The notes below the pieces were generated by a model. It made no database searches and was not told where the DNA came from. It saw only the letters and a list, made by a program, of their open reading frames with translations. This document shows, in pieces, positions 1-64,000 of a stretch of DNA of 64,000 nucleotides; position 1 is the first letter of the stretch, and every line of letters starts with the position of its first letter. The position numbers were made by a program, and so were the translations under genes. The DNA comes from Actinomycetes bacterium (GTDB taxonomy: Bacteria; Actinomycetota; Acidimicrobiia; Acidimicrobiales; Palsa-688), in contig JAKCDU010000003.1 of NCBI GenBank assembly GCA_021838445.1, positions 62,001 through 126,000 on the forward strand. Reading direction: 5' to 3'.

Positions 1-468
1 GTTCGAACCGTGACGGCCGCACACCCACGCCGTGCGCACGATGGTGGCCTCGGGCAGCAGCCCCTGAACCTCCCGCTCACCGGCCAGCTTCGAGCGTCCG
101 TAGACCGAGAGGGGACCGGGATCGTCCCACTCCTGGTAAGGCTCGGCTTTGGCGCCGTCGAAGACGTAGTCGGTGGACACCGCCACGAGGTGGGCCCCGG
201 CCAGCCGGGCCCCTTCGGCCACGTGGCGGGACCCGAGGGCGTTGACCCGGTAGGCCCGATCCGGATCGTGCTCGCAGGCGTCGACCGCGGTCCAGGCGGC
301 GGCGTGGATGATGAGGTCGGGCACAGCGGAGGTGATGGCGGCCAGGGTGAGGTCCCGGTCGCCGACGTCGAGCATGGCGCTGGTGGCCGCGATCATCTGG
401 TGGTGACCCCCCCGGGCGACCAGGTCGGTCCCCAGCTGACCCCCTGCTCCGGTGACCAGGATCCTCAA
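1..468 (-). CDS. rmlD: dTDP-4-dehydrorhamnose reductase (RmlD), N-terminal part
   Basis: NADPH-dependent reduction of dTDP-4-dehydro-L-rhamnose, the last step of dTDP-L-rhamnose synthesis for cell-envelope glycans; cytoplasmic. The first 156 residues are in the window and the frame stays open through base 1, so the C-terminal half is missing. The Rossmann start VTGAGGQLG, the STDYVFDG segment and the catalytic YGRSK (Tyr-x-x-x-Lys) of the short-chain dehydrogenase fold are all visible. The start is TTG at 466-468, which overlaps the TGA stop of rmlB (465-467) as TTGA; the next residues (RILVTGAGG) are exactly where the fold should begin. It follows rmlB directly, so the two are co-transcribed and probably translationally coupled. 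Confidence 0.93.
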   Translation of the reverse strand, partial: MRILVTGAGGQLGTDLVARGGHHQMIAATSAMLDVGDRDLTLAAITSAVPDLIIHAAAWTAVDACEHDPDRAYRVNALGSRHVAEGARLAGAHLVAVSTDYVFDGAKAEPYQEWDDPGPLSVYGRSKLAGEREVQGLLPEATIVRTAWVCGRHGSN

Positions 469-1436
469 CGGGGGACGGCACTCTTCAGCGGTTCCCACCA
501 CCACCGGTTCTCCCGGTACCAGGCGAAGGTCTCCTCCAGGGCCCGGTCCAGGCTGTGGGTGGGGGCCCAGCCGAGGGCCCGCACCTTGGTGGTGTCCACC
601 GAGTAGCGCCGGTCGTGGCCGAGACGGTCCTCCACGTACTCGATCCGATCCGGCCCGGCTCCGGCCAGGGCCAGCAGGCGTTCGGTGAGCTCCCGGTTGG
701 ACAGCTCGTTGGCCGCCCCGATGTTGTAGATCTGCCCGGCCTCGCCCTGCCTGAGCACCGTGTCCACGGCCCGGCAGTTATCGGCCACGAACAGCCAGTC
801 TCGCCGGTTCAGGCCGTCGCCGTAGAGAGGGACCTTCAGGCCGTCGAGCAGGTTGGTGGCGAAGAGGGGGATCACCTTCTCGGGGTACTGCCACGGCCCG
901 AAGTTGTTGGAGGAGCGGGTGACGGTGACCGGTAGCCCGTAAGTGGTGTGGTACGACAGGGCGATGAGGTCGGACCCAGCCTTGGACGCGCTGTAGGGCG
1001 AGCGGGGCTCCAGCGGGTCGCTCTCGAGGCTGTCGCCCTCCTCCACCGAGCCGTAGACCTCGTCGGTCGAGATGTGCACGACCCGCTCGACGCCGAGCTG
1101 GCGGCAGGCGTGCATCACCGCGTTGGTCCCGACGCAGTTGGTGACCACGAAGTCCTCGGGACCGGCGATCGACCGGTCGACGTGGCTCTCGGCGGCGAAG
1201 TGGAGCACCGCGTCGTGTCCCTCGGCGGCGGCGGCGAAGGCCGCCATGTCACAGATGTTGGCGTGGACGAAGCGGTAACGCGATGGGTGATCCTCGGCCA
1301 CCTGGGCCAGCGTCGAGAGGTTCCCGGCGTAGGTCAGGGCGTCGTAGACGGTCACCTCGTCGTCGGTGTTGGCGAGGACCCACCGGACGTAGTTGGAGCC
1401 TATGAATCCGGCCCCGCCGGTGACCAGCAATTTCAT
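465..1436 (-). CDS. rmlB: dTDP-glucose 4,6-dehydratase
   Basis: Converts dTDP-D-glucose to dTDP-4-keto-6-deoxyglucose using tightly bound NAD+, the second step of dTDP-rhamnose synthesis. At 323 residues it is near the family length. The NAD-binding motif TGGAGFIGSNYVR is at the N-terminus, HISTDEVYGS carries the Thr/Asp/Glu active-site segment, and YSASKAGSD supplies the catalytic Tyr and Lys. ATG start. A TAGTCT hexamer lies 8 bases upstream of it, slightly further than the 6-7 base spacing seen at other unit heads here. rmlA lies 21 bases upstream on the same strand, so the three genes are probably one functional unit in the order A-B-D. Confidence 0.96.
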   Translation of the reverse strand: MKLLVTGGAGFIGSNYVRWVLANTDDEVTVYDALTYAGNLSTLAQVAEDHPSRYRFVHANICDMAAFAAAAEGHDAVLHFAAESHVDRSIAGPEDFVVTNCVGTNAVMHACRQLGVERVVHISTDEVYGSVEEGDSLESDPLEPRSPYSASKAGSDLIALSYHTTYGLPVTVTRSSNNFGPWQYPEKVIPLFATNLLDGLKVPLYGDGLNRRDWLFVADNCRAVDTVLRQGEAGQIYNIGAANELSNRELTERLLALAGAGPDRIEYVEDRLGHDRRYSVDTTKVRALGWAPTHSLDRALEETFAWYRENRWWWEPLKSAVPR

Positions 1437-1457
1437 GGCAGCTGAGACTACTTGGCC

Positions 1458-2567
1458 CTACTGCAGGTCGATGGTGCCGTGGTCCCCGACCATCAGGCGG
1501 GTGGCTCTCGGGCGCCGCTCGCTACGGGTCACCTCGACGTGGTGGCCGAGCAGGGAGTCCTCGAGGCGGCCGGCCCGGACGACCCGGCAGTCGTCGAGCA
1601 CGACCGAGTGTTCGACCTCGCTGTGCTCGATGACGCAGCGCGCCCCCACCGCCGAGAAGGGGCCGATGAAGCTGTCGATCACGGTGGTGTCGCGGCCCAC
1701 GATCACCGGGCCCCGTATCCGGCTGCGCACGATGCGGGCGCCGGGGGCGATCACCACCCGCCCGTCGAGATCGGACTCCTCGTCCACCTCGCCCTCCACG
1801 CAGCGCTCGAGGATCTCCAGTATCAGCCGGTTGGCCTCCAGCAGCGGGGTGAGCTTGCCGGTGTCGATCCACCACCCGTCCAGCACCTCGGTCCGGACCC
1901 GCAGTCCCCGGTCGACCAGCCACTGGATGGCGTCGGTGATCTCCAGCTCGCCCCTCGCCGACGGCTCGATGGCGGCCACCGCCTCGTGGATGCGGGCGTC
2001 GAAGAGGTAGACCCCCACCAGGGCCAGGTTGCTAGGCGGTTCGGCGGGCTTCTCCAGGAGCCGGATCACCGATCCGTCGGCGCCGAGCTCGGCCACCCCG
2101 AAGCGGTGCGGATCGGGGACCGCCTTGAGGAGTATCTGGGCGCACGGCCCGTGCTCGTCGCCCCCATCGAGGGTCGGGGAGAGGGCCCGCTGGCGGTTGG
2201 CTTCGAAGCGCTCGACGAAGTCCTTGAGGCTCTGCTTGAGCAGATTGTCCCCCAGGTACATCACGAAATCGTCGTCGCCGAGGAAATCCCGGGCGATCAG
2301 GACGGCGTGGGCCAGGCCGAGCGGGGCCTCCTGGGGGAGGTAGGTCACCGCCAGACCCCAGTCTGATCCGTCCCCCACCGCCGCCATCACCTCATCGGCG
2401 GTGTCGCCCACCACTATCCCGACCTGCTTGATCCCGGCGTCGGCGATGGCCTCGAGCCCGTAGAAGAGGATCGGCTTGTTGGCCACGGGCACCAGCTGCT
2501 TGGCCCGGGTGTGGGTGATGGGCCTGAGACGGGTCCCTGCCCCGCCAGCGAGGATCAGCGCCTTCAC
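1458..2567 (-). CDS. rmlA: glucose-1-phosphate thymidylyltransferase, long form
   Basis: Makes dTDP-glucose from dTTP and glucose-1-phosphate, the entry step to dTDP-rhamnose. The N-terminus is the nucleotidyltransferase signature LAGGAGTRLRPIT, followed by KQLVPVANKPI; FVMYLGDNLL is the metal-binding region. At 369 residues it is the long form: after about residue 245 comes a repetitive hexapeptide-like stretch (VVIAPGARIV, GPVIVGRDT, GPFSAVGARC), consistent with a left-handed beta-helix. This differs from the short RmlA of enterobacteria (about 290 residues). GTG start, with a TAGCGT hexamer 7 bases upstream. Confidence 0.93.
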   Translation of the reverse strand: MKALILAGGAGTRLRPITHTRAKQLVPVANKPILFYGLEAIADAGIKQVGIVVGDTADEVMAAVGDGSDWGLAVTYLPQEAPLGLAHAVLIARDFLGDDDFVMYLGDNLLKQSLKDFVERFEANRQRALSPTLDGGDEHGPCAQILLKAVPDPHRFGVAELGADGSVIRLLEKPAEPPSNLALVGVYLFDARIHEAVAAIEPSARGELEITDAIQWLVDRGLRVRTEVLDGWWIDTGKLTPLLEANRLILEILERCVEGEVDEESDLDGRVVIAPGARIVRSRIRGPVIVGRDTTVIDSFIGPFSAVGARCVIEHSEVEHSVVLDDCRVVRAGRLEDSLLGHHVEVTRSERRPRATRLMVGDHGTIDLQ

Positions 2568-2574
2568 CGCCTCG

Positions 2575-2580
2575 ACGCTA
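2575..2580 (-). promoter_or_regulatory. -10 element of rmlA (leaderless candidate)
   Basis: TAGCGT on the minus strand, 7 bases before the GTG of rmlA. Its TAG is also the stop codon of birA (2578-2580). Spacing fits transcription starting at or next to the start codon. No convincing -35 was seen. Confidence 0.45.
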
Positions 2581-3321
2581 CCACCGCAGGTGGGTCACAT
2601 CGCCGACGGCCAGGGTGTGGAGCGAACCGTCGTCGCCGCTCAGGACCAGCTGGCCGATGTCGTCCACCCCGTCCACCACCCCGCTCAGCGACCGGTCACC
2701 GGGCAACTCCACAGACACCCGGCGGCCGACCGTCGAGCACTCGGCCCGGTAGCGGGCCGCCACCGCGTCCCAGTCGCCGACCAGAACGTCGAGCGAGTAC
2801 AGCCAGCCGACCAGCAGGTCGGTGCGCCCGACCCGTCGGCCCGCCAGATCGTCGAGGCAGACGGCGCCGGGCGGCGCCCCGTGGACGTTGAGCCCCATCC
2901 CCACGACGACCCCGCCACCGGCCTCGACAGCCAGTATCCCGGCCAGCTTGCGACCATCGTCGGACAGCAGGTCGTTGGGCCACTTGATCGCCACGTCGAC
3001 CCCGGCCACGACCCGGCAGGCGTCCCGGCCGGCCAGCGCCACCGCCGAGGCCACCAGCCCACGGCGGGTCCGGCTGAGCCCGTCGGGTCGCAGCAGCACC
3101 GAGGCCAGGAGGCCGTCGCCGGGCCGGGCCTCCCAGCGGCGGTCCAGCCGGCCCCGGCCGGCGGTCTGGTAGTCGGCGCACACCACCAGCCCCTCGGCCG
3201 CCCCCGCGTCGGCGGCGGCCGCCACCACGTCGTTGGTCGAGGCGGTGTGGGCCAGAAGGCGCACATCGCCGAAACGGGTCTCGCTCGCCAATCGGTCCAA
3301 AACTCGCCCCTCGATGTCCAC
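2578..3321 (-). CDS. birA: biotin--[acetyl-CoA-carboxylase] ligase
   Basis: Activates biotin to biotinyl-AMP and attaches it to the Lys of the carboxyl carrier domain, presumably that of the divergent carboxylase gene at 3341. The motifs GRGRLDRRWE (biotinyl-AMP loop; the usual GRGRxGR has Asp-Arg here) and KWPNDLLSDDGRKLAGIL are present. There is no N-terminal helix-turn-helix, so this is the monofunctional class rather than the E. coli BirA repressor type. I chose the GTG at 3319-3321 (protein begins VDIEGRVLDRL, 247 residues). A longer frame reaches 3423 but would overlap the carboxylase gene by more than 80 bases. Confidence 0.9.
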   Translation of the reverse strand: MDIEGRVLDRLASETRFGDVRLLAHTASTNDVVAAAADAGAAEGLVVCADYQTAGRGRLDRRWEARPGDGLLASVLLRPDGLSRTRRGLVASAVALAGRDACRVVAGVDVAIKWPNDLLSDDGRKLAGILAVEAGGGVVVGMGLNVHGAPPGAVCLDDLAGRRVGRTDLLVGWLYSLDVLVGDWDAVAARYRAECSTVGRRVSVELPGDRSLSGVVDGVDDIGQLVLSGDDGSLHTLAVGDVTHLRW

Positions 3322-3340
3322 GCTGACAGAATGCCTTCTC

Positions 3341-5104
3341 GTGTTGACAAAGGTCCTGATCGCAAACCGGGGTGAGATAGCCGTCCGGGTCATTCGTACC
3401 TGCCGGGAGCTCGGCATCGCCACGGTGGCCGTGTACTCCGACCTCGACCGCGACGCCCTGCATGTGCGCCTCGCCGACGAGGCCTACTCGCTGGGCGGCC
3501 AGACCGCCGCCGAGAGCTACCTCGACACCGCCAAGATTCTCGACATCCTGGCCCGCTCCGGCGCCGACGCCCTCCACCCCGGCTACGGCTTCTTCTCCGA
3601 GAACGCCGATTTCGCGCGGGCCATCACCGATGCCGGGGTGACCTGGATCGGCCCGCCCCCCGAGGCCATCGAGGTCATGGGGGACAAGATCAGCTCCCGT
3701 CTGGCGGCTCAGCGCGCCCAGGTGGCGGGGGTTCCGGGTACCACCGAGGTGCTCCAGTCGGCCGACGAGGTGATCGCATTCGGCAACGAGAACGGCTGGC
3801 CGGTGGCCATCAAGGCCGCCTACGGCGGCGGAGGGCGGGGTATGCGGGTGGTTCACAACGCCGCCGACGCCCCGGCCGCGCTGGAGTCGGCCCAGCGCGA
3901 GGCCGAGAAGGCCTTCGGCCGCTCCGAGAGCTACATGGAGCGCTACCTCACCTGGCCCCGCCACGTGGAGGTACAGGTCTTCTGCGACACCCACGGCCAC
4001 GGCGTGTACCTCGGCACCCGTGACTGCTCGGCTCAGCGGCGCCACCAGAAGCTGATCGAGGAGGCCCCGGCCCCGGGCATCCCGGCCGAGACCCTGGCGG
4101 CCATGGGCGAGGCCGCCGTGAAGGTGGCCCTGGCCTGCGGCTACGTCAACGCCGGCACCGTCGAGTTCATCTACCAGGGAGGAGACTTCTTCTTCCTCGA
4201 GATGAACACCCGGCTGCAGGTCGAGCACCCGGCGACCGAGCTGGTGTTCGGCCGGGACCTGGTCGCCCTCCAGCTGCGCATCGCCGCCGGCGAGCCGCTC
4301 GGCTTCACCCAGGACGACGTCGCCCCCAACGGTCACGCCATCGAGGTGCGCATCAACGCCGAGGATCCGGCCGGGGGCAAGTTCCTCCCCTCCCCGGGGA
4401 CCATCACCCGCTTCTACCGTCCCGACGGTTTCGGTGTGCGCGTCGATGCCGGCTACGACGAGGGTGACACCGTCAGCCAGTTCTACGACAACCTCATCGC
4501 CAAGCTGATCGTCTGGGGCCACGACCGCGAGGACGCCCGGCGGCGCACCCTGCGGGCCCTCGAGGAGATGATCGTGGAGGGCCCGGCGACGACCATCCCG
4601 GCCGACATCGCCATCCTCGAGCACCCCGACTTCATCGCCGTCGAGCACTCGACCAACTGGGTGGAGCAGAAGCTCGACCTGACCGGGGTGAGCGCCCCCA
4701 CCACCCCCGCTCCCGCCGACGGCGAGAGCCGGGTCCAGCGCGACGTCGACGTGGAGGTCGACGGTCGGCGCTACAGCGTCAAGCTGTGGGTCCCCGAAGG
4801 GGCTGCGGTAGCCGGCGCGGCGGCGCCCAGAGCGGCCCGTCCCCGACCGAGCGCCGGCGGCGGCCACGGCCACGGCGGCGGGGCCGGGAGCGGCCAGGTC
4901 GCAGTGCCCATGCAGGGCACCATCGTCAAGGTGCTGGTGGCCGTCGGCGACGAGGTCGAGGTCGGCCAGGCGGTCTGCGTGCTGGAGGCCATGAAGATGG
5001 AGAACAACATCACCGCCGAGACCGCCGGGAAGGTGACCGAAGTGAAAGTCAACCCGGGTGACGCCGTCGGCGCCGGCGACGTGGTGGTGGTGATCGGGGA
5101 CTGA
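3341..5104 (+). CDS. accA3: acetyl-/propionyl-CoA carboxylase alpha subunit (biotin carboxylase + BCCP)
   Basis: ATP-dependent carboxylation of its own biotin, which a separate carboxyltransferase (not in the window) passes to acetyl- or propionyl-CoA. About 587 residues. The biotin carboxylase part starts KVLIANRGEIAVRVIR; AAYGGGGRGMRVV is the ATP-grasp glycine loop and EMNTRLQVEHPATE the catalytic region. A Gly/His-rich linker (residues about 500-520) leads to a C-terminal biotinyl domain with VLEAMKMENN, where the central Lys is biotinylated. Start chosen at GTG 3341, just before TKVLIANRGE; an in-frame ATG at 3314 would add nine residues but overlap birA. Linked to fatty-acid and propionyl-CoA metabolism, in keeping with the methylmalonyl-CoA mutase nearby. 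Confidence 0.94.
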   Translation: MLTKVLIANRGEIAVRVIRTCRELGIATVAVYSDLDRDALHVRLADEAYSLGGQTAAESYLDTAKILDILARSGADALHPGYGFFSENADFARAITDAGVTWIGPPPEAIEVMGDKISSRLAAQRAQVAGVPGTTEVLQSADEVIAFGNENGWPVAIKAAYGGGGRGMRVVHNAADAPAALESAQREAEKAFGRSESYMERYLTWPRHVEVQVFCDTHGHGVYLGTRDCSAQRRHQKLIEEAPAPGIPAETLAAMGEAAVKVALACGYVNAGTVEFIYQGGDFFFLEMNTRLQVEHPATELVFGRDLVALQLRIAAGEPLGFTQDDVAPNGHAIEVRINAEDPAGGKFLPSPGTITRFYRPDGFGVRVDAGYDEGDTVSQFYDNLIAKLIVWGHDREDARRRTLRALEEMIVEGPATTIPADIAILEHPDFIAVEHSTNWVEQKLDLTGVSAPTTPAPADGESRVQRDVDVEVDGRRYSVKLWVPEGAAVAGAAAPRAARPRPSAGGGHGHGGGAGSGQVAVPMQGTIVKVLVAVGDEVEVGQAVCVLEAMKMENNITAETAGKVTEVKVNPGDAVGAGDVVVVIGD

Positions 5105-5137
5105 CCCCCGCCGAGGTCGGGGTGGCTCGCATCCCGG

Positions 5138-5175
5138 CCGGGCCCCCCGCCGGAACCAGCCCGGGCCCCCGCCGG
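5138..5175. repeat. GC-rich direct repeat between convergent genes
   Basis: Two near-identical copies of a 15-16 base unit reading CCGGGCCCCC(C)GCCGG, at 5138-5153 and 5161-5175, between the carboxylase stop (5104) and the 3' end of the flavoprotein gene (5179). Each copy has CCGG ends. It may help end transcription from both sides, but there is no T-tract. Confidence 0.5.
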
Positions 5176-5178
5176 GAC

Positions 5179-6534
5179 CTACTCGGCGGCCTCGGCCAGC
5201 GCCTCGGACAGGCTCGGGTGGACCAGGCAGCTCTCGACGATGTCGCTCACCTTGAGGTTGGCGGTGACGGCCAGGGCCAGGACCGAGATGAGCTCGGCGG
5301 CGTGACGTCCCACGATGGAGCCGCCGAGGACCACGCCGGTGGCGGGGTCGGACACGATCTTGACGAAGCCCGGCGGCTCGGCGTTGATGAGCGCCTTGGC
5401 CGTGGCCTGGTAGGGCACCTTGGTGACGCGGATCTTCCGCCCGGTGGCGAAGGCCTCGGTCTCGGCCAGGCCCACGTCGGCGATCTCAGGCTCGGTGAAT
5501 ATGGCCGAGGCCGCCTTGTCGTAGTCGATGTGGTTGTGGAAACGGGTGTGCAGCCCCATGATGTGCTCGGCGATCTTGCGGCCCTGCATGGATGCCACCG
5601 ATGACAGCGGCAGCTTGCCCGATACGTCACCGGCGGCGTAGATGTGCGCCACGTTGGACTGGCAGTGGTGGTTGATCGGGATGTAGCCGCCCTCGACCTG
5701 GACGCCGGCCGCTTCGAGTCCCAGCCCGTCGCTGTTGGGGATGGACCCGATGGCCAGCAGGGCATGGCTCCCCTTGGCCACCCGCCCGTCGTCGCAGTGC
5801 ACGGCCACCCCGTCCTCACCGGTCTCGATCATCTCGGCGCGCGCTCCTTTGAAGAGGCGGACGCTGCGCCGCAGAAGGGCGTCCTCCAGGGCGGCCGCCA
5901 CCTCGGGGTCCTTCTGCGGGAGCACCTGCTGGCGGCTGACGATCAGGGTGACCTTGGCCCCGAAGGAACTGAACATGTGCACGAACTCCACGCCGGTGAC
6001 GCCCGAGCCGATCACCACCAGGTGGTCGGGCATGCGGGGCGGCGGATAGGCGTCCCGGGTGGTCAGCACCCGCACTCCGTCGGGGTGGGCCCAGTCGGGG
6101 ATGCGGGGCCGGCTACCGGTGGCCAGGAGGATGGCGTCAGCTTCGATCTCCTCGGTGCCGCCCTCCGTCTCGACCACCACCGAGTGAGGTCCGGTGAGCC
6201 GGGCCGTACCCATCAGCTGGCGCACGCCCTGGCTGTCGAGGAGGGTGGTGAGCTGGTCGTGGAGGTGGGCCTCGATCTCCTTGACACGTCGGCGCTGGGC
6301 CTCGATGTCGAGATGGGCGTCCTGGTGCATCAGGCCCATGCCCTCGATCCGCCGGGAGAAACTGATGGCCCCGCCAGTGGCGATCATGGTCTTGGACGGG
6401 ATGCAGTCCCACAGGTGGGCGGCGCCGCCGATCACGTCCCGTTCCACCAGAGTGACCTCGGCGCCGAGGCGGGCTGCATAGGTGGCCGCGGTGTTACCGG
6501 CCGGACCGCCCCCGATGATGACGAAGCGAACCAC
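5179..6534 (-). CDS. lpdA: NAD(P)H dehydrogenase (quinone)-type flavoprotein, LpdA-like, without the redox disulfide
   Basis: FAD/NAD(P) oxidoreductase of the dihydrolipoamide dehydrogenase superfamily, 451 residues. FAD site IIGGGPAGNTAATYAA, NAD site VIGSGVTGVEF, and a C-terminal VHPSLSEA resembling the His-Pro-x-x-Ser-Glu of the dimerisation domain. The normal CxxxxC disulfide is broken: the motif reads GGAAHLWDCIPSK, so Cys44 is kept but position 39 is Ala. This is the arrangement of mycobacterial LpdA (Rv3303c), a quinone reductase rather than a lipoamide dehydrogenase. GTG start, three bases after the mutase stop, so the two genes are one operon. Physiological substrate not determined. 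Confidence 0.82.
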   Translation of the reverse strand: MVRFVIIGGGPAGNTAATYAARLGAEVTLVERDVIGGAAHLWDCIPSKTMIATGGAISFSRRIEGMGLMHQDAHLDIEAQRRRVKEIEAHLHDQLTTLLDSQGVRQLMGTARLTGPHSVVVETEGGTEEIEADAILLATGSRPRIPDWAHPDGVRVLTTRDAYPPPRMPDHLVVIGSGVTGVEFVHMFSSFGAKVTLIVSRQQVLPQKDPEVAAALEDALLRRSVRLFKGARAEMIETGEDGVAVHCDDGRVAKGSHALLAIGSIPNSDGLGLEAAGVQVEGGYIPINHHCQSNVAHIYAAGDVSGKLPLSSVASMQGRKIAEHIMGLHTRFHNHIDYDKAASAIFTEPEIADVGLAETEAFATGRKIRVTKVPYQATAKALINAEPPGFVKIVSDPATGVVLGGSIVGRHAAELISVLALAVTANLKVSDIVESCLVHPSLSEALAEAAE

Positions 6535-6537
6535 GGT

Positions 6538-8121
6538 TCAGCGGCTCGGCTGGTACACGCCGAGCTCGGCGCGCAGGACGTCGCTGACCTCACCCAGGGT
6601 GGCCCGTCGGCGCAGGGCCTCCTTCATCGGCGGCAGCAGGTTGGTGCTGCCCCGCGCGGCGGTGCCCACCTCGACCAGCGCCGCGTCGACCCCCGCCTGG
6701 TCGCGTTCCTCCCGGGTCCGTCGGACCCGCTCCACCTGCTGGCGCTCCAGGGCCGGGTCGATCGGGAAGACCTCTGCCGAGCCGGGAGACTCGTCCACGA
6801 AGCGGTTGACCCCCACGATCACCTTGGCCGCCGAGTCCACCTCCTTGGCGTAGGAGTAGGCGGCCTGCTCGATCTCCTCCTGCATGTAGCCGGCCTCGAT
6901 GGCGGCCACGGCCCCGCCCATGCCGTCGATCTTCTCGAGGTAGGCCCAGGCCTCGCGCTCGACGGCGTCGGTCAGGGACTCGACGAAGTAGGAACCGGCC
7001 AGGGGGTCGGTGGTGTCCACTACGCCGGACTCGTTGGCCACGATCTGCTGGGTCCGCAGGGCGATGGTGGCGGCTTTGGCCGTGGGCAGGCCGAGGGCCT
7101 CGTCGAATCCGTTGGCATGCAGGCTCTGGGTCCCGCCCAGGACCGCGGCCAGGGACTGCAGGGTGACGCGGGCGATGTTGTTCTCGGGCTGCTGAGCGGT
7201 GAGCGTCGAACCACCGGTCTGGGTGTGGAACCGCAGCAGCTTGCTCTTCTCGTCGGTGGCGCCGAAGCGCTCGGTCATGATCCGGGCCCACATGCGGCGG
7301 GCGGCACGGAACTTGGCGACCTCCTCGAAGAAGTTGTTGTGGGCGTTCCAGAAGAAGCTGAGGCGGGGCGCGAACTCGTCCACGGGCAACCCGGCTTTGA
7401 CCGCGGCGTCGACGTAGGCGATGCCGTTGGCCAGCGTGAAGGCGATCTCCTGCACCGCGGTGGAGCCCGCCTCGCGGATGTGGTACCCGGAGATGGAGAT
7501 GGTGTTCCAGCTGGGCAGGTGCTCCCGGCAGTAGGCGAAGATGTCGGTGATGAGCCGCATCGAAGGGCGGGGCGGGTAGATGTAGGTCCCCCGGGCCACG
7601 TACTCCTTCAGGATGTCGTTCTGGATGGTGCCGCCCAGCTTGGCCGCCGGCACGCCCTGCTCCTCGGCGACCAGCTGGTAGAGCAGCAGGAGGATGGAGG
7701 CGGTGGAATTGATGGTCATCGAGGTGGTGACCTGGTCGAGGGGCAGGCCGGCGAGCAGGACGCGCATGTCGTCGATCGAGTCGATGGCCACCCCGACCTT
7801 GCCGACCTCCCCGAGGGAGCGGGGGTGATCGGAGTCGTAGCCCATCTGGGTGGGCAGGTCGAAGGCGCACGACAACCCCGTCCCGCCCCCCGCCAGCAGC
7901 AACCTCCACCTCTCGTTGGTGGACTCGGCGTTGCCGAACCCCGAGTACTGGCGGATGGTCCAGGGCCGACCCCGGTACATCGTCGGGTAGATACCCCGGG
8001 TGAAGGGGAACGATCCGGGAGCCCCTAGCTGGCTCTGCGGGTCCCACCCCTCGAGGTCCAAGCTGCTGTAGACCGGCTTGATCTCGATGCCGGAATCGGT
8101 GTGACGGGCTTCGGTGGCCAT
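6538..8121 (-). CDS. methylmalonyl-CoA mutase, catalytic (large) subunit without B12 domain
   Basis: Catalytic TIM-barrel part of an adenosylcobalamin-dependent acyl-CoA mutase, 527 residues, ending before any B12-binding domain (no DxHxxG motif). It therefore needs a separate small subunit, which is not in the window. Substrate residues can be read by family alignment. [12 protein letters not shown] has Tyr where methylmalonyl-CoA mutase has Tyr89 and isobutyryl-CoA mutase has Phe. [20 protein letters not shown] has Arg where the isobutyryl enzyme has Gln. The active-site His is in [11 protein letters not shown]. This supports methylmalonyl/succinyl-CoA interconversion. ATG start with TAACCT 6 bases upstream. 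meaB, the G-protein chaperone for this enzyme, is about 40 kb away in the window. Confidence 0.86.
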
Positions 8122-8127
8122 CGCCTC

Positions 8128-8133
8128 AGGTTA
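8128..8133 (-). promoter_or_regulatory. -10 element of the mutase-flavoprotein operon
   Basis: TAACCT on the minus strand, followed by 6 bases (GAGGCG) and the ATG of the mutase. Spacing predicts a leaderless transcript. Confidence 0.5.
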
Positions 8134-8212
8134 GATGCAACCCGGGGACGACTCGGGTGTCCCCGGGCCGACCGGGGGCGCGGCGTCTCCGCCGGCGCCC
8201 CCCAGGCCCCGC

Positions 8213-9391
8213 CTAGTGCGCCGCCACGCCCACCGGGTGGGGCATGCAGAGCTCGTTGTACTCGGCGATCACGAGCTGCTCCTTGGGGATGCTGCACGCG
8301 GCGCACTCCGGGTCGCGGTTCACCCGGAAGGTGCGGAAGCTCTCCTCCAGGGCGTCGTAGGCCAGCAGGCGGCCCACGAGTGGCTCACCGAGCCCGAGCA
8401 GCAGCTTGATGGCCTCCATGGCCTGGATGCTGCCGATGATGCCCGGCAGGACACCCAGCACACCGGCCTCGGAGCAGGACGGGGCCAGCTCGGCGGGCGG
8501 CGGCTCGGGGACCTGGCAGCGGTAGCACGGGCCCTGGTGGGGCAGGTACACGCTGGCCTGGCCCTCGAAGCGGAAGATGGAGCCGTGCACCACCGGGATG
8601 TCCAGCTTGAGGGAGGCGTCGTTGACCAGGTACCGGGTGGGGAAGTTATCCGTGCCGTCGACGATGACGTCATATCCGGAGAAGATGTCAACAATATTGT
8701 CAGCGCCGAGACGGACGTCGTAGGTGACGACGGTGACGTCGGGGTTGAGCAGGGTGAGGGTCTTCTTGGCCGAGTCGACCTTGCGCTCCCCGATGCGGTC
8801 CATGTTGTGCAGGATCTGGCGCTGCAGGTTGGACTCGTCGACCACGTCCATGTCGATGATGCCGATCGTGCCCACCCCGGCGGCGGCCAGGTAGAGCGCC
8901 GCCGGCGAGCCGAGGCCGCCGGCGCCGATGCAGAGCACCTTGGAGTCGAGCAGCTTGGCCTGGCCGGCCACGTCGACCTCGGGCAGCAGGATGTGCCGCT
9001 GGTAGCGGTTGCGCTGCTCGGCGCTGAGGCTGACCGGAGTCCTCCACGAGCGTCCCTCGTCCTTCCAACGGTTGAAACCGCCGGCCATCGACACCACGTC
9101 GGAATAGCCGAGCTGCGTCAGCGTGTCGGCGGCGAAGGCCGACCGGGTCCCCCCCGCGCAGTAGATCACGATGTGGGCGTCGTGATCGGGGACCCTCGCT
9201 TCGATCTGACTCTCGAGGTGGCCCCGCGGGATGTGGATCGCACCCGGCAGAGCTCCCTGCTGATACTCGTCGGGCTCGCGCACGTCGAGGACCACCGTGT
9301 CGGGCCGGGCCACCTCGGTCTCGGCCCCGGCGGTGTCGATCTCGCGGATGCGCGACTTGGTCTCGCGCAGCAGATCACGGAAACTGGTCAT
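8213..9391 (-). CDS. rhodanese-MoeB/ThiF fusion: sulfur-carrier adenylyltransferase/sulfurtransferase
   Basis: 392 residues. Residues about 15-115 form a rhodanese domain with persulfide Cys78 in IVIYCAGGTRS. From about 122 a ThiF/MoeB E1-like domain follows, with ATP loop IGAGGLGSPAA, the conserved PSCSEAGVLGVLPG, and CYRC plus CAAC as a Cys4 zinc site. Such proteins adenylylate the C-terminal Gly-Gly of small sulfur carriers (MoaD, ThiS, CysO type) and load sulfur on them. In actinobacterial MoeZ the order is ThiF then rhodanese; here it is reversed. ATG start, TAGGCT 6 bases upstream. The carrier partner is not in the window, so molybdopterin, cysteine or thiamine use cannot be distinguished. 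Confidence 0.87.
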   Translation of the reverse strand: MTSFRDLLRETKSRIREIDTAGAETEVARPDTVVLDVREPDEYQQGALPGAIHIPRGHLESQIEARVPDHDAHIVIYCAGGTRSAFAADTLTQLGYSDVVSMAGGFNRWKDEGRSWRTPVSLSAEQRNRYQRHILLPEVDVAGQAKLLDSKVLCIGAGGLGSPAALYLAAAGVGTIGIIDMDVVDESNLQRQILHNMDRIGERKVDSAKKTLTLLNPDVTVVTYDVRLGADNIVDIFSGYDVIVDGTDNFPTRYLVNDASLKLDIPVVHGSIFRFEGQASVYLPHQGPCYRCQVPEPPPAELAPSCSEAGVLGVLPGIIGSIQAMEAIKLLLGLGEPLVGRLLAYDALEESFRTFRVNRDPECAACSIPKEQLVIAEYNELCMPHPVGVAAH

Positions 9392-9397
9392 GGCAAA

Positions 9398-9403
9398 AGC
9401 CTA
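9398..9403 (-). promoter_or_regulatory. -10 element of the rhodanese-MoeB gene
   Basis: TAGGCT on the minus strand, 6 bases before the ATG at 9391. It shares two bases with the opposite-strand hexamer of the nitroreductase gene. Confidence 0.5.
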
Positions 9404-9407
9404 CCGT
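9402..9407 (+). promoter_or_regulatory. -10 element of the nitroreductase gene
   Basis: TACCGT, 6 bases before the ATG at 9414. It overlaps the divergent hexamer at 9398-9403 by the palindromic TA, so polymerase could occupy only one of the two at a time. Confidence 0.5.
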
Positions 9408-9413
9408 TTCACT

Positions 9414-10016
9414 ATGGATTTCGACGAGGTCATTCGCCAGCGGCGGATGTGCCGCAATTTCTCCGAACGGCCGGTCCCTCCGGGGACCGTCGACCGCCTC
9501 CTGGAACGGGCGGTCAGAGCGCCCTCGGCGGGGTTCTCGCAGGGTTGGAGGTTCCTCGTCCTCGAAGGTCAGCAGGAGGTCGGGCGTTTCTGGACGGCTC
9601 TGGCCGACGAGGCCTGGCGCCGCAACCCGAACCTGCCGGGGTTGCTGCGGGCACCGGTGGTCGTCGTGCCCCTGGCGAGTCCCCAGCCCTACCTGGAGCG
9701 CTACTCGGAGCCCGACAAGATGAGCCGGGGCCTGAGCGAGGCTGGAGCCTGGGCCGTTCCCTACTGGCTGGTGGACGCGTCCTTCGCCACCATGCTCCTG
9801 CTCCTCGGCGCGGTCGAGGAAGGCCTGGGCGCGCTGTTCTTCGGGCGGGACGAAGCCGCCTACCAACGGCTGCGCCGGGAGTTCGCCGTGCCCGCCCACT
9901 GGCAGCCCCTCGGGGCGGTGCTCCTGGGGTGGTCCGCAACCGAGCCGGGACCGAGAGGTTCGGCCACCCGGGCGCGACGACCGCTAGGCGAGGTCGTCCA
10001 CCGGGGTGGCTGGTAG
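9414..10016 (+). CDS. nitroreductase family FMN oxidoreductase
   Basis: 200 residues. The N-terminus MDFDEVIRQRRMCRNFSERP is the usual phosphate-contacting Arg-rich start of nitroreductases, and APSAGFSQGWRFLVLEG is the FMN-binding segment. Members reduce nitro, quinone or flavin substrates with NAD(P)H, or act in F420- or flavin-related chemistry; the substrate cannot be told from sequence. Start set at ATG 9414, because the protein then begins at the conserved domain edge and a TACCGT hexamer sits 6 bases before it; longer in-frame starts run into the divergent gene. Its last 33 bases overlap the 3' end of the sirtuin gene on the other strand. Confidence 0.85.
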   Translation: MDFDEVIRQRRMCRNFSERPVPPGTVDRLLERAVRAPSAGFSQGWRFLVLEGQQEVGRFWTALADEAWRRNPNLPGLLRAPVVVVPLASPQPYLERYSEPDKMSRGLSEAGAWAVPYWLVDASFATMLLLLGAVEEGLGALFFGRDEAAYQRLRREFAVPAHWQPLGAVLLGWSATEPGPRGSATRARRPLGEVVHRGGW

Positions 10017-10802
10017 CTCCACCAGGGCGGGCAGGACGTCGCTGATCGAGCCGCGCACCACGGCCGCCGCCATCGAGTCGTAGGGCGTCGCCTCGGCGTT
10101 GACGATGACCACCTCGGCGCCGGCCTGGCGGGCCAGCGGCACCAACCCGGCGGCCGGGTGGACACCCAGGCTGGTACCCACGGCCAGGAGGACGTCGCAG
10201 CTCATGGCCGCCACCTCGGCCCTCATGATGGTCTGGGGATCGAGGGGCTGCCCGAAGCTGATGGTCGCCGACTTCATGATCCCCCCGCAGCGCTGGCAGC
10301 GCGGGTCTTCCTCCCCCTCCCGCACCCGTTCGAGGGCCTCCTCCATCGGGCCCTCCCGACGGCAGGACCAGCACACGACGCGCCGCATGGTCCCGTGCAC
10401 CTCGATGACCAGGGCGGGGTCGTTGCCGGCCCGTTGGTGCAACTCGTCGATGTTCTGGGTGACCAGGGCCCGCAGCCGCCCCTGGCGCTCCAGATCGACC
10501 AGGGCCAGGTGACCGACGTTGGGTCGGGCCTGCCACGCCGGGGAATCGAGCCGGGCCCGCCAGGCGGCCCGGCGCACCTCCGGATCGTTGAGGTAGTGGG
10601 TGAGGGTGGACGCATTCTGCGCCGCCGGGTTGCGGGTCCAGACCCCCTGGGGACCCCGAAAGTCCGGTATCCCGCTGTCGGTGGAGATGCCCGCCCCGGT
10701 CAGGACCGTCACCCGGCGGGCCCCGTCAAGGATCTTCTTGGCCGCCTGCACCCCTCGAGTCTGGCCCAGCCCTTGACCCTCACGGTGGAACCGGATATAC
10801 AT
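9984..10802 (-). CDS. cobB: NAD-dependent protein deacylase (sirtuin)
   Basis: Removes acyl groups from lysines using NAD+, for example to reactivate acyl-CoA synthetases. All key parts are visible: LTGAGISTDSGIPDFRG (NAD site), TQNIDELHQRAG, the catalytic His in EVHGTMRRVVC, the zinc Cys pairs CWSC and CQRC, then VGTSLGVHPA and VNAEATPYD. 272 residues from the ATG at 10802. A GTG at 10749-10751 would give a start 18 residues before GAGIS, typical for the family; neither has a convincing ribosome site, so the 5' end is uncertain. It converges on and overlaps the nitroreductase gene by 33 bases. Confidence 0.93.
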   Translation of the reverse strand: MYIRFHREGQGLGQTRGVQAAKKILDGARRVTVLTGAGISTDSGIPDFRGPQGVWTRNPAAQNASTLTHYLNDPEVRRAAWRARLDSPAWQARPNVGHLALVDLERQGRLRALVTQNIDELHQRAGNDPALVIEVHGTMRRVVCWSCRREGPMEEALERVREGEEDPRCQRCGGIMKSATISFGQPLDPQTIMRAEVAAMSCDVLLAVGTSLGVHPAAGLVPLARQAGAEVVIVNAEATPYDSMAAAVVRGSISDVLPALVELPATPVDDLA

Positions 10803-10812
10803 GAAAAGCTCT

Positions 10813-10830
10813 TACAATTACTTGGAGGTG
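10813..10830 (+). promoter_or_regulatory. promoter/ribosome-binding site of the 204-residue unknown gene
   Basis: TACAAT at 10813-10818 resembles a -10 element. A strong GGAGGTG at 10824-10830 is followed after 5 bases by the ATG at 10836. Transcription would start almost on the ribosome site, unlike the leaderless starts elsewhere in the window. Confidence 0.45.
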
Positions 10831-10835
10831 TCCAA

Positions 10836-11450
10836 ATGACGTTGGTGATGTTCGAGTCGGCGACCGTTACGATCCGGCCGTGGACCGATGACACTCTCGA
10901 GAGGGTGGGCTACGACCCGAGAAGCCCCTATGTCGAGCGATTCTGGCTGGGTGTCATCGGACCTTCGGTCACCTGGCTGATGCGCCGCATCGCCGCCGGC
11001 TTCGACACCTCCCCCAACGGTTTCGAGATGCCCCTCGCCGAGACGGCCCGGGCCCTCGGCCTGGGCGATCCCGGTGGGCGCAACTCGGCGTTCTTCCGCA
11101 CCCTCAGCCGGATGGTCCAGTTCGACCTGGCCCGGACCGGCCAGCCGGGCCAGTTGGAGGTCATGCGCCGGCTACCCCCGCTCAATCGTCGCCAGGCGGC
11201 CCGGCTGTCCCCGACCCTGCAGGAGGCCCACGAGCGCTGGCAGATGGCCGCCAACGACACCACTCCGGTGGAGGCGGCCCGACGAAGGAGCCGCCAGCTG
11301 GCCCTGTCCCTACTCGAACTGGGCGAGAGCCCCGATGAGGTCGAGCGCCAGCTGATGCGTTGGCGCTACCACCCGGCCCTGGCCCGAGACGCCCTCTGCT
11401 GGGCGGTGGACCGCCAGCGTGAAGCCGTCACGGTGGCGACCGGGGCCTGA
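10836..11450 (+). CDS. conserved-looking protein of unknown function (204 residues)
   Basis: I do not recognise this family. The protein has no signal peptide or membrane segment and is largely helical and Arg-rich. A stretch around residues 55-95 (MPLAETARALGLG, then FFRTLSRMVQFDLAR) followed by MRRLPPLNRRQAARL resembles a winged helix-turn-helix, so DNA binding is possible but unproven. The C-terminal part (LALSLLELGESPDEVERQL) looks like a helical pair. The start is well supported by GGAGGTG five bases before the ATG. It stands between a divergent sirtuin and a same-strand hydrolase 49 bases downstream. Codon use matches its neighbours. Confidence 0.72.
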   Translation: MTLVMFESATVTIRPWTDDTLERVGYDPRSPYVERFWLGVIGPSVTWLMRRIAAGFDTSPNGFEMPLAETARALGLGDPGGRNSAFFRTLSRMVQFDLARTGQPGQLEVMRRLPPLNRRQAARLSPTLQEAHERWQMAANDTTPVEAARRRSRQLALSLLELGESPDEVERQLMRWRYHPALARDALCWAVDRQREAVTVATGA

Positions 11451-11499
11451 CCGATCCCGGTCATCCGGTAGCGGCGACCGCATCGTAGGTTGATGTGCC

Positions 11500-12363
11500 G
11501 TGACGCCGATGCTGCCCCCGAGCCGACAGTTGGTCCTGCCCCGCCGGGGTCGCACCTGGGTCTACGACTCGGGTTGGCCCGCCACCGGCGAGGGTGGCCC
11601 ACCGTTGCTCCTCCTGCACGGGTGGACCTCGACGGCCGCGTTGAACTTCTACCGGTGCTTCGACCGCCTGGCCGAGAGCTACCGGGTGGTGGCCCTCGAC
11701 CACCGGGGACACGGCCGTGGCGTCCGCAGCCGGCTCCCTTTCCGCCTCGAGGACTGCGCCGATGACGCCGCCGTCGTCGTGGAGCAGATGGACCTCGGAG
11801 CCTGCACGGTGATCGGCTACTCGATGGGCGGCCCGATCGCCCAGCTGATGTGGCGACGCCACCCCTACACGGTGGGCCAACTGGTCCTGTGCGCCACCGC
11901 CGCCCACTTCCCGGTGCCCCGCTTCGAGGGACCGCTCGCTGCGGCGGGGACGGCCGCCGCCGCGTCGCTGTCACTCGTGCCCCCGCCTTTCCGCCGACTC
12001 GGGATGCTCTACGCCACGTCCCGCTGGACGGCCAGCGAGGGAGCGGCCCGGTGGGCGGCCGAGGAGTGGGGGCGACACGATCCCGCTTCGATCGTCCAGG
12101 CGGGGGTCGCCCTGTCCCGCTACGACGCCCGGCGCTGGGTGGCCGACATCGACGTGCCGACCGCGGTGGTGGTCACCGAGCGCGACCTGACGGTGCCACC
12201 GCAGCGCCAGCGCTACCTGACCGACACCATCCCCGGGGCTGTCGCGCTGCCCGTCGACGGCGACCACCGGGTGGTGGTGGACCAACCGGAGCGCTTCGTG
12301 TCAGCCGTACTGGCGGCCTGCCAGGCGGTGCGTTCGGGCCACGACCGCCTCGTCGCGGGCTGA
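11500..12363 (+). CDS. alpha/beta-fold hydrolase
   Basis: 287 residues from a GTG start. LLLLHGWTSTAALNF carries the oxyanion-hole HG, VIGYSMGGPIA the nucleophile elbow with catalytic Ser, VVVTERDLTVPP the likely acid, and VDGDHRVVVDQPERF the catalytic His, in the order of the classic triad. DHRGHGRG is also typical. Substrate unknown: esterases, haloperoxidase-like and ring-cleavage hydrolases all share this pattern. A TAGGTT hexamer lies 8 bases before the start. No partner gene suggests a pathway. Confidence 0.85.
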   Translation: MTPMLPPSRQLVLPRRGRTWVYDSGWPATGEGGPPLLLLHGWTSTAALNFYRCFDRLAESYRVVALDHRGHGRGVRSRLPFRLEDCADDAAVVVEQMDLGACTVIGYSMGGPIAQLMWRRHPYTVGQLVLCATAAHFPVPRFEGPLAAAGTAAAASLSLVPPPFRRLGMLYATSRWTASEGAARWAAEEWGRHDPASIVQAGVALSRYDARRWVADIDVPTAVVVTERDLTVPPQRQRYLTDTIPGAVALPVDGDHRVVVDQPERFVSAVLAACQAVRSGHDRLVAG

Positions 12364-12398
12364 ACCACCGGGCGGTCCTACACCGCCGCAGCCTCGAG

Positions 12399-13109
12399 CT
12401 ACGGGGACCCCTGCGACCCGACCGGGCCGCTCGAGCCCTGGCCGGACAGCGCCTGGGCCAGGGCCCCGGCGGCTTCGCCGACGGCCCCCGAATAGCGACG
12501 ACCGGGACTGCGGGTGGTCCGCTCCACCGGGCCCGAGACCGAGACGGCCGCCACGATGGAACCTCCCACCACCACCGGGGCGCTGACCGAGGCCACTCCC
12601 CGCTCCCGCTCCTCGACGCTCTCGGCCCATCCCCGGGCCCGGACCTCAGGGCTCCCGGCCAGCGCCTTGGCGGCCGAACCCCGGTCCATGGGGAGCACCG
12701 CCCCGACGGCCACGATGGTCCGCAGGCCGTGCGGGGACTCCATGGCCGCCACGCACACCCGGGTGTCGCCTCCGGGCTGCGAGGCCCGCACGTAGAGCTG
12801 GGAGCTCTCACCCGTCACGTCGCGCAGGCGCCCGAGAATGGGCGCCGCCGTTTCGGCCAGCGAGCGGTACCGGCCGGTCCCGGCCACGAGCCCCAGCTCG
12901 GCCAGGCGCGGCCCGAGGCAGTAGCGGCCCGCCGCATCGCGTTCTACGACGCCGTGCACCTCCAGGGCCGCAGCCAAGCGGTGGGCCGTGGCCCTGGGCA
13001 GGCCGGTGGCCGACATGAGCCCCGCCAGGGCCAACGGGCCGTCCTCCAGAGCATCCAGCACTGCGAAGGCCTTGTCGAGCACGCCCACACCGCTTAAGCT
13101 CGTTCTCAC
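12399..13109 (-). CDS. ltbR: IclR-family regulator of leucine biosynthesis (LtbR/NdgR-like)
   Basis: About 236 residues. An N-terminal winged helix ([19 protein letters not shown] as recognition region) precedes the IclR effector-binding domain ([46 protein letters not shown]). In other actinobacteria the IclR protein divergent from leuCD is LtbR (Corynebacterium) or NdgR (Streptomyces), which controls leuCD; length and position here match. Start chosen at GTG 13107-13109 ([15 protein letters not shown]). A longer frame reaching 13163 would overlap leuC. TAGTGT lies 8 bases upstream. It probably controls leuCD and itself through the 31-base shared intergenic region. Confidence 0.88.
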
Positions 13110-13140
13110 TATCCAAGACACTATCTCAGGATGTGGGAAC
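13102..13140. promoter_or_regulatory. candidate operator between ltbR and leuC
   Basis: Two exact copies of CACTATC in direct repeat (13107-13113 and 13119-13125, 12-base period) lie inside an imperfect inverted repeat GTTCTCAC (13102-13109) / GTGGGAAC (13133-13140; 7 of 8 paired). The element covers the whole intergenic region and both start areas. It would suit an IclR-type dimer or tetramer, but binding is inferred only from position. Confidence 0.4.
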
Positions 13141-14541
13141 ATGCCGAGAACGCTGGCCGACAAGGTCTGGGAGCGCCACGTGGTCAGGGCGGCCGAGGGC
13201 GAGCCCGATCTCCTCTACATCGATCTGCACCTCGTGCACGAGGTCACCTCGCCGCAGGCCTTCGACGGGCTGCGGCTGAACGGCCGCTCGGTGCGCCGCC
13301 CCGATCTCACGATCGCCACGATGGACCACAACGTGCCCACCACCGACATCACCGGACCGGTCGAGGACCCCGTCTCGGCCCGCCAGATGGACGTCCTGGC
13401 CGCCAACTGCCAGGAATTCGGCATAAGGCTCTTTCCGATGGGCGATCCCCATCAGGGCATCGTCCACATCATCGGTCCGGAGCTCGGCCTCACCCAACCC
13501 GGCATGACCATCGTCTGCGGCGACAGCCACACCTCGACCCACGGGGCGTTCGGTGCGTTGGCCTTCGGCATCGGCACCAGCGAGGTCGAACACGTCCTGG
13601 CCACCCAGACCCTTCCCCAGCAGCGGCCCCGGACCATGGCGGTGGAGATCTCGGGGCGGCTTCCCGACGGTGTCACCCCCAAGGACCTCATCCTGGCCGT
13701 GATCGGCCACATCGGCACCGGCGGAGGGATGGGCCACATCATCGAGTACCGCGGTGAGGCGGTGCGGGCCCTCACCATGGAGGGTCGCATGACCGTGTGC
13801 AACATGTCCATCGAAGCCGGGGCCAGGGCCGGCATGGTGGCCCCCGACGACACCACCTTCGCCTACCTGGAAGGACGGCCCCATGCCCCTTCGGGGGCGG
13901 CCTGGGAGCAGGCCCTCGACGACTGGCGATCCCTGGCCACCGACGACGGTGCCGCCTTCGACCGGTCCGTGACCATCGACGGCGCCGCCCTCACCCCCCA
14001 CGTGTCGTGGGGGACCAACCCGGCGCAGGTCGCGCCCATCGGCTCGGCGGTGCCCAGTCCCGACGACTTCGACGATCCCGCCGCCCGCGAGGCGGCCGGG
14101 CGAGCCCTGGCCTACATGGGCCTGACCGCCGGGACGCCGCTTCGCGACGTGGCCGTCGACACGGTGTTCATCGGGTCGTGCACCAACGGCCGCATCGAGG
14201 ACCTGCGCGCCGCGGCCGCGGTCCTCGAGGGTCGCCGTGTGGCCCCGTCGGTCCGGGCCCTGGTCGTCCCCGGCTCCGGACAGGTGAAGGAGCAAGCCGA
14301 GCGCGAGGGCCTGGACCGCATCTTCAGCGCCGCCGGCTTCGAGTGGCGCAACCCGGGGTGCTCGATGTGCCTGGCCATGAACCCAGACAAGCTGGCTCCC
14401 GGCGAGCGGGCCGCCTCGACCTCCAACCGCAACTTCGAGGGCCGTCAGGGCCGCGGCGGTCGCACCCATCTGGTGTCGCCGGCGGTGGCCGCGGCCACCG
14501 CCGTAGCCGGCCACTTCGCCGCACCAGCAGACCTGGCCTGA
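13141..14541 (+). CDS. leuC: 3-isopropylmalate dehydratase large subunit
   Basis: Together with LeuD isomerises 2-isopropylmalate to 3-isopropylmalate in leucine synthesis; a [4Fe-4S] aconitase-family enzyme. 466 residues. The cluster Cys residues are in [13 protein letters not shown] and [26 protein letters not shown] and [20 protein letters not shown] are substrate and active-site segments; the C-terminus has [21 protein letters not shown] start at 13141, with only a weak purine-rich stretch before it. leuD follows after 45 bases. Expression is probably set by the divergent LtbR. Confidence 0.97.
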
Positions 14542-14586
14542 CCGAGCGCCGAAGTTCAGCCCATCCCTAGCGAGAGGACATCGCCC

Positions 14587-15180
14587 ATGAATCCCGTACG
14601 AGTCGTATCCGGCACCGCCCTGCCCCTCGATCGTTCCGACGTCGACACCGACCAGATCATCCCGAGCGACTGGCTGAAGCGGGTCGAGCGCACGGGGTTC
14701 GGGAAGGGCCTCTTCGCGGAATGGCGCGACGACCGCGACTTCGTGCTCAACCGCCCCGAGCACGCCGGCGCGACGATCCTCGTCGCCGGTCCCAACTTCG
14801 GCACCGGATCCTCACGCGAGCACGCCGTGTGGGCCCTGATGGATTACGGCTTCGCCGCCGTGATATCGCCCCGCTTCGGCGACATCTTCCGCAACAACTG
14901 CACCAAATCCGGGCTGCTCCCCGTCCAGGTTGACCGCGAAGTGGGGCGAAAGCTCCTCGAGGCGGTGGCCGCCGACCCTTCCTTGGAGATCACCATCGAC
15001 GTGGAGCGCCTCACCGTTTCCGCCCCGGCCGCCGGAATCGAAGCCCCGTTCCCCCTGGACCAGTTCACGCAGCACCGCCTGCTCAATGGCCTCGACGACA
15101 TCGGGCTGACCATGCAGCACGCCGACGAAATCGCCCACCACGAGTCCACTCGACCGGGCTGGCTACCCCAGGTGATGTGA
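14587..15180 (+). CDS. leuD: 3-isopropylmalate dehydratase small subunit
   Basis: The swivelling small subunit of isopropylmalate isomerase, 197 residues. RSDVDTDQIIPSDWLKRVER and the substrate-binding loop GPNFGTGSSREHAVWALMDYG are diagnostic; FRNNCTKSGLLPV follows. A GAGAGG ribosome site precedes the ATG by about 9 bases. It is co-transcribed with leuC and ends at a hairpin facing the convergent serA gene. Confidence 0.97.
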   Translation: MNPVRVVSGTALPLDRSDVDTDQIIPSDWLKRVERTGFGKGLFAEWRDDRDFVLNRPEHAGATILVAGPNFGTGSSREHAVWALMDYGFAAVISPRFGDIFRNNCTKSGLLPVQVDREVGRKLLEAVAADPSLEITIDVERLTVSAPAAGIEAPFPLDQFTQHRLLNGLDDIGLTMQHADEIAHHESTRPGWLPQVM

Positions 15181-15194
15181 GTCGCCCCTGACGG

Positions 15195-15241
15195 CCCGCC
15201 CGGACCCCGGACGAGACGGGACGGGACGGGACCGGGACGGG
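15195..15241. terminator. GC hairpin between convergent leuD and serA, with GACGG repeats
   Basis: An imperfect long hairpin: arm 15195-15207 (CCCGCCCGGACCC) pairs with 15228-15241 (GGGACCGGGACGGG), with one bulge and one mismatch. The 3' arm lies within tandem GACGG/GGGAC repeats (15215-15244). There is no T-tract. Its place between converging genes suggests a two-way terminator. Confidence 0.4.
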
Positions 15242-15250
15242 ACCCGAGAG

Positions 15251-16843
15251 CTAGACGTCAGCCAGGGCTCGGGCGTCGATGATCCCCGGAGTGGCGGCCA
15301 GGGCGGTCACCACCTCGGCGGGAACGGCCTGCTCGAAGGAGAAGACCATCATGGCCGTGCCGCCCGAGGCGCGGCGGCCGAGCTTCAGGTCCACGATGTT
15401 GAGCCCCGCTTCGGCGACCAGGCCGGTGGCGGCGGCGACCATGCCGATCCGGTCGTCGTTGTGGACCATCAACATCCACCGGGCGAAGGGCAACTCGATG
15501 TCGTGGCCGTCGACCATCACCACGCGGGGCAGACCGTCGTCGAAGGTGGTGCCGGCCACCGCATGGGCCCCGCTGCGCACGGTGATCAGGTTGCGGTAAC
15601 CGGCCGGGGCGCCCCCCGACACCGACCGGATCGACAGCCCCCGTTCGTCGGCCATCTGGGGGGCGTTGACGAACGAGACCGGCTCATCGGTCGACACCGC
15701 GAAGAGGCCCTTCTGGACGGCCAGGGCCAGTATGCGGGTGTCGTGATGGGCCAGGTCGCCGGCGAACTCGACGTCGAGCACGGATGGCAGCTCGGCCGAC
15801 CCCGGCCCCGACGACCCGATACCACCGAGCGAGGCCCACAGCCGCCCGAGCTTCTCGGCCAGGGGTAGCCACGGACGGACCGTTTCGGGGACCTCGGCGG
15901 CGGCGATGTTGACCGCGAACGGCACGAAGTCGCCGGCGAGGGCCAGCTCCACCTGCTCGGCGATGGTGAGACCGGCCTTGTCCTGGGCCTCCCGGGTGGA
16001 GGCTCCGAGGTGGGGCGTGGCGACGACCGAGGGCAGCTCGAACAGCGGAGAGTCCACGCACGGCTCGGAGGAGAACACGTCCAGCGCGGCGCCGGCCACC
16101 GTCCCCGCCTCGATGGCCGCAGCCAACGCCTTCTCGTCGATGATGCCGCCCCGCGCCGTGTTGACGATGCGCAGGCCGGGTTTGGCCCGGGCCAGGCGGT
16201 CGGCGTCGATCAGCCCGGCCGTCTCGGGGGTCTTCGGGAGGTGGATGGTGAGGAAGTCGGCCTCGGACATCACCTCGTCCAGCGACGCCAGCTCGGCGCC
16301 GAGCTGACGGGCCCGCTCGACGCTGATGTAGGGGTCGTAGGCCACGAGGCGCATCCCGAAAGCCGCCGCCCGCTGGGCCACCAGGGCCCCCACCCGGCCC
16401 AGGCCGACCACGCCGAGCACCTTGCCGAACAGCTCGACTCCCTCCCACTTCGAGCGCTCCCATCGCCCCGCCACCAGGGCGGCGTGGGCTTGGGGGACGT
16501 TGCGGGCCTGGGCGAGGAGCAGGGCCATGGTGTGCTCGGCGGCGGAGATGATGTTGGACTGCGGGGCGTTCACGACCATCACGCCGCGACGGGTGGCCTC
16601 GGCCACGTCCACGTTGTCGAGACCGATGCCGGCCCTGCCCACCACCACCAGGTTCCGCCCGGCGGCCAGCACCGCTGCGCTCACCTGGGTCGCCGAGCGG
16701 ATGACGAGCGCGGCGGCGTCGGCCACCGCGATCTCCAACTGCTCGGGGGTGAGACCGAGAGCCACCTCGACGGTGTGGCCGGCCCGACGCAGCCGATCCA
16801 GTCCCGGCTCGGCGATCTCCTCGGTCACGAGCACCTTGGCCAC
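15251..16843 (-). CDS. serA: D-3-phosphoglycerate dehydrogenase
   Basis: First step of serine synthesis: oxidises 3-phosphoglycerate with NAD+. About 530 residues, the long form with an allosteric-substrate-binding domain and a C-terminal ACT domain (HNDDRIGMVAAATGL), as in mycobacteria, where serine inhibits. NAD loop VVGLGRVGALVA; catalytic region NTARGGIIDEKAL and the His in TPHLGASTREAQ. Two starts are possible. A TTG at 16850-16852 overlaps the aspC stop as TTGA. The GTG at 16841-16843 has GAGGGG eight bases upstream, and I chose it for that reason. Transcribed with aspC. Confidence 0.96.
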   Translation of the reverse strand: MAKVLVTEEIAEPGLDRLRRAGHTVEVALGLTPEQLEIAVADAAALVIRSATQVSAAVLAAGRNLVVVGRAGIGLDNVDVAEATRRGVMVVNAPQSNIISAAEHTMALLLAQARNVPQAHAALVAGRWERSKWEGVELFGKVLGVVGLGRVGALVAQRAAAFGMRLVAYDPYISVERARQLGAELASLDEVMSEADFLTIHLPKTPETAGLIDADRLARAKPGLRIVNTARGGIIDEKALAAAIEAGTVAGAALDVFSSEPCVDSPLFELPSVVATPHLGASTREAQDKAGLTIAEQVELALAGDFVPFAVNIAAAEVPETVRPWLPLAEKLGRLWASLGGIGSSGPGSAELPSVLDVEFAGDLAHHDTRILALAVQKGLFAVSTDEPVSFVNAPQMADERGLSIRSVSGGAPAGYRNLITVRSGAHAVAGTTFDDGLPRVVMVDGHDIELPFARWMLMVHNDDRIGMVAAATGLVAEAGLNIVDLKLGRRASGGTAMMVFSFEQAVPAEVVTALAATPGIIDARALADV

Positions 16844-16848
16844 CGCTG

Positions 16849-19219
<2,371 letters not shown>

Positions 19220-19258
19220 CCCGTCAGCGACCGGCCGTCACCCGGCGCCGGGGAGGCG

Positions 19259-19288
19259 GGCGGCCGGGGCCCACCGGCACCGGCCGCC
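19259..19288. terminator. perfect 9-bp hairpin between convergent serC and ilvC
   Basis: GGCGGCCGG (19259-19267) and CCGGCCGCC (19280-19288) pair perfectly around a 12-base loop, in the 101-base gap between two 3' ends. No T-tract on either side. Likely a shared barrier to read-through. Confidence 0.45.
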
Positions 19289-19320
19289 GGGCCGCCCCGC
19301 TACCGAGCAGGAACGTCCGT

Positions 19321-20349
<1,029 letters not shown>

Positions 20350-20359
20350 TGATCCTCTC

Positions 20360-20860
20360 CTAGCTTGCCTTTCGGGCTTTGGGCAGCGCGACGCGGCCGG
20401 TGCGCTGAATCTCGATGATCCCATAGGGTCTCATCAGGTCCTCGAAGTCGTCTAGCCGGTCGGGATCCCCGGCCACCATGACGCTCAGTACGGTGGCTCC
20501 GACGTCGACGATCTTGCCGTCGAAGACCCCCACCAGCTCGATGATCCCCCGCCGGTCGTCGGGGGTGGCCGACACCGTCATCATGAGCAGCTCCCGTTCG
20601 ACCGAGTCGGCCGGGTGCAGCTCCGTGATCTTCACCACGTTGACCAGCTTGAACAGCTGCTTGGTGATCTGCTCGACCGAGGTCTCCTCGACGTCTATGA
20701 CCAGGTTCACCCGGCTGAAGCGCTCGTCGTCGGACGGCGCCACCGCCAAGGAGATGATGTTGAAACCCCGCCGGGCGAAAAGCCCGCTGATGCGGGCCAG
20801 GACTCCCGCCTTGTTCTCGACCAGCACCGACAGGGTCTGGTGGGTGGGTGACCCAGCCAT
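20360..20860 (-). CDS. ilvN: acetolactate synthase regulatory (small) subunit
   Basis: Small subunit that activates IlvB and gives valine feedback control. 166 residues: an N-terminal ACT domain ([30 protein letters not shown]) and a C-terminal ALS_ss_C domain. The ATG (20858-20860) overlaps the ilvB TGA by one base (TGATG), so translation is coupled to the large subunit. Confidence 0.97.
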
Positions 20861-22602
20861 CACTGGACCACCTTCTTGTCGGTGGGCTTCTGCGAGGGGT
20901 GGACGACGACGTCATCGTTGGCCGCGCCGGCCGGCACCATGGGGAAGACCTTCTCCCGGGCGTCGGTACGAAAGTCGATCACCACCGGTCGGTCGTCTAT
21001 CGAGTTGGCCTTGTCGATCACCGCCTGGACGTCGGAGGGGTCCTCCACCCGGAACGCCGCGCAGCCCATGGCCTCGGCCCACTTCACGTAGTCGGGCAGG
21101 TCGGGGGAAAGGTAGACCTCGCTGTAGCGCTCCTCGTAGAACATCTCCTGCCACTGGCGGACCATCCCCAGGTAGGCGTTGTTCAAGATGGCGACCTTGA
21201 TGGGTATGCGTTCGCTCGAGGCGGTCACGAGCTCCTGGGCGGTCATCTGGAAGCAGCCGTCACCGTCGACCGCCCAGACCGTACGGTCGGGACGGCCCAC
21301 CTTGGCCCCGATGGCCGCCGGCACCGAGAAGCCCATGGTCCCGAGCCCCCCGGAGTTCACCCACGTGTAGGGCTCGTTGAAGTGCCAGAACTGGCTGGCC
21401 CACATCTGGTGCTGCCCCACACCCGAAGCCAGGATGGTGCCCTCGGGGGCGCTGTCGCGCAGCACCTCCATGACGTGTTGGGGCTTGAGGGCATCGCCTT
21501 CGACGTGCGGGTCGTAGTGCAGGGGAAAGCGCTCCTGCCACCCCGATATGCGACTCCTCCACTCCGACAGGTCGGCGGCTCCTATTCCGGCCGCCCCCAG
21601 CGCCTTGACGATCTCGGTGATCACCTGGTTGCAGTCCCCGACGATGGGGACGTCGGGCTGGCGGATCTTGCCGAGCTCGGCGGGATCGATGTCGACGTGG
21701 ATGACCTTGGCGTTCGGCGCGAAGGAGTCCACCCGTCCGGTGACCCGGTCGTCGAAGCGGGCCCCCAGGGTGATGAGCAGGTCGGACTCCTGCATGGCGG
21801 TGATGGCGGTGTAGTTGCCGTGCATACCGGGCATGCCGAGGCACAGTTCGTGGTCGTCGGGGAAGGCGCCGCGGGCCATCAGGGTCGTGACGACGGGGAT
21901 GCCCATGCGCTCGGCGAGCTCCCGCAGCGACTCCGCCGCCCGGGCCTTGAGGATCCCCCCGCCGGCGTAGATCACCGGCCGGCGGGCCTCCCCGATCATC
22001 CGGGCCGCCTCCTTGATCATCCGGGGGTGGCCCTTCATGTTCGGCCGGTAACCGGGCAGGGACGCTGCCACCTCGTCGTCGGTCGGCCAGGACCATTCCA
22101 TCTCGACCTGCAGGACGTCCTTGGGCACGTCCAGCAGGACCGGCCCGGGCCGCCCGGTGGTGGCCAGGTGGAAGGCCTGCCGGACCAGGAGGGGGATCTC
22201 GTTGGGATCCATGATCAGCTCATTGTGCTTGGTCACCGACCGGGTGATGCCGACGGTGTCGCACTCCTGGAATCCGTCCGTGCCGATCACGGCCCGGCCG
22301 ACCTGGCCGGTGATGGCCACCATGGGCACCGAGTCCATGTAGGCGTCACACAGCGGGGTGACCAGGTTGGTGGCGGCCGGGCCGCTGGTCACCATGGCCA
22401 CACCGGGACGGCCGGTGACGTGGGCGTAGCCCTCGGCCATGTGGCCGGCCCCCTGCTCGTGGCGCACCAGGATGTGGCGGATGGGCGAATCGAGGATCGG
22501 ATCGTAGGCCGGGAGGATGCACCCTCCGGGCAGGCCGAAGATCACCTCGACCTGCTCCATCTCCAGGCTCTTGATCAGGGCTCGAGCTCCGGTCATCTTC
22601 AT
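20860..22602 (-). CDS. ilvB: acetolactate synthase large subunit
   Basis: ThDP- and FAD-dependent condensation of pyruvate with pyruvate or 2-oxobutyrate, the first common step of branched-chain amino acid synthesis. 580 residues. The catalytic Glu is in LVRHEQGAGHMAEGYA, ThDP/Mg2+ binding in VDGDGCFQMTAQELVTA ending in ILNN, and the FAD region in TLGARFDDRVTGR. ATG at 22602 has AAGGA about 9 bases upstream. It is preceded by a leader peptide and terminator-type attenuator (22643-22754), so the operon ilvBNC is very likely controlled by branched-chain aminoacyl-tRNA supply. Confidence 0.98.
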   Translation of the reverse strand: MKMTGARALIKSLEMEQVEVIFGLPGGCILPAYDPILDSPIRHILVRHEQGAGHMAEGYAHVTGRPGVAMVTSGPAATNLVTPLCDAYMDSVPMVAITGQVGRAVIGTDGFQECDTVGITRSVTKHNELIMDPNEIPLLVRQAFHLATTGRPGPVLLDVPKDVLQVEMEWSWPTDDEVAASLPGYRPNMKGHPRMIKEAARMIGEARRPVIYAGGGILKARAAESLRELAERMGIPVVTTLMARGAFPDDHELCLGMPGMHGNYTAITAMQESDLLITLGARFDDRVTGRVDSFAPNAKVIHVDIDPAELGKIRQPDVPIVGDCNQVITEIVKALGAAGIGAADLSEWRSRISGWQERFPLHYDPHVEGDALKPQHVMEVLRDSAPEGTILASGVGQHQMWASQFWHFNEPYTWVNSGGLGTMGFSVPAAIGAKVGRPDRTVWAVDGDGCFQMTAQELVTASSERIPIKVAILNNAYLGMVRQWQEMFYEERYSEVYLSPDLPDYVKWAEAMGCAAFRVEDPSDVQAVIDKANSIDDRPVVIDFRTDAREKVFPMVPAGAANDDVVVHPSQKPTDKKVVQ

Positions 22603-22642
22603 CTGTTCGGTTCCTTCACGGTCGACTGGTCAGCTTCGGGGA

Positions 22643-22676
22643 CAAAAAAGAACGACCCCCCTAATGGGAGGTCGTT
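22643..22676 (-). terminator. intrinsic terminator (attenuator) upstream of ilvB
   Basis: On the minus strand an 11-bp stem, AACGACCTCCC / GGGGGGTCGTT with loop ATTA (22651-22676; one G-T pair), is followed by C and six T (22644-22649). It lies 41 bases before the ilvB start and after a leader peptide, so it can only act as an attenuator of ilvBNC. Confidence 0.85.
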
Positions 22677-22678
22677 GG

Positions 22679-22707
22679 ACACACACGCCGGTTGCGGGCG
22701 TGTGTGT
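22679..22707 (-). promoter_or_regulatory. leader hairpin next to the leader-peptide stop
   Basis: A perfect 11-bp stem, ACACACACGCC / GGCGTGTGTGT, with a 7-base loop. Its first base is the last base of the leader peptide's TGA. A ribosome reaching the stop would cover the 5' arm, so folding of this hairpin can report leader translation to the downstream terminator. I could not identify the alternative antiterminator pairing by eye. Confidence 0.7.
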
Positions 22708-22742
22708 CAGGTGATTACTACGAGGGTCAGGCAGAGAGCCAC
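22707..22742 (-). CDS. ilvBNC leader peptide (11 residues)
   Basis: GTG start followed by ALCLTLVVIT and TGA: three Leu, two Val and one Ile codon in eleven, ending at the leader hairpin and the terminator upstream of ilvB. This is the classic layout of transcription attenuation by ribosome stalling on scarce branched-chain aminoacyl-tRNAs; the Val-Val-Ile run sits just before the stop. No ribosome site precedes the GTG. Instead TATGCT lies 6 bases upstream, so the mRNA probably begins at this codon. A different ATG (22753) gives a peptide without relevant codons. Related attenuators are known for Corynebacterium ilvBNC. Confidence 0.8.
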   Translation of the reverse strand: MALCLTLVVIT

Positions 22743-22748
22743 GGCCGT

Positions 22749-22754
22749 AGCATA
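22749..22754 (-). promoter_or_regulatory. -10 element of the ilv leader/ilvBNC operon
   Basis: TATGCT on the minus strand, 6 bases before the leader-peptide GTG. It lies in the 50-odd bases after the end of the upstream PhoU-DUF47 gene, so ilvBNC has its own promoter. Confidence 0.6.
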
Positions 22755-22804
22755 ACACCAACTCGGTCGCTGTGCGGCGGCCCCCGAACCCGGTCGGCGA
22801 GGGC

Positions 22805-24178
22805 TCATCGGGCCTTGACCAGGATGGACTCGACTACGTCGGACGCCTCCTCGATCTGGTTCATGGCTTCCTCGAGGGAGGCGACGATGTCCTTCCACTT
22901 CAGCACCTCGAGGGCTTCGTAGTCCCCGCTGAAGAGCCGGGACATGCTGCGCCGATGGATGACATCCCCGTCGTGCTCCAACTCCTCTATGCGCTCCAGG
23001 CGTCGTCTGGCCCCCTGCCGGCTGCGCAGGCAGCCGACCAGGCATCCGAGCTCGACGGCCATGGCGGCCAGGTTCTCGGCCTGCTGCTTCACCTCGGGGA
23101 GCACCCCGTCGATGCGCACCGCCTGCATGAACGCCGCCGACGCCAGCATGGCGTCGAGCACGTCGTCGAGAGCCTCGGCCAGGGCGTGTATGTCCTCGCG
23201 GCGGTGGGTCGTGACGAGAGTCGAATCGAGCCGGCGGAGGACCTCGATGGTCAGCTGGTCGCCCTGCCGCTCGTAGTTGCGGGTCTCCTCGCAGCGCTCG
23301 TCGATGTTCGACGGGTCGTTGACCAGCTCCACCAGGACGGCCCCGCACCTGTCGATATTGGCGGCCAGCCGCTCGAACAACTCCAAGAAGCGATCGTCGC
23401 CGGGAAAGACACCCAGCCGGCCCAGCCGGCGCGCGAGTCGGCCGCCGAGCCCCCGGGCCGCCCCCGCCACCTCCCGGGAGGGCCGCCGCCGGAACGGCCG
23501 CCCCGGCGACGACCGCCCCGGCGACGACCGCCCCGGTGACAAGCGGGCCGGCGCGGCGATGGCCGACGACCGGCGGGCCAGGTTCACGGCGTGATCGCCG
23601 AGACGTTCGTAGAAGCGGGCGATCAGGGCCAACTCGGCGGCCACGGCCGGGTCGACCCCGCCGGCCGCCCCCTCCCGCAGCAGGGCGACCGAGAGGCTGT
23701 CGAGCTCGTCGTCGGCCTCGTTGATGTCGAAGCTGAGGTCGCGGGACCGCTCGGCGAAGGCCCGGGTCGACAGTTGCCACATCCGGATGCCGACGTCACA
23801 CATCGACTGGATGATGCCCCGGGCGCGGGGACTGATGGCCCCTCCCAGGTCCTGGCGGGCCCGTTGGGCGATGTGCTCGGCCAGATCGGCGCTGCGCTCG
23901 AGCTCGGGAACCATCTGGAGCACCGCGATCAGCTCCTCGAGCTCATCGGGTTCGACGGCGGCGTCGGCCAGGCGTTCTTTGATCAGGCCGGTCAGTTCGC
24001 CGGCCTGGTCGTCGACCTTGCGGTCGCCTTCGATCACCCGCTCGGCGATCTCGAGGTCCTGGTCGAGCAGGGCGACGGTGGCCCAACCGAGGCTCTCCAC
24101 CACGCTCGCGTAGAGGACCAGCATGGCCCGGTCGGTCTGCCGGCGGAAATCTTGACGGCTCGAGCCTGACCTCCCCAC
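22805..24178 (-). CDS. PhoU-DUF47 fusion protein (phosphate-transport regulator type)
   Basis: 457 residues in one uninterrupted frame. Residues 1-205 are a PhoU protein with two three-helix repeats (ELERSADLAEHIAQRA and FYERLGDHAVNLARR hold the E-R-x-x-D metal motifs). Residues about 205-250 are a Pro/Gly/Arg/Ser linker with SSPGR repeats. Residues about 252-457 match DUF47, the PhoU-related partner of Pit phosphate transporters (FLELFERLAANI, HRREDIHALAEALDDVLDAML, ELEHDGDVIHRR). PhoU signals phosphate status to PhoR/Pst, whereas DUF47 goes with Pit; neither transporter is nearby. GTG start with TAGATT 6 bases upstream. Function is inferred from the domains. Confidence 0.85.
   Translation of the reverse strand: MGRSGSSRQDFRRQTDRAMLVLYASVVESLGWATVALLDQDLEIAERVIEGDRKVDDQAGELTGLIKERLADAAVEPDELEELIAVLQMVPELERSADLAEHIAQRARQDLGGAISPRARGIIQSMCDVGIRMWQLSTRAFAERSRDLSFDINEADDELDSLSVALLREGAAGGVDPAVAAELALIARFYERLGDHAVNLARRSSAIAAPARLSPGRSSPGRSSPGRPFRRRPSREVAGAARGLGGRLARRLGRLGVFPGDDRFLELFERLAANIDRCGAVLVELVNDPSNIDERCEETRNYERQGDQLTIEVLRRLDSTLVTTHRREDIHALAEALDDVLDAMLASAAFMQAVRIDGVLPEVKQQAENLAAMAVELGCLVGCLRSRQGARRRLERIEELEHDGDVIHRRSMSRLFSGDYEALEVLKWKDIVASLEEAMNQIEEASDVVESILVKAR
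23498..23542. repeat. three tandem 15-bp units in the PhoU-DUF47 linker
   Basis: CCGCCCCGGCGACGA at 23498-23512 and 23513-23527, then CCGCCCCGGTGACAA at 23528-23542. In frame it encodes the SSPGR pentapeptide repeats joining the two domains. A unit length of 15 means copy number can change without frameshift. Confidence 0.85.
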
Positions 24179-24184
24179 CGTCTG

Positions 24185-24190
24185 AATCTA
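24185..24190 (-). promoter_or_regulatory. -10 element of the PhoU-DUF47 gene
   Basis: TAGATT on the minus strand, 6 bases before the GTG at 24178; leaderless spacing. Confidence 0.5.
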
Positions 24191-24282
24191 CCCCTACCGG
24201 ACGGCTCCGGCGGGAATCGGGCTCCGGGACCCGGCGGGCACCGGGCTGGCGCGGTAATCGATCAGGGGCCGGCCACCGGCGG

Positions 24283-24288
24283 TAGCCT
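24283..24288 (+). promoter_or_regulatory. -10 element of ilvD
   Basis: TAGCCT, 6 bases (CGGAGC) before the ATG at 24295; leaderless spacing. Confidence 0.5.
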
Positions 24289-24294
24289 CGGAGC

Positions 24295-26130
24295 ATGCCC
24301 GCTCTGCGCTCGCGAACCACGACCCACGGTCGCAACATGGCCGGTGCCCGCGCCCTGTGGCGGGCCACCGGCATGACCGACGACGATTTCGGCAAGCCGA
24401 TCGTGGCCATCGCCAACAGCTTCACCCAGTTCGTGCCCGGCCACGTACACCTGCGGGACATGGGGGCGCTGGTCGCCGGCGCGATAGCCGAAGCCGGGGG
24501 GGTCGGACGGGAGTTCAACTCGATCGCCGTCGACGACGGCATCGCCATGGGCCACAGCGGGATGCTCTACTCCCTGCCGAGCCGGGAGCTGATCGCCGAC
24601 TCGCTGGAGTACATGGTCGAGGCCCACCAGGCCGACGCCCTCGTGTGCATCAGCAACTGCGACAAGATCACGCCAGGGATGCTCATCGCCGCCATGCGGC
24701 TCAACATCCCTACCGTCTTCGTGAGCGGCGGCCCCATGGAGGCGGGTCGGGCCGTGGTCCGAGAAGGGGTGGCCCGGCCCGGGATCGACCTGATCACCGC
24801 CATGACCGCAGCCGCCGACGAGAGCGTCTCCGACGACGAGCTGAGCAGCATCGAACGGTCGGCCTGTCCGACGTGCGGCTCCTGCTCGGGGATGTTCACG
24901 GCCAACTCCATGAACTGCCTGACCGAGGCCATGGGCCTGTCTCTTCCCGGTAACGGATCCACGCTGGCCACCAGCGCGGCCCGCCGGGACCTGTTCCTCG
25001 ACGCCGGCCGGCTGGTCGTGGAACTGGCCCGGCGCTGGTACGACGAGGACGACGATTCCGTGCTGCCCCGCCAGATCGCCAACCGGGCGGCCTTCTCCAA
25101 CGCCATGATCGTCGACATCGCCATGGGCGGCTCGACCAACACCGTGCTGCACCTGCTGGCCGCCGCCCAGGAGGCCGGGGTCGACTTCGACATGGACCAG
25201 ATCGACCGCCTGAGCCGGTCCACGCCCTGCCTGTGCAAGGTGGCTCCCAGCTCCTCCTACCACATGGAGGACGTGCACCGCGCCGGAGGCATCCCGGCGC
25301 TCATGGGCGAGCTGGCCCGGGCCGGTCTGCTGGACCGGTCGGTGAGGGCGGTTCACGCCGCCAGCCTCGACGAGTGGCTGGCCGAATGGGACTTGCGGGC
25401 CGAGACCCGCTCGGAGCGGGCCGTCGAGCTGTACCTGGCCGCCCCGGGCGGTGTGCGCACCACCGAGGCGTTCTCCTCGACGGCCCGTTGGGAGAGCCTC
25501 GACCTCGACAGCAAGACCGGTTGCATCCGCTCGACCGACAGTCCCTACAGCGCCGACGGGGGGCTGGCCGTGCTGCGCGGCAACCTGGCCGTGGACGGCT
25601 GCGTGGTGAAGACCGCCGGCGTGCCCGACGACCAGCTGGTCTTTCGCGGTCCGGCCCGGGTGACCGAGAGCCAGGAGGAGGCGGTGGACGCCATCCTGGC
25701 CGGCGACATCCACGCCGGCGACGTGGTCGTGGTCCGCTACGAGGGACCACGCGGCGGTCCCGGCATGCAGGAGATGCTCTACCCGACCAGCTTCTTGAAA
25801 GGCCGGGGGCTCGGGCCCCTCTGCGCCCTGGTGACCGACGGGCGCTTCTCCGGGGGGACCAGCGGGCTGTCCATCGGCCACGTCTCACCCGAGGCCGCGT
25901 CGGGGGGTTTGATCGGGCTGGTCGAAGACGGCGACCCCATCTCCATTGACATCCCCAACCGGGCCATCACCCTCGAGGTGGCCGACGAGGTGATCGAAGC
26001 CCGCCGCCGGGTCCGCGACGAGCAGGGATGGAAGCCCGCCAAGCGGGACCGCCAGGTCTCCGCCGCGCTGCGCGCCTACGCCGCCCTGGCCCAGTCCGCG
26101 GATAAGGGCGCCGCCCGGCTCGTGCCCTAG
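24295..26130 (+). CDS. ilvD: dihydroxy-acid dehydratase
   Basis: Dehydrates dihydroxyisovalerate and dihydroxymethylvalerate to the 2-oxo acids of valine and isoleucine. 611 residues. The iron-sulfur cluster ligands are in [12 protein letters not shown] and [31 protein letters not shown] and [21 protein letters not shown] are the C-terminal family signatures. Transcribed alone; it ends 4 bases from the convergent gatB. It is separate from ilvBNC and has no visible leader peptide, so its control may differ. Confidence 0.97.
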
Positions 26131-26134
26131 CGGC

Positions 26135-27570
26135 TCAGCCGCCGCGCCGGGCGCGCAACAGCGTCGACGCCGCCTTCAGGTCGGCTTTGCCCTCGGTGGC
26201 CTTCTTGATGGCCCCGATGAACAACCCCTGCAGCTTCTCTTCGCCGGCGCAGAAGCGGGCCCATTCGTCGGGGGATCCGGCGATGACCTCGTCCACCACC
26301 CGGTCCAGGTCGCCCGAGTCCATGGCCTCGAAGCCCAGTTGGGCGGCGACCGCGGCCGGATCGCCTCCCTCGTCCATGATGGCCTTGAGGACGGTCCGGG
26401 CCTGAGCCGAGGTCAACTCCCCACCGGCTTCCATGGCGACGAGGCGGGCGAAGGCGACGCGATCGAGCCGGGCCGCCGCCTCGGGATCGGAGGCCACCTC
26501 GTTGGCGACGCGCCGGACGGCTACCGATGCAGTAGCGGTGGAGGCGGCGGCCGCCTCCACGAGGTCGTCGAGGCCCAACCGGACGACGGTGGCCACCGCT
26601 TCGGAATCACCGGGCAGCCCGCTGGCCGCGGCCAGAGCGGCCCGGCGCTCGGCCGGCAAGCGGGGCAGTTCGGCGGCGACCGCGGCGATCCATTCCGGGG
26701 AGGGGTCCACCGGCACCAGGTCCGGCTCCGGGAAGTACCGGTAGTCGTAGGCCTCCTCCTTGGAGCGCATCGAGCCCGTACGGCCGGCGTTCTCGTCCCA
26801 GTGGCGGGTCTCCTGGGTCACCGCGCCGCCGGCCTCGATGAGGGCGATCTGGCGGGCCGCTTCGTAGTCGATGGCCCGCCCGAGGCTGCGCAGGGAGTTC
26901 ATGTTCTTGATCTCGCACCGGGTGCCGAAGGCGGTCTCACCCCGACGGCGGACCGAGACGTTGGCATCGACGCGCAGCGAGCCCTCCTCCATCTTCCCGT
27001 CCGAGGCGCCGGTGGCCACCAGGATGGCGCGCAGCTCGTCGACGTAGGCCCGGGCCTCCTCGGCGCTGCGCATGTCGGGGGCGCTCACGATCTCGACCAG
27101 CGGCACCCCCGAACGGTTGTAGTCGACCAGCGAGTGAGCGGCGTCGTGGATCCGCCCGCCGCCGCCCATGTGGGTGGTCTTGCCGGTGTCCTCCTCGAGA
27201 TGGGCCCGCACGATCCCGACCCGCTGACCGCTCGGCAGGTCCAGCCACCCGTCGGCGTTGATGGGCACGTCGTACTGGCTGATCTGGTAATCCTTGGGCA
27301 TGTCCGGATAGAAGTAGTTCTTCCGGTGGAACTGTGACGCCTGGATGCGGCAGTGCAGGGCCGTGCCGATGCGCATGGCGTACTCGACGGCCGTGCGGTT
27401 GAGCACCGGCAGAGAGCCGGGTAGCCCCAGGCAGACGGGGCAGATGTTGGTGTTGGGCTCCTCCCCGAAGCTGTTGCGGCAGGCGCAGAACAGCTTGGTC
27501 TGGGTGCGCAGCTCGCAGTGGACCTCCAAGCCGATGACCGTCTCCCAGTCGGTTCGGGCCTCGCCTGTGG

Positions 27571-27574
<4 letters not shown>
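26135..27574 (-). CDS. gatB: aspartyl/glutamyl-tRNA(Asn/Gln) amidotransferase subunit B
   Basis: Binds and phosphorylates mischarged Glu-tRNAGln or Asp-tRNAAsn in the GatCAB complex. 479 residues. [10 protein letters not shown] is the family start; [19 protein letters not shown] supplies the Cys4 zinc site; [27 protein letters not shown] and [13 protein letters not shown] are diagnostic; the C-terminal GatB/YqeY helical tail is complete. The ATG (27572-27574) overlaps the gatA stop as ATGA. An upstream in-frame start at 27619 would lie inside gatA and is not needed. Confidence 0.97.
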
Positions 27575-29060
<1,486 letters not shown>

Positions 29061-29064
<4 letters not shown>

Positions 29065-29363
29065 GGCGCCTCCCCGAGGATGCGGGGCACCCGGAAACGG
29101 TCGGCTTCGACCGAGGGGGCGGCGGCCAGCACCTCGGCGCGCGGCAGGCTCGGGCCCACGATGTCGTCACGCAGCACGTTGCGCAGCGGCAGCGGGTGGG
29201 CCGTGGGCGCCACGCCGGCGGTGTCGAGCGCTTCGACATCGCGGGCGTGCTCGAGTACCGCCGCGAGCTGGCCGGTGAAACGCTCCAGCTCCTCCTCGGT
29301 CAACTCGAGCCGGGCCAACTGGGCCACGTGGGCCACGTCCTGGGTGGTGATGCGCGCCGACAT
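29061..29363 (-). CDS. gatC: aspartyl/glutamyl-tRNA(Asn/Gln) amidotransferase subunit C
   Basis: Small subunit that wraps between GatA and GatB and stabilises them. About 100 residues: [20 protein letters not shown], then [23 protein letters not shown] and the C-terminal FRVPRILGE. Two ATGs are possible, at 29372 and 29363. I chose 29363 ([10 protein letters not shown]) because TACGAT sits 7 bases before it, matching the leaderless pattern here, and because family members begin at this point. First gene of gatCAB. Confidence 0.93.
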
Positions 29364-29370
29364 GGTGGCC

Positions 29371-29376
29371 ATCGTA
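29371..29376 (-). promoter_or_regulatory. -10 element of gatCAB
   Basis: TACGAT on the minus strand, 7 bases before the ATG at 29363. It overlaps the alternative ATG at 29372, which argues against that start. Confidence 0.45.
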
Positions 29377-29473
29377 GGAGACTGCTCCGGTGCGGTAGCC
29401 CACCCCGGCGACGCCCCGCGTTAGCTTCTTGGCATCGAAGTCCGTTTTTCCCGGGGAAGGCAGGTCGCTCCAG

Positions 29474-29887
29474 GTGGGTCCGTTCCAGTTCCTTAGCGAC
29501 GAGTGGTTGGAGGAGACCAGGCGGATCCGGGAGCAGTACCGGGACGAGACGCCGGCCATCGGCGTGCCCATCCGCATGAACCAGGTGATCAACGAGGTGC
29601 CCTTCGGCGAGGGGGTGATCCGCGCCTACGTGGACACCTCGTCGGGGATCCTCGACGTGGAGATCGGCCATCTCGACCAGCCCGACCTGACGGTCACGCT
29701 CAGCTACGCCACGGCCAAGGCCATCCTGGTCGACGGCGACGCGGCCCAGGCCATGAACGCCTTCATGAGCGGGCGCATCCGCGTGGACGGCGACATCACC
29801 AAGCTGATCGCTCTGCAAGGGGTCGGGGCGGCGCCCAACCCGGCGGCCGGCGAGGTGTTCCGGCTGATCCAGGAGATCACCGCCTGA
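29474..29887 (+). CDS. SCP2 sterol-binding domain protein
   Basis: About 137 residues. The whole protein is one SCP2 fold, a hydrophobic-pocket domain that binds lipids or fatty acyl groups: FLSDEWLEETRRIREQY at the start, then YVDTSSGILDVEIGHLDQ, PDLTVTLSYATAKAIL and AFMSGRIRVDGDITKLIAL. No signal peptide or membrane segment. GTG at 29474 was preferred because GGCAGG lies about 9 bases upstream and the domain begins there; a TTG at 29429 would add 15 unsupported residues. Cargo unknown. Confidence 0.84.
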   Translation: MGPFQFLSDEWLEETRRIREQYRDETPAIGVPIRMNQVINEVPFGEGVIRAYVDTSSGILDVEIGHLDQPDLTVTLSYATAKAILVDGDAAQAMNAFMSGRIRVDGDITKLIALQGVGAAPNPAAGEVFRLIQEITA

Positions 29888-30133
29888 GGCGCTCCGGCCC
29901 CCAAGGATCGGGCCGGGCGAGGAAGGGAAAGGGAGGGGGCGGCGGCACCGGCCGCGGCTGGGGATCGCGGCCTCAGCACACCGCACCCCTCGCCGAGAAC
30001 TCTACACCTCCGACGTTTTACCCGGTTCCACGACGATTATCCTTTTCGTCACTTATCATACCAATCGGCAGTTATTGTCCCTCTGGTCGCTCCGGGGCGG
30101 GCCACCAGCGGCGCAGTGGTGGCGGCCCCGCCG
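29888..30133. other. intergenic region between two convergent genes, partly AT-rich
   Basis: The largest gene-free stretch in the window. Bases 29888-29990 are very GC-rich. Bases 29998-30080 are clearly richer in A/T, with runs such as GTTTTA and CCTTTTC and a weak hairpin GACGA/TCGTC near 30032-30050. Both neighbours end here, so it probably contains terminators. I see no open frame with a start signal and no tRNA fold. Confidence 0.6.
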
Positions 30134-32224
30134 TCAGCCGGTGACGATGGTGATCTGAGCTCCGTAGAGAGCCTGGGTTCCCCCGGCCGGGGACGTACCG
30201 GTCACGGTGTTGACGGGGTTGCCCTGCACCCCGGCCACGTTGAAGCCGAGCGACCCGAGCTTCTCACTTGCAGCGCCCACGGAGTCCCCCCGCACGTCGG
30301 GGACGGCCACGTAGTGGGGTCCCTTGGAGACCACCAAGTTGACCGTGGAGCCGATCGTCACCGTCGCTCCCGGCGGGGGCGTGACCGAGACGACCAGCCC
30401 GTTGGCGATGCTGTCCTCGTAGGAGTCCGTGCGGGCCACCACCAGACCGGCCTTGGTCAGGTCGGCGGCGGCCTGGTCGTAGGTCTCGGTCTGGACGGCC
30501 ACCGCCGGGACCGTCACCTGCGGCTTGCCGGTGGAGACGACCAGGGCCACCGACTGGCCCGGGACCAGGGTTCCCGAGCCGGGGGTGCTGCTGATGACCG
30601 AGCCGGCCGGGACGGTCATGCTCGACGCCTGGTTGACGGTCCAGGTCAGGCCCAGGTTCTTCAGGTCCTGCTGGGCCACCGCCACGGGCACCCCGGCAAG
30701 GGGCGGCACGGGCACGGGGCGGGGCCCGTCGGAGACCACCACCGCGACCGTCCGGCCCTGCTCGAGGTGGGTTCCGGGGGCGCTGGCCTGGGTCAACACC
30801 CTCCCCGCGCCGACCGTGGGGCTGTAGGCGTGGGCGGTCACCCGCAGGTGGAGGTGCAGCCGGCCCAGGATGGCGGAGGCGTCGGCCGGGGTGCGCCCGG
30901 CGAGCACCGGTACCGTCTCGTTCGGGGTGAAGAAGCCCGTGGTCAGCGCCCAGGCGCTCCCCCCGGCGGCCGCCAGCAGGACCGCCAGCAGGACCGCCAG
31001 CACCACCCGCCGGAGTCTCCGTCGGGGCCGAGCCGGCACCACCACCGGGTCGGGCCAGGCCGGGGCCGTTCCACCCCCGACGGCCGGGCCGAGGCCGAGG
31101 CCGGGGCCGGGGCGCGTGGAGCTGACCCGATCGCCGGCGGGACCGGCCCCGGGGTCCTCCCACTGGGCCCCGTCGAACAGCTTGGAACGACCGTCGGGTC
31201 GGGGACCGTCGACGCCCTCCTCGCCGTCGAACAGCTTGGCGCCCGTCGGCTGCCGCGGGTCGGGGTCGGGGTCGGGGTTCGCCGCCTCGGCGTCGAAGAG
31301 CCGGGGCCGGCCGGGGAACTCCGTGGGGTCCTGATCGTCGCGCTCGACCAGCTCGGCGGGGTCGGGCGGGGCCAGCGACAGCGGAGCTGGGAAGGGCAAC
31401 CGGGCCGACACCTCGTCGAGAGCCCGGGCCAGGGCCCGGGCATCGGTGCGCACCGCCGGGTCGGCGGCCCCCGCCGCCTCGATCACCGCCTGGAGCGGGC
31501 CGACCGCGTCGGGGACCTCCAAGGGGCGCCCGACGCGAGCCATGAGCGTGCCGAAAGGGGTGTCGGCCACGAAGGGCACCTGTCCGGTTACGGCCTCGAT
31601 GAGCACCAACGCCAGCGAGTAGACGTCGGCCTTGCTGTCCAACTGCTCGCCCCGCACCAACTCGGGGGAGGCGTAGCGGGCGGTCCCCATCACCGCTCCG
31701 GCCGGCTCGGTCCACGTGGCCTCGGCCAGGGCCCGGGCCAGACCGAAGTCGGCCACTGAGACCCGGCCCTCCTCGTCGAAGATGAGGTTGGCCGGCTTGA
31801 TATCGCGGTGGACGATGCCCTGACGGTGGGCGTAGTCGAGGGCCCGGGCCACGTCGGCACCGACGGCGGCCGCCTGCGCCGGCGAGAGGAGGGCGTCCCG
31901 GTCGAGCATGGAACGCAGGCTGCCCCCCTCCAGCAGCTCCATGACGAGGAACGGCGAACCGTGATCCTCCCCCCAGTCATAGACCCGGAGGATGTTGGGA
32001 TGGCGCAGGGAGGCCACCGCCTGGGACTCCCGGCGGAACCGGCGCAGGAACGCCTCCTCCCCGGCCAGGGCCGGGTGCAGGACCTTGACCGCGACCCTAC
32101 GGCGGAGCTGGACGTCCTCGGCCGAGAAGACGTGCGCCGACGCTCCCACCCCGATGGGGCGCAGAAGGCGGTAGCGGTCCCCGAGGACGCGCCCCACCGA
32201 GTCGGCGATGCGCGACGTCGCCAC
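30134..32224 (-). CDS. pknB: PASTA-domain Ser/Thr protein kinase
   Basis: Membrane kinase that senses peptidoglycan or lipid II through external PASTA domains. About 696 residues. Kinase domain (first about 265 residues): LLRPIGVGASAHVFSA, VAVKVL, IVHRDIKPANLIF, VADFGLARA, GTARYASPELV, so it looks active. A Pro/Asp-rich juxtamembrane region holds three LFD repeats. One membrane helix (RRVVLAVLLAVLLAAAGG) is followed by four PASTA repeats. GTG at 32222-32224 begins VATSRIADSVGRVLGDRYRL; TAGCTT lies 7 bases upstream. Longer frames overlap ligA. Not next to the usual rodA/pbpA division cluster. Confidence 0.92.
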   Translation of the reverse strand: MATSRIADSVGRVLGDRYRLLRPIGVGASAHVFSAEDVQLRRRVAVKVLHPALAGEEAFLRRFRRESQAVASLRHPNILRVYDWGEDHGSPFLVMELLEGGSLRSMLDRDALLSPAQAAAVGADVARALDYAHRQGIVHRDIKPANLIFDEEGRVSVADFGLARALAEATWTEPAGAVMGTARYASPELVRGEQLDSKADVYSLALVLIEAVTGQVPFVADTPFGTLMARVGRPLEVPDAVGPLQAVIEAAGAADPAVRTDARALARALDEVSARLPFPAPLSLAPPDPAELVERDDQDPTEFPGRPRLFDAEAANPDPDPDPRQPTGAKLFDGEEGVDGPRPDGRSKLFDGAQWEDPGAGPAGDRVSSTRPGPGLGLGPAVGGGTAPAWPDPVVVPARPRRRLRRVVLAVLLAVLLAAAGGSAWALTTGFFTPNETVPVLAGRTPADASAILGRLHLHLRVTAHAYSPTVGAGRVLTQASAPGTHLEQGRTVAVVVSDGPRPVPVPPLAGVPVAVAQQDLKNLGLTWTVNQASSMTVPAGSVISSTPGSGTLVPGQSVALVVSTGKPQVTVPAVAVQTETYDQAAADLTKAGLVVARTDSYEDSIANGLVVSVTPPPGATVTIGSTVNLVVSKGPHYVAVPDVRGDSVGAASEKLGSLGFNVAGVQGNPVNTVTGTSPAGGTQALYGAQITIVTG

Positions 32225-32234
32225 GCCTTCGAAG

Positions 32235-34376
<2,142 letters not shown>

Positions 34377-35405
34377 TCAGCTGGCGGCCAGACCCCCGCC
34401 CACCACGCAGTCGCCGCGGTAGAGAACGACGCTCTGGCCGGGGGCGACGGGCCGGACGGGTTCGCCGAGGGCCACCTCCCCACCACCGAGCCAGCGGCCC
34501 GCCACGGGACGGCCGTGAGCGCTCATCTGCACCTCCAAGGGCTCCTCCCGGCCCGGTTCGCCGTCCACCCAGGCCGGCGCCTGCACCACGAGCCGCTCGA
34601 CCCGCGCCGCGGCGAGAGGCCCGACGCGCACGAGCCCCTGCTCCACGTCGACGGCGGTGACGTAGCGGTCGCCGATGGCTCCGCTCAGCCCCCGGCGCTG
34701 CCCGACGGTGACCAGCTCGACGGCGTCGAGCTCACCGATCTGGCGCCCCTCTTCGTCGACGATCCGGCCCGGGTGCAGCTCGGTACGCGCCGCCAGGAAC
34801 TCCTTGCGGCCTCCCCGCCGGGGAATGAAACAGACGTCCTGGCTGTCGGGCTTGGCCGCGGTGCGCAGGCCGAGGTGGGCGGCCTGCAGCCGGACCTCGG
34901 ACTTGGTCAGGCCGCCCACGGGCAAAAGGACCCGGGCCAGTTGCGGCTGGCCGAGCATGTGCAGGACGTAGGACTGGTCCTTGGCCTCGTCGGCACCGCG
35001 GCGCAGGCACCAGCCCTCACCGCGGCGCTCGACCCGGGCGTGGTGACCGGTGGCCACCGCGTCGAACCCGAGACGGACGGCCCGCTCCAGGAACCGGTCG
35101 AACTTGAGGTGGCGGTTGCACTCGATGCAGGGGTTGGGCGTGCGCCCGGCGGCGTGCTCGGCGACGTATGGACCCACCACCCGGCTCTCGAAGTCCTCCG
35201 AGAAGTTGAACACCTGGTGGTTGATCCCGAGCTGCTGGGCCACCCGGCGGGCGTCCTCCACGTCCGAGACCGAGCAGCAACCGGTGTCGGAGGGACCGCC
35301 CCACAGCTTCATGGTCGCCCCCACCGCCTCGTGGCCGGCGTCGAGCACGAGGGCGGCGGCGACCGAGGAGTCGACGCCGCCCGACATGGCGACGAGCACC
35401 CTCAC
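34377..35405 (-). CDS. mnmA: tRNA-specific 2-thiouridylase
   Basis: Thiolates U34 of tRNA Lys, Glu and Gln. 342 residues. The PP-loop is AMSGGVDSSVAAAL; the two catalytic Cys are in NPCIECNRHLKFD and SQDVCFIPRRGG; GATMKLW and GHHARVERR are conserved. GTG start overlaps the stop of the cysteine desulfurase gene (GTGA). The desulfurase probably gives it sulfur directly, since no TusBCDE-type relay is present here. Confidence 0.96.
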   Translation of the reverse strand: MRVLVAMSGGVDSSVAAALVLDAGHEAVGATMKLWGGPSDTGCCSVSDVEDARRVAQQLGINHQVFNFSEDFESRVVGPYVAEHAAGRTPNPCIECNRHLKFDRFLERAVRLGFDAVATGHHARVERRGEGWCLRRGADEAKDQSYVLHMLGQPQLARVLLPVGGLTKSEVRLQAAHLGLRTAAKPDSQDVCFIPRRGGRKEFLAARTELHPGRIVDEEGRQIGELDAVELVTVGQRRGLSGAIGDRYVTAVDVEQGLVRVGPLAAARVERLVVQAPAWVDGEPGREEPLEVQMSAHGRPVAGRWLGGGEVALGEPVRPVAPGQSVVLYRGDCVVGGGLAAS

Positions 35406-36583
35406 GACGCCACCCGGGCGACCCCGAGGACGGCGACCGCGTCGGCCACGGCGCGCGCCGCCCGGTGCACGTCGTCATCGGTCGTCGACGGTCCGAGGGT
35501 GAGCCGAAGGCACGACGAAGCCTCCTGGCGGTCCACCCCCATCGCCAGGAGCACCGGGCTGGGCTCCACCCCGCCGCTGGCGCAGGCCGAGCCGGCCGAG
35601 GCGCACACCCCTCGAGCGTCGAGCAGGAACAGGAGCGCTTCGTTCTCCACGCCGGGAAAAAGCAGGTGGCAGTGACCGGGAACCCGCCGCACTCCCGGTG
35701 CCGTCACCACGGCTGTCGGAACGGCTTCGAGGATGAGCTTCTCGAGCCGGTCCCGCCGGGCCTCCACCTGCTCGGCGAGGGTCGCCAGTTCCCGGGCCCG
35801 GGCCCGGGCGGCGGCCGCGAAGCCGACCACTCCGGCCACGTTCGGGGTACCGCTGCGCCGCTCCCGCTCCTGGCCGCCGCCGTGGATCTGGGCCCTCAGC
35901 TCGACCCCGGCCCGACCCCCGAGGGCGCCCACCCCCTGGGGGCCACCGATCTTGTGGCTGCTGACGCTGATCAGGTCCACCACGGCCGAGACCTCGGGCA
36001 GGGCCATCCACGGGCCGGCCTGCACGGCGTCGGTGTGCAGGACAGCACCGGGGGACCGGCGCCGGACCCGGCGGCTCACCGCGGCGAGGGGCTGGATCAC
36101 GCCGGTCTCCTGATTGACCGTCTGCACCGACACGACGGCCACGTCGGCGTCGAGCAGCAAGTCGAGCTGCCCCATGTCCACCAGGCCGTCGGGGCCCACC
36201 CCGAGGGAGCGGACCTCGTGGCCGGCGGCGGCCGCGACCTCCGTCGAGCGCCGCACCGCGGCGTGCTCCACCGCGCTCACCACGACCGCCCCCCGGTCCG
36301 CCGACCCCGGGCCTGACGGAGCAGCCGAAGCGAACCCGAGGGCTCCGAGGACGGCGAGGTTGTCGGCCTCGGTGCCCCCCGAGGTGAAGGTGACCCCGGC
36401 CGGCTCGACCCCCATCCACCCGGCCACGGCGTCGCGGGCCTCCTCCAGGGCCTCCTTGGCCCGCCGGGCCACGGCGTGGCTGCCCGAGGGGTTGCCGAAG
36501 CCGTGGCGCAGCCAGTCCTCCATGGCGGCCAGGGCCTCCGGGTGCAGGGGGGAGCTGGCGGCGTGATCGAGATAGACCGTCAC
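35402..36583 (-). CDS. cysteine desulfurase (IscS/NifS family)
   Basis: PLP enzyme that strips sulfur from cysteine as a protein persulfide. 393 residues. VYLDHAASSPLHPEAL start, TSGGTEADNLAV, SVQTVNQETGVIQP, PLP-Lys in SVSSHKIGGPQGVGAL, and the mobile active Cys in SAGSACASGGVEPS. Encoded immediately before mnmA with a 4-base overlap, so tRNA thiolation is its most likely client; no Fe-S scaffold gene is nearby. GTG start with TACGCT 6 bases upstream. Confidence 0.94.
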   Translation of the reverse strand: MTVYLDHAASSPLHPEALAAMEDWLRHGFGNPSGSHAVARRAKEALEEARDAVAGWMGVEPAGVTFTSGGTEADNLAVLGALGFASAAPSGPGSADRGAVVVSAVEHAAVRRSTEVAAAAGHEVRSLGVGPDGLVDMGQLDLLLDADVAVVSVQTVNQETGVIQPLAAVSRRVRRRSPGAVLHTDAVQAGPWMALPEVSAVVDLISVSSHKIGGPQGVGALGGRAGVELRAQIHGGGQERERRSGTPNVAGVVGFAAAARARARELATLAEQVEARRDRLEKLILEAVPTAVVTAPGVRRVPGHCHLLFPGVENEALLFLLDARGVCASAGSACASGGVEPSPVLLAMGVDRQEASSCLRLTLGPSTTDDDVHRAARAVADAVAVLGVARVAS

Positions 36584-36589
36584 CCTCGA

Positions 36590-36595
36590 AGCGTA
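36590..36595 (-). promoter_or_regulatory. -10 element of the desulfurase-mnmA-ligA operon
   Basis: TACGCT on the minus strand, 6 bases before the GTG at 36583; leaderless spacing. Confidence 0.5.
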
Positions 36596-36671
36596 CCGGT
36601 GCGCGCGGTTGGGGGTCCGAGCAGCGGTACCGTCTCAGGGTGCCCTCCGAGACGCACTACGGTCTATCCAC

Positions 36672-37649
36672 GTGAGTCAGCTCCGGCTCGATCCCATGAC
36701 CGGGCGCTGGGTGGTCATCGCCGGTGAGCGGGCCCAGCGTCCGTCGGACTTCCTCCCCCGCCGGCTACCGGTAGAGGACGATCCGCTGCGCCCCTGCCCC
36801 TTCTGCCCGGGTTCCCAGCTCGACCCCGTGCTCGAGTGCCGCGGCCCCGACGGCGAATGGGACGTGCGGGTGGTCCCCAACCTGTACCCGGCCTTCTCCG
36901 GCAACGATCCGATGGTCGTCACCCACCTCGGCCCGGTGTTCACCCAGGCACCGGCGAGCGGAGTCCACGACGTGGTCATCCTCTCCCCCGACCACAACGT
37001 GAGCTGGGCCGACATCGAAGCGGATCACTCGGCGCGCATCATGTCGGCCATCAAGCTGCGGATGCTCGAGCACTCGGAGCTTCCCGGCCTGCGCTACAGC
37101 CAGGCCGTGGTCAACTCCGGACGCGAGGCCGGGGCGTCCATCGAGCACCCCCACGGCCAGTTGCTGTCCATGCCGTTCATTCCCGGCGAGGCGGCCAACG
37201 AGCTGGCGGGTTTCGCCCGTTTCCAGGGCAACTGCCTGCTCTGCGCGGTGATGGAGGCCGAGACCGAGGAGGGACACCGGGTCGTCTACGCCGACGACCG
37301 GGTGGTGATGATCTGCCCCTTCTGGAGCGGCACTCCCTACGAGATGCTCCTCATGCCGCGTTCCCACGACATCCACCTCTACGAGGCCGACGACGAGGAC
37401 CTGGCGGCCATGGGGCGGTCGGTGCAGCTGGCTCTGGACTCGCTGCGGTTCCGCCTCGGCGACGTGGCCTACAACCTGATGTTCCACTCGGCCCCGTTCC
37501 GGACCTCGGCCGACTTCCACTGGCACGTGCACGTGGTCCCCAAGATCTCGACCCGGGGCGGCTTCGAGATGGGTTCGGGTGTGCTCATCAACGTGGTTCC
37601 CCCCGAGCGGGCCGCCGACGACCTGCGCTCCAGCTTCGCCCACGCCTGA
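36672..37649 (+). CDS. galT: galactose-1-phosphate uridylyltransferase
   Basis: HIT-superfamily enzyme that exchanges UMP between UDP-glucose and galactose-1-phosphate in the Leloir pathway. 325 residues. N-terminal RLDPMTGRWVVIAGERAQRP, zinc Cys in CPFCPG, VVPNLYPAFSG, and the active-site SIEHPHGQLLSMPFIP with the nucleophile His-Pro-His. GTG start at 36672 (VSQLRLDP); TACGGT lies 8 bases before it. No galE or galK nearby. The next genes on the other strand are for glycogen, so it may feed hexose phosphates into that pathway (inference). Confidence 0.92.
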   Translation: MSQLRLDPMTGRWVVIAGERAQRPSDFLPRRLPVEDDPLRPCPFCPGSQLDPVLECRGPDGEWDVRVVPNLYPAFSGNDPMVVTHLGPVFTQAPASGVHDVVILSPDHNVSWADIEADHSARIMSAIKLRMLEHSELPGLRYSQAVVNSGREAGASIEHPHGQLLSMPFIPGEAANELAGFARFQGNCLLCAVMEAETEEGHRVVYADDRVVMICPFWSGTPYEMLLMPRSHDIHLYEADDEDLAAMGRSVQLALDSLRFRLGDVAYNLMFHSAPFRTSADFHWHVHVVPKISTRGGFEMGSGVLINVVPPERAADDLRSSFAHA

Positions 37650-37669
37650 GTCCGCCCGTCCGCCAGCGC

Positions 37670-37685
37670 GGCCGGGAAGCCGGCC
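37670..37685. terminator. short hairpin between convergent galT and glgB
   Basis: GGCCGG-GAAG-CCGGCC, a perfect 6-bp stem with a 4-base loop, touching the last base of glgB. No T-tract. Possible shared stop signal. Confidence 0.35.
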
Positions 37686-39874
37686 TACGACCGCGGCGAG
37701 GGAGCGAGCCAGAGGACCCCGAGGGGCGGCAGGGTCAGCGACACCGACCAGGGCCGGCCGTGGTGGGCGGTCGGCTCGGCCTCGACGCCGCCCAGGTTGC
37801 CCACCCCGCTACCCCCGAACTCGCCGGCGTCGGAGTTGAGCAGCTCCCGCCAGTAGCCCCCGCAGGGCACCCCCACGCGGTGGTCGTGACGGGCCACCGG
37901 CGTCAGGTTGGCCACGCAGAGCACCCATTCCTCGGAGCCGGAGGCGGCGCGGCGCAGGAACGACAGCACGCTCTGGTCGCTGTCGTCGGCGTCCACCCAC
38001 TCGAAGCCCTCAGGGGTGTCATCGGCCCGCCACAGCGCCGGCGTGGACCGGTACACGCCGTTGAGCGCCCGGAGGAGGTCGCGCACCCCGCGATGGGCGT
38101 CCCAGTGCTCGAGAATCCACCAGTCGAGCTCCTGCTCGTGGTTCCACTCCCGTTCGGGGGCCAGCTCCGATCCCATGAACAGCAGTTGCTTGCCGGGGTG
38201 GGCCCACATCCACGAGTACAGGGCGCGCAGATTGGCCAGCTGCTGCCAGCGGTCGCCGGGCATCTTGTTGAGCAACGAGCCCTTGCCGTGCACCACCTCG
38301 TCGTGGGACAGGGGGAGCACGAAGTTCTCGGACCAGGCGTAGATCAGCCCGAAGGTCAGCTCGCTGTGGTGGTAGCGCCGGTGGATGGGGTCGTGGCTGA
38401 AGTAGTCGAGGGTGTCGTGCATCCACCCCATGTTCCACTTGAAGCCGAATCCGAGCCCCCCGAGGTAGGTCGGGCGCGACACTCCCGGCCACGCCGTGGA
38501 CTCCTCGGCCATGACGGTGGCGCCCGGGTAGTGACCGAAGACCGCCTCGTTCACCTCCTCGAGGAACCCGACGGCCTCCAGGTTCTCCCGGCCACCGAAG
38601 CGGTTGGGCAGCCACTGTCCCGGTTGGCGGGAGTAGTCGAGGTAGAGCATCGAAGCCACCGCGTCGACCCGGAGCCCGTCGACGTGGAACTGCTCGATCC
38701 AGTAGAGGGCGTTGGCGAGGAGGAAGTTCCGTACCTCGTTGCGCCCGAAGTTGAAGATGAGGGTGCCCCAGTCCTGGTGCTCGCCCTGACGAGGATCGCG
38801 GTGCTCGTACAGGGCGGTCCCGTCGAAGCGGGCCAGGGCGAAGTCGTCCTTGGGGAAGTGAGCCGGGACCCAGTCCACGAGGACCCCTATACCGGCGCCG
38901 TGCAGGGCGTCGACGAGGACCCGGAAGTCGTCGGGGCTCCCGAACCGTGACGTGGGGGCGTAGTAACCCGATACCTGGTAGCCCCAGGAGCCGCTGAAGG
39001 GGTGCTCGGCCATGGGCATGAGCTCGACGTGGGTGAATCCGAGATCGGCGAGATACCCCGGCAGCACCTCGGCCATTTCCCGGTAGGACAGGGGACGTCG
39101 GGTGCCGTCCCTGTCGGTGGTCCACCGCCACGAACCGGCGTGCATCTCGTATATCGACAGCGGCGAGTGCAGAAGGTCGGTCTCGGCCCGCCGGGCGAGC
39201 CAGTCCTCGTCCTGCCACCGGTGGGCCGACTCGCCCACCACCACGCTGGCCGTCGCCGGGGGTTCCTCCATGCTGAAGGCCATCGGATCGGTCTTCAGGA
39301 TCAGGCGGTCGTCGGAGGTCACCAGCTCGAACTTGTAGCGGGCCCCGGCCTCCACCCCGGGCACGAACAGCTCCCATACGCCCGACCCGCCGAGGGACCG
39401 CATGGGATGGACCCTTCCGTCCCAGAAGTTCCAGTCCCCCACCACCCGAACGGCCTTGGCGTTGGGAGCCCACACCGAGAAGGCCACCCCGGGGAGCCCG
39501 TCGTGGACCCGGGAGTGGGCTCCGAGCACCTCCCAGAGCCGATGGTGGCGACCCTCCCCGAACAGGTGCAGGTCGAGCTCACCTATGGTCGGCCAGGCGG
39601 CGTAGGGATCCGCGAAGCGGAACGTCGTCGCCGCCCCGCCCCTCGAGTAGACCGCCTCCAACTGGTAGCCCCCGTCCCCGTCGAGGCGCCCCTCGAACAA
39701 GCCGGCGGGATGCACCATCTTCATGTCCACGGGGTCACCACCGTCGGACGGGACTATCCGCACCTCCGTGGCACCGGGTCGGAACGAGCGGACCACCCCG
39801 TCGTGCCGGCCGAGGATGCGGTGCGGGTCGCCGTGGCGACCGGCCACGACCAGTTCCAGCTCCGGATCAACCAT
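37685..39874 (-). CDS. glgB: 1,4-alpha-glucan branching enzyme
   Basis: Makes alpha-1,6 branches in glycogen. 729 residues. An N-terminal CBM48-type module (FSVWAPNAKAVRVVGDWNFW) precedes the GH13 barrel: nucleophile Asp in DGLRVDAVASMLYLDYSR, acid Glu in VMAEESTAWPGVS, and a third Asp-containing region LPLSHDEVVHGKGSL. The ATG at 39872-39874 has a near-perfect AAGGAGGT just upstream, which decides against the in-frame GTG at 39880. It overlaps the end of pep2 by 8 bases and is the last gene of glgE-treS-pep2-glgB. Confidence 0.97.
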   Translation of the reverse strand: MVDPELELVVAGRHGDPHRILGRHDGVVRSFRPGATEVRIVPSDGGDPVDMKMVHPAGLFEGRLDGDGGYQLEAVYSRGGAATTFRFADPYAAWPTIGELDLHLFGEGRHHRLWEVLGAHSRVHDGLPGVAFSVWAPNAKAVRVVGDWNFWDGRVHPMRSLGGSGVWELFVPGVEAGARYKFELVTSDDRLILKTDPMAFSMEEPPATASVVVGESAHRWQDEDWLARRAETDLLHSPLSIYEMHAGSWRWTTDRDGTRRPLSYREMAEVLPGYLADLGFTHVELMPMAEHPFSGSWGYQVSGYYAPTSRFGSPDDFRVLVDALHGAGIGVLVDWVPAHFPKDDFALARFDGTALYEHRDPRQGEHQDWGTLIFNFGRNEVRNFLLANALYWIEQFHVDGLRVDAVASMLYLDYSRQPGQWLPNRFGGRENLEAVGFLEEVNEAVFGHYPGATVMAEESTAWPGVSRPTYLGGLGFGFKWNMGWMHDTLDYFSHDPIHRRYHHSELTFGLIYAWSENFVLPLSHDEVVHGKGSLLNKMPGDRWQQLANLRALYSWMWAHPGKQLLFMGSELAPEREWNHEQELDWWILEHWDAHRGVRDLLRALNGVYRSTPALWRADDTPEGFEWVDADDSDQSVLSFLRRAASGSEEWVLCVANLTPVARHDHRVGVPCGGYWRELLNSDAGEFGGSGVGNLGGVEAEPTAHHGRPWSVSLTLPPLGVLWLAPSPRS

Positions 39875-41219
39875 CTCCACCTCCTTCGACCAACCTTTCG
39901 AGCGCGTCGAGGGGTATAGCTACCCATTCCGGGCGGTGAAGTAGCTCGTAGTCGAGCTCGTAGAGGCATTTGTCCAGCTCGTAGGCCGTCATCACGGCGG
40001 CTGCCACCTCGGCGTCGGGGAGCAACTGCGACACCTCCGGGTGGCGCCGGTAACCCTCGAGGAAGGCCTGGCGGTTGTGCGACTCCCACATGCGCGCCGC
40101 GGGGACCATCTCGGCCCAGTCGGCCACCGCCCGCTCGACCAGCGCGTGTCGGGAGGCGTAGTGCAGCGAACGGAGCATCCCGGTCACGTCCTTGAAGACC
40201 GATGCCGGCCGGGTCCGCTCCTCGACGGGCCGCCCCGGCTCGCCCTCGAAGTCGAGCACGTACCATCCCATATCGGTCCGCATCACCTGACCGAGGTGGT
40301 AGTCGCCGTGGACCCTGATGCCGGGTCCCGGGTCGCTCACCTCCTCCAGGCGCACCAACAAGGTCCGGGCCGCCCCGAGCAGGTCCCGGCCCAGGTGGCG
40401 GCCGGCCGCTTCCAGCCGCCCGGCCAGGCTGGCCACCAACGCCGCCCAGGAGCCGGCCATGGCATCGGGGGTCGCCGTACCGAAGGCCTTCTGCAGTCCG
40501 AGGTGCATGTCCGCGGTGACCTTGCCGAGCCGACCCGCCTCGCCGCCGAAGTCGCCACCGGCCTCGGCCGGCGTGGCCACCTCCGGGCTGTTGTAGAAGT
40601 CCCTGAGCGAGGTGAGGGCGAGGGCCCAGCCTTCGCTGCCGCCCGACAGGAATTCCTGCCCGAAAGCCAGGTCGTAGGTGCCGTCCCGCCAACGCACCAG
40701 CGGCGCCGCCACGTTGGCGAACCCGACGTCGGCCAGGGCCGAGGTCACCTCCACGTCGGGGTTGGGCCCGGGGCGTAGGTGGCGGAACAGCTTGAGGATC
40801 AGCCGGTCGTCGTAGACGATCGACGTGTTGGACTGCTCCGCGGCCATCGGGCGCGACCGGGAGGCCGACTCCCGTCCCCCGCTGGCGGCCTCCAGCAGCT
40901 TCCTGGCCAGCTCGGAGTCCCACGTGGCGTCGTAGGCGAACACCCCCTCGGCCGACCCCACCACACTGCTGTCGTGGCCGTTCAGGAAGTCGGCGGGCTC
41001 ACCGTCGGGTCGGACGCCGAGGACGACCTGGTAGGTCTCGCCGGCGACGTCGAGGATCAGCTGCCACATCTGATGATCGGCGCCGGCGGACCAGAGGAGC
41101 CGCTGCGCCGTGACCTCCACCTCCGCCGCCGGAGGCGGCTCCGACCCGGCGTACCAACGCTGGGCGGCCAGGTACTCGGGCAGACGCTCGACGAGCTCGG
41201 AAGGGAAGTGTTCGGGCAC
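39867..41219 (-). CDS. pep2: maltokinase
   Basis: ATP-dependent phosphorylation of maltose to maltose-1-phosphate, the substrate of GlgE. 450 residues, close to mycobacterial Pep2/Mak. Aminoglycoside-phosphotransferase-like fold: RVHGDYHLGQVMRT is the catalytic Asp loop and YVLDFEGEPGRPVEERTR the metal-binding Asp segment; N-terminal LPEYLAAQRWYAGS is typical. GTG at 41217-41219, two bases after the treS stop, with GGAGGAGG about 10 bases upstream. A longer open frame to 41414 lies within treS and was not used. Confidence 0.95.
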   Translation of the reverse strand: MPEHFPSELVERLPEYLAAQRWYAGSEPPPAAEVEVTAQRLLWSAGADHQMWQLILDVAGETYQVVLGVRPDGEPADFLNGHDSSVVGSAEGVFAYDATWDSELARKLLEAASGGRESASRSRPMAAEQSNTSIVYDDRLILKLFRHLRPGPNPDVEVTSALADVGFANVAAPLVRWRDGTYDLAFGQEFLSGGSEGWALALTSLRDFYNSPEVATPAEAGGDFGGEAGRLGKVTADMHLGLQKAFGTATPDAMAGSWAALVASLAGRLEAAGRHLGRDLLGAARTLLVRLEEVSDPGPGIRVHGDYHLGQVMRTDMGWYVLDFEGEPGRPVEERTRPASVFKDVTGMLRSLHYASRHALVERAVADWAEMVPAARMWESHNRQAFLEGYRRHPEVSQLLPDAEVAAAVMTAYELDKCLYELDYELLHRPEWVAIPLDALERLVEGGGDG

Positions 41220-41221
41220 AG

Positions 41222-42909
<1,688 letters not shown>

Positions 42910-42913
<4 letters not shown>

Positions 42914-44661
42914 TGGCGTTCCGAGCCGAGGTTCAAGGAGAATAGGTGGGCCACCCGCTGGGTCGGGTCGAGGCGGACGTAGGCGTCCCCGCCGGCCCAG
43001 GTGTAGGTCTCCCCCGCCAACTCGTCGTAGACCACGTAGGAACCCGCGGTCGGGAGGCGCAGCGCCGTCAGATCGAGATGGATGATGGCCTCCTGGGCAC
43101 CGTAGGGATCGAGGTTCACCACGACGAGGACCCGGTCGGAGCCGTCGTCGCTGGTCTTGGCGTAGGCGATGATCTGCGGGTTGGTCGTGGGGAAGAAGCG
43201 GATCGACCGCAGCCGCCGGAGTGCCGGATGGTAGCGGCGGATGCGGTTGACGGCGGTGATGAGCGGTACCAGCGATCCGGGCTGGTCGAAATCCCGGAGG
43301 CGTATCTGGTACTTCTCCGAATCGAGGTACTCCTCGTTGGTCTCCGACGCCGGCTGGTTCTCGTACAGCTCGTATCCCGAGTAGAGACCGTAAGAAGGAG
43401 ACAGCGTTGCTGCCAGCACAAGGCGCAGGGCGAAGGCGCTGGGCGGCCCGTTGCGCAGCGGCCCGGAGAGGATGTCGGGGGTGTTGGGCCAGAAGTTGGG
43501 ACGCATGTAGTCGGTCCTCGGACTGTGGGCCAGCTCCTCCATGTAGGCCCAGATGCCCTCCTCACCGTGCTGTTCGGTCCGCCACGTGAAGTAGGTGTAG
43601 CTCTGGGAGAAACCAGCCTCCGCCAGGCGGGCCATCACGTGGGGCCGGGTGAAGGCTTCGGCGAGGAACAGCACGTCGGGATGCTCCGCTTGCACCTCCG
43701 AGATGACCCACTCCCAGAAGGCCACTGGCTTGGTGTGGGGGTTGTCCACTCTGAATATGCGCACACCGAAGGAGATCCAGTGGTCGAGTACGGCCTTGCA
43801 CGCCGACCACATCGCCTCCCGGTCGCGCTCCCTGTCGGGCCAGAAGTTGAGCGGATAGATGTCCTGGTAGATCTTGGGCGGGTTCTCGGCGCAGGCGATG
43901 GTCCCGTCGGGCCGGTGGTGGAACCACTCGGGATGCTCACCCACCCAGGGGTGATCGGGCGAGCACTGCAGCGCGTAGTCGAGGGCCAGTTCCATCCCGT
44001 TGGCTCGCAGCTCGGCGATCAGATGCACCAGATCGTCCTCGGTCCCGAGCTCGGGATGGATGGCGGTATGGCCGCCTTCCTTCGAACCGATGGCCCAGGG
44101 ACTACCCGGGTCGCCGGGGCCGGCCTCGAGGGAGTTGTTGGGACCCTTGCGGAAGGTGCGACCGATGGGGTGGATCGGCGGCACGTACAGCACATCGAAG
44201 CCCATCGCCGCCAGTGCCGGGACCCGCTCGGCGGTGCCCCTGAAGCCGCCGAGGGACCGGGGGAACAGCTCGTACCACGCCCCGAACAGGGCCCGTTCGC
44301 GGTCGACCCACAGTCGCACCGGATCGGAAGGGGTCAGGTCGACGGCGTCGTCGAAACCGTGCAGCTCGCCTGCCATCCCGAAGCGCACGGTGTGGCCCTG
44401 GACCTCCAGGCGGTGCGGACCGATCTCCGACGCCACGACGGTGGCCGTCCACTCGTCGTTGCCCAGCGGCTCGAGCGGGGCCACGGCCACCGGATCGGTT
44501 CGGCCCTCGGCGTAGAGCAGGACACGACCGGTGATGGGATCGTGGCCATCACGGAACATGACCGCGGTCACCGCCACCGGCTCACCCACGACAGCCTTGG
44601 CCGAGCGGCTCGGATGGGGGGCACGAGGCCTGATGTCCTCGATCACCAGGCGTCCGGTCAC
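42910..44661 (-). CDS. glgE: alpha-1,4-glucan:maltose-1-phosphate maltosyltransferase
   Basis: Adds maltosyl units from maltose-1-phosphate to alpha-glucan. GH13 subfamily 3 signatures: [46 protein letters not shown] (nucleophile Asp) and [14 protein letters not shown] (acid Glu). At 583 residues it is shorter than well-studied GlgE proteins (about 660-700). The shortening falls between the N-terminal beta domain and the barrel, where a helical insert is normally found. GTG start with TAGCCT 7 bases upstream. First gene of the operon, divergent from glgP. Confidence 0.94.
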
Positions 44662-44668
44662 GGCCTTC

Positions 44669-44674
44669 AGGCTA
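44669..44674 (-). promoter_or_regulatory. -10 element of the glgE operon
   Basis: TAGCCT on the minus strand, 7 bases before the GTG at 44661; leaderless spacing. Confidence 0.5.
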
Positions 44675-44716
44675 CCCGCGCCGGCTCTGGCGGAATCGGC
44701 CGCTCCGGGGGCGCAG

Positions 44717-44722
44717 TAGCTT
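44717..44722 (+). promoter_or_regulatory. -10 element of glgP
   Basis: TAGCTT, 7 bases before the ATG at 44730. It faces away from the glgE hexamer 42 bases to the left. Confidence 0.5.
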
Positions 44723-44729
44723 TGAAAAG

Positions 44730-47270
44730 ATGAGAGCGCTACGCAGCTTCACGGTCAGGGCCCGCCTCCCCGAGCCTCTGGTGCCGCTTCAGGACCTGGC
44801 CTTCAACCTGCGTTGGTCCTGGGACACCCGGACGCGTGATCTCTTCCGATGGGTCGACCCGCAGATATGGGAGAGCACCTTCCACGACCCGGTGCGCCTG
44901 CTCGGTCTCGTCGACCGCCAGCGCCTCGACCAACTGGCCGCCGACCCCGGATTCATGGGTTTCCTCACCGAGATGCACGACGAGCTGCGCCGCTACACCG
45001 GGCGGCCCCGTTGGTTCCAGACCAGCGGCGACATCTCCCTGCGGGGCGTCGCCTACTTCTCACCCGAGTTCGGGATCGCCGAGGCCCTACCCCAGTACTC
45101 CGGAGGTCTCGGGGTCCTGGCCGGGGACCACCTCAAGGCGTCGAGCAGCCTGGGCGTGCCTCTGATCGGTGTGGGCCTCATGTACCGGATGGGGTACTTC
45201 CGCCAGCACCTCGACTCGGAGGGATGGCAGGAGGAGCGCTACCCGGTACTCGACCCCCATTCGATGGCGTTGGAACTGGTGAGCGACGTGCGGGTCGCAG
45301 TTGACCTGGCCGGGGCCCGCCTGGAAGCGCAGGTGTGGCTGGCTCAGGTCGGGCGGGTGAAGCTGTACCTGCTCGACGCCGACGTCGAGCCCAACGCCCC
45401 GGAGGAGCGGGCCGTGACCGACCGCCTCTACGGTGGCGGTCCCGAGCACCGGCTGCGCCAGGAGATCCTGCTCGGCATCGGCGGGGTACGGGCCCTTGAC
45501 GCGGTGGGTGCCGCCACTCAGGTGTTCCACACCAACGAGGGTCACGCCGGCTTCCTCGGCCTCGAACGCATCCGCCGCCTGATCGTCGGGGAGGGCCTCA
45601 GCTGGGACGAGGCGGTGGAAGCCACCCGGTCCGGCACCGTGTTCACGACCCACACTCCGGTACCGGCGGGGATCGACCGCTTCCCCCGCGACATGATGGA
45701 GCGCTACTTCTCCGACTGGGCCATGGAATGTGGCATTTCCATCGACACGCTCATGGCCCTCGGCCACTTCCCGGGGGAGTCCCCCTCCGACCCGTTCAAC
45801 ATGGCGGTGATGGGCCTGCGCCTGGCCGGCCGGTCCAACGGCGTGGCCGCCCTGCACGGGCGCACCAGCCGTGAGATGTTCCAGGGACTGTGGCCGCGCG
45901 TCCCGGTCGAGGAGGTGCCCATCCAGTCGGTCACCAACGGGGTCCACGGGCGAACCTGGGTGTCCTCGCAGATGGACGACCTTCTCTCCAAGTACGTGTC
46001 GCCCGCCTGGGACGACGCCGGGCCGGAGGAGTGGGCCGGGATCTGCGCGGCCCGCGACGACGAGCTGTGGCGGGTGCGCGAGCAGGGACGCGCCGCCCTG
46101 GTCGACTTCGTACGGGAGCGCCTGCGCAGCGGCTTGACCGAGCGGGGGGTCTCCAGCACCGACGCCACATGGGTCGACGAGGTCCTGGACCCCCGGTACC
46201 TGATAGTGGGCTTCTCGAGGCGCTTCGCCACCTACAAGCGGGCCACCCTCCTCTTCTCGCAGGCCGACCGCCTGCGCGCCCTGCTCCTCGACCCCCAGAA
46301 CCCCATTCAGTTGGTGTTCGCCGGCAAGGCCCACCCGGCCGACGAGCTGGGCAAGGAGATGATCGCCCAGATCGTCCGCTTCTCGAGGGACCCGACGCTG
46401 CGCCACCGCATCACCTTCATCGAGAACTACGACATTTCCGTGGCCCGCATGATGTACCAGGGCTGCGACGTCTGGCTGAACACCCCCCGCCGCCCGATGG
46501 AGGCCAGCGGCACCAGCGGCGAGAAGGCCGCCCTCAACGGCGCTCTCAACCTGTCGATACTCGACGGCTGGTGGGATGAGATGTTCGACGGGACCAACGG
46601 GTGGGCCATCTCCTCGGCCGAGCGCATCACCGACCTCACCCACCGCGACGAGGTCGAGGCCACCAGCCTCTTCGAGATCCTCGAGCGCCAGATCGTCCCC
46701 CTGTACTACGAACGGCGGGGAGGGCGCTACCCCCGCGACTGGGTGGCCCGGGTCAAGTCCTCGGTGGCCTCACTCGGTCCCAAGGTGATGGCCTCCCGGA
46801 TGGTCAAGGATTACGTCCACGACCTCTACGAGCCCACCGCCCTCCAGACCGACGCCCTGTCCGCCGACGGCTACCGCCGGGCCCGCCAGCTGGCCGCCTG
46901 GAAGCAGCGGGTGAGCGGGGCCTGGCCCGAGGTCAAGGTCCTCCTCGTGGAGCAGGACGACGGCGGCGGGCTCATGGACCTCGGGGGACGGCGCTCGGTG
47001 GCGGTGTCGGTGGACCTCGGCTCCCTCAGCCCCGACGACGTGGCCGTGGAGCTGCTCCACGGTCCGGTGGTCAGCAACGAGGAGATGTCCTCGACCGAGG
47101 TGGTTCGCCTGGCCCTGAGCCCCGATGCCAACCCCGAGTCGGGCCCGTTCCGCTACGTGGGGTCGTTCCCCTGCGACCGCTCCGGTCGTCACGGCTACAC
47201 GGTCCGCATCGTGCCGTCCCATCCCGATCTGGTCGAAGCGGTCGAGATGGGCTGCATCGCCTGGGCCTGA
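44730..47270 (+). CDS. glgP: alpha-glucan (glycogen) phosphorylase
   Basis: Phosphorolysis of alpha-1,4 glucan to glucose-1-phosphate. 846 residues, of the shorter actinobacterial/thermophilic subfamily rather than the E. coli type. DLAFNLRWSWDTRTRDLF start, YFSPEFGIAEALPQYSGGLG, VFHTNEGHAGFL, TTHTPVPAGIDRF, and the PLP-binding Lys in ASGTSGEKAALNG followed by LNLSILDGWWDE. It lies back-to-back with glgE, so glucan synthesis and breakdown share one 68-base control region. Confidence 0.96.
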   Translation: MRALRSFTVRARLPEPLVPLQDLAFNLRWSWDTRTRDLFRWVDPQIWESTFHDPVRLLGLVDRQRLDQLAADPGFMGFLTEMHDELRRYTGRPRWFQTSGDISLRGVAYFSPEFGIAEALPQYSGGLGVLAGDHLKASSSLGVPLIGVGLMYRMGYFRQHLDSEGWQEERYPVLDPHSMALELVSDVRVAVDLAGARLEAQVWLAQVGRVKLYLLDADVEPNAPEERAVTDRLYGGGPEHRLRQEILLGIGGVRALDAVGAATQVFHTNEGHAGFLGLERIRRLIVGEGLSWDEAVEATRSGTVFTTHTPVPAGIDRFPRDMMERYFSDWAMECGISIDTLMALGHFPGESPSDPFNMAVMGLRLAGRSNGVAALHGRTSREMFQGLWPRVPVEEVPIQSVTNGVHGRTWVSSQMDDLLSKYVSPAWDDAGPEEWAGICAARDDELWRVREQGRAALVDFVRERLRSGLTERGVSSTDATWVDEVLDPRYLIVGFSRRFATYKRATLLFSQADRLRALLLDPQNPIQLVFAGKAHPADELGKEMIAQIVRFSRDPTLRHRITFIENYDISVARMMYQGCDVWLNTPRRPMEASGTSGEKAALNGALNLSILDGWWDEMFDGTNGWAISSAERITDLTHRDEVEATSLFEILERQIVPLYYERRGGRYPRDWVARVKSSVASLGPKVMASRMVKDYVHDLYEPTALQTDALSADGYRRARQLAAWKQRVSGAWPEVKVLLVEQDDGGGLMDLGGRRSVAVSVDLGSLSPDDVAVELLHGPVVSNEEMSSTEVVRLALSPDANPESGPFRYVGSFPCDRSGRHGYTVRIVPSHPDLVEAVEMGCIAWA

Positions 47271-47298
47271 CTCCGGCCCCCGCCGGCCCCCACCCCGC

Positions 47299-48252
47299 TC
47301 AGGCCCCGGCGAGAAGCTCGTCGGCTACCTGGTAGGGGTCCTTCCTCCGCTCGATCAGTTCCCGGGTGACGGTGTCCCAAGCGGATCCGGCACGGACCGC
47401 CGTGAGCTGCTCCTCGATGGAGGCGACCAGGATGCGCCCCAACTCGTCGAGCAGCCGCCGCGCCCGTCGCTCCTGCAGCTCCCCGCTGGACTCGAGATGG
47501 CTCCTGTGGTCGACCACCGCCGCCCACAGCGCCGGGACGCCCTCGCCGGTGGCGGCCACGCAGGGCAGCACCGGGGGCCGCCAGGCGCCCATGTGCATGT
47601 TCATGTCCAACATGTTCTCCAGGTCCCGCCGGGTCTCCTCGGCACCGGGGCGGTCGGACTTGTTGACGGCGAACACGTCGGCGATCTCCAGCAGCCCCGC
47701 CTTGGCCGCCTGAACTGCGTCACCCCAGCCGGGGTTGACCACCACCACCGTGGTGTCAGCCGCCCCGGCTACCTCCACCTCCACCTGCCCCACCCCCACG
47801 GTCTCCACCAGCACGACCGGGTAGCCGCAGGCGGCCAGCACCCGGATGGCTTCGGGAGCGGCCAGGGCCAGGCCCCCCAGGTGGCCTCTCGTGGCCATGG
47901 ACCGCACGAACACCTTGGGGTCCAGGGCGTGGCCCTGCATGCGGATACGGTCGCCGAGGATGGCCCCTCCCGAGAAGGGCGACGACGGGTCGATGGCCAA
48001 TACCCCCACCGGCACCTCCAGGACGGCCCGGACCTCGCTGATCAAGCGGTCGGTGAGAGTGGACTTCCCGGCTCCGGGAGCCCCGGTTATGCCGACGACG
48101 TGGTCGCCCTGGCCGTCGGGGAAGGTGAGCCGCCCGACCTGGCGGGCCGCCGGGCCGCCCCGTTCCACGAGGGAAAGGAGTCGGCCGAGCGCGGCCCGCT
48201 CCCCTCGCCGGGCGGCTTCGTAGAGGACTGCGGGTTCTCGGGCCGGGGGCAT
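47299..48252 (-). CDS. meaB: methylmalonyl-CoA mutase-associated GTPase
   Basis: G3E-family GTPase that protects and reloads adenosylcobalamin on methylmalonyl-CoA mutase. 317 residues. P-loop GITGAPGAGKSTLTDRL, switch I region PSSPFSGGAILGDRIRM, VETVGVGQVEVEVAG, and the guanine motif NKSD. Start set at ATG 48250-48252 (MPPAREPAVLYEAAR). Its probable client is the mutase at 6538-8121, far away in the window; no mutase gene is adjacent. Divergent from the M20 peptidase gene. Confidence 0.94.
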   Translation of the reverse strand: MPPAREPAVLYEAARRGERAALGRLLSLVERGGPAARQVGRLTFPDGQGDHVVGITGAPGAGKSTLTDRLISEVRAVLEVPVGVLAIDPSSPFSGGAILGDRIRMQGHALDPKVFVRSMATRGHLGGLALAAPEAIRVLAACGYPVVLVETVGVGQVEVEVAGAADTTVVVVNPGWGDAVQAAKAGLLEIADVFAVNKSDRPGAEETRRDLENMLDMNMHMGAWRPPVLPCVAATGEGVPALWAAVVDHRSHLESSGELQERRARRLLDELGRILVASIEEQLTAVRAGSAWDTVTRELIERRKDPYQVADELLAGA

Positions 48253-48281
48253 GGCCGACCAGTATGGCGGGCCGCCCGCCG

Positions 48282-48287
48282 TACGCT
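48282..48287 (+). promoter_or_regulatory. -10 element of the M20 gene
   Basis: TACGCT, 6 bases before the GTG at 48294; leaderless spacing. Confidence 0.5.
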
Positions 48288-48293
48288 CTAGAC

Positions 48294-49463
48294 GTGGCAT
48301 CGCTCCTCGAACACGTCGACGTCGATCGGCTGGTGTCGCTGACCAGCGCGCTGGTGGCCGTGGACACCCGCAACCCTCCCGGCAACGAGGCACCCATCGA
48401 GGAGGTGGTGCGCTCGGCCCTGGACGCCCGCACCTCGCGCTGGAGGAGTATCGAGCCGGCCCTCGGGCGGCTGTCCCTCGTGGCCGAACTGGACCACCCC
48501 GCCGGCCCCGACCCGCGCCGCCCGACCCTGATCGTCAATGGCCACCTCGACGTGGTACCGGTCAACGCCAGCGCGTGGAGCCATGACCCTTTCGACCCGC
48601 AGGTGGTGGACGGGCGCCTCTACGGGCGGGGCACGGCCGACATGAAGGGCGGTATAGCCGCCGCCATCTGCGCCCTCGACGTTCTGGAGCGGGCCGGCCG
48701 GGTCCCGGGCTGCAACCTGGTGTTCCACCTCGTCGCCGACGAGGAGCGCGGCGGCCGGCTGGGGACCCTGGCCCTCCTCGAGGCGGGGATGATCCAGGGG
48801 GACGCCTGCCTGGTCCCCGAGCCCACTGATCTCGAGCTCTGCGTGGCCGAACGGGGCCTGCTCCAGGCGCGGTTGCACATCGCCGGCCGGCCGGGGCACG
48901 GCAGCCGACCCCGCGAGGGGATTTCGGCCATAGAGCACGCCGCCCGGGTGGTGCTGGCGCTGCACGCCGCCGACTTCGGCGGCGATGAGCACCCCCTGCT
49001 CGGGCGGCCGACGGCCAATGTGGGCACCATCAGCGGGGGCAGCGCGTTCAACACGGTGGCCGAATCTTGCGTGGTGGGCGTGGACCGCCGGGTCCTACCC
49101 GGAGCGACCGCCGAGTCGACGCAGGCCGAGATCGAGGCGCTCATCGAGGCCGCCGGCGTGGAGGGTCTGCGCTACCGCTTCGAGCTGGACACCTTCGGGG
49201 AGGCCAGTGAGATGTCCCCCGGCGACCCCTGGGTGAAGTTGGTGGGCGACGCCGTGGCCGGGGCGACGGGGCGACCGCCGGGGGTGATCGGCATGACTTT
49301 CACCACCGACGCCCGCTTCGTGCGCAACCAGGCGGGCATCCCCTCGGTGGTGTGCGGGCCGGGCCGCATCGATCAGGCCCACGGTGACGACGAGTACGTC
49401 GAGGTGTCGAGTCTGGCCCAGGCGGCCGCCGCCTTCGCCGAGCTGTTCGCGTCCTACGCCTGA
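48294..49463 (+). CDS. M20-family metallopeptidase/deacylase (ArgE/DapE type)
   Basis: 389 residues. Two-zinc amidohydrolase of the acetylornithine deacetylase / succinyl-diaminopimelate desuccinylase family: VNGHLDVVPVNASAWSHDPF (His ligand), GRLYGRGTADMKGGIAA (bridging Asp), VADEERGGRLGTL (catalytic Glu) and a dimerisation domain from about residue 180 (GRPGHGSRPREGISAIEHA). Specific substrate cannot be fixed, and neither an arginine nor a lysine gene is adjacent. GTG at 48294 begins VASLLEHVDVDRL. Confidence 0.87.
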   Translation: MASLLEHVDVDRLVSLTSALVAVDTRNPPGNEAPIEEVVRSALDARTSRWRSIEPALGRLSLVAELDHPAGPDPRRPTLIVNGHLDVVPVNASAWSHDPFDPQVVDGRLYGRGTADMKGGIAAAICALDVLERAGRVPGCNLVFHLVADEERGGRLGTLALLEAGMIQGDACLVPEPTDLELCVAERGLLQARLHIAGRPGHGSRPREGISAIEHAARVVLALHAADFGGDEHPLLGRPTANVGTISGGSAFNTVAESCVVGVDRRVLPGATAESTQAEIEALIEAAGVEGLRYRFELDTFGEASEMSPGDPWVKLVGDAVAGATGRPPGVIGMTFTTDARFVRNQAGIPSVVCGPGRIDQAHGDDEYVEVSSLAQAAAAFAELFASYA

Positions 49464-49464
49464 T

Positions 49465-49494
49465 CCGAGGGGCGCCCCGAGCCGAGGGGCGCCC
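49465..49494. repeat. 13-base direct repeat between convergent genes
   Basis: CCGAGGGGCGCCC at 49465-49477 and again at 49482-49494, each copy holding the palindromic GGGCGCCC core. It fills most of the gap between the M20 gene and the convergent hydrolase gene and may form alternative hairpins for termination. Confidence 0.5.
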
Positions 49495-49505
49495 GACCCG
49501 CTCAC

Positions 49506-50078
49506 TCAGCCTTTCAGCCGGTCCATCCAGTCGAGGGTCAACTCGCAGATCCGGTCGTCCACGCCGCGTAGGGCGTGGTCCTTGCCGTCGATCCAGTGGT
49601 GGGTTACCGGTCCCCTTATGGCGGCGGTGGCCAGCTCCAGCTCGTCGGGCCGGGCGAAGGCGTCGCGGGTTCCCGATATGAACAGGCAGGGGACTCCGAT
49701 GGCCGGGAAATGCCCGTCGCGCCGCTTGTCGGGCCGCCCCGGAGGGTGCAACGGGTAGCTGATGAGCAGCAGCCCGGCGGCGGCCAGTCCCTCGGCCACG
49801 GCCATGGAGCACATCCGCCCACCCATCGACCGCCCACCGAGGACCAGCCGGGCCGGGGGCGTCAAACGCCCGCTCAGGGCGGCGGCTTCGGCCCGGACGG
49901 CCTCGACCAGGACCGGGGCCCGGTCGGGCGCCCGGCGGCCGGCCCGCCGGTAGGGGAAATCCATGCGCTCCACGGTCCAGCCCGCCGGGCCGGCCGCGCC
50001 GTCGAGAGCGACCAGCGTGGCCTGATCCCGGTCGGCTCCCGCGCCCGGTGCCAGCAGGAGGCCCTGGGAGGGCTTCAA
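49506..50078 (-). CDS. small alpha/beta hydrolase (Tex30/KANL3-like)
   Basis: 190 residues. LLLAPGAGADRDQATL near the start, nucleophile elbow LVLGGRSMGGRMCSMAV, ISGTRDAFARPDEL (acid) and WIDGKDHAL (His) form the expected triad of the dienelactone-hydrolase-like group. Substrate unknown. The start is TTG (50076-50078) overlapping the previous gene's TGA as TTGA, so it is the coupled last gene of a four-gene operon with a zinc-ribbon protein, an FAD oxidoreductase and a GT39 transferase. Confidence 0.8.
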   Translation of the reverse strand: MKPSQGLLLAPGAGADRDQATLVALDGAAGPAGWTVERMDFPYRRAGRRAPDRAPVLVEAVRAEAAALSGRLTPPARLVLGGRSMGGRMCSMAVAEGLAAAGLLLISYPLHPPGRPDKRRDGHFPAIGVPCLFISGTRDAFARPDELELATAAIRGPVTHHWIDGKDHALRGVDDRICELTLDWMDRLKG

Positions 50079-51361
50079 ACGACGGCGCGCAGGAGGTTGT
50101 GGAGCTGGTCGGCGTGCTCGAAGACCTCGTTGGGGTCGTGGCCGCCTTCGATGGCCGCAGCCAGCGAACGGGCCCGGCTGCGGATGCGGAACCAGTCGAC
50201 CTCGTCGAGCCCGAGCAGCGGAGGACCCTCGGTCTCTTCGATCCAGCGCAGCGTCGCGTCGCGGCGCATGTCGTCGGTCGGATCAGCCGACAGCCGCCCG
50301 CAGGCCGCGAACAGCTCGGCCACCGCCCGATAGCGGTCCTCGTCGCTCTGGTCGTCGGCGCCGTCGGCGTCACCGCCGATCAGATCGAACAGCGCCTCGA
50401 CCTCGTCCTCACGGCTCGAAGGAACGAGGATCTCGTCACCCTCCCATTCGTGGGCGATCCCCTTCTGGTCGAGCATGATCGAAAGCTCGGCCCTCTGGTC
50501 GGGCCGCCACCCGGCCAGCTCGTACACCGTCCGTTCACCAGGTCGGGCGGCCGGGGCCGGCGAGTCCCCGCCGGCCCCTACGCCGAGGGGGGCCAGGAGC
50601 TTCTCGAGCACCCCCGCTTCCTTGCGGATGTCCTCCTCGAGTGCCTCGTCGGCGCCGAGGGCGGTGAGCAGACGGCGGGTCACCCGCCCGATGGCCGACC
50701 ACGCCTCCTCGTCGAAGGGACCGTACCTGTCGGCCAGGAACACCGCGGTGCTGGCCTCGGCCACGTCGGCGTCGGCCTGCATGTCCGTGGGGTCGACCCG
50801 CAAGCGGGTGACGGCGTCGGCGAGGAGGCGAAGCGTGGCGGCCATGTCGTCGCCCTCGTCGATCCAGGTGTCCGACCCGTCGTCGGCGTCGACGCGCCCT
50901 TCGGCCGTCTCGTCCCCGTCGAGCGGGACCGAAGCGGCAAGGTCGTCCCCGAGCGGCCTAGCCGCGTCATCTCGACCGGCCGCAGTCCACAGGTCGGCGG
51001 CGTCGAGATGATCCCCCGGCCCGTCGCCGTCCTCCCCAGTGTCGGCAGCCGCCGCCGAGCCGGCGTCCATGGTCTCGCTCAGCATGGCCACCAGATCATC
51101 GACGCGCTCCTCATCGGCGGCGTCGATGATCAGCTCGTCTTCCTCGAAGCGGTGCTCGATCCCGAGGTCGTTCATGCGGACGATCAGCTGGCCTCGGTCG
51201 CGGTCGGCCCACCCGTCGATCCGGTAGCCGACCTCATCCTCCTCGACGCCCGGCTCGAGCTCGGGTATGGCCGAGGGCACCAGCTTCTGACGGCACGAAT
51301 GACACCGACCTCGACTGTGCACCTCGTACCCGCACGTGGCGCAGTACCAGACCCGCGCCAT
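50075..51361 (-). CDS. unknown protein: zinc ribbon plus two tandem copies of a beta-alpha/helical module
   Basis: 428 residues; family not recognised. Cys7, Cys10, Cys20 and Cys23 (CATC, CHSC) form a rubredoxin-like zinc ribbon. The rest is an internal duplication. Segment A1 (about 44-98: GYRIDGWADRDRGQLIVRM, LGIEHRFEEDELII) matches A2 (about 279-330: VYELAGWRPDQRAELSIML, KGIAHEWEGDEILV). Segment B1 (about 172-258: RLRVDPTDMQADADV) matches B2 (about 345-425: RLSADPTDDMRRDATL). A1 and B1 are split by a very acidic low-complexity stretch (101-170). The A units resemble short ferredoxin-like modules such as DUF2007, but that is a guess. ATG start, three bases after the FAD gene. Confidence 0.78.
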   Translation of the reverse strand: MARVWYCATCGYEVHSRGRCHSCRQKLVPSAIPELEPGVEEDEVGYRIDGWADRDRGQLIVRMNDLGIEHRFEEDELIIDAADEERVDDLVAMLSETMDAGSAAAADTGEDGDGPGDHLDAADLWTAAGRDDAARPLGDDLAASVPLDGDETAEGRVDADDGSDTWIDEGDDMAATLRLLADAVTRLRVDPTDMQADADVAEASTAVFLADRYGPFDEEAWSAIGRVTRRLLTALGADEALEEDIRKEAGVLEKLLAPLGVGAGGDSPAPAARPGERTVYELAGWRPDQRAELSIMLDQKGIAHEWEGDEILVPSSREDEVEALFDLIGGDADGADDQSDEDRYRAVAELFAACGRLSADPTDDMRRDATLRWIEETEGPPLLGLDEVDWFRIRSRARSLAAAIEGGHDPNEVFEHADQLHNLLRAVV

Positions 51362-51364
51362 GAT

Positions 51365-52891
51365 TCAGGTCCGCTTCTTCTTGGGCAGGATCGGGGCGTC
51401 GCGCCCCGTGCCCTTGGCCGACGAGCCGGGGGCCACGGCCGCCGCCCCCGCGGCCGGTGCCTGATTGATCTCGTGGTACTCGTCCTCGACGTTCACCGAC
51501 CACACGTCGTGGGAGGCGCCGAACAGGTTCTCGACGGTGAGCATGGCGGTGTACATCGAATGGTCCTGGTTGTTGTAGCGGTGCATGCCGTTACGTCCGA
51601 CAGGGAACACGTTGGGCGCATGGGAGCTCAGCCAGGCCCGGATGCGGTCCACGTTGGCGGCGTAGTCCTGGTCGTAGTAGGGGTAGGCCTTGGGCATACG
51701 GACCACGTAGCCGGCCTCGACCTGTGACGGGTCGAGGAGACCGAGCTGGCCGAGCTCGGCGGCGCCCTGGCGGACCAGCACCTCGTCGGGGGAGCTCCAC
51801 GATTCGTCTCCCTCCTCGACGGTGTACTCGAGGCCGAGGACGTTGCGGCCTTCCTTGACGAGGAACGGCGACCAGGAACCGAAATTCTGGATGCGCATGG
51901 TCTTCACCGTGGGATCGTGGATGTAGATCCAGTTGTCGTCCCAGGGAACGGCGGACTCGGGCACCACCAGGGCCACCGTGAGGAAGTCCCTGTAGTAGAG
52001 GGCGTCGGCCGCCCGCCGCACGTCTTCGGGCACGGGGGGGTCCATGACCTGGACCAACTGGTTGATGGGCATGGACGATATGACCGCCGACGCCGGGTAC
52101 TCCGTCGTCGCCCCGTCGTGCTCACCGACGACTGCGACGGCCCGCCCGCCGGAGTGGCGGATCCGCACGACCCTTGTGTTCATGAGGACCTTGGTGCCCT
52201 GCTCCTCGACGAGGTCACGACAGCGCTCCCACATCATCCCGGGACCGAGGCGGGGGTACTGGAACTCCTCGATGAGCGAGGTGATCTGCTTCTGGTTGCG
52301 CTTCGGCGTGAGGGCGTTGATCACCGCCGAGGCCAGCGAGAGGTTCTTGACCCGCTGAGCGGCCCAGTCGGCGGGCATCTCCGCAGGCGGATGGCCCCAC
52401 ACCTTCTCGGTGTAGGTCTTGAAGAAGTGGTGGTAGAGCCGGGACCCGAAGCGGGCCACCAGCCACCCCTCGTACATGTCCTGCCTGGCCGGGGGACGCA
52501 CCCGGGCCCAGGCGTAGGACAGGACGCAGCGGACCGCTTCGACCACGCCGAGGTTCCCAAGGGCGTTGGACGCCTTCAGCGGGTAGTCGTAGAATTTGCC
52601 CCGGTAGTAGATGCGGCTCTTGCGGGGGCGCAGCATGAAGTCCTCGTCGGGGAGCACCTCGTGCCAGAAGGCCTCGACCGCCGCCACTTTGGTGAAGAAG
52701 CGGTGGCCGCCGATATCGAAACGCCAACCGTCGCGCTCCACGGTGCGGCTGATACCGCCCACGACGTCGTCGGCTTCGAGCACGGTGGACCGCCGTCCCA
52801 CCTTGCCCAACTCGTAGGCCGCGGTCAGGCCCGCCGGGCCGGCGCCGATGATTACGACATCGCTGGCCAGATCGCCAGGTTGATCAGTCAC
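51365..52891 (-). CDS. FAD-dependent oxidoreductase related to UDP-galactopyranose mutase/amine oxidase
   Basis: 508 residues. Dinucleotide motif VVIIGAGPAGLTAAYELG followed by VLEADDVVGGISRTVERDGWRFDIGGHRFF, the pattern of NAD(P)-binding-8/amine-oxidase-like flavoproteins that includes UDP-galactopyranose mutase. The C-terminus has NVFPVGRNGMHRYNNQDHSMYTAM, an FAD-binding end seen in glycan-related members. A Lys/Arg-ending tail (PKKKRT) follows a flexible Ala/Gly stretch. GTG start with AAGGGAG about 8 bases upstream. It follows a GT39 membrane transferase by 25 bases, which supports a role in envelope sugar chemistry (inference). Confidence 0.82.
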   Translation of the reverse strand: MTDQPGDLASDVVIIGAGPAGLTAAYELGKVGRRSTVLEADDVVGGISRTVERDGWRFDIGGHRFFTKVAAVEAFWHEVLPDEDFMLRPRKSRIYYRGKFYDYPLKASNALGNLGVVEAVRCVLSYAWARVRPPARQDMYEGWLVARFGSRLYHHFFKTYTEKVWGHPPAEMPADWAAQRVKNLSLASAVINALTPKRNQKQITSLIEEFQYPRLGPGMMWERCRDLVEEQGTKVLMNTRVVRIRHSGGRAVAVVGEHDGATTEYPASAVISSMPINQLVQVMDPPVPEDVRRAADALYYRDFLTVALVVPESAVPWDDNWIYIHDPTVKTMRIQNFGSWSPFLVKEGRNVLGLEYTVEEGDESWSSPDEVLVRQGAAELGQLGLLDPSQVEAGYVVRMPKAYPYYDQDYAANVDRIRAWLSSHAPNVFPVGRNGMHRYNNQDHSMYTAMLTVENLFGASHDVWSVNVEDEYHEINQAPAAGAAAVAPGSSAKGTGRDAPILPKKKRT

Positions 52892-52916
52892 TCAGAACTC
52901 CCTTGAAGCTACGTAC

Positions 52917-54533
52917 TCACCCGGCGTAGCGGGTCAGGTTCTCGAACTCGTAGTACTGCCAACCGTTGGCCCCGATCAGAGTCACGCCGGACTGGCGCAG
53001 CAGATCCAGCCAGCTCTTGATGTAGCCGCAGTTCCCCCCGAGGGAGGGATAGCCGTCGCGCCAGACCAGCCAGACGGTGTGGTTGGGACCTACCCGTTGC
53101 AGGGCGTTCTCGGTGAACTGGGAGACGTTGGTGGAGGCGATGGTCTTCTTGTAGTCGACCCAGTTCACCCGGGCCGGTCCGATGGCGCGGGGGAAGGTGA
53201 TCTGCTGGACGCCGGGCACCCGGAGCAGCCGGTTGACCGCCGGTCCCAGCTGGTCGGGGCAGTAGATCACCAAATCGCCGGGGGAGGCCTGGGAGTTGAG
53301 CACCGCCGCGACCTGCACCGCCTGGGTACGCTGCTGGCTGTTCTCGCTCTGCCCGGTCAGTAGACCGGCCAGGACCAGCACGCTCAGGCACCCGGCCCGG
53401 AACCGTCGACCCGGCACCACCGCCAAACCGGACGCCATCACCAGCAGGAAGAGCGGCAGGACCACGGCGGTGTAACGGGCCACGAACGCGGCGTTGGCGA
53501 TGGCCCCCAACACCACCGCCGTGACCAGCGTGGCCACCGCCACGCCGACCATGGGGCCCATCCCCGGCCTGGGGGACAGCTCGATGAGCACGGCCGGTCC
53601 GGCCTCGACCTGCCGGGTCCCCCCACGGCCGTCGTCGATGGTGACCATGGCCCCGGGCGCCGCGGTCCGCCCGAAGGTGCCCAGCACGAACAACAAGAAG
53701 GTGGCGAACATGAGCAGCCCGCCCCACGGGCCGCCCCCCGACCAGTCCCCGAACACCGTGAGCAGGTCACCCGGGCTGGCCGCGCTGGTCCAGGGAGTCC
53801 CGGTATGGAGGGTCTGGAAGAAGAACACCGGCACCCAGGGCAGCCAGAGGAGGCCCCCCACGATCATGGCCCGCAGGGCCGGTCCACCGTCGCCCCGGGC
53901 CAGGACCCTCCACAAGAGCCACAGCCCGGTGACGAGGACCAGGTAGATGGCCCAGTAGTGGGTGTAGAGGAGAGCCGCGGTGACCGCGCCGAGGGCCACC
54001 CGCCGCCCCCGGGTGGGATTCTCCATGACCGCGCTGAGAGCGAGGAAGCCCAGCACCGAGAGCAGCACCATCAGGGAGTACATCCGAGTCGTGGTGGCGT
54101 AGTTGATGGCGAAGGGTGACGACAGGGCCAGGAAGAACGCCACCCAGGCCACCGGGCGCCCACCGATGCGCCGTCCGGCCAACCAGAAGACCGGCAGCGT
54201 CACCACCGACGTCAGACCCGACAGGGCCCGCACCGCGCCGTCCCCCTGACCGAACAACCTCATCCAGAAGTGCAGGAGGACGTAGTAGAGCGGGGGAGCC
54301 CCGTCGTGGCTGAGCGCAGCCGGAATCTTCGACAGGGGCAGCCGGGCGATGTCGACGCTGATGGTCTCGTCCAGCCACAGGGCGCTGGGCGTCCAGAAGC
54401 GGAGGTAGACGCCGACCACCACCGCGACCGCACCCGCCGCCAGCAGGGCGGGATGAGGTCGGCGTCGCTCGCCGAACAGGGTCACCAGCAGCCCGGATTC
54501 GACTGGCCTAGGACTGCTTACCGTGGTTTGCAC
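52917..54533 (-). CDS. GT39/PMT-like polytopic membrane glycosyltransferase
   Basis: 538 residues with about ten or more hydrophobic helices. The first external loop has [13 protein letters not shown], the Asp-Glu motif of polyprenyl-phosphate-dependent (GT-C) transferases such as PMT and ArnT, followed by [19 protein letters not shown]. The C-terminal about 150 residues form a soluble, probably extracytoplasmic domain ([34 protein letters not shown]). Such enzymes move a sugar from a lipid carrier to protein, lipid or glycan outside the membrane. GTG start with TACCAT 8 bases upstream. First gene of the four-gene operon. Confidence 0.85.
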
Positions 54534-54604
54534 CGGCGTGCATGGTACCCAGGAGGGGGGTCGTCAGTCATATCACCACCGACGCGGGGGTACATTCGCG
54601 AACC

Positions 54605-55612
54605 GTGGAAGCACATACCGACCCTCGGACCCAGGCCCCCGACCGCAACCTGGCCATGGAGCTGGTCCGGGTGACCGAAGCGGCGGCGCTGGCCGCGGCC
54701 CGGTGGTTGGGTCGAGGGGATAAGGACGGCGCTGACGGGGCCGCCGTGGACGCCATGCGGATCGTCCTCGGCTCGGTACCCATGGACGGCGTGGTGGTCA
54801 TCGGGGAGGGCGAGAAGGACGAGGCCCCGATGCTCTACAACGGGGAACGCATCGGCGACGGCACGACCCCCGAAGCCGACGTGGCGGTCGACCCCATCGA
54901 CGGCACCACCCCGACCGCCCTCGGTCGGGGGGGCGCCCTATCGGTGATCGCAGTGAGCGAGCGGGGCACCATGTTCAACCCCGGCCCGTGCGTCTACATG
55001 GAGAAACTGGCGGTGGGCCCCGAGGCGGCCGGCAAGGTGAGCCTGGAGCAGTCCGTGGCGGAGAACCTGCGGGCGGTGGCCGAGGCCAAGGGGGAGTCGG
55101 TGCGTGACGTCACCGCGGTCATCCTCGACCGGCCCCGCCACGCCGAGCTGATCGAGCAGGTCCGCTCCACCGGGTCGCGTATCCGCCTGATCACCGACGG
55201 CGACGTGGCCGGCGCCATAGCCACGGCGTGGACCGGTTCGGGAGCCGACATCCTCTTCGGCATCGGCGGCACCCCCGAAGGGGTGATCGCCGCCGCCGCC
55301 CTCAAGTGCATGGGAGGCGAGCTGCAGGGGCGGCTGTGGCCCCGCGACGAGGCGGAGCGGCGCCACGCCGTCGAGCTCGGCTACGAGGTGGATCGGGTCC
55401 TCGGCCTCGACGACCTCGTCGAAGGGGATAACTGCTTCTTCGCCGCCACCGGCATCAGCGACGGCGAACTGCTTCGCGGCGTGCGCTACGACGCCGGGGG
55501 GGCCATCACCGATTCGCTGGTGATGCGGTCCAAGTCGGGGACGGTGCGACGCATCGACGCCCGCCACCGGCTCCAGAAGCTGGCGTCCTACGCCTCGGTG
55601 GCTTTCGACTGA
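54605..55612 (+). CDS. glpX: fructose-1,6-bisphosphatase class II
   Basis: Gluconeogenic phosphatase. About 335 residues. [21 protein letters not shown] is the family N-terminus; [21 protein letters not shown] and [21 protein letters not shown] are the metal and substrate motifs; [27 protein letters not shown] is the GlpX signature. Start taken at GTG 54605 ([16 protein letters not shown]); TACATT lies 8 bases upstream. Divergent from the GT39 operon. Confidence 0.94.
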
Positions 55613-55643
55613 ACCACCCCTTTTCTGGTCCGGCGGTCGGACC

Positions 55644-56501
55644 TCACGGACCGGACCGACCCGGATCCCCGCCCGAGCGTCCGTGCGCCGATTCCCGCTC
55701 GAGCGCCCACTCCAGGTGGGCCCGGAGGTGGTGGCCTATCCCCTGACCGCGGTGCTCCTCGGCCACCCAGACCGTCCGAATCGGTCCGGCCCAGCCGAGC
55801 GAGGCGCGGGCCCACCCCACCGGCGCACCCTCCCGGTAGGCGTTGATGACCAGGGGGGGCAGCGGCCCCTCCGGCGGGCAGGGGGCGTCGAAGCGGGGGT
55901 CCACCAGGCGCCCGCCCACCAGCTCGAGAGCCAGACCCCCGGTGCCGATGCGGGCGGGGGCGCCGAGGGCGGCATCGGCCAGGGGGGACCAGGTGCGGCC
56001 GGGTCCCTCCTCGAGCAGGACCAACCGGTCGCAGGCCACCACCGCGCTGTAGGGGCCGAGAGCTTCGATCACCCCGGGGATGCGGGCGGGGGGCAACCCG
56101 TCGGCCACGGTGACATGCGGCACCCAGGGCCACGACAGGGGACGCTCCAGCGGGGGCTGGAACACCGCGTCCCGTAGGCGGCCCAGCTCGTCGAGGTCGC
56201 CCCCCACCGACAGGTAGACCACGGGGTTGTGGGGCAGGAAGCTGCTCACCTGCCCGAGGGCGAGCGACAGGCGCCCAGGCGGGCGGGCGGCGGCGGAGCG
56301 CAGCACCTCGAGGGCTGCCGGTAGGTCGTCGCGGCGCACGTTGACCGGCGGAACCAGTGTGATGTGGGGCGGGACCCGGGTCAGGCTCGGGTCGCCGACC
56401 GCCCGGCGCAGGCCGTCGATCTGGTGCGAGACGGGAGGGTCGAGCAGCACCACCACGCCGACGCGACGCCGGCTCCGATTGTTCGGTTGCGCGGACGCCA
56501 C
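55644..56501 (-). CDS. 2H phosphoesterase (2'-5' RNA ligase-like) fused to a GNAT acetyltransferase
   Basis: 285 residues. Residues about 12-180 form a 2H phosphoesterase fold with the paired catalytic motifs H-x-T at 46-48 ([10 protein letters not shown]) and 129-131 ([11 protein letters not shown]). Residues about 183-275 form a GNAT N-acetyltransferase with [20 protein letters not shown], the acetyl-CoA loop R-G-Q-G-I-G. 2H enzymes act on 2',3'-cyclic or 2'-5' nucleotide phosphates; GNATs acetylate amines. Substrates are unknown and the pairing is unusual. GTG at 56499-56501 ([18 protein letters not shown]), 30 bases from divergent glyA; a longer frame to 56942 lies antisense to glyA and was rejected. 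Confidence 0.84.
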
Positions 56502-56518
56502 AGAGCCAGTGTGCCCTC

Positions 56519-56524
56519 TAGAGT
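56519..56524 (+). promoter_or_regulatory. -10 element of glyA
   Basis: TAGAGT, 7 bases before the GTG at 56532; leaderless spacing. The spacer TGGGGAG is purine-rich, so a very short leader with a ribosome site is the alternative reading. Confidence 0.45.
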
Positions 56525-56531
56525 TGGGGAG

Positions 56532-57812
56532 GTGCCGATCGAACGACCGAACTTCGTCCCCGACCAGCCGGTCGACCCCCACGACGCGGACCCGGAGCTG
56601 TTCGGGATCGTGGACCGGGAGTTGGAGCGGCAGAACACCACGCTGCAGCTGATCGCCTCGGAGAATTTCGCGTCCCGGGCAGTCATAGCCGCGACCGGCT
56701 CGGTCCTCACCAACAAGTACTCGGAGGGCTACCCGGGCAAGCGCTACTACGGGGGTAACGCCATCGTCGACGAGGTCGAGGATCTGGCCCGCCGGCGGGT
56801 GTGCGACCTGTTCGGGGCCACCCACGCCAACGTGCAGCCCCACTCCGGCGCCAACGCCAACCTGGCCGCCTACCTGGCCGTGCTGGAGGCCGGCGACACG
56901 GTGCTCGGGATGCGGCTCGACCAGGGCGGCCACCTGACCCACGGGTCACCGGTCAACATCAGCGGCCGCTTCTACAACTTCGTCTCCTACGGGGTCACCG
57001 AGAGCGACGAGCGGCTGGACTACGAGCAGCTCGCCGAACTGGCCGAGCAGCACCGGCCCAAGCTGATCGTGGCCGGGGCCACCGCCTACCCCCGGGTCAT
57101 CGAACCCGCTCCCATAAGGGCCATCGCCGACTCGGTGGGCGCCCTGTTCATGTTCGACGCCGCCCACGTCGCCGGGTTGATCGCCGGAGGCGCCCACCCC
57201 AACCCGGTGGGCGTGGCCGACATAGTCACCTTCACCACCCACAAGACCCTGCGCGGTCCGCGCGGCGGCTGCATCCTCACCAACGACGCCGACCTCGCCA
57301 AGGCCATCGACAAGGCGGTCTTCCCGGGCCTGCAGGGCGGGCCCCTCGAGCACGTGATCGCGGCCAAGGCGGTGGCCTTCCGGGAGGCCGCCCAGCCGGA
57401 GTTCCGGCAGTACGCAGCGCAGATAGTCACCAACGCACGGGCGCTGGCGTCGGCTCTGGGCGCCGAGGGGTTCCGGATCGTTTCGGGAGGCACGGACAAT
57501 CACCTGATGCTCGTGGACCTTCGTCCCTTCGACGCCGACCTCACCGGCAAGTTGGCCCAGGAGGCCCTCGACCGCAGCGGGATCACCCTCAACAAGAACA
57601 CCGTGCCCAACGATCCCCGCTCGCCTTTCGTGACCTCCGGTCTGCGGATCGGCACGCCGGCGGTGACCACCGCGGGGATGGGGGAGGCCGAGATGGTCGT
57701 GATCGCCGGGCTGATAGCCCGTGTGCTGCGCCATCCCGAGGACACCCACGAGTCGGCCGCAGTGCGCGACGAGGTCGCCGTCCTCTGCTCCAAGTTCACG
57801 CCTTACCCTTGA
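56532..57812 (+). CDS. glyA: serine hydroxymethyltransferase
   Basis: PLP enzyme that converts serine and tetrahydrofolate to glycine and methylene-tetrahydrofolate. 426 residues. [47 protein letters not shown] and the PLP-Lys segment [17 protein letters not shown] are all standard. GTG start at 56532 ([15 protein letters not shown]). It is followed after 21-48 bases by the WecA-type gene. Works with SerA/SerC upstream in the window in one-carbon supply. Confidence 0.97.
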
Positions 57813-57860
57813 GCGTCGCGCTGAGGTAGCACCATCAACGGGTACGCCGACTACGGCGTT

Positions 57861-58940
57861 GTGGCGGGGGTGGCGGCGCTGGTCACGTGGTTGGCCACCT
57901 TCATGGTCCGGCGCCTGTCGGTCCGCTTCTCGATCATCGTGCTGCCCGACGAGCGACGGGTGCACGAGCGACCGACACCGACCCTCGGCGGGGCCGCCAT
58001 GTACATGGGGCTCCTGGTCGCCATGGTCGTGGCCTCTCAGCTGAGCGGCCTGTCCGGGCTGTTCCGGGGCAGCTCCGACCCCCTCGGGCTGGTCCTCGGG
58101 GCGTCGATGATCTTCGCCGTGGGGATGGTCGACGACCTGAGGGACATGTCGGCGCCGGCCAAGCTGTCGGGACAGATCATGGCCGGCATGGTGCTCTACC
58201 TGTTCGGTATCAACATGCTGTACTTCCGGACGCCGTTCGTGGGCACGGTGGTCCTGTCGGCCGACCTCATACCGGTCCTCACGGTCATCTGGGTGGTGGG
58301 TATGGCCAACGCCGTGAACCTGGTGGACGGCCTCGACGGGCTGGCGGCAGGGATCGTGGCCATCGCCGCCGCCGCCTTCTTCTTCTACTCCCACCAACTC
58401 GTCGCGGCGGGAACCATCCAGCCCGGCTCCGGGCCGCTCTTCTGCGCCATCGTCGTGGGGATATGCGTGGGCTTCCTGCCCCACAACTTCCATCCCGCCC
58501 GCATCTTCATGGGCGATGCCGGCGCGCTGCTGCTGGGTCTGCTCATGGCGGCCTCGACCATGTCGGTGGTCGGCACCACCGACCAGGACTTCAGCGGTCG
58601 GACCTTCTTCTTCTTCGCCCCGGTGCTGATACCCCTGGTGATCCTCGGTATCCCCATCCTCGACACGGTGTTCGCCATAGTCCGCCGGGCCGGTCGGCGC
58701 ACGAACCCGACCATGGCCGACAAGAACCATCTCCACCATCGCCTGATGCGGCTCGGTCACGGCCAAACCCGGTCGGTGCTGATCCTCTGGGCCTGGACCG
58801 CGCTGCTGTCGGGCCTGGTGCTGGCTCCGTCGTATGTCAACGGTGGCCTGGCCATCGTCCCGTTCGGGATAGCCGGGCTCGCGGTCGCGCTCTACACCCT
58901 CTTCGGGGTGCGGGGCCGGGCCCCGGCTGACAAGATCTGA
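57861..58940 (+). CDS. wecA: undecaprenyl-phosphate glycosyl-1-phosphate transferase (WecA/TagO family)
   Basis: Polytopic membrane enzyme that transfers a sugar-1-phosphate (GlcNAc-1-P type) from UDP-sugar to the polyprenyl carrier, starting envelope polymer synthesis. 359 residues from GTG 57861, about ten hydrophobic segments. VHERPTPTLGGAAMYMG, VGMVDDLRD (Asp-Asp), NAVNLVDGLDGLAAG, GFLPHNFHPARIFMGDAGALL and the cytoplasmic His motif KNHLHHRLMRLGH are diagnostic. The start is uncertain: no signal precedes the GTG, while GAGG lies 7 bases before an in-frame ATC at 57834 that would add nine residues (INGYADYGV). In actinobacteria this gene commonly precedes the atp genes. Confidence 0.9.
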   Translation: MAGVAALVTWLATFMVRRLSVRFSIIVLPDERRVHERPTPTLGGAAMYMGLLVAMVVASQLSGLSGLFRGSSDPLGLVLGASMIFAVGMVDDLRDMSAPAKLSGQIMAGMVLYLFGINMLYFRTPFVGTVVLSADLIPVLTVIWVVGMANAVNLVDGLDGLAAGIVAIAAAAFFFYSHQLVAAGTIQPGSGPLFCAIVVGICVGFLPHNFHPARIFMGDAGALLLGLLMAASTMSVVGTTDQDFSGRTFFFFAPVLIPLVILGIPILDTVFAIVRRAGRRTNPTMADKNHLHHRLMRLGHGQTRSVLILWAWTALLSGLVLAPSYVNGGLAIVPFGIAGLAVALYTLFGVRGRAPADKI

Positions 58941-59025
58941 ACCGCCGCGGTCACAAGTGCCGGCCGGCCCGGCGCCGAGATGGAATTCTCCCCGTGCGGC
59001 GGGTCGCCGCCCGGTTGGGGGCTGG

Positions 59026-59475
59026 TTACTGACCGGCGGCTTCGAGGCGGGCGCGGGCCCACTCGAGGTCGATCTCGGCGACTCTGTCGGAGTCACCGGC
59101 GCCGGCCCCCGACGAGGCCCGGGTGGTGGCCTCGGCCTCGTCGGCGCGGGCCTGGGCCACGTCGATCTCCTCGGGGCGCTCGGCGATGTCGGCCAGCATG
59201 ATGACGTGATTGTCCTTGACCTCGACGAAGCCGCCGTGGACCGCGATCCTCACCTCCGGGCCGCTCGGCCCGTTGGCCACGGCACCGCCGGAACCGGCGA
59301 CGGCGGGCTCCGGCGCGACGATACGCACCAGACACGGATCGAGCGCGCCGATGAACGGCTCGTGCTCGGCCAGGAAAGCGATCTCGCCGTCCACCGATTT
59401 GCAGACGATCATCTCCGCCTGCCCGGCGAACAGCGTCGCCGACGGCGTGACCAGGTCGAATCCAGTCGTCGCCAT
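59026..59475 (-). CDS. atpC: F1F0 ATP synthase epsilon subunit
   Basis: 149 residues. N-terminal beta-barrel domain (FDLVTPSATLFAGQAEMIVC, GEIAFLAEHEPFIGAL) and a C-terminal helical part (PEEIDVAQARADEAEAT). A Gly/Ala-rich insert sits between barrel strands (about residues 58-70). Last gene of the atp operon, 8 bases after atpD. Regulates rotary catalysis and couples F1 to the c-ring. Confidence 0.95.
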   Translation of the reverse strand: MATTGFDLVTPSATLFAGQAEMIVCKSVDGEIAFLAEHEPFIGALDPCLVRIVAPEPAVAGSGGAVANGPSGPEVRIAVHGGFVEVKDNHVIMLADIAERPEEIDVAQARADEAEATTRASSGAGAGDSDRVAEIDLEWARARLEAAGQ

Positions 59476-59483
59476 GAGGCGGT

Positions 59484-61938
<2,455 letters not shown>

Positions 61939-61949
61939 GCCCTACGACC

Positions 61950-63482
61950 TCAGCTGCCGCTGACGGATTCGCTGGGCGCGAACACCGCCTTGAAAGACTC
62001 GATGGCCTGACGCAGGGCCGCCTCGTCGGGGAGGGACCTGGTCTCGCGGATGGTGGTCAGCAGGTCGGCGTGGCTGGAACGGAAATTCGAGATCAGCTCG
62101 GCCTCGAACCGGCGCACGTCGCTCACGGCGATGTCGTCCACGTAGCCGTTGGTAGCGGCGAAGATCGACAGCACCTGCTCCTCGACGGGGACCGGCGAGT
62201 TCTGCGGCTGCTTGAGGATCTCGGTCAAGCGGTAGCCCCGGTCGAGCTGAGCCTGCGACACTTTGTCCAGCTCCGAACCGAAAGCGGCGAAGGCTTCGAG
62301 GTCGCGGAACTGGGCCAGGTCGGTCTTCAGCGTTCCCGCCACCGACCGCATGGCTTTGATCTGGGCCGAACCGCCCACCCGCGACACCGAGATGCCGACG
62401 TTGATGGCCGGTCGCACGCCGGAGTAGAAGAGGTCCGACTCGAGGAACACCTGGCCGTCGGTGATGGAGATCACGTTGGTGGGGATGTAGGCCGAGACGT
62501 CCCCGGCCTTGGTCTCGATGATGGGCAGAGCGGTGAGGGAGCCGGCGCCTCGCTCGTTGGAGAGCTTGGCGGCCCGCTCCAGCAGCCGGCTGTGGAGGTA
62601 GAACACGTCGCCGGGATAGGCCTCACGGCCCGGCGGACGGCGCAGCAGCAGCGACAGCTGACGGTACGAGTCGGCCTGCTTGGACAGGTCGTCGTAGACG
62701 ATCAGGGCGTGCTCGCCATTCTCCATCCAATGCTGACCCATGGCGCAACCGGAGTAGGGCGCCAGGTACTTGAACGGGGCGGGCTCCGAAGCCGGCGCGT
62801 TGACCACCACCGTGTACTCCATGGCGCCGTACTCACGCAGGGTGTTGACGGTCTGGGCGACCGTGGAGCCCTTCTGGCCAATGGCTACGTAGATGCACTT
62901 CACGCCGAGGCCGCGCTGGTTGATGATGGTGTCGATGGCGACGGACGTCTTGCCCGTCTTGCGATCGCCGATGATCAGTTCCCGCTGGCCGCGCCCGATC
63001 GGGGTCATGGCGTCGATGGCTTTGATGCCCGTCTGCAGAGGCTCTTTCACCGGCTGGCGGTCGATGATGCCGGGGGCCTGTACCTCCAGCCGGCGGGACA
63101 GCTCGGTCACGATGGCACCGAGACCGTCGACCGGCTCGCCGAGCGGGTTCACCACCCGACCGAGGAGAGCGTCACCGACGGGGACCGAGAGGATGCGGCC
63201 GGTGGACTTGACCGTCTGGCCCTCCTCCAGCTTGTCCACTTCGCCGAGCACCACGGCGCCGATGGAATCCTCGTCGAGGTTCAGGGCCAGGCCCAGTTGG
63301 CCGCCCTCGAACTCGAGCAGTTCGTTCACGGCCGCGTTGGGGAGGCCGCTCACCCGGGCGATACCATCCCCGACCTCCAGGATACGGCCTACCTGCTCCA
63401 TCGACACGCCCGGGGTGAAACCCGAGACGTTCCGCCGCAGGGCCTCGCCGATCTCGTTGGCGTTGATCGTCAGTTCCGCCAT
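61950..63482 (-). CDS. atpA: F1F0 ATP synthase alpha subunit
   Basis: Non-catalytic nucleotide-binding subunit. 510 residues. P-loop [40 protein letters not shown] and [20 protein letters not shown] are signatures. The ATG (63480-63482) shares one base with the TGA of atpH (TGATG), giving translational coupling. Confidence 0.98.
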
Positions 63483-64000
63483 CAGTGGCGCTCTCCTGTC
63501 GTGATGTCGGCCTCGGGCAGCACGAGGCGCTCTTTGAGAAGATCGAGTCGGTGGCGGGCACTGCCGTCCACCACCGTGTCGCCGACGGTGGCGACGAAAC
63601 CAGCCAGGACGGTTGGATCCACCGTTACCCGGATGTCCACGTCGTGGCCGATCAGGCGCCCCAGGGCGCCGGCCAGCTCGCGCTCTTGGGCCTCGTCGAG
63701 GGGAAGCGCCGAGCGGACGTCGGCCAGCCGACGATTGGATTCACTGGCCACCCGGTCTATGACCGCGCCGAGGAGCTGCTCGAAGTCTCGCGGTCGGCCC
63801 ACCTTGGTCAGGTAGGTGGCGAGGAGCAGGCTGGCGGTGCGCGCCTTGCCGGCGAGTAGATCGTGGACCAGCCCGGCGCGGGCCTCCACCGGAAGATCGC
63901 GGTCGGACGTGGCGGCCCGCAGCTCGGGCGAGCCGGCCACGATCCGTGCGAAACGGAACAGCTCGTCTTCGATGTCGGACAGCTCGCGGGGGTCGCTGAC
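63482..64000 (-). CDS. atpH: F1F0 ATP synthase delta subunit, C-terminal part
   Basis: OSCP-type stator subunit linking F1 to the b subunits. The frame is open through base 64000, so the N-terminus lies outside; 172 residues are in the window. [40 protein letters not shown], and the C-terminal [20 protein letters not shown] with [15 protein letters not shown] match delta-subunit C-terminal domains. Runs directly into atpA. In some actinobacteria b and delta are fused; this cannot be judged from the fragment. Confidence 0.93.

Follow-up and report, generated by a model that had tools for sequence, protein, structure and literature searches.

The window, a stretch of 64,000 nucleotides, carries on its minus strand an ilv operon preceded by a very probable leader-peptide attenuator. 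Direct reading of this strand gives, in order, a −10 element, a GTG start codon, a short leader reading frame, a first hairpin (H1), a terminator hairpin (T), a T tract and the genes ilvB-ilvN-ilvC. The gene proposed to be regulated, ilvB (20860..22602, ATG at 22602), encodes the large subunit of acetolactate synthase (TIGR00118, 762 bits), ilvN (20360..20863) the small subunit (TIGR00119), and ilvC (19321..20424, with a true start probably near 20350) ketol-acid reductoisomerase (TIGR00465). A divergent ilvD lies close by, and the identities of all four genes are confirmed by family matches. Just upstream of the promoter, 22805-24178 encodes a 457-residue protein with two PhoU-like parts, matching TIGR02135 in its N-terminal half and TIGR00153 in its C-terminal half, both below cut-off.

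The promoter and start codon read TGT-TATGCT-ACGGCC-GTG on the minus strand. The −10 hexamer TATGCT (22749..22754) is of the extended type (TGN), being preceded by TGT, and the start codon GTG (22742-22740) follows after 6 nt. From this spacing, the transcription start is predicted at the G of the GTG, position 22742. A TTGACA-type −35 element was sought before this promoter and none is recognizable, whereas TTGC(A/G/C) stands at the expected −35 distance in relatives. The ilvL-like leader frame (22707..22742, minus strand) has 11 codons, of which three are Leu, two Val and one Ile; it encodes MALCLTLVVIT, with the putative control codons CTC GTA GTA ATC and the stop codon TGA at 22709-22707, and its LVVIT-type ending is kept in the order.

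H1 (22678..22708, minus strand; arms GACACACACGCC and GGCGTGTGTGTC) is a 12-bp stem with a 7-nt loop whose 5′ arm begins inside the leader stop codon. The coordinates of the first-pass annotation are right, while its 11-bp H1 has to be extended to 12 bp to include the GA of the TGA stop. A single nucleotide (22677) links H1 to T (22651..22676, minus strand), an intrinsic terminator hairpin of 11 bp with an ATTA loop (AACGACCTCCC-ATTA-GGGGGGTCGTT), which runs into the T tract CTTTTTT (22644..22650). The predicted fold consists of exactly H1 and T, with −46.4 kcal/mol and z = −5.6, none of 200 shuffled sequences being equally stable, and a terminator scan picks out T and its T tract where 0.1 hits would be expected.

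Conservation in relatives

We searched 61 genomes of the same genus, family and order; IlvB-like proteins are present in all 61, and the upstream regions could be read for 46. The same layout is found in every one of these 46 ilvB leaders, namely a short reading frame with Leu/Val/Ile codons at its end, a hairpin located at the stop codon or beside it, and a terminator directly adjoining this hairpin. When the 46 leaders are aligned, 90.3% of the cells pair, against 34-55% in slid controls. Two-sided changes occur in 15 of 21 pairs, where shuffles give 6.5 and none of 500 reached the observed count; both stems covary, H1 with 9 of 11 pairs and T with 6 of 10. A covariance model built from these leaders matches 58 of the 61 relatives, a figure that is partly by construction as it includes the 46 training leaders, and 68 of 198 genomes taken from across the phylum, where the matches inspected lie mostly upstream of ilvB and in some cases upstream of cimA. 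We also noticed that a Thr codon just before the stop (22712-22710 in the window) is kept in 38 of the 46 leaders, Thr being a precursor of Ile. In many families, the sequences of H1 (GACGCACGCG) and T (ACGACCTCCC/GGGAGGTCGT; together 22651-22708 in the window) are conserved beyond the needs of pairing.

The leaderless reading also holds in the relatives. With the −10 element chosen by score alone and the start codon ignored, an in-frame ATG, GTG or TTG lies 5-9 nt after it in 41 of 46 genomes, and the mean distance between −10 and transcription start in Streptomyces lividans is 6.3 nt (PMC8079986). Translation of the leader from the 5′ end of the mRNA is thus well supported by the sequence, and the transcription start of the window probably coincides with the leader start codon.

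The first-pass annotation had regarded the region as a complete leader-peptide attenuator of ilvBNC, a view with which the layout, the coordinates, the fold and the relatives all agree. It had made conservation its test, and about 30 families have kept the leader codons, H1, the terminator and the spacing of the start codon; as far as the sequence shows, the predicted transcription start does not fall downstream of 22700, the limit that it had named.

Control codons and paralogous leaders

The codon choice in the leaders of the order differs markedly from that of the surrounding genes: GTA makes up 71 of 93 Val codons (76%), compared with 3.6% in seven neighboring genes, and CTC makes up 75% of the Leu codons, compared with 32%. 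An attenuator of the same design precedes leuB-ilvE-cimA elsewhere in this genome, outside the window (contig C115, loci L192 and L193). It encodes the leader MITGAVHVAGTVIMD and has the −10 element TACACT, 6 nt to the GTG and a 3-nt linker between H1 and the terminator; its score was below the cut-off of the covariance model. In relatives, further paralogues precede leuB, cimA (MKTPATAIASIIIIS, MPQQTSTNVPFIIIP) and leuA (MPTKTLSVLLLT), these genes being named by sequence resemblance in the relatives and by NCBIfam matches in this genome.

The leader codons change with the pathway. They are Leu, Val and Ile before ilvB; Val and Ile, with almost no Leu, before leuB-ilvE-cimA; three or four Ile codons in the leaderless paralogues before cimA, the gene for citramalate synthase (L089, L101); and Leu codons in the leaderless paralogue before leuA, the gene for 2-isopropylmalate synthase (L105). 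Of all the sequence evidence for the codons as the sensor, this match is the strongest. Among the papers searched, none describes a cimA attenuator, and none connects leader-peptide attenuators with Acidimicrobi. The present set extends leaderless attenuation to another actinobacterial order, and to leuB-ilvE-cimA, cimA and leuA.

Geometry of the leader

From the GTA of the first Leu-Val control pair to the base of H1, most leaders measure 7-11 nt, in this order as well as in Actinomycetes (Mycobacterium, Nocardia, Streptomyces and others). The stop codon, in contrast, stands at −1/−2 relative to H1 in this order and at +11/+14 or beyond in Actinomycetes. Since the codon-to-H1 distance is mostly kept while the stop position shifts, the conserved ruler in these sequences is codon-to-H1 and not stop-to-H1. 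The linker between H1 and T is short: of 74 Actinomycetes leaders that were parsed, 72 have 0-1 nt, and 0-5 nt separate the hairpins in all 21 paralogues and in 42 of the 44 leaders parsed from the order, the other two coming out at 8 in automatic parses. A caveat is that minimum-energy folding prefers long stems, so that linkers may come out slightly too short. In the predicted fold, H1 and T share no bases; they stand end to end and are thermodynamically compatible.

Folding with a ribosome footprint, which the first-pass annotation had suggested, was carried out with the ribosome edge assumed to be 12 nt downstream of the first nucleotide of the codon in the A site. H1 depends on the ribosome position: an A site holding CTC or the first GTA leaves it intact (P about 0.98), the second GTA weakens it (0.81), at ATC it is mostly lost (0.19), and at the stop codon it is gone. 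T can form at every position.

Actinobacterial leader-peptide attenuation has long been called incomplete; Seliverstov 2005 described attenuator parts as missing and the mode of ilvB control as unclear. The comparative set supplies a concrete geometry: the control codons precede H1 by about 7-11 nt, 0-5 nt separate H1 from the terminator, and the stop codon is free to move.

Proposed mechanism and alternatives

The element is very likely a ribosome-mediated transcription attenuator of the IlvL type that acts on ilvBNC, its leader being translated directly from the 5′ end of the mRNA with no ribosome-binding site. The direction of regulation is taken from experiments in Mycobacterium tuberculosis and Corynebacterium and would be as follows. 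When charged Leu, Val or Ile tRNAs are scarce, the ribosome would stall at CTC GTA GTA (ATC) with its front edge at the base of H1; H1 would fold, the abutting T would fail and RNA polymerase would continue into ilvB. When these amino acids are plentiful, the ribosome would reach the stop codon, cover the 5′ arm of H1 and melt it, so that T could form freely and transcription would end. A hairpin allowed by stalling and abolished by translation fits an antiterminator, and this is probably the role of H1.

As H1 and T are thermodynamically compatible, the change from OFF to ON would require a step of a steric or kinetic kind, which is hypothetical. Inside the exit channel of RNA polymerase, a fully formed terminator stem comes to within about 8 nt of the 3′ end of the RNA. 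A rigid hairpin flush against T could not enter the channel together with it, and we therefore propose, tentatively, that H1 may act by steric clash with T at the exit channel and not by sharing bases, a clash being in our opinion the likeliest way for two non-overlapping hairpins to exclude each other. In that case, ribosome edge, H1 and T would form a fixed ruler. The extension to the whole of the Actinomycetota, with H1 flush against the terminator of ilv, leu and cim attenuators and blocking the closure of its basal pairs inside the exit channel without base competition, is more speculative and we hold it with considerable doubt. Counting against the scheme, an untranslated leader would also keep H1 folded and give a default-ON state, unlike trp; the lack of a recognizable −35 element in the window's own copy counts against it as well.

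The main alternative is a switch of the classical kind: H1 would be its protector (1:2, pause) hairpin, and the true antiterminator, formed with terminator bases, would have been overlooked. For this speak a short outer pairing of UCGU (in the Leu-Val codons) with ACGA (in the T 5′ arm), predicted in some relatives without a ribosome, a possible extension of H1 by 2-4 nt into the terminator 5′ arm in some mycobacteria, and the GCC trinucleotide by which antiterminator and terminator overlap in Corynebacterium glutamicum (PMC11857589). The UCGU/ACGA helix was rejected: it would lie beneath the stalled ribosome, and leaders that have lost ACGA (L031, L034, L037, L043) still contain CTCGTA. Masked folds, pairing probabilities of the T 5′ arm and covariation over all columns yielded no antiterminator of the 2:3 type, only GU artefacts (G-runs with T-runs) and an ACCU/AGGU match that does not covary. 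The 46-leader alignment contains no covarying stacked alternative helix, and the first bases of the T 5′ arm are predicted to pair upstream in just 15% of the order and 23% of Actinomycetes. Stalling at Leu or Val, moreover, leaves H1 intact, the opposite of what a 1:2 protector requires. We regard a classical switch as unlikely; the first-pass annotation had likewise seen no obvious 2:3 pairing, which the lack of a conserved alternative helix and of bases common to H1 and T bears out.

It appears very improbable that H1 and T simply form a cluster of tandem terminator hairpins that ends upstream transcription or sets a constitutive level of ilvB without amino-acid sensing. Clusters of adjacent hairpins are reported as bacterial terminators (PMC8355165), and altered ilvB leader codons in Streptomyces coelicolor were without effect (cited in PMC1262725), a result that also counts against sensing as such. 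A plain terminator cluster does not account for a promoter and start codon directly before the hairpins, for GTA-biased control codons that switch with the pathway in paralogues, or for the fixed codon-to-H1 distance; and changing LVVI to AAAA in M. tuberculosis abolishes the response and locks the reporter low (PMC13236596), in agreement with codon sensing. The idea of a structured RNA of another class is scarcely credible. No Rfam family reaches its gathering score for the window element, and the sub-threshold match of 6C RNA (RF01066) at 22647-22709, with 27.5 bits against a gathering score of 47 and E = 0.075, probably reflects only two adjacent hairpins, leaving reading frame and codon bias unexplained.

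Comparison with known systems

As in the E. coli trp and ilv attenuators, the position of the ribosome on a leader peptide would select between terminator and readthrough. Those classical attenuators depend on 2:3 and 3:4 pairings that overlap and on initiation at a Shine-Dalgarno sequence; the element of the window has neither, and no antiterminator containing terminator bases was found in it. It does have the features of the leaderless ilvL type of actinobacteria: a Leu/Val/Ile reading frame before ilvB, a start codon that coincides with or adjoins the transcription start predicted from sequence, an intrinsic terminator between leader and ilvB, and a hairpin just 3′ of the control codons that stalling unmasks in the ribosome scan.

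The ilvL leader of S. lividans ilvBHC (PMC8079986) is similar to that of the window in having Leu-Val control codons and a hairpin followed by a terminator before ilvB. Its peptide, MRTRILVLGKRVG, is leaderless by RNA-seq (PMC8079986) and is also encoded in Streptomyces loci recovered here, where H1 and T abut. In S. lividans, the 5′ arm of H1 has the stop codon at its far end; in the window, the stop codon is at the base of H1 and the leader ends in LVVIT. In C. glutamicum ilvBNC (ilvB-II motif; PMC11857589, PMC10272879), the start codon 1 nt from the transcription start (PMC11857589), the control codons CUU/GUA, the intrinsic terminator and the adjacent hairpins resemble the window; the three hairpins, the first of them over the initiation site, and the three-base overlap with the terminator are absent from it. 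The authors' description of adjacent hairpins with this overlap is the nearest published idea to the steric proposal (PMC11857589). The ilvB1NC leader of M. tuberculosis (PMC13236596) has LVVI control codons, a Rho-independent terminator and a structure freed by stalling at GUA and masked with the ribosome at the stop codon, all comparable to the window; its authors propose mutually exclusive structures, whereas H1 and T of the window do not compete for bases. The mycobacterial leaders recovered here have a longer H1, and their reading frame, unlike that of the window, runs through its 5′ arm.

The coupling of leaderless initiation to amino-acid sensing, which the first-pass annotation had pointed out, is not new; it is already published for S. 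lividans and C. glutamicum and is thus known in actinobacteria. Leaderless leaders are described for ilvL, leuL, trpL, metL and thrL of S. lividans (PMC8079986), and leaderless poly-Cys reading frames in mycobacteria (Canestrari 2020, as cited in PMC13236596). The element of the window is a real, conserved, ribosome-mediated attenuator of a known actinobacterial type, and its interest lies in the abutting geometry found across the phylum and not in leaderless sensing itself.
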